Positions 1 to 64,000 of a stretch of 64,000 nucleotides of DNA are shown here, in pieces. The stretch lies in contig NZ_KB907452.1 in the NCBI RefSeq assembly GCF_000382045.1, forward strand, positions 188,295 to 252,294. The letters are read 5' to 3'. The stretch's first letter is position 1. Each line of letters opens with the position of its first letter. A model generated the notes under the pieces. The model saw only the letters and a program-made list of their open reading frames with translations, did no database searches and was not told where the DNA came from. Both the position numbers and the translations under genes were made by a program. This stretch comes from Variovorax atrisoli 110B. Its GTDB lineage: Bacteria > Pseudomonadota > Gammaproteobacteria > Burkholderiales > Burkholderiaceae_C.

Positions 1-1572
1 CAGGCCCGCGAGGTCGGAGCCGGCATTGGGCTCCGAATAACCCTGGCACCACACATGCTCGCCGCTGAGGATGCGCGGCAGGAAGCGTTGCTGCTGCTGC
101 GGCGTGCCGTGCTGGATCAGCAGAGGCCCGATCATCACGATGCCCTGGTCGGGCGCGCGCGCCACGCCGTACTGCTCCAGCTCCTCGATCCATGCGATGA
201 GCTTGTCCGCGGGCAGCCCCATGCCGCCGTGCGACTGCGGCCATGCCGGTGCGATCCAGCCCTGTGCCGAGAGCGTGAGGTACCACTCGCGCATCTCGCT
301 CCAGCGCGCACGGTGCGAGAGGTAGCGCAGCTGCTGCGGATATCGCTGCTGCAGGAAGGCGCGCACCATGCGGCGGAAGTCGGCCTCGGGCATGGCGGAC
401 CAGTCGGCGGTGCGCGGAAACTCGCCGTTCCACCCGGCCACGCCGGGCGCGGCCTCCACATCGCCCGACAGCACGGCATGCCTGCGCTGATGCGCGCTCG
501 CGTTGCCCAGCCATGCCGAGAGGCACAGCACGCGCTTGTAGAACAGGCTCAGGTCGCACTCCTGCGTGTAGCCGATGGCGCCGTGCAGCTGCACGGACGC
601 TCGCGAGGCCTGCAGCGCGGCGGCGGTGCAGCGCGCATTGACGCGGCTGGCCTCGGCCTCGAGCCGCTGCGCCGGCAGGCCCTGCGCCGAGAGCGCCAGC
701 ACTTCGTCCAGCGTGGCCTTCGCCACTTCGAGGTGGATGAACATGTCGACGCATCGGTGCTGCAGCGCCTGGAAGCTGCCGATGGGCTTGCCGAACTGCG
801 AGCGGGTGCGCAGGTAGGCCAGCGTCTGCGCCAGCATCGCCTGCCCCGCGCCCAGCAGTTCCGCCGACTGCAGGATCTGGCCGGCCGCGAGCGCATGGCG
901 CAGCGCCTCCTGCGCGGCCGGGCCATCGGCGAGCACCGCATCGGCCGGCAGCACGACCTGCTCGAAGCGCAGGTTCGAAGCCTGGCTGCCATCGACCAGC
1001 GGTACCGGCGTTTCGATCACGCCTGCGGTGCCGCGCGGCACCCACAGCAGCACGGCGTCGTCGTCACCGCGCGCCGACACCAGCCAGCCGCTGGCGGCCG
1101 CGCCGGGCAGCACCATCAGCTTCTCGCCCTGAAGCAGCACGCCGCCCCCGGGTCGGGCCTCGCAGCCGCAGGCCAGCGGCACCGCGCTCAGGTCGCCCGC
1201 GCTCTCCTGCCATGCGAGCGCAGGCAGGCTGCGGCCTGCGACGAGCTCGGCGAGCAGCGCGTTCGCGCCGGGCGTGCCCAGCCGCGCCAGCAGCAGCGCG
1301 CCGAGGCCTGCCACGGCCAAGAGCGGCTCGGGTGCCGCATGCTCGCCCGCCGCGCGGAAGATCTCGGCAGCTCCGTCGAGCCCCAGCGCCAGCCCTGCGG
1401 CCGACTCGGGTGCCAGCATGCCGGTCCAGCCGAGTGCGGCGATGTCCTGCCAGCCCTCGGCCTCGTCGCCGCCGGGGCGCTCCATGCGCTCGCGCCGGCG
1501 CTGCAGGGCACGGCTGCGTTCGAAGTAGTCCAGTGCCGATTCGCGCACTGCAGCAAGTGATTCGAGGTCCAT
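1..1572 (-). CDS. Fused two-module acyl-CoA dehydrogenase (3' end cut by window edge)
   Basis: Flavin-dependent acyl-CoA dehydrogenase of fatty- or side-chain-acyl-CoA oxidation. The visible 524 residues hold one nearly complete module (about 1-370), ending in the C-terminal-domain signature QLHGAIGYTQE. A second module then begins (about 375 on) with the FAD/substrate stretch CQGYSEPNAGSDLAG right at the window edge. In the first module the place of the usual catalytic YEGT motif reads RVLCLSAWLG, so it lacks that glutamate and looks like a beta-type, non-catalytic half. The second module resembles the alpha half. The ATG at 1572 is the first plausible start and faces the lyase gene divergently across about 107 bases. 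A full-length protein near 750 residues is expected. The family is certain; the substrate is not. Confidence 0.85.
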   Translation of the reverse strand, partial: MDLESLAAVRESALDYFERSRALQRRRERMERPGGDEAEGWQDIAALGWTGMLAPESAAGLALGLDGAAEIFRAAGEHAAPEPLLAVAGLGALLLARLGTPGANALLAELVAGRSLPALAWQESAGDLSAVPLACGCEARPGGGVLLQGEKLMVLPGAAASGWLVSARGDDDAVLLWVPRGTAGVIETPVPLVDGSQASNLRFEQVVLPADAVLADGPAAQEALRHALAAGQILQSAELLGAGQAMLAQTLAYLRTRSQFGKPIGSFQALQHRCVDMFIHLEVAKATLDEVLALSAQGLPAQRLEAEASRVNARCTAAALQASRASVQLHGAIGYTQECDLSLFYKRVLCLSAWLGNASAHQRRHAVLSGDVEAAPGVAGWNGEFPRTADWSAMPEADFRRMVRAFLQQRYPQQLRYLSHRARWSEMREWYLTLSAQGWIAPAWPQSHGGMGLPADKLIAWIEELEQYGVARAPDQGIVMIGPLLIQHGTPQQQQRFLPRILSGEHVWCQGYSEPNAGSDLAGL

Positions 1573-1679
1573 CGCCGCAGCGTGACAGAAGGCCCCGCAA
1601 AGCGGCATTTGCATTTGCCGAAGGGAGGGTTTCGCAATCAGAGAGCCGCTGCGCGCGCGTGCGGGCTAGATTCGGCCCC

Positions 1680-2465
1680 ATGACCACCAAGATCAAGAAA
1701 TCCCTGCACACGGAGCTGGGCCGCAGCACGCCCGACCGGATCACCGTGCGCGGGCGCGACCTGCCTTCGGAGATCCTCGGCCACCTCAACCTGGGCGACA
1801 TGGCTTTCCTGGAGCTGACCGGGCGCATTCCCACGCCGCAGGAGTCGGTGACCTTCAACGCCATCGTCGTCACGCTGGTGGAGCACGGCGTCACGCCCAG
1901 CGCGCTGGCGGCGCGCCTCACCTATGCAGGCGCACCCGAGGCGCTGCAGGCGGCCGTGGCGGCGGGTCTGTGCGGGCTGGGCACGGTGTTCGTCGGCAGC
2001 ACCGAGGGCGCCGCGAAGATGCTCTACGAGGCGATTCCCTTCGGCGAGACACCCTCCCGCCCGCTGGCAGACATGGCCAAGGACATCGTGGCCGACCACC
2101 GAGCGCGCAAGCTGATCGTGCCGGGGCTGGGCCATCCGCTGCACAAGCCCATCGACCCGCGCACGCCGCGGCTCTTCCAGATCGCGGCGGAGAACGGGCT
2201 TTCCACGCACTACGTCGCGCTGATGCAGGCGGTGCAGGAGGAAGCCGAGCGCGTGTCGGGCAAGTCGCTGCCGATCAACGCGACCGGCGCCATCGGCGCG
2301 ATCGCGGCCGAGTTCGGCTTTCCCTGGAAGATCATCCGCGGCTTCGGCGTGATGGCGCGGGCCATCGGGCTGGTGGGCCACATCCTGGAAGAGATCGACG
2401 ACCCGATGGCCGTCGAGATCTGGCAGCGCGTGGAGAAGGAAGCGGGCGAGCCGCGCCAGGACTGA
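1680..2465 (+). CDS. Citrate-synthase-fold protein, citryl-CoA lyase-like
   Basis: A 261-residue member of the citrate synthase superfamily, the short type usually annotated as citryl-CoA lyase, which would split a citryl-CoA-like thioester. Visible family landmarks are EHG (68-70), GLGHPLHKPIDPR (149-161) and the helix GLVGHILEE (230-238). His152 matches the second catalytic histidine of citrate synthase. By my alignment the first catalytic histidine (in GPLHGGAN of E. coli GltA) falls on Phe104, and the catalytic aspartate on Thr202 in INATGAIG, so the chemistry may differ. The ATG chosen gives the family's usual N-terminus. It is followed after 19 bases by an acyl-CoA dehydrogenase and then a PrpD-type protein, so the three probably form one operon. 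The reaction is unproven. Confidence 0.8.
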   Translation: MTTKIKKSLHTELGRSTPDRITVRGRDLPSEILGHLNLGDMAFLELTGRIPTPQESVTFNAIVVTLVEHGVTPSALAARLTYAGAPEALQAAVAAGLCGLGTVFVGSTEGAAKMLYEAIPFGETPSRPLADMAKDIVADHRARKLIVPGLGHPLHKPIDPRTPRLFQIAAENGLSTHYVALMQAVQEEAERVSGKSLPINATGAIGAIAAEFGFPWKIIRGFGVMARAIGLVGHILEEIDDPMAVEIWQRVEKEAGEPRQD

Positions 2466-2484
2466 ACAGCAGCAGCAAGAACCG

Positions 2485-3648
2485 ATGAACAACGCCAACG
2501 ACAAGAACTTTCCCGACATCCGCGATGCCGTGCGCGACCTGTGCGCGCAGTTTCCCGACGCCTACTTCCGCAGGATCGACGAGGCGCGCGGCTACCCCGC
2601 CGAATTCGTCGACGCGCTCACCAGGGCCGGCTGGATGGCCGCGCTGATTCCGCAGGAGTACGGCGGCTCGGGCCTGGGTCTGACCGAGGCCTCGGTCATC
2701 ATGGAAGAGATCAACCGCTGCGGCGGCAACTCGGGCGCCTGCCACGGCCAGATGTACAACATGGGCACGCTGCTGCGCCACGGCAGCGAGGCGCAGAAGC
2801 GCGCCTACCTGCCGAAGATCGCCAACGGCGAACTGCGCCTGCAGTCCATGGGCGTGACCGAGCCCACCACCGGCACCGACACGACCAAGATCAAGACGAC
2901 CGCCGTGAGGAAGGGCGACCGCTACGTCATCAATGGCCAGAAGGTGTGGATCTCGCGCATCCAGCACTCCGACCTGATGATCCTGCTGGCGCGCACCACG
3001 CCGCTTTCGGAGGTGAAGAAGAAGTCGGAAGGCATGTCGATCTTCATCGTCGACCTGCGCGAGGCCATCGGCAAGGGGCTGGAAGTGCGGCCCATCCTCA
3101 ACATGGTGAACCACGAGACCAACGAACTGTTCTTCGAGAACCTGGAGATCCCGGCCGAGAACCTCATCGGCGAGGAAGGCCAGGGCTTCAAGTACATCCT
3201 CGACGGGCTCAACGCAGAGCGCACGCTGATCGCGGCCGAGTGCATCGGCGACGGCTACTGGTTCATCGACCGGGTCACGAAGTACACGAAGGAGCGCGTG
3301 GTGTTCGGCAGGCCCATCGGCCAGAACCAGGGCGTGCAGTTCCCCATTGCCGAGTCGTTCATCGAGGTGGAGGCGGCCAACCTCATGCGCTACGAGGCCT
3401 GCCGCCTCTTCGACGCCCACCAGCCCTGCGGTGCGCAGGCCAACATGGCGAAGTACCTTGCGGCCAAGGCGAGCTGGGAGGCGGCCAATGCCTGCCTGCA
3501 GTTCCATGGCGGCTTCGGCTTCGCCTGCGAATACGACATCGAGCGCAAGTTCAGGGAGACGCGGCTGTACCAGGTGGCGCCGATCTCGACCAACCTCATC
3601 CTGAGCTACGTTGCCGAACACATGCTCGGCCTCCCCCGTTCGTTTTGA
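2485..3648 (+). CDS. Acyl-CoA dehydrogenase
   Basis: A 387-residue single-module acyl-CoA dehydrogenase passing electrons from an acyl-CoA to FAD and then to electron-transfer flavoprotein. The N-terminal helical domain contains IPQEYGGSG, the middle beta domain MGVTEPTTGTDT and INGQKVWIS, and the C-terminal domain FGRPIGQNQGVQ and LQFHGGFGFACEYD. The classical C-terminal glutamate position (YEGT) reads YQVAPIS. A glutamate in LNAERTLIAAE sits where isovaleryl-CoA-type dehydrogenases place their base. It is the second gene of the presumed lyase-dehydrogenase-PrpD operon, which suggests a branched or dicarboxylic acyl-CoA substrate rather than a fatty acid. No strong ribosome binding site precedes the ATG, so translational coupling to the lyase is possible. 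Confidence 0.9.
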   Translation: MNNANDKNFPDIRDAVRDLCAQFPDAYFRRIDEARGYPAEFVDALTRAGWMAALIPQEYGGSGLGLTEASVIMEEINRCGGNSGACHGQMYNMGTLLRHGSEAQKRAYLPKIANGELRLQSMGVTEPTTGTDTTKIKTTAVRKGDRYVINGQKVWISRIQHSDLMILLARTTPLSEVKKKSEGMSIFIVDLREAIGKGLEVRPILNMVNHETNELFFENLEIPAENLIGEEGQGFKYILDGLNAERTLIAAECIGDGYWFIDRVTKYTKERVVFGRPIGQNQGVQFPIAESFIEVEAANLMRYEACRLFDAHQPCGAQANMAKYLAAKASWEAANACLQFHGGFGFACEYDIERKFRETRLYQVAPISTNLILSYVAEHMLGLPRSF

Positions 3649-3650
3649 CT

Positions 3651-3710
3651 AACCCCCTTGCTGGGGGCAACGCCTGCGGCCCGGCAAGGCCGGTTCCGCG
3701 GCATTCCACG
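3651..3710 (+). repeat. Dispersed 3'-end repeat, copy 1
   Basis: Short copy of the intergenic repeat also found at 13782-13886, 19561-19664, 20711-20815 and 47092-47159. It begins 3 bases after the acyl-CoA dehydrogenase stop. It keeps two small inverted repeats, CCCCC/GGGGG and CCGGC/GCCGG (loop AAG). The 5' third of the longer copies (the CGCACTTCGTGTCGCT part) is missing here. Confidence 0.75.
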
Positions 3711-3722
3711 AAAGGATCATCC

Positions 3723-5090
3723 ATGACGTCCGCCGCTGTCGACCATCCGAGCAAGGTGCTCGCCACGTTCGCCGCCGACCTGAAGTTCGACGCCATCCCC
3801 GCCCCCGTGCTTCGCCGCACCGAGGACCTGATGCTCGACTGGCTGGGCTCCGTGCTCGCCGCGCGCACGGCGCGGCCGGTGCGCAGCATCGAGCGCTTCG
3901 CGCAGATGATGGGGCCCGCCGAAGGCCCCAGCGAACTGCTGACCTCGCGGTGCACCACTTCGCCGGTGTTCGCCGCGCTGGTCAACGCGGCGGCCTCGCA
4001 TTTCGTGGAGCAGGACGACGTGCACAACGGCTCGGTGTTCCACCCGGCCGCTGTCGTCATCGCGCCTGCCCTGGCCGTGGCGCAGAGCATCGGCGCGAGC
4101 GGTGCGCAGTTGCTCACGGCCGTCGTCGCGGGCTACGAGGTCGGCATCCGCGTGGGTGAATTCCTCGGCCGCTCGCACTACAAGACCTTCCACACGACCG
4201 CGACGGCGGGCACCCTCGCGTCGGCCGCGGCGGTGGGCCGGCTGCTGGAGCTCTCGCCGCAGCAGATGCTGCACGCCTTCGGCTCGGCAGGCACGCAGTC
4301 GGCCGGCGTGTGGGAGTTCCTGCGCGACGCGGCGGATTCCAAGCAGCTGCACTGTGCGCACGCCGCCGCCAGCGGGCTGATGTCGGCCTACCTCGCGCAG
4401 GACGGCTTCACCGGGGCCGCGAAGATCCTCGAAGGCGCGCAGGGCCTGGGCGTGGGCATGTCGAGCGATGCCGACCCGGCGAAGCTCACCGACGGCCTGG
4501 GCACGCGCTGGACGCTGGCCGAGACCTCCTTCAAGTACCACGCCTCCTGCCGCCACACCCACCCCGCGGCGGACGCGCTGCTGCAGGTGATGCAGCAGAA
4601 CAGGCTGAAGCCGGCCGACGTGTCGCGCGTGACCACGCATGTGCACCAGGGCGCCATCGACGTGCTGGGCCGCGTCGATGTGCCCGCCACGGTGCACCAG
4701 GGCAAGTTCTCGATGGGCACGGTGCTGGGCCTGATCGCCGTGCACGGCCGCGCGGGCCTGGGCGAGTTCGACCGCGACTTCCTCGCGCCCGAGGTCTCGG
4801 CCTTCCGCGAGAAGGTGACGATGCAGCTCGACGAGGAAGTCGACACGGCCTACCCGGCACGCTGGATCGGCAAGGTCAGCGTGCAGACCGCCGACGGCCG
4901 CACGCTGCAGGGCCGCGTGGACGAGCCCAAGGGCGACCCCGGCAACAGCCTGAGCCGCGCCGAGATCGAGGACAAGATGCAGCGCCTCGCGCACTACGGC
5001 GAAGGCGCCACGGCCGAGGAGGCGAAGGCGCTGTGCCGGCGCGTCTGGCAACTGGCCGACACGCCGCGCGTGGGACGCTGGCTGGCTTGA
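3723..5090 (+). CDS. MmgE/PrpD family protein
   Basis: A 455-residue protein of the MmgE/PrpD family, which includes 2-methylcitrate dehydratase, cis-aconitate decarboxylase and many enzymes of unknown substrate. Landmarks are DWLGSVLAA near the N-terminus, the segment VEQDDVHNGSVFHPAAVV (about 99-116), the SFKYHASCRHTHPAAD stretch (about 271-286) with its conserved histidines and cysteine, and the C-terminal domain with DEPKGDPGNSLSR. The ATG is preceded by AAAGGA at good spacing. The gene closes the presumed operon with the citryl-CoA-lyase-like gene and an acyl-CoA dehydrogenase, and its stop lies 6 bases from the convergent arylmalonate decarboxylase-like gene. Context favours a dehydratase or decarboxylase acting on a tri- or dicarboxylate; the substrate is inferred only. 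Confidence 0.9.
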   Translation: MTSAAVDHPSKVLATFAADLKFDAIPAPVLRRTEDLMLDWLGSVLAARTARPVRSIERFAQMMGPAEGPSELLTSRCTTSPVFAALVNAAASHFVEQDDVHNGSVFHPAAVVIAPALAVAQSIGASGAQLLTAVVAGYEVGIRVGEFLGRSHYKTFHTTATAGTLASAAAVGRLLELSPQQMLHAFGSAGTQSAGVWEFLRDAADSKQLHCAHAAASGLMSAYLAQDGFTGAAKILEGAQGLGVGMSSDADPAKLTDGLGTRWTLAETSFKYHASCRHTHPAADALLQVMQQNRLKPADVSRVTTHVHQGAIDVLGRVDVPATVHQGKFSMGTVLGLIAVHGRAGLGEFDRDFLAPEVSAFREKVTMQLDEEVDTAYPARWIGKVSVQTADGRTLQGRVDEPKGDPGNSLSRAEIEDKMQRLAHYGEGATAEEAKALCRRVWQLADTPRVGRWLA

Positions 5091-5096
5091 GCCCGT

Positions 5097-5822
5097 TCAG
5101 GCTGGCGCGGTCCAGGCGAAGAGCCGGCCGCAGCCCGGCGAGCGCGCATCGAGCCCCGCGGTGCGCACCAGGTCCCAGAAGCCGGCTGGCGAGCTGGACA
5201 CCACGGGCACCTGCAGGCGCTCCTCCACCTCGCGCACCGCGTCGAGCGTGACCAGCCCGCCGCAGGAGATCAGGATGCCGTCGGCTCCCGGCTGCGCCTC
5301 GAACACCTTCACGCACAGGTCCACCAGCGCCTGGGTCGGCACCTTGCCGACGGCCTGCACGTCGGAGATCGACAGGCCTTCGAGCGCCAATGGCTCGAAG
5401 TCGCTCTGCTCCAGGTAGCCACGCAGCTGCTCGTTGACCTCGTCGATGTAGGCCGTGGCCACCGCCACGCGCCGCACCTTCAGGTGGCGCAGCCCGTTGA
5501 CGATGGCGTTGCTCATGGTCGTGCAGGGCAGGCCGGTGGCATGCGCCATCTCGACCTCGAGCTGGCGGTTGAAGGCCGCGCCGCGGAAGAAGCTCAGGGA
5601 GGTGCCCATGAGCGAGATAGCGGAAACGCCCTCTTCCTTCTTCAGTGCCACCGCCTTCTCGACCACCGAGTCGATCACGTCGAGATAGCCGCGCGTGGAG
5701 ATTTCCCCCAGGCCCAGGCCGCGCGCGCTGAAGCGGATGCGCTCGCCGTACAGCAGCGGGCCGTCCACCGGCACCGCGCCCGCGGCGGGCGGCACGATCA
5801 GTCCCAGGTGAGGCTGCGCCAT
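5097..5822 (-). CDS. Arylmalonate decarboxylase-like enzyme (Asp/Glu racemase superfamily)
   Basis: A 241-residue protein very close in pattern to Bordetella bronchiseptica arylmalonate decarboxylase, a cofactor-free enzyme that decarboxylates alpha-aryl-alpha-methylmalonates stereospecifically. The N-terminus GLIVPPAAG, the oxyanion loop MGTSLSFFRGAAFN (Gly73, Thr74, Ser75), the stretch VATAYIDEVNE (Tyr124), the nucleophile Cys186 in ILISCGGL, and VVSSSPAGFWD all match it. Racemases of the superfamily need a second cysteine, at the place occupied here by Gly73, so decarboxylation rather than racemisation is expected. Its start lies only 2 bases past the stop of a Bug-type binding protein, so both are one operon. 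As far as I know the natural substrate of this family is unsettled; the neighbours suggest import and catabolism of a malonate-type acid. Confidence 0.88.
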   Translation of the reverse strand: MAQPHLGLIVPPAAGAVPVDGPLLYGERIRFSARGLGLGEISTRGYLDVIDSVVEKAVALKKEEGVSAISLMGTSLSFFRGAAFNRQLEVEMAHATGLPCTTMSNAIVNGLRHLKVRRVAVATAYIDEVNEQLRGYLEQSDFEPLALEGLSISDVQAVGKVPTQALVDLCVKVFEAQPGADGILISCGGLVTLDAVREVEERLQVPVVSSSPAGFWDLVRTAGLDARSPGCGRLFAWTAPA

Positions 5823-5824
5823 GC

Positions 5825-6838
5825 TCAGCTCCCCTCGGCCACGATGTGCTGCTCCGCGATGATCTTCTTCCATCGCGCGGTCTCGGCGGCCATGTCCTTG
5901 CCGAGCTGGGCCGGCGCGGCGTACGCGCGCAGCGTGCCCTGCGCCGCCGCGGCGGTGCCGGCCTCGGGCGTGTCGAGCACTGCCTTCACGGCGGCAGAGA
6001 GCTTGTCGACGATCTCGTTGGGCGTGCCGGCCGGCGCCAGCACGAAGATGCGCGGCGCCACGTCGAAGCCCGGCAGGGCATCGGCCAGCGGCGGCACGCT
6101 CTCGGCGCCTTCGAGCTTGGCGGTGTTCATCATCGCGAGCGCGCGCAGCTTGCCCGCCTTGGCCTGCGCCATGCCGGCGGTGGCGCTTACCACGCCGATC
6201 GGAATCTGGCCGCCGATCACGTCGGGAACGATCTGCGCTGCGCCGCGATAGGGCACGTGCACCACCGGGCTGCCGGTGGCCTGCTTGAGCATCTCGAAGC
6301 CCAGGTGCTGCACCGTGCCCACGCCCGAGGTCGCGTACGAGTAGCGCGAGGCGTTGGCCTTGAGCTCCTTCACCAGCTCCGCCGGAGTCTTCGCGGGGAA
6401 GTCGTTGCCGACGACGATCATCAGCGGCGAGATGAAAGCCCCCGCCACCGGCTTGAAGCTGGTGAGCGGGTCGATCGCGATCTTCGGCTGCAGCAGCTTG
6501 GCGGCGAGCAAGGCGCTGTCGCCCATCATCAGCGTGTAGCCGTCGGGCGGCGCCTTGGCGACGAAGTCGGCCGCGATGAGCCCGGTCGCGCCGGTGCGGT
6601 TCTCCACCAGCACCTGCTGGCCCAGCACGTTCGACAGGCGCGTGCCGAGCAGCCGCGCCACCGCATCGACGCCGCCGCCGGCGGAGTAGCCGACGATGAG
6701 CCGGATGGGCTTGTCGGGGTACTTCTGGGCCTGGGCCCAGGCCGCGGGCGCCGAGAGGGCTGCAGCGAGGCCCAGGGCGGCCATCGCGCGCAACGCATGG
6801 CGGCGCGCGGGTGGTCGAATCGCTTGTGTGGCTTTCAT
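5825..6838 (-). CDS. Bug-family (TctC-type) solute-binding protein
   Basis: Periplasmic substrate-binding protein of the tripartite tricarboxylate transporter type, about 337 residues. An N-terminal signal peptide with an arginine-rich head ends near AAWAQAQ (about residue 36). The mature protein starts with the family pattern YPDKPIRLIVGYSAGGGVD, then RTGATGLIAADFVAKAPPDGYT and HVPYRGAAQIVPDVIGGQI. No TctA/TctB membrane partners lie nearby, as is common for expanded Bug families in Bordetella and Comamonadaceae. The ligand is probably a carboxylic acid feeding the adjacent decarboxylase-like and enolase-superfamily enzymes. GGAG in front of two tandem ATG codons favours the second (6838); starting one codon earlier, at 6841, is equally possible. 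Confidence 0.92.
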   Translation of the reverse strand: MKATQAIRPPARRHALRAMAALGLAAALSAPAAWAQAQKYPDKPIRLIVGYSAGGGVDAVARLLGTRLSNVLGQQVLVENRTGATGLIAADFVAKAPPDGYTLMMGDSALLAAKLLQPKIAIDPLTSFKPVAGAFISPLMIVVGNDFPAKTPAELVKELKANASRYSYATSGVGTVQHLGFEMLKQATGSPVVHVPYRGAAQIVPDVIGGQIPIGVVSATAGMAQAKAGKLRALAMMNTAKLEGAESVPPLADALPGFDVAPRIFVLAPAGTPNEIVDKLSAAVKAVLDTPEAGTAAAAQGTLRAYAAPAQLGKDMAAETARWKKIIAEQHIVAEGS

Positions 6839-6930
6839 CATGTCTCCGTTGTCTTTGATCGGACGCCGGCCGTCTGTCGCGGCCTGGTCGTGAAGGAAGA
6901 AAGTGTCGCGCGAGGGGTGGCGCCGGCCGC

Positions 6931-8085
6931 TCAGGCCTTGCCCTTGCCGTGCGAGGTCGGCAGCTTCGCCAGCTCGCGCACGCGCTCGGCGTTCGGCGCA
7001 AAGCCCAGGCCCGGCGTCTCCGGCAGCGTGAGCCAGCCCTGCTCGGGCACCGGCAGGCCGTCGAAGATCTGCTTGAGCATCTGCACCGCCACGTAGTGGT
7101 ACTCGACCAGCCCGCCGTTCGACACGCCCGCATGCAGGTGCATGTTGTGGAAGGGCCAGGCGCCGCCGTTGTCGATGGGCACGTTGAAGGCCTGCGCCAT
7201 GCCGGCGATCTTCAGCACCTGCGAGTAGCCGCCCGAGATGGTCACGTTGGGCTGCAGCACGTCGGCCGCCTGGTTCACCAGCAGGTCGCGGAAGCGGAAG
7301 GCCAGGCCCTCGTTCTGCCCGCAGGCCAGCGGGATGCGGGTGCGCGCGCGCAGCTGGGCCATCTGGCGCACGTCGTTCTGCGTGAGCGGTTCCTCGAAGA
7401 AGCTGATGCCGTAGGGCTCGATGCGGTGCGCGAGCTCGGTGGCGTGGAACAGGTCGAGGCCGCAGTTGGCGTCGACGTAGAGCTTCACGTCGGGGCCCAC
7501 GGCCTCGCGCACGGCGGCGACGCGGCGCACGTCTTCCGCAATGACCTCGTCGAGCGGGCGCGGCTCGTCGCGGCGCGCGAGCGCATGGTTGCCGACCGTC
7601 ATCTTCAGCCGCTGGAAGCCCTGCGACACCCACAGTTTGGCGGCGGCGGCGAGCTGGTCGCGCTCGAAGAAGCCGAAGCCGAAGGTGGCGTACACCGGCA
7701 CCTTCGCGCGCGCGCCGCCGAGCAGGCGCCACAGCGGCTGGCCCAGCGCACGGGCCTTGATGTCCCACAGCGCGATGTCGAGCGCGGCGATGGCGTGGCT
7801 GGCGTAGCCGGTCTGGCCGCGCGGCGAGAGCAGCCAGTAGAGCTTCTCCCACAGGCGCTCGGTGGCCATCGGGTCCTCGCCGACCAGCGCGGGGCCCGCC
7901 ACCTCGCGCACGGCGGCGGCGATGACTTCTTCTTCCGTGATGGCCGTCATGCCGTGGCCGACCAGGCCGGTGTCGGTCTCGATCTCGGTGAGGCACAACG
8001 ACAGCGAGGTCTGCTTGTTCATGCCGACCACGTCGATGGTGACGGGAATGTTCAGCGGCGTGGCGCTGACGCGAACGATCTTCAA
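6931..8085 (-). CDS. Mandelate racemase/muconate lactonizing enzyme family protein
   Basis: A 384-residue enolase-superfamily protein: N-terminal capping domain (about 1-125) and a (beta/alpha)7-beta barrel. Asp205 (YVDANCGLD) and Glu231 (FFEEPL) match the first two metal ligands. Spacing from mandelate racemase puts the third at residue 257, which is Gln in CGQNEG, and the His-Asp dyad aspartate at Asn280. Lys161 is kept in RLKMTVG, with Thr where a second lysine is usual. A dehydratase or isomerase acting on a hydroxy acid is plausible, but the altered sites make any name unsafe. Translation probably starts at TTG (8085), which has GGAG at ideal distance; no ATG has comparable support. It heads the operon with the Bug protein and the decarboxylase-like gene. 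Confidence 0.85.
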   Translation of the reverse strand: MKIVRVSATPLNIPVTIDVVGMNKQTSLSLCLTEIETDTGLVGHGMTAITEEEVIAAAVREVAGPALVGEDPMATERLWEKLYWLLSPRGQTGYASHAIAALDIALWDIKARALGQPLWRLLGGARAKVPVYATFGFGFFERDQLAAAAKLWVSQGFQRLKMTVGNHALARRDEPRPLDEVIAEDVRRVAAVREAVGPDVKLYVDANCGLDLFHATELAHRIEPYGISFFEEPLTQNDVRQMAQLRARTRIPLACGQNEGLAFRFRDLLVNQAADVLQPNVTISGGYSQVLKIAGMAQAFNVPIDNGGAWPFHNMHLHAGVSNGGLVEYHYVAVQMLKQIFDGLPVPEQGWLTLPETPGLGFAPNAERVRELAKLPTSHGKGKA

Positions 8086-8196
8086 GTGTGTCTCCTTCGT
8101 TGATGCACGCATCTTTGCGTGCGAACCGCGGGAGAACAATTCGTTTTTGGCGAGTCCGAGCCTTCGCGCGCCACGAAGGCTGGCCTGCGGGCAGGC

Positions 8197-9084
8197 TCAG
8201 TCGGGCCGGCCCAGGTGCTCCAGCACCGAGCGCGCAGCCACCGTCAGCTCCTGCTGCCTGCGCACGCACAGCAGGTGGCGCCTGTGGGCCCAGGGCGCAT
8301 CGAGCTTCAGGCAGCGCAGCTTCAGTATCTGCAGCTGCGGCAGGATGGCCGCATAGGGCAGCACGCCGATGCCCGCGCCCTGCTCCACCATGCGGCAGAC
8401 CATGTCGAAGCTGCCCACCTGCATGCGTACCTTCAGCGGCACGCCGGCCTCCAGCGCCGCGGACAGCAGCACGCGGTGCAGCGCCGTGCCTTCGCGCACC
8501 ACGATGTGGTCGTGGCTCAGTACCTCGTCGACGCCGATGCGCCGGCGCCGCGCGAGCGGATGGTCGCGCGCCACCACCACCGCCAGTTCGTCGTTGCGAT
8601 ACGGCAGGCATTCGAGCCCCTCGGCGGGCGTGTTGCCCTCGATCACGCCGATGTCGGCCAGGCCGGCCTGCACCGCCTTCACCACCTCGGTGCTGGCACG
8701 TTCCTGCAGGTCGATCTTCAGCACCGGATGCAGGCGCAGGAAGGAGCCGATCTGCGACGGAAGGAACTGCGCGATGGTCGATGCGTTGGCCGTGATGCTC
8801 ACCACGCCCGCCACGCCGTTCTGGAAGTCGTCGAGTTCCGCGCCGAGACGGTCCATGGCAGACAGCACGGCGCGCGCATGCAGCAGCAGGCCGTGGCCCG
8901 CCGAGGTGAGCGTGACGCCGCGCGCATGCCGCACCAGCAGCGGCAGCCGCGCGCGGGCCTCGAGGTCGGAGATGCGCTTGCTGGCCGCAGCCAGCGCGAT
9001 GTGGCAGCGCTTGGCGCCTTCGCTGATGCTGCCGTTGTCGGCAACGGCGACGAACAGGCGCAGCGACTTCAGGTCGGCCGACAT
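8197..9084 (-). CDS. LysR-family transcriptional regulator (first of a tandem pair)
   Basis: A 295-residue LysR-type regulator: N-terminal winged helix-turn-helix (about 1-62, LRLFVAVADNGSISEGAKRC then LAAASKRISDLE) and a C-terminal periplasmic-binding-like effector domain containing VSITANASTIAQFLPSQIG and GVIEGNTP. It lies 111 bases upstream of, and in the same direction as, the enolase-superfamily gene, and 13 bases downstream of a paralogous LysR gene. It probably controls the decarboxylase-like operon in response to its substrate. This is unusual because LysR genes more often face their target divergently. The 8086-8196 gap is where the target promoter should be; I see no certain operator there. 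Confidence 0.93.
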   Translation of the reverse strand: MSADLKSLRLFVAVADNGSISEGAKRCHIALAAASKRISDLEARARLPLLVRHARGVTLTSAGHGLLLHARAVLSAMDRLGAELDDFQNGVAGVVSITANASTIAQFLPSQIGSFLRLHPVLKIDLQERASTEVVKAVQAGLADIGVIEGNTPAEGLECLPYRNDELAVVVARDHPLARRRRIGVDEVLSHDHIVVREGTALHRVLLSAALEAGVPLKVRMQVGSFDMVCRMVEQGAGIGVLPYAAILPQLQILKLRCLKLDAPWAHRRHLLCVRRQQELTVAARSVLEHLGRPD

Positions 9085-9097
9085 GGCTGCGGCCTCC

Positions 9098-9988
9098 TCA
9101 GCGCGTCGCGAGGTGGTCGAACAACTCGCGCGCCAGGGCGGGCAGCTGCTCGCGGCTGCGCGCGATCAGCTTCAGCTCGCGCTCGGCCCAGGTGTCGCTG
9201 AGCGCCACCGTCGAGATGCGCATCGCCATCGACAGCCGCTGCGCCGACGACGCCGGCAGCACGCCGATGCCCACGCCCGCCTCGATCATCAGGCAGATGG
9301 CCTCGAAGCTGCTGACCTGGATGCGCGGATTGAAGCCGCGCCCTGCAAGCTCGGCCCGGCGCTGCAGGAAGCGGTGGATGGCGCTGCCGTGGTGCAGGCC
9401 CACGTGCTGTTCGTCGAGCGTGTCGGCAAAGGCCACCGAGGGCGCTCCGGCAAGGCGATGCGTGACCGGCACCACCAGCACGAGCTGGTTGCTGCCGAAG
9501 GGCCGCGAGTCGAAGTCGCCCGTGTGCACGTCGCCTGCGAGGATGCCGATGTCGGCCTCGCCGTCGGCCACCGCGCGCACGATCTCCTCGCTGAGGTATT
9601 CGCGCAGGTCGACCTGCACGGCCGGATGCTGCGTGAGAAAGCCCGCCAGCTTCTGCGGCAGGTATTCGGTGATGGAAGTGGTGTTGGCGAACACCCGCAC
9701 ATGGCCCTTGATGCCCTTGCCGAAGTCCTGCATGTCGCAGCGCAGGTGCTCCATCTGCTGCATCACGCGCTTGGCGTGGTAGAGCACTGCCTGGCCCGCC
9801 GCCGTGAGGCTCACGCCCTGCGCACTGCGGTGCAGCAGCTTGCCGCCCACGGCCTCCTCCATCTGCTTGATGCGCGTGGAGGCGGCGGCCAGCGAGATGC
9901 AGGCCTTCTCCGCGCCGCGCGTGAGGCTGTGCGCGTCCGCCACGTAGACGAACAGTTTCAGGTCGAACAGGTCGAAGTGCAGGTTCAC
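9098..9988 (-). CDS. LysR-family transcriptional regulator (second of a tandem pair)
   Basis: A 296-residue LysR regulator with the helix-turn-helix around LAAASTRIKQMEEAVGG and an effector domain containing NTTSITEYLPQKLAGFL, GILAGDVHTGD and MIEAGVGIGVLP. Long stretches match the next gene downstream (FLPSQIG versus YLPQKLA; MVEQGAGIGVLP versus MIEAGVGIGVLP), so the two arose by duplication. The start is GTG: no ATG occurs in frame before the DNA-binding helix is already broken. Its stop precedes the next ATG by 13 bases, which implies co-transcription. Both could sense related ligands, or the two could act as a heteromeric pair; the sequence does not decide this. Confidence 0.9.
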   Translation of the reverse strand: MNLHFDLFDLKLFVYVADAHSLTRGAEKACISLAAASTRIKQMEEAVGGKLLHRSAQGVSLTAAGQAVLYHAKRVMQQMEHLRCDMQDFGKGIKGHVRVFANTTSITEYLPQKLAGFLTQHPAVQVDLREYLSEEIVRAVADGEADIGILAGDVHTGDFDSRPFGSNQLVLVVPVTHRLAGAPSVAFADTLDEQHVGLHHGSAIHRFLQRRAELAGRGFNPRIQVSSFEAICLMIEAGVGIGVLPASSAQRLSMAMRISTVALSDTWAERELKLIARSREQLPALARELFDHLATR

Positions 9989-10067
9989 CGGGCGCCGGAA
10001 TCAAGGGGAAGCGGAACGCGCATTGTCCGGCGAATGGCCTCCCGAACGGCCTGATGCGGGTTTGTCC

Positions 10068-10973
10068 TCAGACCGGGTCCCAGCTGAACACGTCCGCCGA
10101 GCGGTCGAGCTCGAAGAAGCTGGCGCGCATCGCGGGCATGGCGTGCTCGGCGATGCTCTGCGGCGTCCAGCCCTCCGAGCGGTGGATGGAGCGCACCGGC
10201 CGCGGCTGGCTGATGAGCGAGATCTCGTTGTTGCGCACCGAGAAGATCTGGCCGTTGACCGCCGCCGCGGCATCGCTCGCAAGGTACACGGCCAGCGGCG
10301 CGACCTTGGCGGGCGTCATCTGCTTGATCTTGTCGACGCGGGCGCGCTGCTCGTCGGTATCGGTGGGAATGGCGCCGATCATGCGGCTCCAGGCGAAGGG
10401 TGCGATGCAGTTGGAGCGCACGTTGAATTTCTGCATGTCCAGCGCGATCGACTTCGACAGCGCCACGATGCCCAGCTTGGCCGCCGCATAGTTGGCCTGG
10501 CCGAAGTTGCCGATCAGGCCCGACGTGGAGGTCATGTGCACCAGCGCGCCCGACTCCTGCTCCTTGAAGTGCGTGGCGGCGGCGCGGCTCACGTAGTAGG
10601 CGCCGTACAGGTGCACCTTGAGCACCGAGTCCCATTCGTCGACCGACATCTTGTGGAAGAAGCGGTCGCGCAGGATGCCCGCGTTGTTGACCACCGCGTC
10701 GATGCGCCCGAAGCCGTCGATGGCGCACTGCACGATGCGCGCCGCGCTCGCGGCGTCGGCCACGCTGTCGGTGCTGGGCACCGCCTGCCCGCCGGCCGCG
10801 CGGATCTCGTCGACCACCTGCTGCGCGGGGCCGGCGCTGCCCCCTGCTCCGTCGAGCGCCGCGCCGATGTCGTTGACCACCACCTTCGCGCCATGCGCCG
10901 CCATCGCCAGCGCGATGTCGCGCCCGATGCCGCCGCCCGCGCCGGTGACGACGACCACTTTTCCTTCAACCAT
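10068..10973 (-). CDS. Short-chain dehydrogenase/reductase (SDR family oxidoreductase)
   Basis: A 301-residue SDR with the cofactor motif TGAGGGIG (10-17), NNAG, the serine in TSTSGLIG and the catalytic pair in NYAAAKLG. The N-terminal half and the insert GGSAGPAQQVVDEIRAAGG resemble the (3R)-hydroxyacyl-CoA dehydrogenase module of peroxisomal-type multifunctional enzymes. The C-terminal extension of about 50 residues (from SQPRPVRSIHRSEGW) is typical of that branch. An acyl-CoA beta-hydroxy substrate is therefore likely, which fits the acyl-CoA dehydrogenases nearby. It is the most upstream gene of the - strand run leading into the two LysR genes, separated from them by 79 bases. Membership of the same operon is possible but not shown. 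Confidence 0.9.
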   Translation of the reverse strand: MVEGKVVVVTGAGGGIGRDIALAMAAHGAKVVVNDIGAALDGAGGSAGPAQQVVDEIRAAGGQAVPSTDSVADAASAARIVQCAIDGFGRIDAVVNNAGILRDRFFHKMSVDEWDSVLKVHLYGAYYVSRAAATHFKEQESGALVHMTSTSGLIGNFGQANYAAAKLGIVALSKSIALDMQKFNVRSNCIAPFAWSRMIGAIPTDTDEQRARVDKIKQMTPAKVAPLAVYLASDAAAAVNGQIFSVRNNEISLISQPRPVRSIHRSEGWTPQSIAEHAMPAMRASFFELDRSADVFSWDPV

Positions 10974-11091
10974 GCTTGCCTCTGCTGTAGATGTCCGTTC
11001 GCCCGCAGGTCGCGGGCGAAATCCAGAATGCCACAGGGAGGGCGACAGCGGGTTTCGGGTTTCCGAAGAGGGGCTTCGGCAACGCCCCCGA

Positions 11092-11958
11092 CTACTGCCT
11101 CGCCGTGCGGATGTTCGGCGGCAGCGCCTGCGGCCAGCTCGTGCGGAAGGGGTTGATGTCGAGACCGCCGCGGCGCGTGTAGCGCGCGTACACCGCGAGC
11201 TTGTTCGGCTTGCAGCGCGTCCAGATGTCCGTGAACATGCGCTCGGCGCAGGGCTCGTGGAACTCGTTGTGGTTGCGGAAACTGACGATGTACGCGAGCA
11301 GGCCGGCCTGGTCGATGGGCGGGCCGCTGTAGCGGATCTGCACGCTGCCCCAGTCGGGCTGGCCGGTGACGAGGCAGTTGCTCTTGAGCAGCCGGCTGGT
11401 GAGGGTTTCGTTGACGGGCGCCTGCGTGGCATCGCTGCTCAGCAGCTCGGGCGTGGGCTGGTAGTGGCTGCACTCGATGTCGAGGCGGTCGAGGTCGAGG
11501 CCGTCGAGTTCGTGCACCGGCTCGCGGTCGAACATGTCGGGCGCCAGCAGGGTCACGCCGATGGTGGCCTGCTGGTCGCTGCCGCGCCATGCTGCCTCCG
11601 ACAGGTCGGCGCGCAGGCGCTCGCGCACCGCGTCGACGCTCGCGAACTGGCTGTTGTTGAAGCTGTTGAGGTAGAGCTTGAAGCTCTTGCTCTCGATGAT
11701 GTTGGGCGTCTCGCAGGGGATGGTGAAGTGCGCGATGGCCAGCTGCGGCTTGCCGCGCAGGTTGAGCCAGCTCACCTCGAAGGCGGTCCAGAGGTCGGCG
11801 CCGAAGAAGGGCAGCGCGCCTGTCCTGATGCCCATGGCCTCGCGCTGCGTGGCGCGCGGAATGGGAAAGAGCAGCGTCGGGTCGTAGTGGTCGGCGTAGG
11901 CGGACGCGCGGCCCAGCTGGGATTGCTCGGGGGTGTTGGGGTTCGGGTCTTGGCTCAT
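11092..11958 (-). CDS. queF: NADPH-dependent 7-cyano-7-deazaguanine reductase
   Basis: QueF reduces preQ0 to preQ1 (nitrile to primary amine) in queuosine biosynthesis. At 288 residues it is the long bimodular type, as in E. coli. The catalytic cysteine is Cys195 in [15 protein letters not shown]. The motif [18 protein letters not shown] (about 88-105) is the family hallmark for substrate and NADPH binding. [14 protein letters not shown] and [10 protein letters not shown] mark the C-terminal module. Its ATG overlaps the stop of the upstream alpha/beta hydrolase gene by 4 bases (ATGA), so the two are translationally coupled. The cytosolic housekeeping role is clear; why it is coupled to a hydrolase is not. 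Confidence 0.97.
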
Positions 11959-12860
11959 GATGGTCTTGTCTGGGCGGCATCCGCCGCGTGCGCGAAAGGC
12001 GCGATGTGGTTGGCGAGGATGTCGCACACCTCGGGCGGCAGGTCGTGGCCCATGCCGGGAACGGAAACGAACTTCGAGCCCGGGATGCGCCGGGCCGTGT
12101 CTTCGCCGCAGGCGATGGGCACGAGCGCGTCGGCCTCGCCGTGCAGCACCAGCGTGGGCGACTGGATGCGCGGCAGCAGCGCGGGGCGCTCGTCGTCGGC
12201 GCCGATGGCGAGCATCTGCCGCATCAGGCCGGCCGGGTGGTAGGAGCGGCGCATGCTGAAGACGAGCCGCTCGGAGAGCTCCTCGTCGGTCTGCGGATAG
12301 GCCGGGCTCTGGATGAGCCGCAGCAGCCGGATGCTGTGCGCGACCAGCGCGGCCTCGTCGCGGCCCATCGGTCGGCGCATGAGCATGGCGGCGACCTCGC
12401 GGCGCGGACCGGGCAGGCCGCGCGCCCCGCTGGAGCTCATGATGCTCACGAGGCTGGCCGTGCGCTGCGGCGCGGCGGCAGCGATGCGCTGGGCGATCAT
12501 GCCGCCCATGGAGGCGCCGACGATGTGGGCCCTTTCGATGCCGAGCGCGTCGAGCACGCCGAGCGAATCGAGGGCCATGTCCTGCAGCGTGTAGGGCGAG
12601 CGCACCTTCAGGCCGAGGCGGTGGCGGATGGTCTCCCACACGATGTTGCCCACGCCCGCGTGGTCGAAGCCCTGGCTCAGGCCGATGTCGCGGTTGTCGT
12701 GGCGCACCACGCGGAAGCCCGCGTCCACCAGCTGCTGCACGAAGGCCGTCGGCCATGCAACGAGCTGCATGCCCAGGCCCATGATGAGCAGGATGACGGG
12801 GCGACCCTCGCCCCCCGTGTCGTCGACCTCGATCTGCAGCCCGTTGGCGGTGACTTTCAT
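11955..12860 (-). CDS. Alpha/beta hydrolase
   Basis: A 301-residue alpha/beta-fold hydrolase. The nucleophile elbow GASMGG (Ser117) and the [13 protein letters not shown] segment near the N-terminus (oxyanion-hole region) are present. The acid is probably the Asp in HGEADALVP and the histidine the one in GMGHDLPP near the C-terminus. The protein resembles the esterase/epoxide-hydrolase-like group often found in Burkholderiales, whose substrates are mostly unknown. There is no signal peptide, so it is cytosolic. It lies 26 bases after the 2-oxoglutarate oxygenase gene and overlaps queF by 4 bases, so an operon of oxygenase, hydrolase and queF is likely. Confidence 0.9.
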
Positions 12861-12886
12861 CGATTGCTTCGTCGTGCCGGCGCTTC

Positions 12887-13729
12887 TTACTTGAACTCGC
12901 GCTCGCGCAGCCACTTGGTGGCGACCCACTTCTCGCCCGCGAGCACCGGCGCGCCGCCGTGCAGGGTGCGGGTGACGGGGTCGGGCCGGTCGTAGCTGAA
13001 GAACACGCCGCAGCCGCGCGCCGGGGCCACTTCGAGGCCCACGTCGGGGAAGGTGGTGGCGCCGCCGCCCTCGGGCTCCTGCAGGTACATCACCAGGGTA
13101 GCCACGCGCTGGCCGCCGCGCTTGAGGATGGTGGGCGTGCCGGGCTCGTTGGGGTCGAAGTAGTCGTAGTGCGGGCGGTACTGCGCGCCGGGTGCGTAGC
13201 GCAGGATCTGCAGGCCCTCGCCGAACTCGAGCGGCCAGCGCAGCAGCTCGGCGATGCGCTGCTCGACGCGGGCGACGATCTCGTTCTCGCCGCGTTCGAA
13301 GAACATGCCGTCGCTGGTGCGGTCGACGTTGAGCACCTCGCCGCCGGTGCGCGTCTCCACCGTGAGCGAGCGCGCGAGCCGCACGCGCGCGGCGGCGATC
13401 AGTCCTTCGCATTCCTCCGCCGACAGCAGGTTGCCGAAGACCACCACGCGCGGATGCCGCATGGTCTGCAGCACCTGCACGCGGCGGTCGCCCGCGTCGA
13501 TGTACAGCGGCGCGCCGTCGAGGTCGGGCCCGGGCATCTTCGCCTGCACGGCCGGCAGCGCGACTTCCACGTTGGGAAATCCGGCTTCGAGCTGCGCCAG
13601 CGCCGTGTCGGCGGCGGCGTCGTGCCAGCCGGCCGCGCGCATGGAAGCGCGCAGCGCCGGCACCGAATGCCCGGCGGCGAGCTGGGCTACCAGCCACTCG
13701 CGCAGTTCCGGACTGATCGCTTGCGACAT
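12887..13729 (-). CDS. 2-oxoglutarate/Fe(II)-dependent oxygenase, prolyl 4-hydroxylase type
   Basis: A 280-residue protein with a C-terminal prolyl-4-hydroxylase-like double-stranded beta helix. The iron ligands are His187 and Asp189 (RPHYDYFDP) and His257 (TRTLHGGAP), and Lys267 (EKWVATKW) binds 2-oxoglutarate. The first 65 or so residues form an extra alpha-helical region rich in Ala and Leu that is not part of the catalytic fold. Bacterial members hydroxylate proline or other residues in proteins; the target here is unknown. The ATG at 13729 starts the helical region. It is transcribed toward the hydrolase and queF, and is separated from yaaA by a gap carrying a repeat copy. Confidence 0.9.
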
Positions 13730-13781
13730 ATCAATTACTCCTCCACGCTGCGGCAAGCCCCGCAACGCATGAAAAAACAGC

Positions 13782-13886
13782 CACGCCCCATTCCAGGAAC
13801 ACCGCGGAACCGGCTTTGCCGGGCCGCCGGTGTTGCCCCCTGCAAGGGGGTTGGCGAAGCGACACGAGGTGCGCGAAGACTGGGGG
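13782..13886 (-). repeat. Dispersed 3'-end repeat, copy 2 (full length)
   Basis: Full-length copy on the - strand, beginning at the base after the yaaA stop codon. Read in the sense of yaaA it has the conserved CGTGTCGC core, then an inverted repeat CCCCC/GGGGG (loop TTGCA), then CCGGC/GCCGG (loop AAA), then GGTTCCGCGGTGTTCC. It is closely matched by the copies at 19561-19664 and 20711-20815. Confidence 0.85.
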
Positions 13887-14672
13887 TCAGCCCAGCCTTC
13901 TCCTGAACACCAGCCTGTCGGGCCTGGATACGGATGCATCGAAACCATAACCTTCGAGGTCGAACTTTTCCAGTGCCTTGGGCGTGGCCGCCTTGTGCTG
14001 CACGGCCCAGCGCGCCAGCAGGCCGCGGGCGCGCTTGGCGAAGAAGCTCACGATCTTGTACCGGTCGCCCTTCCACTCCTCGAAGACGCACTCGACCACG
14101 CGGGCCTTGAGCACCTTCAGGTCGACCGACTTGAAGTATTCCTGCGACGCCACATTGACCACCACGGGAGTGCGGTCGGCCGCGAGGCGCTCGTTCAGGT
14201 GCTCGGCGATGCGCGGCCCCCAGAAGGCGTAGAGGTCCTTGCCGTGGCGGTTGGCCAGCTGGGTGCCCATCTCCAGGCGGTAGGGCTGCAGCAGGTCGAG
14301 CGGGCGCAGCAGGCCGTAGAGGCCGCTGAGGATGCACACGTGCTCCTGCGCCCAGGCCAGTTGGGCCTTCGTGAGGCTGCGGGCATCGAGGCCGCCGTAG
14401 ACGTCGCCGTCGAAGGCGAAGGCCGCCTGACGGGCGTTCTTCGGCGTGCTCTTGCTGGACCAGGCCTCGTAGCGGGCCACGTTCAGGGCCGAGAGCTTGT
14501 CCGACAGGCTCATGAGCTCGGAGATCTGCTGGGGCGACTTCTCGCGCAGCAGCTTGATGAGCTCGACCGAGGGGCCGCGGGGCGATTCGAAATGGGGCTG
14601 GGTGGCGGGGATTTCGGCGGGGACGGGGGTTTCGTAGTCGAGCGACTTGGCAGGGGAAAGCAGGAACAGCAT
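13887..14672 (-). CDS. yaaA: Peroxide stress protein YaaA
   Basis: A 261-residue YaaA/DUF328 protein. E. coli YaaA limits intracellular free iron under peroxide stress and binds DNA. Family landmarks are the N-terminal LLSPAKSLDYE, the internal SGLYGLLRPLDLLQPYRLEMG (in two adjoining pieces), NVASQEYFKSVD and the late FFAKRARGLLARW. Length and both ends agree with the family. It is divergent from valS across about 120 bases that must contain both promoters. No OxyR-type site is obvious to me in that gap. A repeat copy follows the stop codon immediately. Confidence 0.96.
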   Translation of the reverse strand: MLFLLSPAKSLDYETPVPAEIPATQPHFESPRGPSVELIKLLREKSPQQISELMSLSDKLSALNVARYEAWSSKSTPKNARQAAFAFDGDVYGGLDARSLTKAQLAWAQEHVCILSGLYGLLRPLDLLQPYRLEMGTQLANRHGKDLYAFWGPRIAEHLNERLAADRTPVVVNVASQEYFKSVDLKVLKARVVECVFEEWKGDRYKIVSFFAKRARGLLARWAVQHKAATPKALEKFDLEGYGFDASVSRPDRLVFRRRLG

Positions 14673-14794
14673 CCCGGAATTATCAGTGGCGGCCGTGACG
14701 GGGAGCCGCCCCGGTAAAATCGCCGGCTACCCACCTGTGTCCCCCCAGACGGCGCCCCGAGAGGGCCGTTCTGCATTTCCGTTCTGCATTTCCC

Positions 14795-17674
14795 ATGAGC
14801 GAACCCACCACCCCTCCCGCCCAGCCTGGTCTGGACAGCCTTTCCAAATCGTTCGAGCCCGCCGCCATCGAGGCGCACTGGGGCCCCGAATGGGAGAAGC
14901 GCGGCTATGCCAAGGCCGGCTTCCGAGGCACGCAGCAACCCAAGGAAGGCGCCGAGTCGTTCGCGATCCAGCTGCCGCCGCCCAACGTCACGGGCACGCT
15001 GCACATGGGCCATGCGTTCAACCAGACGATCATGGACAGCCTCACGCGCTACCACCGCATGAAGGGCGACAACACGCTGTGGGTGCCCGGCACCGACCAC
15101 GCCGGCATCGCCACGCAGATCGTGGTGGAGCGCCAGTTGCAGGAGCAGAAGGTCAGCCGCCACGACCTGGGCCGCAAGAACTTCGTGGCGCGCGTGTGGG
15201 AATGGAAGGAGAAGTCGGGCAACACCATCACCCAGCAGATGCGCCGCCTGGGCGACACGGTGGACTGGAGCCGCGAGTACTTCACCATGGACGACGACCT
15301 CTCCAAGGTCGTGACCCACACCTTCGTGAAGCTGTACGAAGAAGGCCTGATCTACCGCGGCAAGCGCCTGGGCAACTGGGACCCGGTGCTCAAGACCTCG
15401 GTGAGCGACCTCGAGGTCGAGAGCGAGGAGGAAGACGGCTCGCTCTGGCACATCGCCTACCCGCTCGAAGACGGCAGCGGCACGCTGACCGTGGCCACCA
15501 CCCGGCCCGAGACCATGCTCGGCGACACGGCCGTGATGGTCCACCCCGAGGACGAGCGCTACAGGCACCTCGTCGGCAAGCGCGTGAAGCTGCCGCTGGT
15601 GGACCGCCTGATCCCGATCATTGCCGACGACTACGTCGACAAGGAATTCGGCACCGGCGTCGTGAAGGTCACGCCCGCGCACGACTACAACGACTATGCG
15701 GTCGGCCAGCGCCACAAGCTCGAGATGATCGGCGTGCTCACGCTCGACGCCACCATCAACGACAACGCCCCCGAGAAGTACCGCGGCCTCGACCGCTTCG
15801 TGGCGCGCAAGGCCATCGTGGCCGACCTCGACGCGCTGGGCCTGCTGGTCGAGGTGAAGAAGCACAGGCTGATGGTGCCGCGCTGCGCGCGCTCGGGCGC
15901 CATCGTCGAGCCGATGCTCACCGACCAGTGGTACGTGGCCATGACGCGCCCCGGCGCCGACGGCCAGTCGATCGCGCAGAAGGCCATCGACGTGGTGAAG
16001 TCGGGCGAGGTGCGCTTCGTGCCCGAGAACTGGGTCAACACCTACAACCACTGGATGGAGAACATCCAGGACTGGACCATCTCGCGACAGCTCTGGTGGG
16101 GCCACCAGATTCCGGCCTGGTACGACGAGGAAGGCAACGTGTACGTGGCGGAGGACGAAGCCGCCGCCCAGGCCAAGGCGCCCGGCAAGAAACTGACGCG
16201 CGACGAGGACGTGCTCGACACCTGGTATTCGTCGGCGCTGGTGCCCTTCTCGTCGCTCGGCTGGCCCGAGAAGACGCAGGATCTCGACCTGTACCTGCCC
16301 TCCACCGTGCTGGTGACCGGCTACGACATCATCTTCTTCTGGGTCGCCCGGATGATCATGATGACCAAGCACTTCATCGGCAAGGTGCCCTTCAAGCACG
16401 TGTACATCCACGGCCTGGTGCGCGACGCGCAGGGCAAGAAGATGAGCAAGTCGGAAGGCAACGTGCTCGACCCGGTGGACCTGATCGACGGCATCGAGCT
16501 GCCCGCGCTGCTCGACAAGCGCACGCAGGGCCTGCGCAAGCCCGAGACGGCGCCCGCCGTTCGCAAGAACACCCAGAAGGAATTCCCGGAGGGCATCCCC
16601 GCCTTCGGCGCCGACGCACTGCGCTTCACCTTCGCCTCGCTCGCGTCGCTCGGCCGCAGCATCAACTTCGACTCCAAGCGCTGCGAGGGCTACCGCAACT
16701 TCTGCAACAAGCTGTGGAATGCCACGCGCTTCGTGCTGATGAACTGCGAGGGCCAGGACTGCGGCCTGCTGGAGCACACCAAGGAAGAATGCCAGGTCGG
16801 CGGCAAGGCCCATGGCTACCTGAAGTTCAGCCGCGCCGACTACTGGATCGTGTCCAAGCTCCAGCGCGTGGAAGCCGAGGTGGCCCAGGGCTTCGAGGAA
16901 TACCGCCTCGACAACGTGGCCACCGCGATCTACCAGTTCGCCTGGGACGAGTTCTGCGACTGGTACCTCGAGATCGCCAAGGTGCAGATCCAGACCGGCG
17001 ACGACGCGCAGAAGCGCGCCACGCGCCGCACGCTGATCCGCGTGCTCGAGACCCTGCTGCGCCTCGCGCACCCGGTGATCCCGTTCATCACCGAAGAGCT
17101 GTGGCAGAAGGTTTCGAAGGTTGCAGGACGTGAGGGCGAGTCGATCATGATCGCCGCCTATCCGAAGAGCCAGCCGGAGAAGATCGACGAGGCGGCCGAG
17201 GCGTATGTCGCGCGCCTGAAGGCGCTGGTGGATGCGTGCCGGACGCTGCGCGGCGAGATGAACGTGTCGCCCGCCACGCGCCTGCCGCTCTACGCCGTGG
17301 CCGACGACGCAGAAGGCGCGGCCTTCCTGCGCGAATCGGCGCCGGTGCTGCAGGCGCTGGCCAAGCTCAAGGAAGTGAAGGTCTTCGACGACGAGGCCTC
17401 CTGGTCGGCTGCCGCCGAGGCTGCGCCCGTGGCCGTGGTGGGTGCCGCACGCCTGTGCCTGCACATGGAGATCGACAAGGCCGCGGAGAAGGTCCGCATC
17501 GGCAAGGAAGTCGCCCGCGTCGAAGGCGAGATCGCCAAGGTGCACTCCAAGCTGGGCAACGAAGCCTTCGTCGCGAAGGCTCCGCCGGCCGTGATCGAGC
17601 AGGAACGTAAACGTCTGACTGACTTCACCGCCATGCTGGAGCGCCTGCGCGACCAGCTTGTACGCCTCGGCTGA
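14795..17674 (+). CDS. valS: Valyl-tRNA synthetase
   Basis: A 959-residue class I aminoacyl-tRNA synthetase charging tRNA-Val. The HIGH-type motif is HMGH (70-73) in [13 protein letters not shown]; the KMSKS motif is KKMSKSEGN near residue 549. The editing (CP1) domain lies between, with [13 protein letters not shown]. The anticodon-binding helical domain and a C-terminal coiled-coil arm (from about 880, rich in Lys and Glu) are present, so the protein is complete. Start and length agree with the family. It is followed by galU after a 99-base spacer holding an imperfect inverted repeat. Confidence 0.98.
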
Positions 17675-17700
17675 CAGACCGGGGGCTTCGAAGACGTATA

Positions 17701-17743
17701 GGATGCCAGGAGCGGCTGCGCGCCGTTTCGCATCCTGCCATCC
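17701..17743 (+). repeat. Imperfect inverted repeat between valS and galU
   Basis: GGATGCCAGG (17701-17710) pairs with CCTGCCATCC (17734-17743) at nine of ten positions. Inside it, AGCGGC pairs with GCCGTT allowing one G-U. No U-run follows directly, though pyrimidine-rich sequence does (CCCCCTCTTT). It could be a weak terminator for valS or a structured galU leader; the sequence does not tell which. Confidence 0.4.
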
Positions 17744-17773
17744 CCCTCTTTGACGAAAGACGCTGAACCGCCC

Positions 17774-18664
17774 ATGTCCACTACCGCGACCCGCATCCGC
17801 AAGGCCGTATTCCCCGTTGCAGGCTTCGGCACCCGTTTCCTGCCGGCCACGAAGGCGCAACCCAAGGAAATGCTGCCCGTGGTCGACAAGCCGCTGATCC
17901 AGTACGCCGTCGAAGAGGCGTACGCAGCCGGCATCCGCGACATGATCTTCGTGACCGGCCGCAACAAGCGCGCCATCGAAGACCACTACGACACCGCCTA
18001 CGAGCTCGAGAGCCAGCTCGAAGCCAGCGGCAAGACCGCCCTGCTGAACATCGCCCGCTCGGTCATGCCCGACGACATGACCTGCTCCTACGTGCGCCAG
18101 CCGCGCATGCTGGGCCTGGGTCACGCGGTGCTGTGCGCCGAGCACCTGGTCGGCAACGAGCCCTTCGCCGTGCTGCTGGCGGACGACCTGATGGTCGGCC
18201 CCGACGGCGGCCAGCCGGTGCTGGCTCAGATGACCGAAGCCTTCGGCCGCCTCGGCGGCTCGCTGCTCGCGGTGCAGGAAGTGCCGCTCGAGCACGTCAA
18301 GCGCTACGGCATCGTGGCCGGCGACACGGTCGAGGAAGGCCTGGTGAAGGTCAGCCGCATGATCGAGAAGCCGAAGCCCGAAGAAGCGCCCTCGCGCCTG
18401 GGCGTGGCCGGCCGCTACATCCTCACGCCGGGCGTGTTCGCCGAGATCCGCAACCAGCCCAAGGGCGCGGGCGGCGAGATCCAGCTGACCGACGGCATCG
18501 CGGCGCTGATGAAGAAGGAATCGGTCTACGCGTACTCGTACAAGGGCACCCGCTACGACTGCGGCAGCAAGGAAGGCTTCCTGCAGGCGTCGGTGGAACT
18601 GGCGCTGGCGCACCCCGAGGTGGGCGCGGATTTCCGCGAGTACCTCAAGAGCCTGAAGCTGTAA
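17774..18664 (+). CDS. galU: UTP--glucose-1-phosphate uridylyltransferase
   Basis: GalU makes UDP-glucose from UTP and glucose-1-phosphate for envelope polysaccharides and trehalose. The 296-residue protein has the nucleotide-binding start [22 protein letters not shown] (in two adjoining pieces), LADDLMVGP for the metal aspartate, and the C-terminal [12 protein letters not shown] and [16 protein letters not shown]. The ATG at 17774 is chosen because it precedes the conserved core at the family's normal distance; an in-frame TTG 24 bases upstream is less likely. A strong terminator follows. The gene stands alone after valS. Confidence 0.97.
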
Positions 18665-18686
18665 TCCTTCGCTTCGAGCACATGCA

Positions 18687-18720
18687 GAAAGGGCCGCTGT
18701 TGCGGCCCTTTTTCTTTTTT
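18687..18720 (+). terminator. Rho-independent terminator of galU
   Basis: Stem of GGGCCGC and GCGGCCC with a TGTT loop, extended by AAA/TTT, followed by a T-rich run (TTTTTCTTTTTT). It lies 23 bases after the galU stop. It may also act weakly for the convergent TusA-like gene. Confidence 0.88.
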
Positions 18721-18737
18721 GTAATGCCTGCGTTCCG

Positions 18738-18965
18738 TCAACGGCGCTTCAGCACGTGGATGAAGTCGGTACCGACGGTTTCCTGCTCCATCAGCTCGTT
18801 GCCGGTCTGGCGCGCGAAGGCCTGGAAGTCGCGGATCGATCCGGGGTCGGTCGACACCACCTTCAGCAACTGGCCGCTCGCCATGTCGTTGAGCGACTTC
18901 TTCGCCTTGAGGATGGGCAGCGGGCAGTTCAGCCCGCGCGTGTCGAGTTCGCGATCAACTTGCAT
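18738..18965 (-). CDS. TusA-like sulfurtransferase (SirA/YeeD/TusA family)
   Basis: A 75-residue protein of the TusA/SirA family, with the sulfur-carrying cysteine in the CPxP motif (LNCPLPILKAKK, Cys14) and the typical two-layer pattern VVSTDPGSIRDFQAF. TusA proteins relay persulfide sulfur, for example to tRNA thiolation or molybdenum cofactor synthesis. Its start overlaps the end of the Nudix gene by 11 bases, so it is coupled to it, and the cysteine synthase cysM lies just upstream in the same direction. Sulfur metabolism is thus a shared theme. The exact partner proteins cannot be named from this window. Confidence 0.9.
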   Translation of the reverse strand: MQVDRELDTRGLNCPLPILKAKKSLNDMASGQLLKVVSTDPGSIRDFQAFARQTGNELMEQETVGTDFIHVLKRR

Positions 18966-19530
18966 TGCCCGGCTCCGGCGGCAGGTTCAGGCCGCGGCGG
19001 CGCTCCTCGTTTTCCGCGGCGGTGAAGAACACGGGCTCGTGCCCGCGCGTGCGCAGCCAGTCGGCCAGCGCATAGCCGGTGCCGGCGGGCCAGCACTTGA
19101 GATCGGGCAGGTCGTAGAGGCGGTAGTCGACCAGCTCGGGCGAGAGCTTCACCTCGCCGTCGGCCACCACGTGGTAGGCGATGATGACCTGGTTCATTCG
19201 CTGGAAGTCGTAGGCGCCGACGATCTTCGTGGCGCTCACGTCGAGGTTGGTCTCTTCCTTCACCTCGCGTGCGATGCCCTCCTCGGGCGTCTCGCCGGCC
19301 TCCATGAAGCCGGTGATGAGCGCGAACATCTTGCCCGGCCACGCGGCATTGCGCGCCAGCAGCACCTGGCCGCGGTACTCGACGATGGCCGCGAGCACGG
19401 GCGTCGGGTTGTTCCAGTGCGTGTGGCCGCAGTTGGGGCAGCGCAGCCGCTCCTTGGGGCCGCCGTCTTCCATCAATGCGATCCACTCGAGCGGCGTGGC
19501 GCAGACCTGGCAGAACTTGGGATGGGGCAT
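18955..19530 (-). CDS. Nudix hydrolase with N-terminal zinc ribbon
   Basis: A 191-residue Nudix pyrophosphatase. The Nudix box is complete: GFMEAGETPEEGIAREVKEE then TNLD (about 74-97). Before it, four cysteines (CQVC near residue 7 and CPNC near 31) form a zinc ribbon like that of the NADH pyrophosphatase NudC group, though the protein is shorter than NudC. The substrate is probably a nucleoside diphosphate linked to another group. It overlaps the TusA-like gene by 11 bases and is separated from cysM upstream by a repeat copy, so the three could share a transcript. Confidence 0.92.
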   Translation of the reverse strand: MPHPKFCQVCATPLEWIALMEDGGPKERLRCPNCGHTHWNNPTPVLAAIVEYRGQVLLARNAAWPGKMFALITGFMEAGETPEEGIAREVKEETNLDVSATKIVGAYDFQRMNQVIIAYHVVADGEVKLSPELVDYRLYDLPDLKCWPAGTGYALADWLRTRGHEPVFFTAAENEERRRGLNLPPEPGNAS

Positions 19531-19560
19531 GGGGTTCTCAGCCTTCTTGTTGTTGAGTCG

Positions 19561-19664
19561 TGGCCCCTTCCGGGAACACCGCAGAGCCGGCTTTGCCGCG
19601 CTGCAGGTGTTGCCCCCGGAGGGGGTTGGCGAAGCGACACGAAGTTCGCATGGCCTGGGGGCGG
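19561..19664 (-). repeat. Dispersed 3'-end repeat, copy 3
   Basis: Copy on the - strand starting 6 bases after the cysM stop, in the sense of cysM. The first stem keeps CCCC/GGGG but with a shortened loop. The second is CGGC/GCCG with loop AAA. The CGTGTCGC core and the terminal GGTGTTCC-like block are present with some drift (GGTTCCGCGG reads as GGCTCTGCGG). Confidence 0.82.
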
Positions 19665-19670
19665 GCCTTG

Positions 19671-20573
19671 TCAGGCGGGGAAGACGCCGGTGGAGAGGTA
19701 GCGGTCGCCCCGGTCGCAGACCACGAAGACGATGGTGGCGTTCTCGACCGTCTTCGACACTTCGAGCGCAGCCCACAGCGCGCCTGCGGCCGAAATGCCG
19801 CCGAAGATGCCCTCCTCGCGCGCGAGGCGGCGGCACATCTCTTCGGCATCGCTCTGGCTCACACTGATCTCCTCGTCGACGCGGCTCGGATCGAAGATCT
19901 TCGGCAGGTATTCGGCCGGCCACTTGCGGATGCCTGGGATGCGCGAGCCCTCTGCCGGCTGCGCGCCGATGATGCGCACCGCGGGGTTCTTCTCCTTGAG
20001 GAAGCGCGACACGCCGGTGATGGTGCCGGTCGTGCCCATCGCGCTCACGAAGTGCGTGACCTTGCCCTTGGTGTCGGCCCAGATCTCGGGGCCGGTGGTC
20101 TCGTAGTGGATGCGCGGGTTGTCGGGGTTGGCGAACTGGTCGAGCACACGGCCCTTGCCCTGGGCCACCATCTGTTCGGCGAGGTCGCGGGCATACTCCA
20201 TGCCGCCGCTCTTGGGCGTGAGCACGAGCTCGGCGCCGAAGGCCTTCATGGTCTGCGCACGCTCCACGGAGAGGTCCTCCGGCATGATGAGCAGCATGCG
20301 GTAGCCCTTGATGGCGGCGGCCATCGCGAGCGCGATGCCGGTGTTGCCGGAGGTGGCTTCGATCAGGGTGTCGCCGGGCTTGATCTCGCCGCGCTCCTCG
20401 GCGCGCCGGATCATCGAGAGAGCGGGCCGGTCCTTCACGGAGCCGGCGGGATTGTTGCCTTCGAGCTTGCCGAGAATCACGTTGCCGCGCCGGGCATTTT
20501 CTGCGGCATTGATGCGTTGCAGTGCGACCAGAGGGGTCTTGCCGATGGCGTCTTCGATCGTCGGATAGTTCAT
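19671..20573 (-). CDS. cysM: Cysteine synthase B (O-acetylserine sulfhydrylase)
   Basis: A 300-residue PLP enzyme making cysteine from O-acetylserine and sulfide or thiosulfate. PLP lysine is in NNPAGSVKDRPAL (about residue 46), substrate loop EATSGNTGIALA, phosphate loop SAMGTTGTITG, and the C-terminal CDRGDRYLSTGVF is the CysM-type ending rather than CysK. The ATG at 20573 matches family N-termini (NYPTIEDAIGKTPLV); an in-frame GTG 9 bases upstream is possible. The gene is divergent from tRNA-Leu 42 bases away. No riboswitch-like leader is visible. Confidence 0.96.
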   Translation of the reverse strand: MNYPTIEDAIGKTPLVALQRINAAENARRGNVILGKLEGNNPAGSVKDRPALSMIRRAEERGEIKPGDTLIEATSGNTGIALAMAAAIKGYRMLLIMPEDLSVERAQTMKAFGAELVLTPKSGGMEYARDLAEQMVAQGKGRVLDQFANPDNPRIHYETTGPEIWADTKGKVTHFVSAMGTTGTITGVSRFLKEKNPAVRIIGAQPAEGSRIPGIRKWPAEYLPKIFDPSRVDEEISVSQSDAEEMCRRLAREEGIFGGISAAGALWAALEVSKTVENATIVFVVCDRGDRYLSTGVFPA

Positions 20574-20615
20574 GCCAGCCACTGTGCCATAATTTTGGGC
20601 TTCGTTCAGAACCCT

Positions 20616-20700
20616 GCCCGGGTGGTGAAATTGGTAGACGCAGGGGACTCAAAATCCCCCGCCGCAAGGCGTGCCGGTTCGATTCCGGCCCCGGGCACCA
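20616..20700 (+). tRNA. tRNA-Leu (anticodon CAA)
   Basis: An 85-base cloverleaf with a 7-bp acceptor stem GCCCGGG/CCCGGGC, a D-arm around TGGTGAAATTGGTAGACGC and an anticodon loop CTCAAAA giving anticodon CAA. It also has a long class II variable arm, the T-arm GGTTCGATTCC, and a genome-encoded CCA end. Class II shape plus anticodon identifies leucine. A CATAAT hexamer 23 bases upstream may be the -10 box. A dispersed repeat copy begins 10 bases downstream. Confidence 0.97.
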
Positions 20701-20710
20701 CAGGTTCTGG

Positions 20711-20815
20711 CTCGCCCCAGTCTTCGCGCACTTCGTGTCGCTACGCCAACCCCTTCCCGGGGGTGACACCGGTGGCCCGGCGAAGCCGGTTCCACGGTGT
20801 CCCTGGAATTGGGCC
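20711..20815 (+). repeat. Dispersed 3'-end repeat, copy 4 (full length, after tRNA-Leu)
   Basis: Full-length + strand copy just past the tRNA 3' end. It holds CGCACTTCGTGTCGCT, a CCCC/GGGG stem with loop changed to TTCCC, then CCGGC/GCCGG with loop GAA, then GGTTCCACGGTGTCCC. Stems are kept while loop bases differ from the copies at 13782 and 19561. Confidence 0.85.
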
Positions 20816-20833
20816 TTCTCCTTCCCTTTCTTC

Positions 20834-21766
20834 TTACGCCGTTTCGCGCAGGCCGGTGTGTACCGTCGGATGCGCCAGACGCACCCGCAGCTCGCGCTTC
20901 AGCCGCGTGTTGTCCAGCCGGCGCGATTCCCCCATGAAGCTCAGCAGCTGCAGTGGAAGCTGCCGCTCGGCCTCGCCCCGGGCCACGCGGGGCGGGCGGG
21001 GCATGCCGTAGAGGTCGGCGGCGAGGTCCATGTAGTCGCCCATGCGCAGTTCGGTGTCGTCCGCGGCGTGCACGACGCGCTGCGGCTTGCCGCGGAAGAG
21101 CGCGGCGATGCAGGCGCGGGCGAGGTCGTCGGCATGGATGTGGCTGGTGTAGACGTCGTCCTCGCGCCGCAGCACGGGCGTGCCGCGCTGGAGGCGGGCG
21201 CGGGGGGTGCCGTTCTCGCGGTCGGGAGCATAGATGCCGGGGATGCGCAGGATGCTGGCGCGCACGCCTGCGCTGCGGCCGAGCCAGCGCACGGCGCGTT
21301 CGGCGTCGACGCGGCGGTGCGAGCGCGGGGTGTCGGGGCGCAGGGCGCGGGTTTCGTCGATGCGCGCGCCGCCGCAGTCGCCGTAGACGCCGCTGGTCGA
21401 GCCGTAGACGAAGGCCGAGGGCATCGAACGCAGTCGCAGGGCCCGCGCCAGCGTGGTGGTGCGCTGGTCGCGCCACCAGGCGGGGCCGCCGTCGCGCGCA
21501 GGGGGGGCCAGGTGCAGTACCCGGGTGGCGATGCCGGCGAGCCGGCGCAGGGTGCGCGGATCGTCGAGATTACCCACCAGCGGGCGTATTCCGGCAGTGC
21601 GCAGGGCGTCCACCCGCCCCATCGACGAAGTGAGCGCCACCAGCTGCATGCGCCCGCGCAGGTCGCGCGCCACGCGCTGGCCCACGTCGCCGCAACCGAC
21701 GATCAGCAGGCGTTCTCGCCGGAACCGCGCTGGCAGCGCGCCGGAGGGGCTATTGATTGAAGGCAA
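20834..21766 (-). CDS. NAD(P)-dependent epimerase/dehydratase-like SDR protein
   Basis: About 310 residues of the extended/atypical SDR type: dinucleotide-binding motif IVGCGDVGQRVA (about 22-33), FVYGSTSGVYGDCGG around the active serine/tyrosine region, and IHADDLARACIAAL in the C-terminal half. It resembles YeeZ-like nucleoside-sugar epimerase homologues, many of which have no known substrate. No ATG is near the conserved N-terminus. TTG at 21766 is the best start, because upstream in-frame sequence would run into the divergent reductase gene. The start is uncertain by a few codons. The 85-base gap to the divergent neighbour must serve both promoters. Confidence 0.82.
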   Translation of the reverse strand: MPSINSPSGALPARFRRERLLIVGCGDVGQRVARDLRGRMQLVALTSSMGRVDALRTAGIRPLVGNLDDPRTLRRLAGIATRVLHLAPPARDGGPAWWRDQRTTTLARALRLRSMPSAFVYGSTSGVYGDCGGARIDETRALRPDTPRSHRRVDAERAVRWLGRSAGVRASILRIPGIYAPDRENGTPRARLQRGTPVLRREDDVYTSHIHADDLARACIAALFRGKPQRVVHAADDTELRMGDYMDLAADLYGMPRPPRVARGEAERQLPLQLLSFMGESRRLDNTRLKRELRVRLAHPTVHTGLRETA

Positions 21767-21851
21767 AATCCTGTTCCCGTCTTCCCAATTCAGTTCCAGC
21801 TCCCCTGGCCGCCAGCGGCCCGGAGGGAGCGTTACCCCTCGAAGAATACCG

Positions 21852-22916
21852 ATGACTGCCACAGCGCCGCACGAAGCGGGCTTTTCCATCACCGTCGAGC
21901 CCAGCGGGCGCAATTTCGTGGTCCAGGGCGACGAAACCATCCTGGCCGCAGGCATCCGCCAGGGCATCGGCCTGCCCTACGGCTGCAAGGACGGCGCCTG
22001 CGGCTCGTGCAAGTGCAAGAAGCTCTCGGGCGAAGTCACCCTCGGCCCGCACCAGAGCAAGGCCCTGAGCGCCGAGGAGCAGCTGGCCGGCTACGTGCTC
22101 ACCTGCTGCGCCCATCCCACGAGCGACGTGGTGCTCGAATCGCGCCAGGTCACCGAGGCCGGCGCGCTGCCGATCCGCAAGATGCCGGTGCGCGTGATGG
22201 CCCTCACACGCCAGTCGCATGACGTGATGCTGGTGCGCCTGCAGCTGCCGGCCGGGGAGCCACTGCAGTTCTACGCTGGCCAGTACGTCGAGTTCATCCT
22301 GCGCGACGGCTCGCGCCGCAGCTACTCGATGGCCAACGCGCCGCACACGCTGGCGCAGCCCGGCACGGGCATCGAGCTGCACCTGCGGCACCTGCCCGGC
22401 GGCAAGTTCACCGACCACGTCTTCGGCACGATGAAGGAAAAGGAAATCCTTCGCATCGAAGGCCCCTTCGGCAGCTTCTTCCTGCGCGAGGATTCCGACA
22501 AGCCGATGATCCTGCTGGCCTCCGGCACCGGCTTCGCGCCCATCAAGGCGCTGCTGGAGCACATGCAGTTCAAGGGCATCGACCGCCCCGCCACGCTGTA
22601 CTGGGGCGGCCGCCGGCCCGAAGACCTGTACATGGACGGCTGGCTGCGCGAGCAGATGGCGAAGATGCCAAACCTGCGCTACGTGCCGGTGGTTTCCAAC
22701 GCAACGCCCGAGGACAACTGGACCGGCCGCACCGGCTTCGTCCACAAGGCCGTGCTCGAGGACTTCGCCGACCTGTCGGGCCACCAGGTGTATGCCTGCG
22801 GCGCTCCCATCGTGGTCGACTCGGCCAAGCGCGACTACGTGGCGCTGGCCGGCCTGCCCGAGGAAGAATTCTTCGCCGACGCATTCACCACGGAGGCGGA
22901 CAAGGCCCTGCCCTGA
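21852..22916 (+). CDS. Ferredoxin-type NAD(P)H reductase (CDP-6-deoxy-delta-3,4-glucoseen reductase-like)
   Basis: A 354-residue three-domain electron-transfer protein. It has an N-terminal plant-type 2Fe-2S ferredoxin (cysteines in GCKDGACGSCKC and the distal LTCCAH), an FAD domain with the RxYS motif (RRSYSMAN), and an NAD domain starting GTGFAPIKALL. It is usually annotated in this clade as CDP-6-deoxy-delta-3,4-glucoseen reductase (AscD/E3-like), but no deoxysugar genes are nearby. Its role is more likely supplying electrons to an unidentified oxygenase or a radical partner. It is divergent from the epimerase-like gene and followed by a Bug protein after 48 bases. Confidence 0.88.
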   Translation: MTATAPHEAGFSITVEPSGRNFVVQGDETILAAGIRQGIGLPYGCKDGACGSCKCKKLSGEVTLGPHQSKALSAEEQLAGYVLTCCAHPTSDVVLESRQVTEAGALPIRKMPVRVMALTRQSHDVMLVRLQLPAGEPLQFYAGQYVEFILRDGSRRSYSMANAPHTLAQPGTGIELHLRHLPGGKFTDHVFGTMKEKEILRIEGPFGSFFLREDSDKPMILLASGTGFAPIKALLEHMQFKGIDRPATLYWGGRRPEDLYMDGWLREQMAKMPNLRYVPVVSNATPEDNWTGRTGFVHKAVLEDFADLSGHQVYACGAPIVVDSAKRDYVALAGLPEEEFFADAFTTEADKALP

Positions 22917-22964
22917 GACTCCCCGGTTCCACCGGTTCCCCGAGAACGACAGACCCAAGAACAA

Positions 22965-23945
22965 ATGAAGACGAGACACTTCCTCCTCACCCTCATCGCA
23001 AGCGCCGCCGCCCTGCTGGGCACCGGACAGGCCATGGCGCAGCAGTCGCAGCGGCCCATCCGCCTGATCGTCCCCTACGCAGCGGGCGGCCCCATCGACA
23101 ACACCGCGCGCATCCTGGCAGAGCGCGTGAAGGACTCGCTGGGCACGGTCATCATCGACAACAAGCCCGGCGCGGGCGGCAACATCGGCGCCGACGCGGT
23201 GGCGAAGGCGCCTGCCGACGGCCTGACGATCGGCATCGCGGCCACCGCCACCAACGCGGTGAACCCGTGGCTCTACAGCAAGATGCCGTTCAACGCCGCA
23301 ACCGACTTCGCGCCGATCACGCAGATGGTCCGCGTGCCCAACGTGCTGGTGATGAACGCCGATACGGCCAGGCGCCTGAACATCAACAGCGTGGCCGACC
23401 TGATCCGCTACGCCAAGGCCAACCCCGCCAAGCTCAACTACGGCAGCGGCGGCAACGGCAGCGCGGGGCACCTCGCGGGCGAGCTTTTCAAGAAGGAAGC
23501 GGGCATCTTCGCGCTGCACATTCCGTACAACGGTGGCAATCCGGCGCAGCTGGCGCTGATCTCGGGCCAGGTCGACTTCAACTTCGACAACCTCGCCACC
23601 GCCGCGCCGAACATCCGCTCGGGCAAGCTCAAGGCGCTGGCGGTGACGACGCTGCAGCGCAGCAGTTCGCTGCCCGAGGTGCCGCCCGTGGCCGACACGC
23701 TCAAGGGCTTCTCGATCGACACCTGGTGGGGCCTGGTCGCCCCGGCCGGCACGCCGCACGACGTGGTCGTGAAGCTCAACCAGGCCTTCGTCGCGGCGCT
23801 GAACGCGCCGGAGACGAAGACCCGCTTCGCCTCGCTGCTGGCCGAGCCGGTGGGCAGCTCGCCCGAGCAGTTCGGCGCCTTCATGAAGAGCGAGCTCGCC
23901 AAGTACGAGAAGGTCGTCAAGGCCACCGGCGCGAAGGTGGACTGA
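22965..23945 (+). CDS. Bug-family (TctC-type) solute-binding protein
   Basis: A 326-residue periplasmic binding protein. A signal peptide ends at about residue 26 (GQAMAQQ). Family motifs RPIRLIVPYAAGGPIDNTAR, NKPGAGGNIGADAVAKAPADG and HIPYNGGNPAQLALISGQVDF (in pieces) are present. No TctAB partner lies adjacent. The C-terminal 29 bases overlap the end of the convergent Crp/Fnr gene, so read-through antisense interaction between the two messages is possible. The ligand is unknown, presumably a carboxylate. The gene has no evident Shine-Dalgarno. Confidence 0.93.
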   Translation: MKTRHFLLTLIASAAALLGTGQAMAQQSQRPIRLIVPYAAGGPIDNTARILAERVKDSLGTVIIDNKPGAGGNIGADAVAKAPADGLTIGIAATATNAVNPWLYSKMPFNAATDFAPITQMVRVPNVLVMNADTARRLNINSVADLIRYAKANPAKLNYGSGGNGSAGHLAGELFKKEAGIFALHIPYNGGNPAQLALISGQVDFNFDNLATAAPNIRSGKLKALAVTTLQRSSSLPEVPPVADTLKGFSIDTWWGLVAPAGTPHDVVVKLNQAFVAALNAPETKTRFASLLAEPVGSSPEQFGAFMKSELAKYEKVVKATGAKVD

Positions 23946-24675
23946 CGAGGTCCTCGGGCAGGGCCTCCTCGCGGCGCAGCGCCACCGAGGAGGCATCGCC
24001 CGAATAGCTGCGCAGCCCCGCGAGGTCGAGCACCTCGACACCGCCGTGCTCCACGCGCAGCAGGCCGTCGCGCTGCAGGGCGTGCAGCGCCCGGTTCGCG
24101 CGCTGGCGCGACACCGCCGACAGCAGGCCGATCTCGTCCTGGCTCAGCCGCACGAAACGGTCGGCGCGCGGATAGAGGATCGGATCGAACAGGCTGGCGA
24201 GGCAGCGCGCCACGCGCGCGTCGGGCCCCAGCAGGCGATCGAACTCCATGAGCCCGATGAACAGGCTCAGTCGCGCATTGATGTGTAACAACAGAAACCG
24301 ATTGAATTCGATGTTCGAGGCCAGGAGGCGCTCGAAGCTGTGCTTCGGGATGCATGCGACGCGGGTGGGCCGCAGCGCCACGCCGTCGTAGCGCCAGGGT
24401 CCGGGGGTGAGCAAAGAGCCCTCGCCGCTCCAGCCGCCGGCGGTGACGCCGGTGAAGGTGGAAACGCGGCCGTCGGGCAGCGATACGGACATCTTCAGCA
24501 GGCCGTCCATCACGCCGACCCAGTGATCGGCGGGCTCGCCGCGCCGCACGACGAAACCGCCAGCAGGAATGGTGCGCTCGTGGGACTCCTGCACGACGCG
24601 ATCGAGCTCCTCGCTCGTGAGGGCTCGTGCCCACAGGCTCTCGCGGAGCATGTTCTCCAGCGCGCTCGTCGACAT
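23917..24675 (-). CDS. Crp/Fnr-family transcriptional regulator
   Basis: A 252-residue regulator with an N-terminal cyclic-nucleotide-like beta barrel (about 15-130, with IPAGGFVVRRGEPADHWVGV and GWSGEGSLL). The C-terminal winged helix contains RLSQDEIGLLSAVSRQRANRAL. It has no FNR-type cysteine cluster, so direct oxygen sensing by an iron-sulfur centre is not expected. GGAG lies at good distance from the ATG. It is divergent from the molybdenum hydroxylase genes across 144 bases, the classic layout of a regulator and its target. Its 3' end overlaps the convergent Bug gene by 29 bases. Confidence 0.93.
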   Translation of the reverse strand: MSTSALENMLRESLWARALTSEELDRVVQESHERTIPAGGFVVRRGEPADHWVGVMDGLLKMSVSLPDGRVSTFTGVTAGGWSGEGSLLTPGPWRYDGVALRPTRVACIPKHSFERLLASNIEFNRFLLLHINARLSLFIGLMEFDRLLGPDARVARCLASLFDPILYPRADRFVRLSQDEIGLLSAVSRQRANRALHALQRDGLLRVEHGGVEVLDLAGLRSYSGDASSVALRREEALPEDLVSPPSRRWP

Positions 24676-24819
24676 CGTCGGGTCTCCTCCCAGGACACGG
24701 CCGGCTCGTCGCAAGAGCCGGTCCATCGCGGGCCGTAAGGAATGTCGTTCCAACGACATCCCGGGCGCGGCGATGATGCCACAGTCGCTCGCGTTCGCCA
24801 CCACAACAAGGAGACAACG

Positions 24820-27015
24820 ATGAAGCGTTCGAACGAGAGCCCGCGTCCCTCGCGCGGGCCGGACGGCGGTGACGCGCCGGGCCTGCGCCGGCGCGAGGTC
24901 CTGGGCTACGCGACGGCCGCACCGCTGGTCTCGGCCACGGCCGGGGTCGCCGGACTTGCAGGCCTCGCGGCGCCCTCCACGGCAGCCGCCGCGCTGCTGC
25001 CGATGACGCCTCCGGACACCACCGACCTGTTCGACATCGGCGATGCGGTGACACTGACCGCGCTGCCGACCATGCCCCTCGTGAAAGTGACCAACGGCGA
25101 GAACGGACGCGTGCGGCTCGCGCTGCCGCGCCTGGAGGTGGGCCAGGGCATCGCCACGGCCACCGCGATGATGCTGGCCGACAAGCTGCGCCTGCCGCTG
25201 AGCGCCATCGAGGTGACCTCGGCCGACGCCAGCCCCGAGCTGATCTGGAACCAGCTCACCGGCGGCTCGTCGAGCGTGCGCTCGCTGCATGCCGGGATGC
25301 CGCTTCTGGGCGGCCTGGGCGGCGTGCTCTCGGGCTCCACGCCCTCGGTGGTCGGGCAGCGCGTCACGCGGCTCGATGCGCTGGACATCGTCACTGGGCG
25401 CAAGAAGTTCACGCTCGACCAGGCTGTGCCCGGCGCGATGCCGACCATGGTGCGGCGCCCGCCGACCATCAACGGCAAGTTCGTGAGCATCAACAACATG
25501 AACACGGTGATGGCCATGCCGGGCGTGATCGGCGTGGTGCCGATTCCGTCGACCAACGGCATCACGCCGACGCCGCCCGGCGTGGCCGTGATGGCCGAGA
25601 CCTTCGGGCAGGCATGGGCCGCGGTGAACGCGCTCGACGTGACCTGGGCCGCCGGGCCGATCGACGGCGAGTCGAACGCCACCATCATGCGCAAGCTGAA
25701 GTCGGCGCTGCTGCCCTTCGCGCTGCCGCCGCTGGGCGCGCTGACCGTGGAGGGCGAATTCGAGTTCGCACCGGTCTCGCACTGCCCGATGGAAGTGGAA
25801 TGCGCGATCGCCGACGTGCGTCCGGACCGGGCCGAGATCTGGGCCGGCCTGCAAAGCCCCATCGTCACCCAGCAGGCGGTCGCGGCCGAACTCGGCCTGC
25901 CCCTGAACAGGGTGACCGTGCACGTGGTGCCCTCGGGCGGCTCCTTCGGCCGGCGGCTCTTCTGGGACCCGGTGCTGCAGGCGATCCAGGTATCGAAGGC
26001 GCTCGGGCGCCCCTGCCGCCTGATGTACCACCGCACCGACGACATGCGCCACACGCGCATGCGCCCGCCGATGTTCCACAAGGCGCGCGCCACCATGCTG
26101 CTGGGCCAGGTGATCGCCTTCGAGCAGCGCGTCGCCGGCGTGCGGCTCGACACGCGCCACGGCTTCGGCAACATGCTGGAGGCCGCAGCCATCGCGCTGC
26201 CTAACGCCTTTCCGCAGACGGTGGGCAACTTCGCGATCGAGCAGACCATGTTCAAGACCATGGTCTCCTCGCCCTACAACTTCGGCGTCACGACCAAGCT
26301 GCTGACGCCGGTGCCGATCGACATGAACACCTGCTCGTACCGCTCGGTGCACATCCAGCCCTCGCGGCTGGTGGAGGAGATCCTGGTCGACGAGATGGCC
26401 AAGGCGGCGGGCAAGGACCCGGTCGCCTTCCGGCTCGAGTACCTGCGGCTGCCGCGCGCCCGCGCGGTGCTCAAGGCCGTGGCCGAGGCGGCGCAATGGG
26501 GCAAGGCGATGCCCGCGGGCTTCGCGCAGGGCGTGGGCGTGCACCAGGAGACGAAGTCGTTCACGGCCTGCATCGTCGAGATCGACGCGCGGGTGCCGTC
26601 TGCCGCGCAGGTGGTTCGCGCCACCATCGCGATCGACGTGGGCACGCCGATCAACCCCTCGGGCATCGAGGCGCAGTTGCAGGGCGGCCTGTGCGAGTCG
26701 ATCGCGCTGGTGCTCAGTGCGGGGCTGCACATCCAGAACGGCCTGCCGCTGGAAGGCAGCTATTCGCAGTACCACTTCTCGCGCATGAAGAACTACCCGA
26801 AGGACGTGAAGATCATCATCATGCCGCCCAGCGCCGAGGCCATCGGCGGCCTGGGCGAGGTCGGCCTCTCGGCCAGCTCCGGCGCCATCGCCAACGCCTA
26901 TGCGCGCGCCACCGGCACCAGGCCGCGCAGCTTCCCGCTGAACTTCCCGGTCGACTTCACGCCGATCCCGCCGGGCAAGCTGCCCACGCCCGTCAACGTC
27001 CAGATCCCGACCTGA
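24820..27015 (+). CDS. Xanthine dehydrogenase-family molybdopterin-binding subunit (IorB-like, Tat-exported)
   Basis: A 731-residue large subunit of an aldehyde oxidase / isoquinoline 1-oxidoreductase type molybdenum hydroxylase. A twin-arginine signal is visible (RRREVLG at 23-29, then a hydrophobic run to about residue 58), so the enzyme should work in the periplasm. Molybdopterin-pocket motifs are LEVGQGIATATAMML, PSGGSFGRRLFWDP and the late catalytic-glutamate loop GGLGEVGLSASSG. It is followed after 11 bases by the 2Fe-2S subunit. The cytochrome c subunit common in this subfamily is absent here. A strong ribosome binding site (AAGGAGA) precedes the ATG. The substrate is probably an N-heterocycle or aldehyde. 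Confidence 0.9.
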   Translation: MKRSNESPRPSRGPDGGDAPGLRRREVLGYATAAPLVSATAGVAGLAGLAAPSTAAAALLPMTPPDTTDLFDIGDAVTLTALPTMPLVKVTNGENGRVRLALPRLEVGQGIATATAMMLADKLRLPLSAIEVTSADASPELIWNQLTGGSSSVRSLHAGMPLLGGLGGVLSGSTPSVVGQRVTRLDALDIVTGRKKFTLDQAVPGAMPTMVRRPPTINGKFVSINNMNTVMAMPGVIGVVPIPSTNGITPTPPGVAVMAETFGQAWAAVNALDVTWAAGPIDGESNATIMRKLKSALLPFALPPLGALTVEGEFEFAPVSHCPMEVECAIADVRPDRAEIWAGLQSPIVTQQAVAAELGLPLNRVTVHVVPSGGSFGRRLFWDPVLQAIQVSKALGRPCRLMYHRTDDMRHTRMRPPMFHKARATMLLGQVIAFEQRVAGVRLDTRHGFGNMLEAAAIALPNAFPQTVGNFAIEQTMFKTMVSSPYNFGVTTKLLTPVPIDMNTCSYRSVHIQPSRLVEEILVDEMAKAAGKDPVAFRLEYLRLPRARAVLKAVAEAAQWGKAMPAGFAQGVGVHQETKSFTACIVEIDARVPSAAQVVRATIAIDVGTPINPSGIEAQLQGGLCESIALVLSAGLHIQNGLPLEGSYSQYHFSRMKNYPKDVKIIIMPPSAEAIGGLGEVGLSASSGAIANAYARATGTRPRSFPLNFPVDFTPIPPGKLPTPVNVQIPT

Positions 27016-27026
27016 GGAGACTCCCC

Positions 27027-27482
27027 ATGCCCGTGCAATCTTTCAAGGTGAACGGCCAGAACGTCGACGTCGAGGCGCCCGACGACATGGCCCTGCTCTG
27101 GGTGCTGCGCGACAAGCTCGGCATCACCGGGCCGAAGTACGGCTGCGGCATCAACGTGTGCAAGGCCTGCACCTGCCACGTCGACGGCAAGGCGGTGACG
27201 GTGTGCTCGGTGCGCGTGTCCGACGTGCGCGGCCGCCAGGTGACGACCATCGAGGGGCTGGCCAATGGCAACACGCTGCATCCGGTGCAGCAGGCCTGGC
27301 TGAACCTCGACGTGCCGCAATGCGGCTTCTGCCAGCCGGGGCAGATCATGGCGGCGGTGGACCTGCTGCGCCGCACGCGCAACCCGACGGATGCCGACAT
27401 CGACGCCATCGAGAACGTGTGCCGCTGCGGCACCTACGGGCGCATCCGCGAGGCGATCAAGGCCGCCGCGGCGATGATGTAG
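27027..27482 (+). CDS. (2Fe-2S)-binding subunit of the molybdenum hydroxylase (IorA-like)
   Basis: A 151-residue small subunit carrying two 2Fe-2S clusters. The N-terminal plant-type cluster uses the cysteines in KYGCGINVCKACTCHVDG and the later VCSVRV. The C-terminal all-helical cluster uses CGFCQPGQIMA and NVCRCGTYGRIREAI. The order and motifs are those of isoquinoline 1-oxidoreductase alpha subunits. It has no signal of its own and would be exported together with the Tat-tagged large subunit. AGGAG precedes the ATG at good spacing. The convergent liv operon terminator lies just downstream. Confidence 0.95.
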   Translation: MPVQSFKVNGQNVDVEAPDDMALLWVLRDKLGITGPKYGCGINVCKACTCHVDGKAVTVCSVRVSDVRGRQVTTIEGLANGNTLHPVQQAWLNLDVPQCGFCQPGQIMAAVDLLRRTRNPTDADIDAIENVCRCGTYGRIREAIKAAAAMM

Positions 27483-27490
27483 CCGGCAGG

Positions 27491-27547
27491 AAAAAAGAAA
27501 AAGGCGGTGCGCGCCGCCGCGCCATCCGGGCGCGGCCCGCACCGCCT
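27491..27547 (-). terminator. Rho-independent terminator of the liv operon
   Basis: On the - strand a long stem AGGCGGTGCG/CGCACCGCCT with an inner GCCGCGCC/GGCGCGGC helix, followed by TTTTTCTTTTTT. It lies 20 bases past the livF stop. The run of A residues on the + strand side makes it a one-directional terminator for the liv genes. Confidence 0.9.
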
Positions 27548-27567
27548 GTGGCGAACGGAACGCCCGC

Positions 27568-28332
<765 letters not shown>

Positions 28333-28333
28333 C

Positions 28334-29107
28334 TCAATGTCCTCCAGTGCCGAGGTAGGCCTCGATCACCTTCTCGTTCTTCTGCACGTCCACCGGGGTG
28401 CCTTCGGCGATCTGCTTGCCGTAGTCCAGCACGGTGACGCGGTCGCACAGGCCCATGATGAGCTTGACGTCGTGCTCGATGATCAGGATGGTGCGGTTGT
28501 CGCGGCGGATGCGGTCGATCAGCTCGCGCAGCGCCACCTTCTCGGTGGAGTTCATGCCGGCTGCGGGCTCGTCCAGCGCGATGAGCTGCGGGTCGGTGGC
28601 CAACGCGCGTGCGATCTCGAGGCGGCGCTGGTCGCCGTACGACAGCGTGCGCGCCTTGTAGTCGGCGAACTTGCCGATGCCCACGTAGTCGAGCAGTTCG
28701 TGCGCCCGCTCGGCGATGGCCTTCTCCTCGGCCTTGAAGCCGCCGGTGCGGAACATCGCGCCGAGCACGCCCGAATGGGTGCGGATGTGGCGCCCGACCA
28801 TCACGTTCTCGAGCGCCGTCATTTCGGCGAAGAGGCGGATGTTCTGGAAGGTGCGCGCGATGCCGGCCTTGGCCACTTCGTGCACCGCCGTCGGCTGGTA
28901 GGGCTTGCCCGCGAGCTCGAAGGTGCCGCTGTCGGGCGTATACAGGCCGGTGATCACGTTGAAGAACGTGGTCTTGCCGGCGCCGTTGGGGCCGATCAGG
29001 CCGTAGACCTGGCCGCGCTTGATGGTGATGCCCACGTCGGACAGGGCCTGCAGCCCGCCGAAGCGCTTGGAGATGCCCCGGACGTCGAGGATGGTGTCGG
29101 TCGTCAT
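28334..29107 (-). CDS. livG: Branched-chain amino acid ABC transporter ATP-binding protein
   Basis: A 257-residue ATPase subunit of the LivG type. Walker A is GPNGAGKTT, the Q-loop region ARTFQNIRLFAEMTALENV is the LivG hallmark, signature LSYGDQRRLEIARAL, Walker B LIALDEPAAGMN. It partners LivF at the cytoplasmic face of the LivHM channel. It sits between livM (20 bases upstream) and livF (1 base downstream) in one operon ordered livH-livM-livG-livF. Confidence 0.96.
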   Translation of the reverse strand: MTTDTILDVRGISKRFGGLQALSDVGITIKRGQVYGLIGPNGAGKTTFFNVITGLYTPDSGTFELAGKPYQPTAVHEVAKAGIARTFQNIRLFAEMTALENVMVGRHIRTHSGVLGAMFRTGGFKAEEKAIAERAHELLDYVGIGKFADYKARTLSYGDQRRLEIARALATDPQLIALDEPAAGMNSTEKVALRELIDRIRRDNRTILIIEHDVKLIMGLCDRVTVLDYGKQIAEGTPVDVQKNEKVIEAYLGTGGH

Positions 29108-29127
29108 GTTGATTCTTCCTCGTGCGT

Positions 29128-30336
29128 TCAGGGATTGATCGACATGGGACGGGAAGCGGCGCCAGGCAGCTCGTCGGCGGGCGTATCGATGCCCGGTGCG
29201 TGCGTCTGCAGCGAGCCGGGGGCCACTGCGGCATGGGTCGGGTCGACGGGCGCTCCGCCCTTCCTGGTCAGCGACTTGCCATGCTCCGGCGAGGGCCACA
29301 GGCCGCGCGGGCGCACCAGCATGATGACGATCATGGCCAGCGCGATGAACAGCTGGCGCAGGATGGAAGCATCGAGGCGGCCGTCGGTCATCGACTGCAG
29401 CGGGCCCGCCACGTAACGCAGCACCTCGGGCAGCGCGGCCAGCAGGATGGCGCCCAGGATCACGCCGGGCAGGTGGCCGATGCCGCCGAGCACGACCATC
29501 GCAACGATCATCACCGACTCCATCAGGCTGAAGGACTCGGGCGACACGAAGCCCTGGAAGGCCGCGAACATCGCGCCGGAGACGCCGCCGAAGCTCGCGC
29601 CCATGCCGAAGGCCAGCAGCTTCATGTTGCGGGTGTTGATGCCCATGGCCTTGGCTGCGATCTCGTCCTCGCGGATGGCCATCCAGGCGCGGCCGATGCG
29701 CGAGAGCTGCAGGCGGTGCGAGATGAGGATGGTGACCAGCACCAGCGCCAGGAACAGGTAGTAGTAGAGCGTGACCGACGAGATGGTGAAGCCGTCGAAC
29801 TTCAGCGCCTTGCCGAGGTCGAGCCCCCAGAACTTGATCGAGTCGATCGAGGTGATGCCCTTCGGACCGTTGGTGATGTTCACCGGCTGGTCGAGGTTGT
29901 TCAGGAACACGCGGATGATTTCGCCGAAGCCGAGCGTGACGATGGCGAGGTAGTCGCCGCGCAGCTTGAGCGTTGGCGCGCCCAGCAGCACGCCGAGCAC
30001 CGCCGCGAGCACGAAGGCCAGCGGTATCACGATCAGCAGCGAGGTGTGCATGCCGTTCGGGAAGGTGATCTTGAACCACTCGAAGGTCTCGGACAGGTGC
30101 GACGAGCCCATCAGCGCGAAGAGGTACGCCCCCACCGCGAAGAAGGCCACGTAGCCCAGGTCGAGCAGGCCGGCGTAGCCGACCACGATGTTCAGGCCCA
30201 GGGCCAGCAGCACGTAGAGCAGTGCGATGTCGGCGATGCGCACCCAGGCATTGCCCTGCATCTGCAGCAGCAGCGGCAGCGCGAGCACGGCGATGGCGCC
30301 GATGACGTACAGGGCGAGGTTCTTGCTGTTCTTCAT
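29128..30336 (-). CDS. livM: Branched-chain amino acid ABC transporter permease
   Basis: A 402-residue inner-membrane permease with about ten hydrophobic segments and the EAA-like loop RIGRAWMAIREDEIAAKAMGIN. GYAGLLDLGYVAFFAVGAYLFAL is the usual LivM N-terminal half signature. After the typical ending RPRGLWPSPEHG there are about 55 extra, Pro- and Ala-rich, hydrophilic residues that are not part of the membrane domain and that many LivM proteins lack. It follows livH after 13 bases. Confidence 0.95.
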   Translation of the reverse strand: MKNSKNLALYVIGAIAVLALPLLLQMQGNAWVRIADIALLYVLLALGLNIVVGYAGLLDLGYVAFFAVGAYLFALMGSSHLSETFEWFKITFPNGMHTSLLIVIPLAFVLAAVLGVLLGAPTLKLRGDYLAIVTLGFGEIIRVFLNNLDQPVNITNGPKGITSIDSIKFWGLDLGKALKFDGFTISSVTLYYYLFLALVLVTILISHRLQLSRIGRAWMAIREDEIAAKAMGINTRNMKLLAFGMGASFGGVSGAMFAAFQGFVSPESFSLMESVMIVAMVVLGGIGHLPGVILGAILLAALPEVLRYVAGPLQSMTDGRLDASILRQLFIALAMIVIMLVRPRGLWPSPEHGKSLTRKGGAPVDPTHAAVAPGSLQTHAPGIDTPADELPGAASRPMSINP

Positions 30337-30349
30337 GATGGCAAGCTCC

Positions 30350-31279
30350 TCAGGCGCGGTCGGCCACGCGTTCGCCCAGCAGGCCCGAAGGACGCAGCGT
30401 GAGCATGGCGATCAGCACGATGAACGCGAAGATGTCGCTGTAGTTGCTGCCGAGCACGCCGCCGGTCAGCGTTCCGATGTAGCCCGAGCCGATCGCTTCG
30501 ATGAGGCCCAGCAGGATGCCGCCGACGACCGCGCCTGCCAAGTTGCCGATGCCGCCGAACACGGCCGCGGTGAAGGCCTTGAGGCCGGGCAGGAAGCCCA
30601 TCGCGTGCTGCGCGATGCCGTAGTTGGAGGCGTACATGACGCCGGCGATGGCCGCGAGCACGGCACCGATGATGAAGGTGGCCGAGATGACCATGTCGGG
30701 TCGGATGCCCATGAGCGCCGCGACGCGCGGGTTCTCGGCGGTGGCGCGCATCGCGCGGCCGAGCTTGGTGTAGTTGACCAGCCACATGAGCACCACGAGC
30801 GAGAACGCCGTGACGCTGAGGATCATGACCTGGGTCGGGGAGATGACCGCACCGCCGAGGTGGATGGGGTCGGAAGGCAGGAGGGTGGGATAGGCCTTGT
30901 TGGTCGGCTTCCAAATGATCATCGCCAGCGTCTGCAGCAGGATCGACATGCCGATGGCGGTGATGAGCGGCGCGAGCTTGGGGCTGTTGCGCAGCGGCCG
31001 GTAGGCCACCTTCTCGATCACGAAGTTGAGGGTTGCCGCGACGACGCAGGCGATGATCAGCGCGATGAAGAGGATCAGCCAGCCCGGGGTGTTGGGCATG
31101 CCGTCCTTCATGAGCCCGATGATGGTCCAGCTCGTGAGAGCCCCCACCATCAGCACCTCGCCGTGCGCAAAGTTGATCAGATTGATGATGCCGTACACCA
31201 TGGTATAGCCCAGGGCTATCAAGGCATACATGCTGCCGAGAACCAGACCGTTGATGATCTGCTGCAGCAAAATGTCCAT
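30350..31279 (-). CDS. livH: Branched-chain amino acid ABC transporter permease
   Basis: A 309-residue inner-membrane permease, first gene of the operon. GLVLGSMYALIALGYTMVYG and INLINFAHGEVLMVGA mark the N-terminus; the coupling loop is KLGRAMRATAENPRVAALMGI. The ATG at 31279 is the family start; upstream in-frame sequence lacks similarity. No substrate-binding protein (LivJ/K) gene is in or next to the operon. The 250-base gap upstream to rarA, the longest in the window, should hold the promoter. I see no reliable -35/-10 pair on the - strand and no other feature there. Confidence 0.95.
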   Translation of the reverse strand: MDILLQQIINGLVLGSMYALIALGYTMVYGIINLINFAHGEVLMVGALTSWTIIGLMKDGMPNTPGWLILFIALIIACVVAATLNFVIEKVAYRPLRNSPKLAPLITAIGMSILLQTLAMIIWKPTNKAYPTLLPSDPIHLGGAVISPTQVMILSVTAFSLVVLMWLVNYTKLGRAMRATAENPRVAALMGIRPDMVISATFIIGAVLAAIAGVMYASNYGIAQHAMGFLPGLKAFTAAVFGGIGNLAGAVVGGILLGLIEAIGSGYIGTLTGGVLGSNYSDIFAFIVLIAMLTLRPSGLLGERVADRA

Positions 31280-31530
31280 AACGCGATTTCCTATGTGTTG
31301 CACCGTTGGGGTGCCATTCACCCACCGGGACACCGGTTTGGCGCCCCTGGCTTGACAAGCAAAAAACCAGCCAACATGTGTCGCCGGCGGATTTGTGGGC
31401 GGGATTGTAGTCACGCGCCAGCGCCGATTCGGTGCGCGCGGACCGGGGTTTACCCGCTCACGTCATGCTGTATGCGCGTGGGGTCATGCACGCTTTGCGC
31501 GCGTGCTGCAAGAGGGTATCGACGGCCGTA

Positions 31531-32823
31531 TCAGCCCTTGGCTTCGTCGTTGCGCCGGCGCAGGTCGCGCAGCTTTTCCGCGATGCGGATCTCGAGTCCA
31601 CGCTCCACCGGTTCGTAGAAGACCTGGCCCTCCAGGCCGTCGGGAAGGTAGCGCTCGCCGGCGGCGAAACCGCCCTCCTCGTCGTGCGCATAGCGGTAGC
31701 CCTTGCCGTAGTCGAGCTGCTTCATGAGCTTGGTCGGCGCATTGCGCAGGTGCATGGGCACCGGGCGCGTGGTGTCGGTCTTCACGAGGGCGCGTACCGC
31801 GTTGTAGGCCTTGTAGACGGCATTCGACTTGGGCGCGATCGCGAGGTAGACCACGCACTCGGCCAGCGCGAGTTCGCCCTCGGGGGTACCCAGCCGTTCA
31901 TACACCTCGGCAGCGTCGAGCGCGAGGCGCAGCGCGCGCGGGTCGGCCAAGCCGATGTCTTCGCTGGCCATGCGCACCAGCCGGCGCGCCATGTAGCGCG
32001 GATCGGCGCCGCCATCGAGCATGCGCACGAACCAGTAGAGCGCGGCATCGGGGTCGCTGCCGCGCACCGACTTGTGCAGCGCGCTGATGGTGTCGTAGAA
32101 CTGCTCGCCACCCTTGTCGTAGCGCCGCATGCGCTCGCCGAGCACGCGCAGCAGCCACTCGTCGGTGATGTGGTCGAGCTTCTCGGCGCGCGCTGCGACT
32201 GCGAGCGTCTCGAGCGTATTGAGCAGCCGGCGCGCATCGCCGTCCGCATAGGCCACGAGACGGTCGACCGCGGCGTCGTCGATGGCGGGCACGGCCTGTA
32301 TGGCCTGCGCCCGCGCCACGATCTGCTTGAGATTGCTCTCATCGAGCGACTGCAGCACATAGACGGCGGCACGAGACAGCAGCGCCGAATTGACCTCGAA
32401 CGAGGGGTTCTCGGTGGTCGCGCCGATGAAGGTGAACAGGCCCGACTCCACGTGCGGCAGGAAGGCGTCCTGCTGGCTCTTGTTGAAGCGATGCACCTCG
32501 TCGACGAAGACGATGGTGCGCTGCTGCGTGAGCCCGTCGCGCGCGGCGGTGGCGCGCTCCACCGCTTCGCGGATGTCCTTCACGCCGCCGAGCACCGCGC
32601 TGATGCTCAGGAACTGCGCGTCGAAGGCGTCGGCCATCAATCGTGCGATGGTGGTCTTGCCCGTGCCCGGCGGGCCCCACAGGATGCAGGAATGCGGCTG
32701 GCCCGATTCGAAGGCGATGCGCAGCGGCATCCCGGGGCCGAGCAGGTGCTGCTGGCCGATCACCTCGCCCAGCGTCTTGGGACGCAGGCGTTCAGCGAGG
32801 GGTTGATGAGCGGTGGTGGCCAA
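31531..32823 (-). CDS. rarA: Replication-associated recombination protein A
   Basis: A 430-residue AAA+ ATPase (RarA/MgsA, related to eukaryotic WRNIP1) that acts at stalled replication forks. Walker A GPPGTGKTT (50-58), Walker B IVFVDEVHRFNKSQQDAF, sensor 1 GATTENPSFEVNSALLSR, and the C-terminal tetramerisation region with KSVRGSDPDAALYW and MASEDIGLADPRAL are all present. The start is probably TTG at 32823: no ATG or GTG lies near the conserved N-terminus (LAERLRPKTLGEVIGQ). It follows lolA after 26 bases, the ftsK-lolA-rarA order conserved across proteobacteria. Confidence 0.95.
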   Translation of the reverse strand: MATTAHQPLAERLRPKTLGEVIGQQHLLGPGMPLRIAFESGQPHSCILWGPPGTGKTTIARLMADAFDAQFLSISAVLGGVKDIREAVERATAARDGLTQQRTIVFVDEVHRFNKSQQDAFLPHVESGLFTFIGATTENPSFEVNSALLSRAAVYVLQSLDESNLKQIVARAQAIQAVPAIDDAAVDRLVAYADGDARRLLNTLETLAVAARAEKLDHITDEWLLRVLGERMRRYDKGGEQFYDTISALHKSVRGSDPDAALYWFVRMLDGGADPRYMARRLVRMASEDIGLADPRALRLALDAAEVYERLGTPEGELALAECVVYLAIAPKSNAVYKAYNAVRALVKTDTTRPVPMHLRNAPTKLMKQLDYGKGYRYAHDEEGGFAAGERYLPDGLEGQVFYEPVERGLEIRIAEKLRDLRRRNDEAKG

Positions 32824-32849
32824 TCCGGTGGGCTTGCTTGCGCGGTTAC

Positions 32850-33482
32850 TTACTGCTTGACGACGTCCGCGCCAGCCGGCGGCTTGAAGTCGAACACGCT
32901 GGCGGGCAGGGACGGGTTCACCTCGACCTTGCTGAACTTGAGCACCGAGCGCTGGCCGAAGCTGTCGAGGATTTCGAGCGCCGCCAATGCATCGCCCTGG
33001 AAACCGACCTGCACGCTCTGCAACTGGCCGTCCTTGTTCTTCGGCGTGGCCTTGACCCACTGCAGGCCGTCGCGGTCGGGCGCGGACTCCAGCGTGAAAT
33101 CGGCCTGCAGGGCCTTGAGGTCGGGCGCCGCCGCGATCAGCGCCGCGGGCGTGGAGCCCAATGCCTGCGCCTGCGCACGCTGCGTGACCTGGTTCAGGTC
33201 GGCGTCGTAGAGCCACAGCGTCCTGCCGTCGGCCACGATGCTTTGCGCGAAGGGCTTCTGGTAGTCGAACTTGAACTTGCCGGGGCGCTGGAATTCGAAG
33301 GTGCCGGCCGAGGTCTTGGTACGGCCCGGCTGGCCTTCACGCGCGGGCGCGGTGACGGTCTGGGTGAAGTCGGCGCGGCCGGACTTCACCGTCTTCACGA
33401 AGGTTTCGAGGCTGTCGAGCCCGCCTGCCCAGGCGTTGACGGAACTCAGCAGGCCTATCAGCAGCCAGTGACGCAGTTTCAA
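32850..33482 (-). CDS. lolA: Outer membrane lipoprotein carrier protein LolA
   Basis: LolA shuttles lipoproteins across the periplasm from LolCDE to LolB. The 210-residue protein has a Sec signal (MKLRHWLLIGLLSSVNAWA, cleavage about 19-20), then the LolA fold with GTFEFQRPGKFKFDYQKPF and the late VFDFKPPAGADVV. The start is TTG at 33482, supported by an AGGA box at good spacing and by the position of the signal peptide; there is no nearby ATG. It lies between ftsK and rarA as in many proteobacteria. Confidence 0.95.
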   Translation of the reverse strand: MKLRHWLLIGLLSSVNAWAGGLDSLETFVKTVKSGRADFTQTVTAPAREGQPGRTKTSAGTFEFQRPGKFKFDYQKPFAQSIVADGRTLWLYDADLNQVTQRAQAQALGSTPAALIAAAPDLKALQADFTLESAPDRDGLQWVKATPKNKDGQLQSVQVGFQGDALAALEILDSFGQRSVLKFSKVEVNPSLPASVFDFKPPAGADVVKQ

Positions 33483-33564
33483 TTTGGATTCCTCTGAATG
33501 GCTATGGCACCAGGCTTTCGACCCTACCCGCCGCGAATTGCGGCAGGTGTAGGCCTTGATGAAG

Positions 33565-33595
33565 ATTTGCAATGCCGAAAGGCGCTTTTGCAAAT
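33565..33595. repeat. Nested inverted repeat between ftsK and lolA
   Basis: ATTTGCAA (33565-33572) and TTGCAAAT (33588-33595) are a perfect 8-bp inverted repeat enclosing GCC-GAAA-GGC, a small stem with a GNRA-type tetraloop on the + strand. It lies 45 bases past the ftsK stop and 83 bases before lolA. No T-run follows on the - strand, so it is not a classical terminator. Confidence 0.55.
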
Positions 33596-33639
33596 TGCCT
33601 TTCAGCAAGTAACCTGGGCGATCCGGGTTTCGCGGCCCG

Positions 33640-38008
<4,369 letters not shown>

Positions 38009-38030
38009 CCAACAGGGCCCACAAAAGGGC

Positions 38031-38083
38031 TATAATCCGAGGCTTTGCCGAAACAGGGCTCTCTTACGGGCTACGGCAAAGCC
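38031..38083 (+). promoter_or_regulatory. rpmB-rpmG leader: -10 box and stable inverted repeat
   Basis: A TATAAT hexamer (38031-38036) lies 145 bases before rpmB; no good -35 box is found at 16-18 bases from it. Right after it comes a perfect 10-bp inverted repeat, GGCTTTGCCG (38041-38050) and CGGCAAAGCC (38074-38083), with a 23-base loop. If transcription starts just after the -10, the hairpin would form near the 5' end of the mRNA. An autoregulatory role is conjecture. Confidence 0.45.
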
Positions 38084-38180
38084 GGGGTACCGCCACCCGT
38101 TTTCTGGCGAGGTCAAGCTGCAAAACACCTGCAATCGCCCTGATTGCCCCGGTGCCAGCTGTTCAAGAAAGAGTGTCCTC

Positions 38181-38414
38181 ATGGCACGCGTATGCGACGT
38201 AACGGGCAAGGGCCCGATGGTCGGAAACAACGTTTCCCACGCCAACAACAAAACCAAGCGCCGGTTCCTGCCGAACCTGCAATACCGCCGTTTCTGGGTC
38301 GAAAGTGAAAACCGTTGGGTTCGCCTGCGTGTTTCGAGCGCCGCGCTGCGCCTGATCGACAAGAACGGTATCGACTCCGTGCTCGCAGACCTGCGTGCAC
38401 GCGGCCAAGCCTAA
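38181..38414 (+). CDS. rpmB: 50S ribosomal protein L28
   Basis: A 77-residue ribosomal protein with the L28 pattern [34 protein letters not shown] and [16 protein letters not shown]. It is part of the large subunit. It has no CxxC zinc pairs. The gene is followed after 11 bases by rpmG, the conserved L28-L33 pair. An A/G-rich stretch (AAGAAAGAG) ahead of the ATG serves as ribosome binding site. Confidence 0.98.
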
Positions 38415-38425
38415 GGAGCTGAATC

Positions 38426-38599
38426 ATGGCAACGAGCAAAGGCGGACGCGAAAAGATCAAGCTGGAATCCACCGCGGGTACCGGCCACTTCTACACGACC
38501 AGCAAGAACAAGAAGACGATGCCTGAAAAGATGTCGATCATGAAGTTCGATCCCAAGGCGCGCAAGCACGTCGAATACAAGGAAATCAAGCTGAAGTAA
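38426..38599 (+). CDS. rpmG: 50S ribosomal protein L33
   Basis: A 57-residue ribosomal protein: [36 protein letters not shown] and [17 protein letters not shown]. It is the cysteine-free type, so it does not bind zinc. AAGGAG lies ideally ahead of the ATG. It is co-transcribed with rpmB and followed after 21 bases by a strong terminator. Confidence 0.97.
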
Positions 38600-38620
38600 T
38601 TCGGCTCAGGTTCTCCAAAT

Positions 38621-38655
38621 AAAAAACCCGCTGCAAACACAGCGGGTTTTTTATT
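38621..38655 (+). terminator. Rho-independent terminator of rpmB-rpmG
   Basis: CCCGCTG (38627-38633) and CAGCGGG (38640-38646) with a 6-base loop, flanked by A-run and T-run (TTTTTTATT). The A-run on the other side could let it act in both directions. Confidence 0.92.
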
Positions 38656-38734
38656 GCCTGTCTCTGCACGTTTCGCATTTTCGCTCTGCCCTCTTTCATT
38701 GGGGATTTGGCACCCGCGAGAATTCGACGGACAT

Positions 38735-38764
38735 AAAAAAGCCGGCCTGAGGGCCGGCCTTTCT
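38735..38764 (-). terminator. Rho-independent terminator of the desaturase gene
   Basis: GCCGGCC (38741-38747) pairs with GGCCGGC (38752-38758). On the - strand, 23 bases past the desaturase stop, the stem is followed by a run of six T. Confidence 0.85.
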
Positions 38765-38786
38765 TCGGGGAGAGCCCCGCTTCGCG

Positions 38787-40001
38787 TCAGGCGCGAGCGG
38801 CGCGCAGGCGGGTCGAGAAGTCGCGCAGGCCTGCGATGCCGCTGGCTTCCGCACGATGGCACCAGGCCGCCAGATCGGCCGCCAGCTGCTCGCGCGACTG
38901 CGAGGTGTTCAGCCACAGCTGGCGCAGCTCTTCGCGCATCGTGACCATCTTGTCGAGCACCGGATGCGCGGCACGAGCCTGCACAACGTGCGAGCGGGCC
39001 GATGCAGGCACCTTGTCGTCGTCGCGGTGCAGCCAGCGCTTGGCAGCCTTGAGCACCGACAGGTCGGCGCCCTTGTTCTTCAGGGCAGCCAGCTCCTGGC
39101 TGGTGGCGCGGCGCATTTCACGCGCATAGCCGGCCATGACTTCGTAGCGGTTGGCGATGACGGCCTCGAGCGTCTTCTCGTTGGCCACGGGCTGGATATC
39201 GCCCATCAGCATCTTCGGCGGCACCTTCTTGACCTTGGCCCAACCCAGCTTCTGCAGCGCCTGGATGTAGATCCAGCCGATGTCGAACTCGTACTTCTTG
39301 ACCGAGAACTTGGCCGAGGTGGGGTACGTGTGGTGGTTGTTGTGCAGCTCTTCGCCGCCGATGATCAGGCCCCAGGGCATGATGTTGCGGCTTGCGTCGG
39401 GCGCCTCGAAGTTGCGATAGCCCCAGTAGTGGCCGATGCCGTTGATCACGCCGGCAGCGGTGATCGGGATCCAGAGCATCTGCACAGCCCACACGGCCAT
39501 GCCGAGCGTGCCGAACAGCGCCAGGTTCAGGACCAGCATCAGGCCGACGCCCTGCCAGCTGTAGCGCGAATACAGGTTGCGCTCGATCCAGTCGTCGGGC
39601 GTGCCGTGACCGTAGCGCTCCATCGTTTCCTTGTTCTTCGACTCGGCGCGGTACAGCTCGGCGCCGCGCCAGAGCACCTCCTCGATGCCCTTGACCTGCG
39701 GGCTGTGCGGGTCGTCCTGCGTTTCGCACTTGGCGTGGTGCTTACGGTGGATCGCGACCCACTCCTTCGTCACCATGCCGGTGCCGATCCAGAGCCAGAA
39801 GCGGAAGAAATGCGACGGGATCGGGCCCAGATCCATGGCCCGGTGCGTCTGCGTGCGGTGCAGGAAGATCGTGACCGCGGCAATCGTGATGTGCGTGGTG
39901 GCGAGCGTGTAAAGCACGATCTGCCACCAGGTGAGATCCCAAAGGCCGTGTCCGAGCCAATCGATGGCCGCATTGAGGACGGCGGAGTCAGGAAGCAACA
40001 T
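38787..40001 (-). CDS. Membrane fatty acyl-CoA/acyl-lipid desaturase
   Basis: A 404-residue di-iron membrane desaturase introducing a double bond (delta-9 type by similarity) into acyl chains, thereby tuning membrane fluidity. The three histidine boxes are HRTQTH (48-53), HRKHH (85-89) and HNNHH (about 219-223), with hydrophobic membrane stretches between them. A C-terminal extension of about 130 mostly helical, hydrophilic residues follows the normal end of the domain. The gene is monocistronic, with its own terminator, and divergent features upstream are absent. Start at 40001 gives the family N-terminus. Confidence 0.94.
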   Translation of the reverse strand: MLLPDSAVLNAAIDWLGHGLWDLTWWQIVLYTLATTHITIAAVTIFLHRTQTHRAMDLGPIPSHFFRFWLWIGTGMVTKEWVAIHRKHHAKCETQDDPHSPQVKGIEEVLWRGAELYRAESKNKETMERYGHGTPDDWIERNLYSRYSWQGVGLMLVLNLALFGTLGMAVWAVQMLWIPITAAGVINGIGHYWGYRNFEAPDASRNIMPWGLIIGGEELHNNHHTYPTSAKFSVKKYEFDIGWIYIQALQKLGWAKVKKVPPKMLMGDIQPVANEKTLEAVIANRYEVMAGYAREMRRATSQELAALKNKGADLSVLKAAKRWLHRDDDKVPASARSHVVQARAAHPVLDKMVTMREELRQLWLNTSQSREQLAADLAAWCHRAEASGIAGLRDFSTRLRAARA

Positions 40002-40137
40002 TGAGTCAGGTACTCCATCATGGCCACACGAATGTGCAGCCTTCAGATAACCCGCGATTTTAAGGCGCGAGGGCCTAAAACAAGCCCTTTAAACCTTCAC
40101 GAAAAGCGCAGATTAACCCTAGTTTGGAGTCCGTCCT

Positions 40138-41409
40138 CTATTTGCGGTTCCAGGCTGCGGCAAAGAAACCGTCGGTCGAATGCAGGTGGGGCCAGAGTCG
40201 CAGATAGCGCCTGCCGCCCTCCCCGCCGGCACACAGCGCCTCGAAACCCTCGACCTTGAGCCCCTGCAGCAAATCCGCCACATCCACTGGCACGAAGTCG
40301 GGATTGGCCGCGCTGAAGGCCTCCGCGATGGCCTCGTTCTCCTCTGGCAGCACGCTGCACGTGGCGTAGACGAGACGCCCGCCCGACTTCACCAGCCGCG
40401 CGGCACTCTGCAGGATGGCCGTCTGCTTGACAGTCAGTTCCTCCACCGACTTCGGCGACTGCCGCCATTTCAGGTCCGGATTGCGCCTGAGCGTCCCCAG
40501 CCCCGAGCAGGGCGCGTCGACCAGCACGCGGTCGATCTTGCCCGCGAGGCGCTTGATCCGGTCGTCGCGCTCGTGGGCGATGGCGGCCGGGTGCACGTTC
40601 GACAGCTTGCTGCGCGCCAGACGCGGCTTGAGCGCGTCGAGCCGGTGTGCCGAGACGTCGAAGGCGTAGAGGCGGCCGGTGTTGCGCATCGTGGCGCCGA
40701 TGGCCAGCGTCTTGCCGCCCGCGCCCGCGCAGAAATCGACCACCATCTCGCCGCGCTTGGCGTCCAGAAGCAGCGCCAGCAACTGCGAGCCCTCGTCCTG
40801 CACCTCGATGGCTCCGCGGGCGAAGGCATCGAGCTTGGTCAGCGCCGGCTTGCCTTCGATGCGCAGGCCCCAGGGCGAGAACGGCGTCGCTTCCGATTTG
40901 ATAGCAGCCAGCGCAAGCTCAGCCTTCACATCCGCACGCTTGTCGGTCAGGGCATTGACGCGCAGGTCGAGCGGCGCGGGCTCCTGCAGGGCCGCCACCA
41001 GCGGCCAGAAGCCCTCGCCGAGCTGCGCCTTCAGCGGCGTCACGAGCCACTCGGGCAGGTTGTGGCGATGGCGCTCCAGCAGGTCGTCGGCCTTGACCGC
41101 GTCGCAGTTGTCGAGCCAGCGCTTCTCGGTGTCGTTGAGCGCGCTCTTCAGGAAGTCGCGCGGGCCATGGAAACCCAGGATCGCCATCCGGCGCTCCTTG
41201 GAGCCGCTGCCCGAGGGCGAGAGGTGATCGAACAGCAGCTTCTTGCGAAGCACGGTGTAGACGGTTTCGGCGAGCGTCGCGCGCTCGCGCGGGCCGAACT
41301 CGCGGTGGTCGCGGAAGAACCGCGACACGACCTGATCGGCAGGGTGATCGAACTTCAGGACGAGGCCGACCAGATCGGCGGCGGCCTCCAACAGGGCTTT
41401 GGGATGCAT
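40138..41409 (-). CDS. RsmB/NOP-family SAM-dependent RNA methyltransferase
   Basis: A 423-residue RNA cytosine-C5 methyltransferase of the RsmB/NOL1/NOP2 family. An N-terminal NusB-like helical region (to about 150) is followed by the Rossmann domain with VVDFCAGAGGKTLAIG (SAM binding), the catalytic cysteine motif VLVDAPCSGLGTLRRNPDLKW (in two pieces) and YATCSVLPEENE with the second cysteine. The likely substrate is rRNA or tRNA. It is annotated as RsmB-like but E. coli-type rsmB is normally beside fmt and def, which are not here, so it may be a paralogue. It lies downstream of the M48 peptidase gene by 39 bases. Confidence 0.93.
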   Translation of the reverse strand: MHPKALLEAAADLVGLVLKFDHPADQVVSRFFRDHREFGPRERATLAETVYTVLRKKLLFDHLSPSGSGSKERRMAILGFHGPRDFLKSALNDTEKRWLDNCDAVKADDLLERHRHNLPEWLVTPLKAQLGEGFWPLVAALQEPAPLDLRVNALTDKRADVKAELALAAIKSEATPFSPWGLRIEGKPALTKLDAFARGAIEVQDEGSQLLALLLDAKRGEMVVDFCAGAGGKTLAIGATMRNTGRLYAFDVSAHRLDALKPRLARSKLSNVHPAAIAHERDDRIKRLAGKIDRVLVDAPCSGLGTLRRNPDLKWRQSPKSVEELTVKQTAILQSAARLVKSGGRLVYATCSVLPEENEAIAEAFSAANPDFVPVDVADLLQGLKVEGFEALCAGGEGGRRYLRLWPHLHSTDGFFAAAWNRK

Positions 41410-41448
41410 CCCCCGATTGTCTCAGCCGCGGGAAACCCGGCCGGAGTC

Positions 41449-43302
41449 CTAGGCGTCGCGAACCCAGACCGCCCCGAAAGCCTCGCGCTCGACGTCTTCG
41501 AGCTTCGGCGAATGCCCGGCCCACAGCACCAGCGCGGCACCCGGCAGCGTGAGCGTCTGTTCCAGCTGGCGGCAGAGGTTCCAGCGGTCCTCGTCGTCGA
41601 GCCCCGGCAGCTCGACGAAGACGATGTAGGCGCGGCGCCACGGGAATTCGCGCAGGTTCTTGCGCACCAGCCAGGCCCGGGAGGCCGGCAGGCAGCGCAC
41701 GAGGTCGGCCCGCAGCTCGCCCAGTTCGAAGTCGTTCAGGTCGTGCCGCGAAATCTGGCTGAAGAAGGGCGTGCCGGTGATCTCCTCCCAGGCGCGCGCC
41801 TCCGCCTCCTCCGCCTCCTTGAGGCGGCCGCGCCACAGCTTCAGCGCCTCTTCGTCGTGCGGGCCCGAGTCCGGGTCCTCCAGCGAGGCCACGGCGCTCT
41901 TGGCGGCCCACCACCGGCTGGCCGCGCCCGAACCGTGCAGTCGCTCGAGCACCGCGAGGCGCGCCTCGCGATCGCTCGCCGGCAGCATCTGGGCCAGTCC
42001 GCGCAGCGCGCCGGGGTGCTCGGGAGCGATCTGGAGCGCGCTCTCGTAGCGCACGCGCACGGGGGCGGACGGGTCGAGCCGCCGCTCGGAATCGGCCCAT
42101 TCGACCATCTCGTCGGGCGTGTTGCGGTCGCCGCGGGCTGCCAGCACGGCGATGCGCTCGCGGATGCGCGAGCGGTGCGCATGGTGCTGCTTCCAGTCGG
42201 CGGCATGGGCGCGGCGCCACTGGCTGTCGAAATGCGCGATCCATTTCTTGCGGTCGGCCAGCATCTCGAGCGCAGGGCGCATCGACCACTCGGGCATGGT
42301 CGCAGTCTGGCCCAGCGCCTCCAGCCGGTCGCGCAGCACCGGGTGGGTGTCTTCCAGGTCGCTCACGCGGCGCATTGCCTCGCGCAGCGCCTGGCGGGCG
42401 AAGTTGTCGTCGGGGGGCGTGCGCACGCGCTTGCGCAGCGCCTCGAACGGCCCCGGCGGCAGCGGTTCGTGCTCGGCGCGGGCCCAGTGCCAGGGCCAGA
42501 ACTCGTTGGCGTACCAGCTGGCCTTGATCGCGATCTCGGTCAGCGCGGCCGACGCCACCGACGTTCCCAGCAGCCGGCCCGCGATGCGGTCGGCCTCGTA
42601 TTCGTCCTGCCGCGCCAGCGCGAAGGTCTTGGCGGCGAAGCGCGGAAAGTACCAGCGGAAGAAGGCTTGCGAGAACAGCGCCATCACGCCTTCGTTGCGC
42701 TGCAGGCTGGCATCGAGCTTGAGCCAGGACAGCCGGGTGCGGTAGATCCACGCGCTGAGCTGGCCGTGATTGCCGCGCAGGTGGCCGTATTCATGGGCCA
42801 GAACCGACAGCAGCCGCCGGCGGTCGAGCATCATCAGGAGCGGCAGGCCGATGCTCAGCGAATTGACGGCGCCGCCGAACAGGCCGAAGCGCGGCACCTG
42901 CCGGATGCTGGCGTTGAAGTCGTCATCGAGGTAGACGTGGTGGACCGGCGGCCCCTTGATGCGGGCGCGGATGCGATCCAGCGCCTCGAAAAGAGCGGGC
43001 GCGTCTTCCCGGCGCAGCTCGATGCCCTCGGGATCGTCGAAGCGCACCCACAGCGCGCGAAGCGTCGCCCACAGCAGTCCCAGGGCGAACAGCAGCAGCC
43101 AGCCGCGCGTGAAGTTGAAGCGCTGTTCGCCGATCGTGGAAAGGACCCAGGCGATGATGCCCACCGACAGCCCCAGGCAGCCCAGCACCCACAGGTAGCC
43201 GAGCGCGGCAAAGGCCGCGACGCTGCGTCGATAGCGCGCGCCGTCGTCCGCACTGGCATGCTCGCTCAGTCGAACCAGGTGAACAAAATCAGCGCGATCC
43301 AT
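41449..43302 (-). CDS. M48-family zinc metallopeptidase
   Basis: A 617-residue membrane metallopeptidase. Two hydrophobic helices at about 26-55 and 66-86 anchor it. The peptidase domain carries HEYGH (His170, Glu171, His174), with the third zinc ligand probably in the DEYEADRIAG stretch. The C-terminal half is a long helical region with TPR-like character (ALQIAPEHPGALRGLAQML) and a final domain of unknown role. It resembles M48 proteases with extra C-terminal domains in Burkholderiales. The substrate is unknown. It is divergent from the DUF1653 gene by only 32 bases. Confidence 0.9.
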   Translation of the reverse strand: MDRADFVHLVRLSEHASADDGARYRRSVAAFAALGYLWVLGCLGLSVGIIAWVLSTIGEQRFNFTRGWLLLFALGLLWATLRALWVRFDDPEGIELRREDAPALFEALDRIRARIKGPPVHHVYLDDDFNASIRQVPRFGLFGGAVNSLSIGLPLLMMLDRRRLLSVLAHEYGHLRGNHGQLSAWIYRTRLSWLKLDASLQRNEGVMALFSQAFFRWYFPRFAAKTFALARQDEYEADRIAGRLLGTSVASAALTEIAIKASWYANEFWPWHWARAEHEPLPPGPFEALRKRVRTPPDDNFARQALREAMRRVSDLEDTHPVLRDRLEALGQTATMPEWSMRPALEMLADRKKWIAHFDSQWRRAHAADWKQHHAHRSRIRERIAVLAARGDRNTPDEMVEWADSERRLDPSAPVRVRYESALQIAPEHPGALRGLAQMLPASDREARLAVLERLHGSGAASRWWAAKSAVASLEDPDSGPHDEEALKLWRGRLKEAEEAEARAWEEITGTPFFSQISRHDLNDFELGELRADLVRCLPASRAWLVRKNLREFPWRRAYIVFVELPGLDDEDRWNLCRQLEQTLTLPGAALVLWAGHSPKLEDVEREAFGAVWVRDA

Positions 43303-43334
43303 CCGACTCCAGTCAAATCAAGCCCGCCAGTTTT

Positions 43335-43589
43335 TTGAAGAAAGGCAAACCGCCGTTGAACGACGAAGACCTCCCTCCCCTGATCGAAACGCCCCCCGGC
43401 CGCTATCGCCACTACAAGGGCGGCGAATACGAAGTGCTCGGCACCGTGCGTCACAGCGAGACGCTGGAGCCGATGACGCTGTACCGTGCCCTGTACGGCG
43501 CGCACGGCCTCTGGGTCCGGCCGGCCGCCATGTTCGGCGAAACCGTGGAGATAGACGGCGTCGCCCGCAGAAGATTCACACCGATCTGA
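43335..43589 (+). CDS. DUF1653-domain protein
   Basis: A small protein of up to 84 residues with the DUF1653 pattern GRYRHYKGGEYEVLGTVRHSE, TLEPMTLYRALYG and WVRPAAMFGETVE. The function is unknown; the fold is a small beta barrel. No ATG is available. TTG codons at 43335 and 43356 are the only plausible starts, and the second has an AAAGG box about 10 bases ahead. It is divergent from the M48 peptidase gene with a very short shared upstream region. Confidence 0.85.
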   Translation: MKKGKPPLNDEDLPPLIETPPGRYRHYKGGEYEVLGTVRHSETLEPMTLYRALYGAHGLWVRPAAMFGETVEIDGVARRRFTPI

Positions 43590-43658
43590 CCAGCCAGGCT
43601 GCCAAAGTTCATCCTGCCTGGTCTGGTTGCTACCTTTTTCGCAGCAATCCGGAGAGGG

Positions 43659-43979
43659 TCAACCGCAGCGGACGTCCGTCACGCGGTTGCGGGCGTCGAC
43701 GTCGAGGTTGAGCCGCCCGCCATTGAGTTCCATCGTGGTCGCTTCGCCCGGCTTGAGGACGCGAACCGTGCCGGCCCCGGCCCGCACACGGGCGGCTGCT
43801 TCGAGCTGCGGCGACAGCGGCTGGCCGACGGCGAAGCGGGCGCCGTCCGCATTGCACTGATACACCGGCTCCGGCGGCGGCGCAGGAGGTGCCGCGGGTG
43901 CGGGCGCAGGCGCCGGAGCGGCGCAGCCCGCCATCAGGGCAGCGCCTGCAAGCGCCAGCAGCAACGATTGGTTCTTCAC
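43659..43979 (-). CDS. I78-type peptidase inhibitor lipoprotein
   Basis: A 106-residue predicted lipoprotein. GTG at 43979 is chosen because GGGAG lies 8 bases ahead and translation then gives a perfect lipoprotein signal ending in the lipobox LMAGC (Cys19). An Ala/Pro-rich linker follows. The C-terminal domain (CNADGARFAVGQ to DVRCG) has the layout of peptidase inhibitor family I78: two cysteines, a VRVLKPGEATTMEL core and the LNLDVDARNRVTDVRCG ending. Such proteins protect the periplasm from serine proteases. It lies 37 bases after purN in the same direction. The family call is from pattern memory. Confidence 0.75.
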   Translation of the reverse strand: MKNQSLLLALAGAALMAGCAAPAPAPAPAAPPAPPPEPVYQCNADGARFAVGQPLSPQLEAAARVRAGAGTVRVLKPGEATTMELNGGRLNLDVDARNRVTDVRCG

Positions 43980-44016
43980 TTTTCTGACTCCCGAAAACTC
44001 ACCAATATAAACAACT

Positions 44017-44613
44017 TTACTCATTGTGACTCGATGTATCCGCGAGCCAACCGGCGATGGCTCGCGGATACAACAGATGCTCCTGCGAGAGCACCCGGGC
44101 AGCCAGCGCGGCCGCCGTGTCACCAGGCAGCACGGGCACCACCGCCTGCGCGAGGATCGGTCCGTGGTCGAGCTCAGTTGTTACCTGGTGCACCGTCACG
44201 CCAGCCACCTTGCAGCCCGCCTCGATGGCACGCTGGTGCGTGTTCAGCCCCGGAAATGCCGGCAGCAGTGAGGGATGGATGTTGACCAGCCGGCCGGCAT
44301 AGCGGTTGACGAAGCCCGGTGTCAGGATGCGCATGAACCCCGCCAGCACCACCAGCGCCGGTTCGTAGCCGTCGACCACCTTCGCCAGCGCCTCGTCGAA
44401 GTCCTCGCGGGTGGCGAAATCCTTGTGCGGCACCACCGCGGTGTCGATGCCCTGGGCCCTGGCGATGGCCAAACCGCCAGCCTCGGCCTTGTTGCTCACG
44501 ACGGCGGCGATGCGGGCGCCGAAGCGCTCGGCCCAGCGGTCGCGCCCGGCGGCGCGCACGATGGCCTCCATGTTGGAGCCGCCGCCGGAGATCAGGATCA
44601 CGATGTTCTTCAT
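44017..44613 (-). CDS. purN: Phosphoribosylglycinamide formyltransferase
   Basis: PurN transfers a formyl group from 10-formyl-tetrahydrofolate to GAR in purine synthesis. At 198 residues it is family-sized. Phosphate-loop ILISGGGSNMEAIV, the folate/catalytic stretch NIHPSLLPAFPGLNTHQRA and VTTELDHGPILAQ with the catalytic aspartate are present. The C-terminus is complete. It is divergent from the acyl-CoA dehydrogenase pair across about 160 bases. No PurR-like site is evident to me there. Confidence 0.97.
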   Translation of the reverse strand: MKNIVILISGGGSNMEAIVRAAGRDRWAERFGARIAAVVSNKAEAGGLAIARAQGIDTAVVPHKDFATREDFDEALAKVVDGYEPALVVLAGFMRILTPGFVNRYAGRLVNIHPSLLPAFPGLNTHQRAIEAGCKVAGVTVHQVTTELDHGPILAQAVVPVLPGDTAAALAARVLSQEHLLYPRAIAGWLADTSSHNE

Positions 44614-44774
44614 GGGAGGCGGGATTATCCGTGCCCGGCATCCGCCACCTCGTCCGGCAAGCCGCGCTTGTCGCGGCGCGGACACCGCATCACAGCACGA
44701 CCGTGCTAAAACCCGCGATTCCGGAGACACACCGACCGCGTCTGCGGTGGACCGATCAACACAGCGAGGCACGC

Positions 44775-45956
44775 ATGGATTTGAGCTTCACACCCGAAGA
44801 ACAGAAGTTCCGCGAAGAAGTTCGCGCCTGGGTCAAGGACAACCTTCCCAAGGAGATTTCTCACAAGGTACACAACGCGCTCGAACTGACGCGCGACGAT
44901 CTGCAAGGCTGGGCCAAGATCCTCGGCAAGAAGGGCTGGCTCGGCTATGCCTGGCCGAAGGAATTCGGCGGCCCGGGCTGGACCGCCATCCAGCGCCACC
45001 TGTTCGAGGAAGAAACCGCCCTGGCCGGCGCGCCGCGCATCGTGCCCTTCGGCCCCGTGATGGTCGCGCCAGTGATCATGGCCTTCGGCAACGCGGAGCA
45101 GCAGAAGCGCTTCCTGCCCGGCATCGCCAGCGGCGAAGTCTGGTGGAGCCAGGGCTACAGCGAACCGGGCTCGGGCTCCGACTTGGCCTCGCTGAAGACC
45201 AAGGCCGAGCGCAAGGGCGACAAATACATCGTCAACGGCCAGAAGACCTGGACCACGCTCGGCCAGTACGGCGACTGGATGTTCAACCTCGTGCGCACCA
45301 GCAGCGAGGGCAAGCCCCAGACCGGCATCAGCTTCCTGCTGCTCGACATGAAGTCGCCCGGCGTCACCGTGCGCCCGATCAAGCTGCTCGACGGCAGCCA
45401 CGAGGTCAACGAGGTGTTCTTCGACAACGTCGAGGTGCCCGCCGAGAACCTGATCGGCGAGGAGAACAAGGGCTGGACCTACGCCAAGCACCTGCTCTCG
45501 CACGAGCGCACCAACATCGCCGACGTGAACCGCGCCAAGCGCGAGCTCGAGCGCCTCAAGCGCATCGCCAAGGCCGAAGGCGCCTATGACGACCAGCGCT
45601 TCCGCGACGAGATCGCCAAGCTCGAAGTCGACATCGTCGCGCTCGAGATGATGGTGCTGCGCGTGCTCTCTGCCGCCACCTCGGGCAAGAACTCGCTGGA
45701 CGTGGCGGGCCTGCTCAAGATCCGCGGCAGCGAGATCCAGCAGCGCTACAGCGAACTGATGATGCTGGCCGGCGGCGCCTACTCGCTGCCGCTGATCCGC
45801 GAGGCGATGGAAGCCGGCTGGCAGGGCAACTTCCCCGGCGGCAACCCGGCGCTCGCGCCGCTGGCGTCGACCTTCTTCAACATGCGCAAGACCACCATCT
45901 ACGGTGGCTCGAACGAAGTGCAACGCAACATCGTCGCGCAGACGGTTCTGGGCTGA
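44775..45956 (+). CDS. Acyl-CoA dehydrogenase, alpha-type partner
   Basis: A 393-residue acyl-CoA dehydrogenase. SEPGSGSDLASLKT and VNGQKTWTTLGQYGDWM form the FAD/substrate-binding middle. The C-terminal motif reads IYGGSNEVQRNIVAQ, with Gly in place of the usual catalytic Glu (YEGT). The glutamate of LLSHERTNIADV is the probable base. This is the pattern of the alpha half in heteromeric dehydrogenases such as those of steroid side-chain degradation in actinobacteria. The beta-type gene follows after 13 bases. The middle of the C-terminal domain has an extra helical insertion (about 255-285). The substrate is probably a bulky or branched acyl-CoA. Confidence 0.93.
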   Translation: MDLSFTPEEQKFREEVRAWVKDNLPKEISHKVHNALELTRDDLQGWAKILGKKGWLGYAWPKEFGGPGWTAIQRHLFEEETALAGAPRIVPFGPVMVAPVIMAFGNAEQQKRFLPGIASGEVWWSQGYSEPGSGSDLASLKTKAERKGDKYIVNGQKTWTTLGQYGDWMFNLVRTSSEGKPQTGISFLLLDMKSPGVTVRPIKLLDGSHEVNEVFFDNVEVPAENLIGEENKGWTYAKHLLSHERTNIADVNRAKRELERLKRIAKAEGAYDDQRFRDEIAKLEVDIVALEMMVLRVLSAATSGKNSLDVAGLLKIRGSEIQQRYSELMMLAGGAYSLPLIREAMEAGWQGNFPGGNPALAPLASTFFNMRKTTIYGGSNEVQRNIVAQTVLG

Positions 45957-45969
45957 GGAGACAACGAGC

Positions 45970-47085
45970 ATGGACTTCAATTTCACCGACGACCAGGAAC
46001 AGCTGCGCGACGCGGTCCGCAAGTGGGTCGACAAGGGCTACGACTTCGAGCGCCGCCGCGGCATCGAGGCCAAGGGCGGCTTCTCGCGCGAAGCGTGGGA
46101 CGAACTGGCCGAGCTCGGCCTGGGCGGCCTCTACATCAGCGAGGACGACGGCGGCCTGGGCATGGGTCCGGTCGCGGGCATGGTCGTCATGGAAGAACTG
46201 GGCCGCGGCATCGTGCTGGAGCCCTTCTCGCAGACGCTGATCGCCGGAGCGGTGCTCAGCGGCTACGCGGGCGCCGACACCAAGGAAAGCTGGCTGCCGC
46301 GCATCGCGGGCGGCCAGGCCATCGTGGTGCTGGCCTACCAGGAGCGCAAGGCGCGCTGGCGCCTCGACGTGTGCGAGGCGCACGCCGCCAAGGCTGGCGA
46401 CGGCTGGTCGCTGACCGGCGCCAAGAGCGTGGTGCCCGTGGGCGATGAAGCCGATGCCTTCCTGGTGCCGGCCAAGGTCGACGGCAAGATCGCCCTCTTC
46501 CTGGTCGAGCGCAGCGCCAGCGGCGTGGAAGCGCGCGGCTACGGCACGCAGGACGGCTCCCGCGCCGCCGAGGTCGTGTTCGACAAGGCCGACGCCACGC
46601 TGCTGACGCTCGACGGCCTCGCCGCGCTCGAATACGCGGTGGACGTCGGCATCGCCGCCCTCTGCGCCGAAGGCGTGGGCGTGATGGACAAGACCGTGGA
46701 CCTCACCGTCGAGTACCTGAACCAGCGCAAGCAGTTCGGCGTGGTCATCTCCAGCTTCCAGGCGCTGCGCCACCGCGTGGCCGACATGAAGATGCAGCTG
46801 GAGCTCGCCCGCTCGATGAGCTACTACGCCACGCTCAAGCTCAACGCCCCGGCCGATGAGCGCCGCCAGGCGCTGGCCCGCGCCAAGTACCAGCTCGGCG
46901 TGTCGATGCGCTACATCGCCGCGAATTCGGTGCAGCTGCACGGCGGCATCGGCGTGACCGACGAATACATCGGCAGCCACTACTTCCGCAAGCTCACGCA
47001 GATGGAAATGACCTTCGGCGACACGCTGCACCACCTGGGCGAAGTCTCCGCCCGCATGCAGGACACCGCCGGCGTCTTCGCCTAG
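45970..47085 (+). CDS. Acyl-CoA dehydrogenase, beta-type partner
   Basis: A 371-residue acyl-CoA dehydrogenase homologue. The N-terminal helical domain contains LGLGGLYISEDDGGLGMG and the C-terminal domain QRKQFGVVISSFQALRHRVADM and QLHGGIGVTDEYIGSHYFR. The end motif is MTFGDTLHHL where others have YEGTSEIQ, so the catalytic glutamate is absent. The SEP-type FAD motif in the middle is also missing, replaced by VLAYQERKARW. It is likely a structural partner of the preceding gene in an alpha2-beta2 enzyme. A strong AGGAG ribosome site precedes it. A shortened repeat copy follows its stop. Confidence 0.92.
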   Translation: MDFNFTDDQEQLRDAVRKWVDKGYDFERRRGIEAKGGFSREAWDELAELGLGGLYISEDDGGLGMGPVAGMVVMEELGRGIVLEPFSQTLIAGAVLSGYAGADTKESWLPRIAGGQAIVVLAYQERKARWRLDVCEAHAAKAGDGWSLTGAKSVVPVGDEADAFLVPAKVDGKIALFLVERSASGVEARGYGTQDGSRAAEVVFDKADATLLTLDGLAALEYAVDVGIAALCAEGVGVMDKTVDLTVEYLNQRKQFGVVISSFQALRHRVADMKMQLELARSMSYYATLKLNAPADERRQALARAKYQLGVSMRYIAANSVQLHGGIGVTDEYIGSHYFRKLTQMEMTFGDTLHHLGEVSARMQDTAGVFA

Positions 47086-47091
47086 GACAAG

Positions 47092-47159
47092 GCTCGCCCC
47101 CGGGCTGCGCGCACTTCGTGTCGCTGCGGCCCGGCGAAGCCGGCTCCGCGGTGTTCCGC
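47092..47159 (+). repeat. Dispersed 3'-end repeat, copy 5 (internally deleted)
   Basis: Begins 6 bases after the acyl-CoA dehydrogenase stop. It has CGCACTTCGTGTCGCT joined directly to GCGGCCCGGC, then GAA, GCCGG and CTCCGCGGTGTTCC. The CCCCC/GGGGG hairpin between the two parts is deleted, while the CCGGC/GCCGG stem is kept. Confidence 0.8.
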
Positions 47160-47237
47160 TAGCATCCAACGCCCGCCCGCATCGCGCTGGCGGGCGTTTT
47201 CACTTGGCCCCTCACACCCGGACCCCAGGAACGAAAC

Positions 47238-48599
47238 ATGCAGACTCGCCGCTCTCTTCTGGTCGCCATGGCCGCCACCGGAACAACTGCCGCCATGCTG
47301 ACCGCCTGCGCCACCTCTCCCACGCCTTCCTACACCGAGCGCCCGCCGATCGTGTTCATGCACGGCAACGGCGACTCGGCCGCGCTCTGGCAGACGACGA
47401 TCTGGCGCTTCGAATCGAACGGCTGGCCGCGCGAACGGCTTTTCGCGGTGGACCAGCCCAACCCGGTGGCTCGCGACGATGACGCCGTGGCGCAACCCGG
47501 GCGCAGTTCGACCGGCGAATCGGCCGTGTTCCTCAAGACCGAGGTCGACAAGGTGCTGAAGGCCACGGGTGCGAGCAAGGTCGTGCTGATAGGCAACTCG
47601 CGCGGCGGAAACACCATCCGCAACTACGTGCAGAACGGCGGCGGCGCGGCGGTCGTGAGCCACGTGGTGCTGGGCGGCAACCCGGCGCATGGAATCTGGG
47701 CGGTGAAGGGCCTGCGCGAGAACAACGAGTTCTCGGGGCTCTCGGGCTTCATGCAGCAGCTCAACGCGCCGAAGGGACCGAACGGCGAGGAAGTCACGCC
47801 CGGCGTGAAATGGCTGACGCTGCGCTCCGACAACAACGACAAGTACGCGCAGCCCGACGGCGTGTGGATCGGCACTCCCGGCAAGCCGACCAACATCGGC
47901 TTCGACGGGCCCGCGCTCAAGGGCGCGACCAACATCGTGCTGCCGCGCGTCGACCACCGCGAGACCTCCTTCTCGCCCGCCGCCTTCGCCGCGACCTGGC
48001 AGTTCCTGACCGGGCAGGCGCCGCGCACCACCGAGGTCGCGCCCGAGGCGACCGTCGTGCTCAACGGCCGCGCGCTCGGTGCCGAGAACCTCCCGCTCAA
48101 CGGTGCCACGGTCACCGTCTACGCGGTCGATCCAGCCACCGGCGCCCGGCTCGGCGAAGCGGTCTTCACCAAGTCCATCGGCGCCGACGGCCGCTGGGGG
48201 CCCTTCAAGGCGCGGGGAGACGCGGCCTACGAATTCGTGCTGGCCACGCCCAGCTACGGCACCACCCACATCTACCGCAGCCCCTTCCCGCGCAGCAGCG
48301 GCGTGGTGAACCTGAAGCCGGAGCGCGTCACGCCGGCCGACGGCAGCGCCGGCGCGGTCGTCGTCTTCACCCGGCCGCGCGGCTACTTCGACGCCCAGCG
48401 CGACACCATGCGCTTCGACGGGCAGAGCCCGCCAGCGGGCGTGCCGCCCAAGGGCTCGGGCGTGTCGAGCTCGCGGCTGCGTACCGCCGCCGCCGAACCA
48501 CAACGCGCGGTGACGGGCGAATTCAACGGCGAGCGCATCACCGGCCTGACCTGGCCGGCAGCGAGGGAGCACGTGACGGTGCTCGAACTGACCTACTGA
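47238..48599 (+). CDS. Exported alpha/beta hydrolase (Tat-type lipoprotein signal)
   Basis: A 453-residue hydrolase. The N-terminus has TRRSLL and ends in the lipobox LTAC (Cys24), so it is probably a Tat-exported lipoprotein. The catalytic domain (about 35-270) has the HG oxyanion start VFMHGNGDSAALW, nucleophile elbow GNSRGG (Ser121) and candidate histidine in LPRVDHRETSFSP. The C-terminal about 180 residues are beta-rich and contain ATVVLNGRALGAENLPLNGATVTVYAVD, typical of a carboxypeptidase-regulatory or binding-type module. The substrate could be a polyester, lipid or glycan ester. The gene is co-directional with, and 17 bases before, an enoyl-CoA hydratase gene. Confidence 0.83.
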   Translation: MQTRRSLLVAMAATGTTAAMLTACATSPTPSYTERPPIVFMHGNGDSAALWQTTIWRFESNGWPRERLFAVDQPNPVARDDDAVAQPGRSSTGESAVFLKTEVDKVLKATGASKVVLIGNSRGGNTIRNYVQNGGGAAVVSHVVLGGNPAHGIWAVKGLRENNEFSGLSGFMQQLNAPKGPNGEEVTPGVKWLTLRSDNNDKYAQPDGVWIGTPGKPTNIGFDGPALKGATNIVLPRVDHRETSFSPAAFAATWQFLTGQAPRTTEVAPEATVVLNGRALGAENLPLNGATVTVYAVDPATGARLGEAVFTKSIGADGRWGPFKARGDAAYEFVLATPSYGTTHIYRSPFPRSSGVVNLKPERVTPADGSAGAVVVFTRPRGYFDAQRDTMRFDGQSPPAGVPPKGSGVSSSRLRTAAAEPQRAVTGEFNGERITGLTWPAAREHVTVLELTY

Positions 48600-48616
48600 A
48601 CAAGGCAAGGCAGGCC

Positions 48617-49408
48617 ATGACAGACGGCACCGACGCTCCCTTCGTCCTGCAGTCGCGCGACACGCGCGGCGTGGTCACACTGACGCTGAACCGGCCGGCC
48701 GCGTTCAACGCGCTCTCCGAAGGCATGCTCGGCGCGCTCGAGCAGGCGCTGGGCGAAGTCACGGCCGACGGCGGCGTGCGCGCGGTGGTCATCGCCGGGG
48801 CAGGCAAGGCCTTCTGCGCCGGCCATGACCTGAAGGAGATGCGCGCCACGCCCTCGCTCGACTATTACGAGCAGCTGTTCGAGCGCTGCGGCGCGATGAT
48901 GCTGTCGATACAGAAGCTGCCCGTACCGGTGATCGCGCGCGTGCACGGCATCGCGACGGCGGCGGGCTGCCAGCTGGTCGCGGTCTGCGACCTGGCGGTG
49001 GCTTCGAGCGACGCGCGCTTCGCTGTCAGCGGGGTGAACGTGGGCCTCTTCTGCGCCACGCCGAGCGTCACGCTTTCGCGCAACCTCGGGCGCAAGCAAG
49101 CCTTCGAGATGCTGGTGACGGGCGAATTCATCAGCGCGCAGGAGGCGCGCGAGAAGGGCCTGGTCAACCGCGTGGCTCCGGCCGGGGAACTGGATGCGAC
49201 GGTCGAATCGCTGGTCGCCAGCATCGTCGCCAAGCCCCGCACCGCGCTCGCGCTGGGCAAGGCCCTCTTCTACCGCCAGCTCGAAACCGGCATCGAGGCA
49301 GCGCTGGCCGATGCCAGCCAGACCATGGCCTGCAACATGATGGACGAGAGCGCGCTGGAAGGCGTGCAGGCCTTCATCGAGAAGCGCCCGCCGGCCTGGA
49401 AGCGCTGA
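48617..49408 (+). CDS. Enoyl-CoA hydratase/isomerase family protein
   Basis: A 263-residue crotonase-fold protein. The oxyanion hole loops are FCAGHDLKEM (about 67-76) and the GIATAAGCQLVAVCDLAVAS stretch; VLVTGEFISAQEAREKGLVN follows. The catalytic glutamates of rat mitochondrial hydratase are not obviously both conserved: the second position is in NVGLFCATPSVTLSR, which has none. Isomerase, hydrolase or other crotonase activity is therefore as likely as hydration. It follows the exported hydrolase gene closely and may share its transcript. Confidence 0.9.
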   Translation: MTDGTDAPFVLQSRDTRGVVTLTLNRPAAFNALSEGMLGALEQALGEVTADGGVRAVVIAGAGKAFCAGHDLKEMRATPSLDYYEQLFERCGAMMLSIQKLPVPVIARVHGIATAAGCQLVAVCDLAVASSDARFAVSGVNVGLFCATPSVTLSRNLGRKQAFEMLVTGEFISAQEAREKGLVNRVAPAGELDATVESLVASIVAKPRTALALGKALFYRQLETGIEAALADASQTMACNMMDESALEGVQAFIEKRPPAWKR

Positions 49409-49424
49409 TCAGGCGGCCGGTCAG

Positions 49425-49985
49425 CTAGGAATCGTGCAGCCGCGAGCTCTGCGGCAGGTGCGCCATCAAAAACTCCATCTGGTCCGCGAGGATGCGCCTG
49501 TTTCGCAGGATGAAGTCTTCCCAGAGGCTGGGCACGTAGGGCGCATACAGCAGCGGCATGCCGGCCTGCTCTGGCGTGCGGCTGCTCTTGCGGTGGTTGC
49601 AGGGCCTGCAGGCCGTGACCACGTTCATCCAGGTGTCGATGCCCCGCTGGGCGAACGGGATGATGTGCTCGCGCGTGAGTTCGTCTTCGTGGAAGTGGCC
49701 GCCGCAGTAGGCGCAGATGTTGCGGTCTCGCGCGAAGAGCTTGCTGTTGGTGAGGCCGGGGCGCAGCGCGAAGGGGTTGATGCGGGGCACGCCCTTGGTG
49801 CCGATGATGCTGTTGATCGCGATCTGCGACTGCTCGCCGGTGATCGCGTTGTGGCCGCCACGGAACACCGCCACCTGCGCACCCACTTCCCAGCGGACTT
49901 CGTCCGCGGCGTAGTGGATCACCGCCTGTTCCAGCGAAATCCATGACTGGGGCAGCCCTTGGGCCGACAGCTTCAAGACCTTCAC
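49425..49985 (-). CDS. HNH endonuclease
   Basis: A 186-residue protein with an HNH nuclease domain. Zinc-binding cysteines lie in ICAYCGGHF and ACRPCNHRK, and the catalytic HNH stretch reads ELTREHIIPFAQRG and WMNVVTAC. The N-terminal about 75 residues are a small beta-rich domain of unknown role. GTG at 49985 is the likely start, with GAGGAGG 5 bases ahead; an upstream in-frame ATG lacks support. Such genes occur as single chromosomal copies in many betaproteobacteria, so a restriction role is not implied. It is divergent from ribF. Confidence 0.9.
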   Translation of the reverse strand: MKVLKLSAQGLPQSWISLEQAVIHYAADEVRWEVGAQVAVFRGGHNAITGEQSQIAINSIIGTKGVPRINPFALRPGLTNSKLFARDRNICAYCGGHFHEDELTREHIIPFAQRGIDTWMNVVTACRPCNHRKSSRTPEQAGMPLLYAPYVPSLWEDFILRNRRILADQMEFLMAHLPQSSRLHDS

Positions 49986-50151
49986 ACACGCCTCCTCGAA
50001 AAGGGAGAGAACACGGAAAGACCAGGGACACGGAGCGCGTTGGAGACCCACGCCGATCAACGCACTGCGTCACAATATACCGGCTTTGTGACAAATCGGC
50101 CTGATCCGCCCAATCGACGGGCGGAAGGCGCTATCAAAAAGATACTCACCG

Positions 50152-51189
50152 ATGCAGGTTTTTCGTGGCTTCCGGCACCCTGGCGTTGCCCCCGCCTGCG
50201 CCCTCACCATTGGCAATTTCGACGGCGTGCACCGCGGCCACCAGGCCATGCTCGCACTCTTGCAGACCGAGGCCCGCCAGCGCGGGCTGCCGAGCTGCGT
50301 GCTCACATTCGAGCCCCATCCGCGGGACTATTTCGCCGCCGTCACCAAGAAGCCCGACCTCGCGCCGGCGCGCATCGGCACGCTGCGCGACAAGCTCAGC
50401 GAACTGGCCGCCTGCGGCGTGACGCAGACCGTCGTGCTGCCCTTCGACGCCCGGCTGGCCTCCCAGTCGCCGGAGGAATTCATCCAGAAGGTGCTGATCG
50501 ACGGCCTGGGCGCGCGCTACGTGCTGGTGGGCGACGACTTCCGCTTCGGCGCCAGGCGGGCCGGTGACTACGCCATGCTCGACGCGGCCGGCGATACCCA
50601 CGGCTTCGACGTGGCGCGCATGAACAGCTACGAGGTGCACGGCCTGCGGGTGTCCAGCTCCGCCGTGCGCGAGGCGCTGGCCGAAGGCCGCATGGCCGAC
50701 GCCCACACCCTGCTGGGCCGTCCGTACGCCATCTCGGGCCACGTGGTCCACGGCCGCAAGCTGGGCCGCGCGCTGGGCGCCTCGGCGCCGGGCAAGGACG
50801 ATGGCTTTCGCACCCTCAACCTGCGCTTCAAGCATTGGAAGCCGGCCGCCAGCGGCATCTTCGCGGTGCTGGTGCACAGCCTGTCCGAGCGGCCGCTGCC
50901 GGGCGTGGCCAACCTGGGCGTGCGCCCTTCGCTGGACGCCAACGACGTCAACGGCGGGCGGGTGCTGCTCGAAACCCATTGCCTGGAGTGGCCCTCCCAT
51001 CTGGGAGCCGAAGGGGCCTACGGTAAAATCGTCCGCGTGGAACTCCTGCACAAACTGCACGACGAATTGCGCTACACCAGCCTCGAGGCCCTCACCGCGG
51101 GCATCGCGAAGGATGGCCGCGACGCTCGCGCGTTCTTCGCATCGACCCACGCCGAAACCCACCGCCAGACCACGCGGGACCGAATTTAG
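50152..51189 (+). CDS. ribF: Bifunctional riboflavin kinase/FMN adenylyltransferase
   Basis: A 345-residue protein making FMN and FAD. The N-terminal adenylyltransferase domain has TIGNFDGVHRGHQAML (about 22-37) and YVLVGDDFRFGARRAGDY. The C-terminal kinase domain has LLGRPYAISGHVVHGRKLGR and LGVRPSLDAND. It is the first gene of the conserved ribF-ileS-lspA block. No FMN riboswitch is visible in the 166-base upstream gap. A repeat element separates it from ileS. Confidence 0.97.
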   Translation: MQVFRGFRHPGVAPACALTIGNFDGVHRGHQAMLALLQTEARQRGLPSCVLTFEPHPRDYFAAVTKKPDLAPARIGTLRDKLSELAACGVTQTVVLPFDARLASQSPEEFIQKVLIDGLGARYVLVGDDFRFGARRAGDYAMLDAAGDTHGFDVARMNSYEVHGLRVSSSAVREALAEGRMADAHTLLGRPYAISGHVVHGRKLGRALGASAPGKDDGFRTLNLRFKHWKPAASGIFAVLVHSLSERPLPGVANLGVRPSLDANDVNGGRVLLETHCLEWPSHLGAEGAYGKIVRVELLHKLHDELRYTSLEALTAGIAKDGRDARAFFASTHAETHRQTTRDRI

Positions 51190-51210
51190 CCCTGCACGCA
51201 CCGTGCTGCC

Positions 51211-51293
51211 GCCCTTCGACAAGCTCAGGGCGAACGGCTTCACCTTCCGCACCGACACGCTTCATGCAGTTCGGGCTGAGCCTGTCCAAGCCC
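51211..51293. repeat. Imperfect inverted repeat pair between ribF and ileS
   Basis: The arm at 51211-51235, with core TTCGACAAGCTCAGGGCGAA, faces the arm at 51269-51293, with core TTCGGGCTGAGCCTGTCCAA, matching at about 19 of 25 positions. The spacer is 33 bases. The core resembles a short element scattered in many proteobacterial intergenic regions. Confidence 0.7.
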
Positions 51294-51312
51294 CCTCTGT
51301 TTCGCACCCAAC

Positions 51313-54162
51313 ATGTCTGACGCCGCTTCCCCCAAAGACTACCGTTCCACGCTGAACCTGCCCGACACCCCCTTCCCGATGCGCGGCGACCTGCCCAAGC
51401 GCGAGCCGGGCTGGGTGAAGGAATGGAATGACGAAGGTGTCTACCACCGCCTGCGCGACGCCCGCCACGGCGCGCCCAAGTTCATCCTGCACGACGGCCC
51501 GCCCTACGCCAACGGCCAGATCCACATGGGCCACGCGGTGAACAAGATCCTGAAGGACATGATCACCAAGGCGCGCCAGCTCGAAGGCTACGACGCGCTC
51601 TACGTGCCCGGCTGGGACTGCCACGGCCTGCCGATCGAGAACGCCATCGAAAAGCAGTACGGCCGCAACCTCAGCCGCGATGAGATGCAAGCCAAGAGCC
51701 GCGCCTTCGCCACCGGGCAGATCGCCCAGCAGATGGCCGACTTCCAGCGCCTGGGCGTGCTGGGCGAATGGGACCATCCCTACAAGACGATGGACTTCGC
51801 CAACGAGGCCGGCGAGCTGCGCGCCTTCAAGCGCGTGATCGAGCGCGGCTTCGTCTACCGCGGCCTCAAGCCGGTGTACTGGTGCTTCGACTGCGGCTCG
51901 TCGCTGGCGGAGTTCGAGATCGAGTACGCCGACAAGAAGAGCCAGACCGTCGACGTCGCCTTCAAGGCGCACGACCGCGAGAAGGTGCTCAAGGCCTTCG
52001 GCACCGACCACACGATCCTGGGCGACATCTTCGCCGTGATCTGGACCACCACCGCCTGGACCATCCCCGCCAACCAGGCGATCAACCTGAACCCCGAGCT
52101 CGAGTACTCGCTGGTCGACACCGAGCGCGGCCTGCTGATCCTGGCCAACTCGCTGGTCGAGATGTGCATGACGCGCTACGCGCTCGACGGCAAGGTGCTG
52201 GCCACGGTCAAGGGCGAGAAGCTCGGCGGCCTCGAGTTCGAGCATCCGCTGTACGACGCGGACGCCGGCTACAGGCGCCTGTCGCCGGTGTACCTGGCCG
52301 ACTACGCCACCGCCACCGACGGCACGGGCCTGGTCCACTCCTCGCCCGCGTACGGCCTGGACGACTTCAACTCCTGCGTCGCCCACGGCGTGGCCTACGA
52401 CGACATCCTGAACCCGGTGCAGGGCAACGGCAGCTACGCGCCCGACTTCCCGCTCTTCGGCGGCCAGAACATCTGGAAGGCCGTGCCGGAGATCATCGCC
52501 GCGCTGCGCGATGCCAACCGCCTGCTGACCACCGAGACCATCACCCACAGCTACCCGCACTGCTGGCGCCACAAGACGCCGGTGATCTACCGCGCGGCCG
52601 CGCAGTGGTTCATCCGCATGGACGAGGGCGAGGGCGTGTTCACCAAGGACAAGGCGCCCAAGACGCTGCGCCAGACCGCGCTCGACGCCATCGAGCAGAC
52701 CAGCTTCTACCCCGAGAACGGCAAGGCGCGCCTGCACGACATGATCGCCGGACGGCCCGACTGGTGCATCTCGCGCCAGCGCAGCTGGGGCGTGCCGATC
52801 CCGTTCTTCCTGCACAAGGACTCGGGCGAGCTGCACCCGCGCACCATGGAGATCCTCGACCAGGCCGCCGACATCGTCGAGAAGGGCGGCATCGAGGCCT
52901 GGAGCCGCGTCACCGTCGAGGAAATCCTCGGGGCGGAGGACGCGCCGCACTACACCAAGAGCACCGACATCCTCGAGGTGTGGTTCGATTCGGGCTCGAC
53001 CTTCTCGCACGTGCTGCGCGGCACGCACCCCACCGTGCACCACGAGACGGGGCCCGAGGCCGACCTGTACCTCGAAGGCCACGACCAGCACCGCGGATGG
53101 TTCCATTCGTCGCTGCTCATCGCCTGCGCGCTGGAAGACCGCGCGCCGTACAAGGGCCTGCTGACGCACGGCTTCACGGTCGATGCCAAGGGCATCAAGA
53201 TGAGCAAGTCGCTCAAGAACGGCATCGACCCGCAGGAAATCAGCAGCAAGCTGGGCGCGGAGATCATCCGCCTGTGGGTGGCCGCGAGCGACTACTCGGG
53301 CGACATCGCGGGCGACGACAAGATCCTGGCGCGCGTGGTCGACGCCTACCGCCGCATCCGCAACACGCTGCGCTTCCTGCTCGCGAACACCAGCGACTTC
53401 GACATCGAGAAGGACGGCGTGCCGCTCGACCAGCTGTTCGAGATCGACCGCTACGCGCTGTCGCGCGCCGCGCAGTTCCAGGCCGAGATCCTCGCGCACT
53501 ACAAGGTGTACGAGTTCCACCCGGTGGTGGCCAAGCTGCAGATCTACTGCTCGGAAGACCTGGGCGGCTTCTACCTCGACATCCTGAAGGACCGCCTCTA
53601 CACCACGGCCCCGGGTTCGCTGGCGCGCCGCAGTGCGCAGACGGCCCTGTGGCACATCGCGCAGGCGATGCTGCGCTGGATGGCGCCCTTCCTGAGCTTC
53701 ACCGCCGAGGAAGCCTGGAAGATCGTGGGCACCGGCAAGCCGGGCGACTCGATCTTCACGCAGACCTACAGCCAGTTCGCCGCGCCCGACGAGGCGCTGC
53801 TGGCCAAGTGGAACCGCATCCGCGAGATCCGCGACGTGGTCAACAAGGACATCGAGGCCGTGCGCGCCGAAGGCAAGGTCGGCTCGTCGCTGCAGGCCAA
53901 CCTGCAGCTGACGGCCCCGGCCGACGACTTCGCGCTGCTGGGCTCGCTGGGCGAGGACCTGAAGTTCGTCTTCATCACCTCCGCCATCGCGCTGGCCGCG
54001 GGCGAGACGCTCTCGACGGTGGTCACGCCGAGCGCCGCGCAGAAGTGCGAGCGCTGCTGGCACTACCGCGACGACGTGGGCCACGACCCGGCCCATCCGA
54101 CGATCTGCGGGCGCTGCACCAGCAACCTGTTCGGCGCAGGCGAATCGCGGAGCGTTGCCTGA
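51313..54162 (+). CDS. ileS: Isoleucyl-tRNA synthetase
   Basis: A 949-residue class I synthetase charging tRNA-Ile. HIGH-type motif HMGH (71-74) in [17 protein letters not shown] motif in [10 protein letters not shown] (about 629-633), editing domain with [13 protein letters not shown], anticodon-binding helical domain. The C-terminal zinc finger has its cysteines in [10 protein letters not shown] and CGRCTSN. Bacterial type I; no sign of the mupirocin-resistant type II form. It is coupled to lspA by a TGATG overlap. Confidence 0.98.
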
Positions 54163-54677
54163 TGGCCGCCGCCCGTTCCATGTCGTCCGCCTCGCGTTCG
54201 CGCGGCGGCAGCATCTGGCCCTGGCTCGGGCTGGCGGTGATCATTGTGATCATCGACCAGTTCACCAAGACGCTGATCCTGGGCTACTACAAGCTGGGCG
54301 ACGCGACCTACGTCACGAGCTTCTTCAACGTGGTGCGCGCCCACAACACGGGCGCCGCCTTTTCGTTCCTCGCCGACCACTCGGGCTGGCAGCGCTGGCT
54401 GTTCACCGCCATCGGCGTGGGCGCGGCGGTGTTCATCGTGTGGATGCTGAAGTCGCACGCGGGGCAGAAGCTGTTTTCGTTCTCCATGGCCTGCATCTTG
54501 GGCGGCGCCATCGGCAACGTGGTCGACCGGATGATGCACGGCTACGTGGTCGACTTCCTGAGCTTCCACGCGGGCAACTGGTACTTCCCGGCCTTCAACG
54601 CGGCCGACAGCGCCATCACGCTCGGGGCGATCTGCCTGATCGTCGACGAGATCCGGCGGGTCCGCCGGGGCAAGTAA
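54162..54677 (+). CDS. lspA: Lipoprotein signal peptidase (signal peptidase II)
   Basis: A 171-residue inner-membrane aspartyl protease that removes prolipoprotein signals. Four hydrophobic segments are visible. The catalytic aspartates lie in [16 protein letters not shown] and FNAADSAIT. The ATG overlaps the ileS stop by one base. The N-terminal tail of about 20 residues rich in Ser and Arg is longer than in E. coli. A strong terminator follows, closing the ribF-ileS-lspA block. Confidence 0.97.
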
Positions 54678-54697
54678 AGCTCACCGAAATCCAGAAC

Positions 54698-54725
54698 AAG
54701 GGGCCCGCGGGGCCCCTTTTCTTTT
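54698..54725 (+). terminator. Rho-independent terminator of lspA
   Basis: GGGGCCC (54700-54706) and GGGCCCC (54710-54716) around a GCG loop, with flanking AA/TT and then TTTTCTTTT. It lies 20 bases past the lspA stop. Confidence 0.9.
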
Positions 54726-54804
54726 GGCCCGCACTGCCTGCGAAAGCCGAGGGTTTCTCCCGCTTTCTCGCCATGTCATAACAAAGTCATACTGCCGCGG
54801 TTCA

Positions 54805-54820
54805 ATGTAAACGATTACAT
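54805..54820. promoter_or_regulatory. Candidate LacI-family operator
   Basis: ATGTAAACGATTACAT is a 16-base near-palindrome centred on CG, matching its own reverse complement at 14 positions. A central CG in a palindrome of this length is typical of LacI-family operators. It lies 12 bases before the ATG of the LacI-type gene, so autoregulation is expected. Confidence 0.7.
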
Positions 54821-54832
54821 GAGCACCGCACG

Positions 54833-55870
54833 ATGAGCATCCAAGCCGTTGCAGCCAAAGCCGGGGTCTCGGTGGCCACCGTCTCGCGCGCCTTCAATTT
54901 TCCGGACAAGGTGACGCCCGCCACGCGCGAGCTGGTGGAACGCGTGGCGCGCGAGCTCAACTACGTGCCGAACGCCAGCGCCCGCACCCTGCGCACCCAG
55001 CGCAGCCGTGTGCTCGGCGTGGTGCTGCCCACCCTGCTGAACCCGACCTTCGCCGAATGCCTGCAGGGCATCGCGCGCGCGGCCATCGCCGGGGGCTACG
55101 CGATCATCCCCGTCACCACCGGCTACCGGATCGAAGAAGAGGAGCGCGCAGTGCATCTGCTGCTCGCGGGCAGCGTCGACGGCCTGATCCTCGTGGTGTC
55201 GAACCCCTCGACCTCGGCCGCCCTGCCCCGCCTGCAGGCGGCCGGCGTGCCCTACGTGCTGGCCTACAACCGCCACCCCGCGCACCCCTGCGTGTCGGTC
55301 GACAGCGAAAGCGCGGTGGCCGATGCGGTCGCGCGGCTGGTGCTGCTGGGCCACCGGCGCATCGCGATGGTCAGCGGCACGCTCGCCGCCTCCGACCGCG
55401 CGCAGCAGCGCTATCGCGGCTTTCGCAAGGGCATGGCCGAAGCGGGCCTGCCGCCGCCTGCGCTGATCGAGGTGCCTTTCGTCGAAACCGCGGTGGATGC
55501 GCTCTCGAAGCAGCTGCAGGCGCGCAACCGCCCCACGGCACTGATCTGCTCGAACGACCTGCTGGCCATCCGCAGCATCCGGGCCGCGCACCTCAGCGGG
55601 CTTTCCGTGCCGGGCGACCTCAGCGTGGTCGGCTTCGACGGCATCGCGCTCGGCGAAGACCTCACGCCCGCGCTCACCACCATCGCCCAGCCCAACAGCG
55701 ACATCGGCCGCCACAGCGTGGAGCTGCTGATCCAGGCCATGGCCAGCGGCGCCGCGCTGCAGGCCGACGCGAGCCTGCTGCTTGCGCATTCATTTCGAGA
55801 CGGCGAGTCGTGCGCCTCGGCGCACGAGAACGAAAACGACAGCCAGGACAACAACGCCGCAATTCCCTGA
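54833..55870 (+). CDS. LacI-family transcriptional regulator
   Basis: A 345-residue repressor. The N-terminal helix-turn-helix with VAAKAGVSVATVSRAFN (about 6-22) and the hinge helix region NYVPNASARTLRTQRS (about 43-58) are complete. The effector domain contains LLAGSVDGLILVVSNPST and GFDGIALGEDLTPALTT. The start is short by two or three residues relative to many LacI proteins but holds the full DNA-binding motif. A palindromic operator candidate lies just upstream. It probably controls the ABC transporter genes that follow after 52 bases, in response to the imported solute. Confidence 0.94.
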   Translation: MSIQAVAAKAGVSVATVSRAFNFPDKVTPATRELVERVARELNYVPNASARTLRTQRSRVLGVVLPTLLNPTFAECLQGIARAAIAGGYAIIPVTTGYRIEEEERAVHLLLAGSVDGLILVVSNPSTSAALPRLQAAGVPYVLAYNRHPAHPCVSVDSESAVADAVARLVLLGHRRIAMVSGTLAASDRAQQRYRGFRKGMAEAGLPPPALIEVPFVETAVDALSKQLQARNRPTALICSNDLLAIRSIRAAHLSGLSVPGDLSVVGFDGIALGEDLTPALTTIAQPNSDIGRHSVELLIQAMASGAALQADASLLLAHSFRDGESCASAHENENDSQDNNAAIP

Positions 55871-55922
55871 CCCTCAAGAACCCCCGTTACCTGCCTACAT
55901 CCATCCAAGGAGCCTTTCGATC

Positions 55923-56933
55923 ATGTCTCTTCGCTTCCACCGCCTGGCCCGCCTCGGCCTGCTCGCCGCCACGCTCGCAGCCGGCAGCGCCATGGCCCAG
56001 ACCGCCATCTGCTACAACTGCCCGACCGAATGGGCCGACTGGGGCACCCAGCTCAAGGCCATCAAGGCCAAGACGGGCATCACCGTGCCGCCGGACAACA
56101 AGAACTCCGGCCAGTCGCTTGCGCAGCTGGCCGCCGAGAAGGCCAGCCCCGTCGCCGACGTCACCTACCTCGGCGTGACCTTCGCGGTGCAGGCCGCCAA
56201 GGACGGGCTGGTCGAGCCCTACAAGCCGGCCGCCTGGAAAGACATCCCCGACGGCCTGAAGGACCCGGCCGGCAACTGGTTCACCATCCACTCGGGCACG
56301 CTGGGCTTCATGGTCAACGTCGACGCGCTCAAGGGCAAGCCGGTGCCGAAGTCGTGGGCCGACCTGCTCAAGCCCGAGTACAAGGGCCTGATCGGCTACC
56401 TCGACCCGGCCTCGGCCTTCGTCGGCTACGTCGGCGCGGTCGCGGTGAACGAGGCGCGCGGCGGCACGCTCGACAACTTCAAGCCGGCCATCGACTACTT
56501 CAAGGCGCTGCAGAAGAACGAGCCCATCGTGCCGAAGCAGACCTCCTATGCGCGCGTGCTCTCGGGCGAGATCGCGATCCTGCTCGACTACGACTTCAAC
56601 GCCTACCGCGCCAAGTACAAGGACAAGGCCAACGTCGCCTTCGTGATCCCGAGCGAAGGCACGCTGGCCGTTCCCTACGTCATGAGCCTGGTCGCCAAGG
56701 CACCGCACGCGGCCGACGCGAAGAAGGTGCTCGACTTCACCCTGTCCGACGAAGGCCAGGCGATCTGGGCCAAGGCCTACCTGCGCCCGGTGCGCGCCAG
56801 CGCCATGCCCAAGGACATCGAGTCCCAGTTCCTGCCGGCCAGCGAGTACACGCGTGCCAAGAGCGTGGACTATGGCCGCATGGCCGCCGCGCAGAAGGCC
56901 TTCTCCGACGAGTACCTGAAGGAAGTCCGCTGA
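55923..56933 (+). CDS. ABC transporter periplasmic substrate-binding protein (Fbp/PotD-like)
   Basis: A 336-residue binding protein. A Sec signal ends at about residue 25 (SAMAQ). The family 1/PotD-like pattern includes DVTYLGVTFAVQAAKDGLVEPYKP, HSGTLGFMVNVDALKGKPVP and SWADLLKPEYKGLIGYLDPAS (in pieces). This class binds iron, polyamines, thiamine, 2-aminoethylphosphonate or organophosphates. The protein has an unusual CYNC pair at the mature N-terminus, which could form a disulfide. AAGGAG precedes the ATG. It opens the transporter operon directly after the LacI gene. Confidence 0.92.
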   Translation: MSLRFHRLARLGLLAATLAAGSAMAQTAICYNCPTEWADWGTQLKAIKAKTGITVPPDNKNSGQSLAQLAAEKASPVADVTYLGVTFAVQAAKDGLVEPYKPAAWKDIPDGLKDPAGNWFTIHSGTLGFMVNVDALKGKPVPKSWADLLKPEYKGLIGYLDPASAFVGYVGAVAVNEARGGTLDNFKPAIDYFKALQKNEPIVPKQTSYARVLSGEIAILLDYDFNAYRAKYKDKANVAFVIPSEGTLAVPYVMSLVAKAPHAADAKKVLDFTLSDEGQAIWAKAYLRPVRASAMPKDIESQFLPASEYTRAKSVDYGRMAAAQKAFSDEYLKEVR

Positions 56934-56937
56934 GCGG

Positions 56938-57807
56938 ATGCCGCGCGCGATGACGCAAGCCATTTCCATGAACGCCTCCAGCGCCTCCGACGTGCCGAAC
57001 GCCTGGAACCCGCGCTGGCGCCTGCTGGCCTGTGTCGCGCCCGCGGCCGCCTTCTTCGCGGCCTTCTGGCTGCTGCCGGTGGTGCGCCTGCTGGCGCTGC
57101 CCGCCGGCAAGGGCTGGGCCACCTACTTCGCGGTGCTGACCGATGCGCGCTACCTCGCGAGCATGGTCAACACCGTCGTGCTCTCGGTCACCGTGACGCT
57201 GGCCACGCTGGTGCTGGGCGCGGCCGTGGGCATCTACCTCTCGCGCCGCGCCTTCGTGGGCAAGCGCGTGCTTCTGTCGCTGCTCACGCTGCCGCTGTCG
57301 TTCCCCGGCGTGATCATCGGCTTCTTCGTGATCCTGCTCGGCGGACGCCAGGGCGTGGTGGCGGACATTGGCGACACGCTGTTCGGCGAGCGCATCACCT
57401 TCGCCTACGGACTGCTCGGCCTGTTCCTGGCATACCTGTATTTCTCGCTGCCGCGCGCCATCGCCACCTATGCCGCAGCGGCCGAGTCGATGAACATGCA
57501 GCTGGAGGAAGCCGCGCGCTCGCTCGGCGCCTCGCGGCTGCGCGTGGCGCGCGACGTGTGGCTGCCCGAGCTGGCGCCGACCACGCTGGCCTGCGGTGCG
57601 ATCCTGTTCGCGACCTCGATGGGCGCCTTCGGCACGGCCTTCACGCTGGCCAGCAAGTTCGAGGTGATCCCGATCACGATCTACAACGAGTTCACCAACT
57701 ACGCCAACTTCGCACTGGCCGCATCGCTGTCGATCGCGCTGGGCGTCGTGACCTGGCTGGTGCTTTTCATGGCGCGACGCTTCGGCGCCAACCCCGTCGC
57801 ACGCTGA
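56938..57807 (+). CDS. ABC transporter permease (first)
   Basis: A permease of up to 289 residues with six hydrophobic segments. The EAA coupling loop reads LEEAARSLGASRLRVARDVWLPEL. LSLLTLPLSFPGVIIGFFVILLGG is typical of the permeases that go with Fbp/PotD-like binding proteins. It lies 4 bases after the binding-protein stop. Alternative ATG starts at 56950 and 56968 would remove 4 or 10 residues ahead of the first helix. No clear ribosome site decides between them, so coupling to the upstream stop is likely. Confidence 0.93.
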   Translation: MPRAMTQAISMNASSASDVPNAWNPRWRLLACVAPAAAFFAAFWLLPVVRLLALPAGKGWATYFAVLTDARYLASMVNTVVLSVTVTLATLVLGAAVGIYLSRRAFVGKRVLLSLLTLPLSFPGVIIGFFVILLGGRQGVVADIGDTLFGERITFAYGLLGLFLAYLYFSLPRAIATYAAAAESMNMQLEEAARSLGASRLRVARDVWLPELAPTTLACGAILFATSMGAFGTAFTLASKFEVIPITIYNEFTNYANFALAASLSIALGVVTWLVLFMARRFGANPVAR

Positions 57808-57817
57808 GGTTCGCATC

Positions 57818-58618
57818 ATGCACAAGAACACTCAACCGAAGGCTCCCTTCCTCTTCGCGGTGACGCTGATCGTGAGCCTCTTCATGATCGCGCCGATGCT
57901 GCTGTCGGTGATGGCGGGCCTGGTCAACAACTACAGCACGGGCATCAAGAGCGGCTTCACGCTGCGCTGGCTGGCCGAGGTGTGGGAGAACTACGGCGGC
58001 ACCGTGGGCTGGTCGCTCGCGCTGGCCATCGCCTGCGTCGCCGGCACCGTGCTGCTGGGCGTGCCCTGCGCCTATGCGCTGGCGCGCAGCCGCTCGCGCG
58101 CCGCCCGCATCTTCGAGGAACTGCTGACGCTGCCGGTCGCGGTGCCGGGGCTGGCCACGGCGCTGGCGCTGATCCTCGCCTACGGGCAGCTCACGGCCTT
58201 CCGGCAGAGCTTCGCGTTCATCCTCGTGGGGCACATCGTCTTCACGCTGCCCTTCATGGTGCGCACCGTGGGCTCGGCCTTCCAGCGCGACGAGCTGCTC
58301 GCGCTCGAGGAAGCCGCGCGCTCGCTGGGCGCGAACTTCCGCCAGCGCTTCATGGGCATCCTGGTGCCGGCCGTGTTCCCGGCCATCGTGGCCGGCAGCC
58401 TGATGGTGTTCACGCTCTCGGTGGGCGAGTTCAACCTCACCTGGATGCTGCACACGCCGCTCACCCGCACGCTGCCCGTGGGCCTGGCCGACAGCTACGC
58501 CTCGATGCGCATCGAGATCGGATCGGCCTACACGCTGGTCTTCTTCGCCGTCATCCTCCCGGTGCTGTGGGGCCTGCAGCACCTTGCAAACCTGATCCAG
58601 AAACATCATGGAACTTGA
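57818..58618 (+). CDS. ABC transporter permease (second)
   Basis: A 266-residue permease with six hydrophobic segments and the EAA loop LEEAARSLGANFRQRFMGILVP. LLTLPVAVPGLATALALILAYG precedes it and parallels the first permease. It starts 10 bases after the first permease and overlaps the ATPase gene by 11 bases. The two permeases form the heterodimeric channel of the importer. Confidence 0.95.
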   Translation: MHKNTQPKAPFLFAVTLIVSLFMIAPMLLSVMAGLVNNYSTGIKSGFTLRWLAEVWENYGGTVGWSLALAIACVAGTVLLGVPCAYALARSRSRAARIFEELLTLPVAVPGLATALALILAYGQLTAFRQSFAFILVGHIVFTLPFMVRTVGSAFQRDELLALEEAARSLGANFRQRFMGILVPAVFPAIVAGSLMVFTLSVGEFNLTWMLHTPLTRTLPVGLADSYASMRIEIGSAYTLVFFAVILPVLWGLQHLANLIQKHHGT

Positions 58619-59669
58619 ACGCATCCCCATCGACATCGCCAACTGCGCGAAGACCTATGCAGACGGCACGCGCGGCCTGCAGCCCACCAGCCTGCGCGTG
58701 GAAGCCGGCGAGGTGCTCGCGCTGCTCGGCCCCTCGGGCTGCGGCAAGACCACGCTGCTGCGGCTGATCGCCGGGCTGGAGTCGCCCGACGCGGGCAGCC
58801 GCATCGTGTTCGGCGACCAGGACGTCACCCAGCGCCCCGTGGAGCAGCGCGGCGTGGGCATGGTGTTCCAGAGCTACGCGCTCTTTCCGCAGATGACCGT
58901 GGCGGCCAACATCGGCTACGGCCTGCGCATCCGGGGCGTGTCGGCCCAGGAAGAAAAGCGCAGCGTCGGCGAGCTGGTCGACCTGGTGCGCCTGGGCGGC
59001 CTGGAGAACAAGCGCCCCGCCGAGCTCTCCGGCGGCCAGCGCCAGCGCGTGGCCCTGGCGCGCGCGGTGGCGGTGCGCCCGCGCGTGCTGCTGCTCGACG
59101 AGCCGCTGGCCGCGCTAGACGCCAAGCTCAAGGAGTCGCTGCGCGACGAACTGGCCGAGCTGTTGCGCCGGCTGCACATCACGGCCATCCACGTCACCCA
59201 CGACCAGCAGGAGGCGCTGGCCATCGCCGACCGGCTCGCGGTGATGCGCGCCGGCCGCATCGTGCAGGTGGGCCGCGGCGAGGATCTGTACCGCGCGCCC
59301 GCGCATCCCTTCGTGGCCGAGTTCCTGGGCCGGGTCAACCGGCTGGAGCGCGGGCAGGACGCCATCGCCCAGGGCGTTGTCCGACTCGGAGGAACGACCC
59401 TGCCCTGCCCCCCGGCGTGGCAGAGCCATGCGATTCTGCTGGTGCGGCCCGAGGACATCGAGGTCGGCTCGCCCCGGCTCGACTGGGGCGCTGCGATCGT
59501 CGAGCGCCGCACCTTCCTCGGCGACCGCGTGCAGCTGCATCTGCGCGCACAGGACCAGCCCGTGCTGGTGGCCGACGTGGGGCGCGACAATCCTTTCGGA
59601 CCGGGCGACACGGTGGGTCTTCGCATCCAGCCGGAACGCCTGATGACGTCGCAGGAAGTCATCGCATGA
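58608..59669 (+). CDS. ABC transporter ATP-binding protein
   Basis: A 353-residue ATPase of the PotA/FbpC type. Walker A GPSGCGKTT (about 41-49), signature ELSGGQRQRVALARAVAVRP, Walker B VLLLDEPLAALDAKLK, H-loop in IHVTHDQQEALAIADRL. A C-terminal TOBE-like domain (about 260-345, ILLVRPEDIEVGS) may bind substrate or a regulator. It overlaps the permease gene upstream by 11 bases and the phosphodiesterase gene downstream by 4 (ATGA), which ties all four proteins together. Confidence 0.95.
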   Translation: MELERIPIDIANCAKTYADGTRGLQPTSLRVEAGEVLALLGPSGCGKTTLLRLIAGLESPDAGSRIVFGDQDVTQRPVEQRGVGMVFQSYALFPQMTVAANIGYGLRIRGVSAQEEKRSVGELVDLVRLGGLENKRPAELSGGQRQRVALARAVAVRPRVLLLDEPLAALDAKLKESLRDELAELLRRLHITAIHVTHDQQEALAIADRLAVMRAGRIVQVGRGEDLYRAPAHPFVAEFLGRVNRLERGQDAIAQGVVRLGGTTLPCPPAWQSHAILLVRPEDIEVGSPRLDWGAAIVERRTFLGDRVQLHLRAQDQPVLVADVGRDNPFGPGDTVGLRIQPERLMTSQEVIA

Positions 59670-60520
59670 CGACAGCAGAAACCCGCAACAACACCATCCT
59701 GGTCCAGCTCACCGACCTGCACATCCGCGAGCCGGGCCGGCTGGCCTATGGGCGCATCGATACGGCCCCGTACCTGGAGCGCGCGGTGCAGTCGGTGCTT
59801 GCGCTGCGCCAGCAGCCCGACGCGGTGGTCGTCACCGGCGACCTCACCGACTTCGGCCGCGCCGCCGAGTACGAGCACCTCGCCCGCCTGCTGGCACCGC
59901 TGACCATGCCGGTCTACCTGATGCCCGGCAACCACGACGACCGCGACCAGCTGCGCCGCAGCTTTCCCGGCCGCGCCTACCTGGGCGCGGACGGCGACGG
60001 CTTCATCCAGTATTCGGTGCGTGTCGGCGCGCTGCGGCTGCTGACCCTCGACACCTGCGTGCCACACGCCAGCCACGGCGCGCTGTGCGAGAAGCGCCTG
60101 GCCTGGCTCGAAGCGCAACTCGACGCCTGCCGAGGCGAGCCGGTCGTCATCGCCATGCACCATCCGCCCTTCGAGACGCTGATCGGCCACATGGACGAGA
60201 TCGGCCTGCTGGAAGGCGCCGAGGCGCTCGAAGCGCTGGTCTCGCGCCACCCGAACGTCGAGCGCATCATCTGCGGCCACCTGCACCGCGCCATCGACGT
60301 GCGCTTCGGCGGCACTATCGCCTCGACCTCGCCGGCGCAGGCCCACCAGGTATGCCTCGACCTGGCGCCCGACGCCGACTCGGCCTGGACGCTGGAGCCG
60401 CCATCGTTCCGGGTGCACGCCTGGTCCGCCCGCGGGCGGCGGCTCGTCACCCACCTGGCCGCCTCGGGCAGCTTCGAGGGGCCCTACCCATTCCACGACA
60501 ACGGAGCGTTGATCGACTGA
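59666..60520 (+). CDS. GpdQ-like metallophosphoesterase
   Basis: A 284-residue cytosolic phosphodiesterase of the calcineurin fold. Binuclear metal ligands are visible: Asp17 and His19 (TDLHI), Asp59 (TGDLTD), Asn89-His90 (GNHDD), His165 (AMHHPPFE), His205 and His207 (CGHLHRA). Length and the late HxxP pattern match Enterobacter GpdQ, a promiscuous glycerophosphodiesterase, and also cAMP phosphodiesterase CpdA. Overlap with the ATPase gene by ATGA implies the imported solute is its substrate, so a phosphodiester such as a glycerophosphodiester is the best guess. Signalling by cyclic AMP breakdown is the main alternative. Confidence 0.9.
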   Translation: MTTAETRNNTILVQLTDLHIREPGRLAYGRIDTAPYLERAVQSVLALRQQPDAVVVTGDLTDFGRAAEYEHLARLLAPLTMPVYLMPGNHDDRDQLRRSFPGRAYLGADGDGFIQYSVRVGALRLLTLDTCVPHASHGALCEKRLAWLEAQLDACRGEPVVIAMHHPPFETLIGHMDEIGLLEGAEALEALVSRHPNVERIICGHLHRAIDVRFGGTIASTSPAQAHQVCLDLAPDADSAWTLEPPSFRVHAWSARGRRLVTHLAASGSFEGPYPFHDNGALID

Positions 60521-60588
60521 AGCTCCTACTTGTGGAAAATGGGGTCGAAACGAAAAACAACGAAAAGAAAGGATAGAGCCCGACCTCC

Positions 60589-62250
60589 ATGAAGCACCTC
60601 CTGAATCTGCTGGCGGCGGTGGCCCTGCTCGTGTGGGGCACCCATCTGGTCCGCACCGGCGTTCTTCGCGTGTTCGGCGCCAACCTGCGCAAGATCCTCG
60701 TGCAGAGCATGCGCAACCGCTTCACCGCTGCCCTCTCGGGCATCGGCGTGACGGCGCTGGTGCAGTCGAGCACCGCCACCTCGCTCATGACCTCCTCCTT
60801 CGTCGGGCAGGGGCTGGTCACGCTGCCTGCGGCGCTGGCGGTGATGCGGGGCGCCGACATCGGCACGGCGCTGATCTCGGTGCTGTTCTCGGCAGACCTT
60901 TCGTGGCTCTCGCCGATGTTCATCTTCGTGGGGGTGGTGCTCTTCATCACGCGCTCGGCCACGGTGGCGGGGCGCGTCGGCCGGGTGCTGATCGGGCTGG
61001 GACTGATGCTGCTGGCGCTGCAGCTGGTGGTGGAGGCGACCGAGCCCCTGTTCTCCTCGCCGGCCATCCGCGCGCTGCTGGCCTCGATCAACAGCGACGT
61101 GCTGCTGGAGATCACCATCGGCTCGGTGCTGGCCATCGTGGCCTACTCGAGCCTCGCGGTGGTGCTGCTGGTGGCGGCCATGGCCAGCTCGAACGTGGTG
61201 CCGCTGGACGTGGCGCTCGGGCTGGTGCTCGGCGCCAACCTGGGCAGCGGCCTGCTGGCGGTGCTGACCACGGCCAAGTCGGCCGTCTCGGTACGGCAGG
61301 TGACCGTGGGCAATCTGCTCTTCAAGGCGCTGGGCGTGGCCATCGTGGCGCCCTTCATCGGCCTGTGGATCCGCTACGTGCAGCCCGAGCTGCCGAACCA
61401 GACGCACGGCGTGGTGCTCTTCCACCTGGCATTCAACGTGGTGATCAGCGTGGGCTTCATCGGCCTGACGCAGCTGGTGGCCAAGCTGGTGACGCGCCTG
61501 CTGCCGCAGCCGCAGCAGCCGGCGGGCACGACGCGGCCGCATCACCTCGACCCGTCGGCGCTGTCGACGCCCTCGCTCGCCATCTCCAACGCCGCGCGCG
61601 AGGCGCTGCACCAGGCCGACGTGGTGGAGACCATGCTGATCGGCATCCTGGACGTGATCCGCCACAACGACCTGCGGCTGGCGCAGGAGCTGCGCCAGCT
61701 CGACGACACGGTGGACGAGCTCTACTCGGCCATCAAGTACTACATGACGCGCATCTCGCGCGAGGCGCTGGGCGAGGAGGAAAGCCGCCGCTGGACCGAC
61801 ATCATCAGCTTCACGATCAACATGGAGCAGATCGGCGACATCATCGAGCGGGTGATCATCGACGTCGAAGACAAGAAGATCCGGCCGCAGCGCAACTTCT
61901 CCGAGGCCGGCATGGCCGAGATCGTGGAGCTGCACGGGCGCCTGGTGGCCAACCTGCGCCTGAGCATGAGCGTGTTCCTCAACGGCAACGTGCGCGACGC
62001 ACAGAAGCTGCTGGAGGAAAAGGCGCGCTTCCGCGACCTGGAGCGGGCCTACGCGACCACCCACCTCGACCGGCTGTCGGACCGCACCACGCTGAGCATC
62101 GAGACCAGCTCGCTGCACATCGACCTGATCAGCGACCTGAAGCGCATCAACTCGCACATCTGCTCGATCGCGTATCCGATCCTGGAGTCGGCCGGGGCGC
62201 TGGCGCCCAGCCGGCTGCGCGAGTCGCGGCTGGGCAAGATCGAGGGCTGA
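60589..62250 (+). CDS. Na/Pi-cotransporter family protein with PhoU-like domain
   Basis: A 553-residue NptA/PNaS-type transporter. Two inverted repeats of the Na/Pi domain are marked by TALVQSSTATSLMTSSFV and VAYSSLAVVLLVAAMASS, with about eight to ten membrane segments up to about 310. The C-terminal 220 residues are helical and PhoU-like (LAISNAAREALHQADVVETML and FTINMEQIGDIIERV). It should move phosphate or a related anion with sodium at the inner membrane. It follows the phosphodiesterase gene after 68 bases in the same direction, a context pointing to phosphate handling. The intervening 68 bases contain no obvious terminator. Confidence 0.92.
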   Translation: MKHLLNLLAAVALLVWGTHLVRTGVLRVFGANLRKILVQSMRNRFTAALSGIGVTALVQSSTATSLMTSSFVGQGLVTLPAALAVMRGADIGTALISVLFSADLSWLSPMFIFVGVVLFITRSATVAGRVGRVLIGLGLMLLALQLVVEATEPLFSSPAIRALLASINSDVLLEITIGSVLAIVAYSSLAVVLLVAAMASSNVVPLDVALGLVLGANLGSGLLAVLTTAKSAVSVRQVTVGNLLFKALGVAIVAPFIGLWIRYVQPELPNQTHGVVLFHLAFNVVISVGFIGLTQLVAKLVTRLLPQPQQPAGTTRPHHLDPSALSTPSLAISNAAREALHQADVVETMLIGILDVIRHNDLRLAQELRQLDDTVDELYSAIKYYMTRISREALGEEESRRWTDIISFTINMEQIGDIIERVIIDVEDKKIRPQRNFSEAGMAEIVELHGRLVANLRLSMSVFLNGNVRDAQKLLEEKARFRDLERAYATTHLDRLSDRTTLSIETSSLHIDLISDLKRINSHICSIAYPILESAGALAPSRLRESRLGKIEG

Positions 62251-62278
62251 ACGGCCCTCCGAACGTTCTGTCCCGGGC

Positions 62279-63289
62279 CTACTTGGCCTGCCCGGCGGTC
62301 TCCAGCAGCGAAGTCTCGTCGCGCCCGCGCCGCGCATAGCGCTGCGCCAGCACCGCGCAGACCATCAGCTGCATCTGGTGGAAGAGCATCAGCGGCAGCA
62401 CGATCGCGCCCACCGCGTGCGAGGCGAAGAGCACCTTCGCCATCGGGATGCCGCTGGCCAGGCTCTTCTTGGAGCCGCAGAAAACGATGGTGATCTCGTC
62501 TTCCGTGTCGAAGCCCAGCTTGCGCGCCAGCAGAGTCGTGAGGCTCAGCGCCAGGCCGAGCACCACCGCGCACACCACGAGCAGGCCGACCAGTGCATGC
62601 ACGGGCACCTGCTTCCAGAGCCCCTCGATCACGGCCGCGCTGAACGCGGTGTAGACCACCAGCAGGATCGAGCCCTGGTCGACGAACTTCAGCACCGCGG
62701 CGCGGCGCTGGATCCACTTTCCGATCAGCGGCCGCAGCAGGTGGCCGGCCGCGAAGGGCACCATCAGCTGCAGCAGGATGCGCCCGATGGAATCCAGCGA
62801 GGAAGAAGCCGCATGGCCGCCGCTGGGCACCACCACCAGGTTGACCAGCACCGGCGTGATGAACACCCCCAGCAGGGTGGAGGCCGAGGCGCTGCAGATG
62901 GCCGCGGGCATGTTGCCCCTGGCCATCGCGGTGAAGGCGATGGCCGACTGCACGGTGGCCGGCAGCACGCACAGGTACAGCACGCCGGTGTAGAGCTCGG
63001 GCGTCACCAGCGGCAGCAGGATCGGCTTGAGCACCAGCCCCAGCACCGGGAACAGCACGAAGGTGCTCGCGAACACCAGCAGGTGCAGCCGCCAGTGCAT
63101 GAGCCCGTTGACGATCGCCTCGCGCGACAGCTTGGCCCCGTGCAGGAAGAACAGCAGGCCGATGGCCACCGTGGTCAGCCCCTCGAAGAAGTGCGCGATG
63201 CGCCCGCTGGCCGGCAGCAGGCTGGCCAGGGTCACGACCGAAAGAAGCGCGAGGGTGAAGTTGTCGGGAAGGAAACGGGGGCGGGACAT
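62279..63289 (-). CDS. SBF-like bile acid:sodium symporter family protein (YfeH-like)
   Basis: A 336-residue membrane protein with about ten hydrophobic segments. The FLHGAKLSREAIVNGLMHWR loop and FCGSKKSLASGIPMAKVLF are typical of the SBF-like branch (E. coli YfeH), related to bile acid and arsenite carriers. Those carriers use a proton or sodium gradient. The real substrate is unknown. It is convergent with the Na/Pi transporter gene (28 bases between stops). The start at 63289 follows normal family length. The gap of about 195 bases upstream, to the response regulator stop, holds no visible gene. Confidence 0.92.
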   Translation of the reverse strand: MSRPRFLPDNFTLALLSVVTLASLLPASGRIAHFFEGLTTVAIGLLFFLHGAKLSREAIVNGLMHWRLHLLVFASTFVLFPVLGLVLKPILLPLVTPELYTGVLYLCVLPATVQSAIAFTAMARGNMPAAICSASASTLLGVFITPVLVNLVVVPSGGHAASSSLDSIGRILLQLMVPFAAGHLLRPLIGKWIQRRAAVLKFVDQGSILLVVYTAFSAAVIEGLWKQVPVHALVGLLVVCAVVLGLALSLTTLLARKLGFDTEDEITIVFCGSKKSLASGIPMAKVLFASHAVGAIVLPLMLFHQMQLMVCAVLAQRYARRGRDETSLLETAGQAK

Positions 63290-63484
63290 GTTGCAACTCG
63301 GGACGAACGCCACGCGCGTTGCAGGCGCGCGGGCCGACTCAGCAGGGAAGATGTGATTTCCGCGCATGAATCTGGTCGCCACTTTGCGGAGCCCGGCGCG
63401 TGCTCCTCGCGCCTTCAGGAGGGGGATTTTCGGCGAATTCCGGCATCGCTGCCGGGCGGGCCGGAAATGCCCCACCACAGTGCT

Positions 63485-63886
63485 TCAGTGTGCCGTGGGC
63501 GAACTGAACTGCGCCTGACGGCGGCGCTGGCAGTAGTCGATCAGGTCGTCGATCTCGGTGGCCTTGTCGAAGACCGCATCGGCGCCCAGGTGCACGCATT
63601 TGCGTCGCATGTCGGGCGTGGCGTAGTTGCTGAGCACCACGATCTTCTGGGAGGGGCTGCGGTTGCGGCAGGCCTCGAGCACGCGAAAGCCCGTGCCGTC
63701 CTTGAGGAACAGGTCGACGATGGCCAGGTCCCACTGCGCCAGATTGCTCGAAAGCCATCGCGACCCCTCGGCCTCCGTCTCCGCCTCGCCGATGGGCTCG
63801 ACCCTCGCCACCTCTCGCAGGGTGCCTGCGAGGTTGCGGCGGATGGTCGGGTTGTCTTCGACGATGAAGGTGCGAACGGTGGTCAT
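63485..63886 (-). CDS. Single-domain response regulator
   Basis: A 133-residue CheY-like receiver domain with no output domain. The acidic pair is Glu10-Asp11, the phosphorylated Asp58 is in VDLFLKDG, the switch Ser86 in VVLSNYA and the invariant Lys108 in VFDKATE. No histidine kinase is in the window. Single-domain receivers act by protein-protein contact or as phosphate shuttles. The remaining 114 bases to the window edge contain no evident coding start. The gene may belong with a kinase beyond the edge. Confidence 0.93.
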   Translation of the reverse strand: MTTVRTFIVEDNPTIRRNLAGTLREVARVEPIGEAETEAEGSRWLSSNLAQWDLAIVDLFLKDGTGFRVLEACRNRSPSQKIVVLSNYATPDMRRKCVHLGADAVFDKATEIDDLIDYCQRRRQAQFSSPTAH

Positions 63887-64000
63887 GGGTATCTATGCCT
63901 CTGCGTTGTATCCACAGGCTACAAAGTGCTCGTGGCACAAGTCGAAGGCATGACACCCCTGCGCCGGTAGGACAAGGCCGGCGCGGCGGGCTCGGAAATC

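Follow-up and report, generated by a model that had tools for sequence, protein, structure and literature searches.

The closest described system is the Betaproteobacterial repeat element (BRE). According to the available sections of its report, BRE is about 90 bp long with a GC content of about 69%, occurs in full-length or partial form in Bordetella and Comamonadaceae, and is mostly intergenic, with head-to-tail tandem arrays of variable number (Hot et al. 2011, PMC3110155). Those sections also describe transcription of the bprJ region and give at most 29 copies per genome, which are chromosomal only and some of which lie within coding sequences; members were defined by more than 70% identity to a B. 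pertussis query, and neither a function nor a placement rule is proposed there (PMC3110155). By our own count, none of the 23 loci in Table 3 of that source lies between divergent genes (PMC3110155), which is what a link between the element and gene 3′ ends would predict. BRE locus 3 is BP1793/lexA (PMC3110155), and no copy of the repeat analyzed here was found beside lexA in nine Bordetella-genus genomes, among which classical Bordetella is perhaps absent. The present repeat resembles BRE in length, GC-richness, intergenic location, tandem habit and Bordetella/Comamonadaceae hosts, as compared by description rather than by sequence, and differs from it in having at least 150 copies per genome here, some of them on plasmids. 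Judged by length, GC content, tandem habit and hosts, it is probably BRE or a sister family. No report of the placement rule or of a three-hairpin fold supported by covariation was found in the open-licence literature.

By analogy, the best working model may be the REPs of E. coli that lie within 15 nt of stop codons, the original study of which is said to be that of Liang and Deutscher. In the part of the source available, such REPs are reported to lower translation and to protect mRNA, and about 11% (446/4,072) or about half (260/496) of E. coli REPs are placed that near stops (PMC12306157). The present repeat shares with REP/BIME elements the position of a hairpin repeat directly behind stop codons, whereas E. 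coli REPs are shorter and less often near stops (against 150 of 159 sense arrays here), and no RAYT linkage was seen here. The termini of GTAG-tagged REPs are described, in the portion of the source at hand, as often supplying the stop codon of the neighboring ORF (PMC3733652); unlike these, our repeat has no GTAG/CGTC tag and is not a single short palindrome. ERIC and similar RNA-stability repeats are named in the accessible parts of two sources (PMC3110155, PMC2267715). Like ERIC, the present repeat is dispersed and predicted to form RNA structure. By description, it differs from ERIC-type repeats in sequence, in fold and in its strict 3′-end register.

The window, that is, the whole 64,000-nucleotide stretch analyzed, contains five copies, at 3651, 13782, 19561, 20711 and 47092, as the sequence-only reading had claimed; all were recovered with covariance-model E-values of 4e-29 to 4e-9. 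The copies and the genes upstream of them are as follows.

ends 3648, plus strand: acyl-CoA dehydrogenase-like CDS upstream of the 3651 copy
3651..3716, plus strand: 5′-truncated copy (hairpins 2 and 3 only), after the acyl-CoA dehydrogenase-like gene; 61.2 bits, E 2.2e-14 for 3615-3716
13787..13888, minus strand: full-length copy downstream of yaaA, with its first two bases shared with the yaaA stop; R1 covariance model, 117.8 bits, E 3.6e-29
13859..13874, minus strand: hairpin 1 (GCGCAC / GTGTCGC) of the 13787-13888 copy; alignment A2 columns 19-34
13836..13850, minus strand: hairpin 2 of the same copy, C-run/G-run (CCCCC ... GGGGG); A2 columns 43-57
13798..13834, minus strand: hairpin 3 of the same copy, long, with a CCGGC/GCCGG top; A2 columns 59-95
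13887-14672, minus strand: yaaA, gene call upstream of the 13787-13888 copy (NCBIfam)
19564..19663, minus strand: full-length copy, 7 nt past the cysM stop codon; covariance model, 98.8 bits, E 3.4e-24
ends 19671, minus strand: cysM, upstream of the 19564-19663 copy
20616-20700, plus strand: tRNA-Leu(CAA), upstream of the 20712-20812 copy (ARAGORN)
20712..20812, plus strand: full-length copy, 11 nt past tRNA-Leu(CAA); covariance model, 114.4 bits, E 2.7e-28
ends 47085, plus strand: acyl-CoA dehydrogenase-like CDS upstream of the 47095-47166 copy
47095..47166, plus strand: copy with an internal deletion, without hairpin 2; covariance model, 41.2 bits, E 3.7e-9

A chance origin of the window copies is excluded by these E-values and by the high-scoring matches elsewhere in the genome, which number at least 150. 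All five lie just 3′ of a gene end and in that gene's own sense, behind four CDS and one tRNA-Leu, and their loops (AAG, AAA, AAA, GAA, GAA) read as the earlier analysis gave them. The CCGGC/GCCGG stem that it had assigned to each copy is present overall, with one mismatch in the copy at 19561, in which the first hairpin has two. In the four copies whose 5′ end is intact, model position 1 lies −2, 7, 11 and 9 nt from the stop codon or the end of the tRNA; the 3651 copy starts 2 nt past its stop, is matched by nhmmer from model position 33 and is missing hairpin 1. The 47092 copy, which lost the C-run/G-run hairpin through its internal deletion, sits between the gene end at 47085 and an intrinsic-terminator-like hairpin with a T-run (CGCCCGCC...GGCGGGCGTTTT, 47166-47200) that follows right behind it and is retained in alleles with and without the copy. 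At the gathering score, a scan of the window with Rfam 15 returned tRNA only, and a scan of 12 copy-bearing loci returned no family; at E ≤ 1 there was one chance-level match, far below its cut-off.

The 7.5-Mb genome (G000) holds at least 150 places matching covariance model R1, which was built from 31 copies. We examined 106 regions around matches plus the window, 0.93 Mb in all, which contain 196 covariance-model matches (185 + 11, at two thresholds) and 195 profile matches; since the loci are the surroundings of the best-scoring 150 places, conserved copies are over-represented among them. The 195 copies group into 173 arrays, 18 of which are tandem arrays of 2–4 copies. The full unit in this genome measures about 95–100 nt and consists of three hairpins with a conserved C-run at the 5′ end; across all sets its length is 84–101 nt and its GC content mostly 0.65–0.77, and partial copies occur. 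A closing stem pairing 5′ CCAGG with 3′ CCTGG was considered and rejected, as the 3′ end is too variable. At L067 3501-3998 (G000:C3:340808-341305), four copies follow one another with a regular, VNTR-like period of 132 nt that includes an extra conserved spacer.

The placement of the repeat relative to genes follows a rule with few exceptions. Gene calls outside public records were made with our own codon-based predictor, which places 59 genes in the window at 90% coding. The upstream gene has the same sense as the repeat in 159 of the 173 arrays and the opposite sense in 11, and none was called in 3; of the 159 sense arrays, 150 have their start between −2 and +11 nt relative to the stop codon. 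The sequence-only reading had named random orientation and copies inside genes as observations that would speak against it, and neither pattern was seen: of 170 arrays, 159 share the direction of the upstream gene (160/178 in other genera), and overlaps with called genes do not exceed 20 nt for any of the 195 copies in the own genome; in other genera, 4 of 187 lie inside a called gene. Between tandem gene pairs, sense arrays outnumber antisense arrays 124 to 9 (binomial p 5e-27, with arrays treated as independent). Convergent gaps hold 34 of 158 arrays (21.5%) compared with 132 of 625 copy-free gene 3′ ends (21%), so the register depends on the upstream gene only; in 28 of the 34, the copy is closer to the gene to which it is sense. 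The stop codon precedes or just meets the edge of the element, in all three frames. TGA is rarer among genes with a copy (85/151 versus 448/574 stop codons, in L031-L136 and the window); much of this deficit tracks gap length, with p 0.043 for tandem gaps of at least 60 nt.

The 11 antisense arrays include the copy behind tRNA-Leu, which runs in the direction of the tRNA, leaving ten true exceptions to the sense rule in this genome. Missed ORFs were rejected as their cause, because ORFs ending there score negative for coding or none ends there, and other RNA genes behind exceptional copies were found neither by ARAGORN (26 loci) nor by Rfam (12 loci). Five of the ten (L133 3502 and 6739, L092 3509, L079 3507, L134 4680) lie 5–17 nt ahead of the start codon of the opposite gene, as does an antisense copy of the sister genome G050 (G050:C11 52336), which makes this a second, rarer register. 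An unselected 293-kb contig of G050 carries 11 copies in 10 arrays: 8 lie in sense behind a CDS, between −2 and +9 nt, 1 is a double copy behind the same tRNA-Leu and 1 is antisense. The tRNA-Leu(CAA) copy (window 20616-20812), present once in G000, is thus kept and doubled in G050, in the usual register at a place without a stop codon.

The repeat extends well beyond its host genome. All 61 genomes searched of the host's genus match, and so do 9 of an order-wide sample of 250 genomes at E ≤ 1e-5, the own genome included, with a model fitted to the genus, which will overlook others. Among the matches listed are Bordetella, Achromobacter, Pigmentiphaga, Rubrivivax, Methylibium, Ideonella, Caldimonas, Aquabacterium and Piscinibacter; seven of nine Bordetella-genus genomes match, and copy numbers are 26 in Bordetella sp. 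BOR01, 37 in B. petrii and 145 in Pigmentiphaga. In the other-genera loci, for which 80 of 120 listed stretches were used, 195 of 225 copies are sense to the upstream gene, 21 are antisense, 5 have no called upstream gene and 4 lie in a called gene. Among the 160 sense arrays there (of 178 with an upstream gene), 126 begin within the −2 to +11 nt range of their own profile, and those beyond include later copies of spaced arrays.

The paired positions change together. An excess of paired substitutions, which had been proposed as a check on the structure, was indeed found: 27 cells are changed on both sides compared with 0–4 when partners are slid (alignment A2, own genome), and 71 compared with 3–14 in other families, these counts being inflated by the relatedness of the sequences. 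Five pairs of hairpin 3, which carries most of the covariation, are changed on both sides in A2, and ten pairs contribute the 71 cells of A3 (45 sequences from other families). Hairpin 1 has a different sequence in other families with its pairing kept, e.g., GAAGCGC/GCGCTTC, and hairpin 2 is nearly invariant and so yields little covariation evidence. In A2 and A3, two independent alignments, both the percentage paired and the covariation score exceed those of all 500 shuffles, and the count of additional standard pair types is within the range of the shuffles (reached by 51/500 shuffles in A2 and 190/500 in A3). Paired columns vary less than unpaired ones, with a mean minor fraction of 0.044 versus 0.120. 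The predicted RNA fold of the 13787-13892 copy barely beats shuffles (z −1.09, 30 of 200 shuffles equal), and its opposite strand folds equally well or better (z −1.49). Single-sided changes read on the sense strand of 171 own copies left G-U 75 times versus A-C 43 times (p 0.004, counting sequences rather than independent events), and at unpaired positions C>T and G>A changes are equally frequent (0.0146 and 0.0156); in other families the figures are 41 versus 20, mostly from two column pairs. Because of this asymmetry, the sense strand is favored as the folding strand, as RNA or as single-stranded DNA, in which G-T is also stabler than A-C.

A GC-rich hairpin at gene ends, preceded in the consensus by a C-rich, G-poor stretch and in some convergent pairs nearly filling the gap, would also suit a repeat that is itself a transcription terminator, intrinsic or Rho-linked. 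We consider this unlikely: the profile of 178 copies has no U-run (T-run in DNA) past hairpin 3, copies occur between co-directional genes at the expected frequency, and the 47085 locus has its separate downstream hairpin and T-run, copy or no copy.

The copies also turn over. Of 16 own arrays that could be placed in G050 by their flanks, a comparison that leaves out 7 further arrays on L070-L072 with no counterpart on the contig, 5 are shared, 9 absent and 2 unreadable; conversely, one G050 copy is absent from the own genome. At cysM, 7 of 30 relatives carry the copy (30 of 61 matching genomes). At the 47085 gene, 6 alleles with the copy end in TAG and 24 without it in TGA (30 of 60 matching genomes), which indicates that the stop codon was rebuilt together with the copy. 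Alleles that differ do so over much of the intergenic region, often over the whole gap, and neither an exact insertion site nor a target-site duplication was seen there. Copies are more alike within a genus than between genera, which points to copying or conversion within lineages, as judged from sequence comparison. Given this high turnover between sister genomes, no single copy is indispensable.

Such behavior is what a selfish, non-autonomous mobile element would show if its insertion were targeted, in one orientation, to gene 3′ ends or to the 3′ side of the transcript; its hairpins would then serve its own copying and do nothing for the host gene. The tandem arrays (18/173), the homogenization within genera, the absence of 9 of 14 interpretable arrays from G050, the TAG/TGA split at the 47085 gene and the identical register behind a tRNA all fit this explanation. 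It is countered by the absence of a readable target-site duplication, by the lack of a linked mobilizing gene among Y1 transposases, which are missing from 3 of 10 copy-bearing genomes and have no copy within 1.5 kb at any of 7 loci, and by the G-U/A-C asymmetry, which suggests selection on the sense strand. We regard it as possible, though less probable than a role at mRNA ends.

The reading that we prefer, with a probability of roughly one half, is that of a BRE-like repeat acting in cis, in the manner of REPs, as the structured beginning of the 3′ UTR. Sense placement, stop-codon register, conserved structure, wide phylogenetic spread and copy turnover are all shown by the analysis, and we infer that the element is transcribed and acts on mRNA. 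The steady stop-codon register, sense orientation and conserved pairing point to a repeat that serves, or is tolerated, nowhere but at the start of the 3′ UTR. Each copy would form the opening segment of the untranslated part of the upstream gene, its sense RNA folding into three hairpins behind the conserved C-run. This stable barrier right behind the terminating ribosome may hold off 3′ exonucleases, may alter ribosome termination and recycling at the upstream gene, or both. Against this cis-acting role stands the observation that a lone copy folds no better than shuffles, and its antisense equally well. An action confined to translation termination fits poorly with the tRNA-Leu copy, which keeps the usual register where no stop codon precedes it; together with the rebuilt stop codons, this copy keeps targeted insertion a serious rival. 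The sequence-only reading had proposed a transcribed 3′ structure rather than mobile debris. Placement and paired changes support its first half well, a sense, structured 3′ element, whereas its second half is not supported as worded, since tandem arrays, genus-level homogenization and presence/absence between sister genomes mark the family as a dispersing repeat as well.

A more specific version, which we consider improbable, makes the element an RNA device in cis, sensed by the ribosome that terminates just upstream. The C-run behind the stop codon and the C-run in hairpin 2 would compete for one G-run: a ribosome on the stop would cover the first C-run, so that hairpin 2 forms, and without a ribosome an alternative helix around hairpin 1 could form. 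New copies would then survive only at stops. If true, such a device would account for the register of −2 to +11 nt as well as for the near-invariance of a C-run that is otherwise unpaired. The forced alternative C-run/G-run pairing is possible but costly, at about 6 kcal/mol (median); no covariation supporting the alternative helix was found, and there is no ribosome at the tRNA-Leu copy.

Bacterial dispersed repeats are usually taken as intergenic debris or markers. The family described here, which probably numbers hundreds of copies per genome, obeys a near-exceptionless rule (same direction as the gene, no more than about a dozen bases from the stop) that spans several Burkholderiales families with the fold kept while the sequence changes. 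This makes it testable whether repeats are placed by a copying mechanism or kept for acting on mRNA ends. A cis-acting role would also supply BRE with the function that its 2011 description lacked, and the covariance model is ready for 3′ UTR annotation in a large group of environmental bacteria.

Copies also occur on plasmids: matching plasmid records come from Variovorax (5 of 8), Comamonas and Diaphorobacter. In publicly annotated plasmid loci, 6 of 7 copies are sense and directly downstream of a CDS (ten records, three without a gene table). On a Methylibium plasmid, a degenerate copy lies within an annotated transposase CDS, on the other strand; the Pfam match of this CDS covers only residues 12-61.

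Membership in the REP/BIME class was rejected, as there is no single palindrome of 20–40 nt with a GTAG or CGTC tag and no linked RAYT. A REP element mobilized by a RAYT (Y1) transposase is accordingly very improbable: small palindromic repeats near gene ends and BIME-like tail-to-tail pairs in Pigmentiphaga would be in keeping with it, and yet the unit has about 95 nt and three hairpins instead of 20–40 nt, and a Y1 gene occurs in only 7 of 10 copy-bearing genomes, none of these 7 genes being flanked by copies.

The tail-to-tail pairs (plus then minus) are a BIME-like composite unit. Their copies are 41–108 nt apart, at exactly 86 nt in 5 of 12 cases, and no head-to-head pair was seen. Ten of these loci are from Pigmentiphaga (L201, L209, L221, L234, L236, L237, L260, L267, L268 and L271) and two, L248 and L258, from Alcaligenaceae SAGV5. 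Genome G253 (L175, L176 and L196) has a divergent form with the C-run, hairpin 1 and the C-run/G-run hairpin but a different long hairpin, and the 5′ half of the repeat may thus be its older core.
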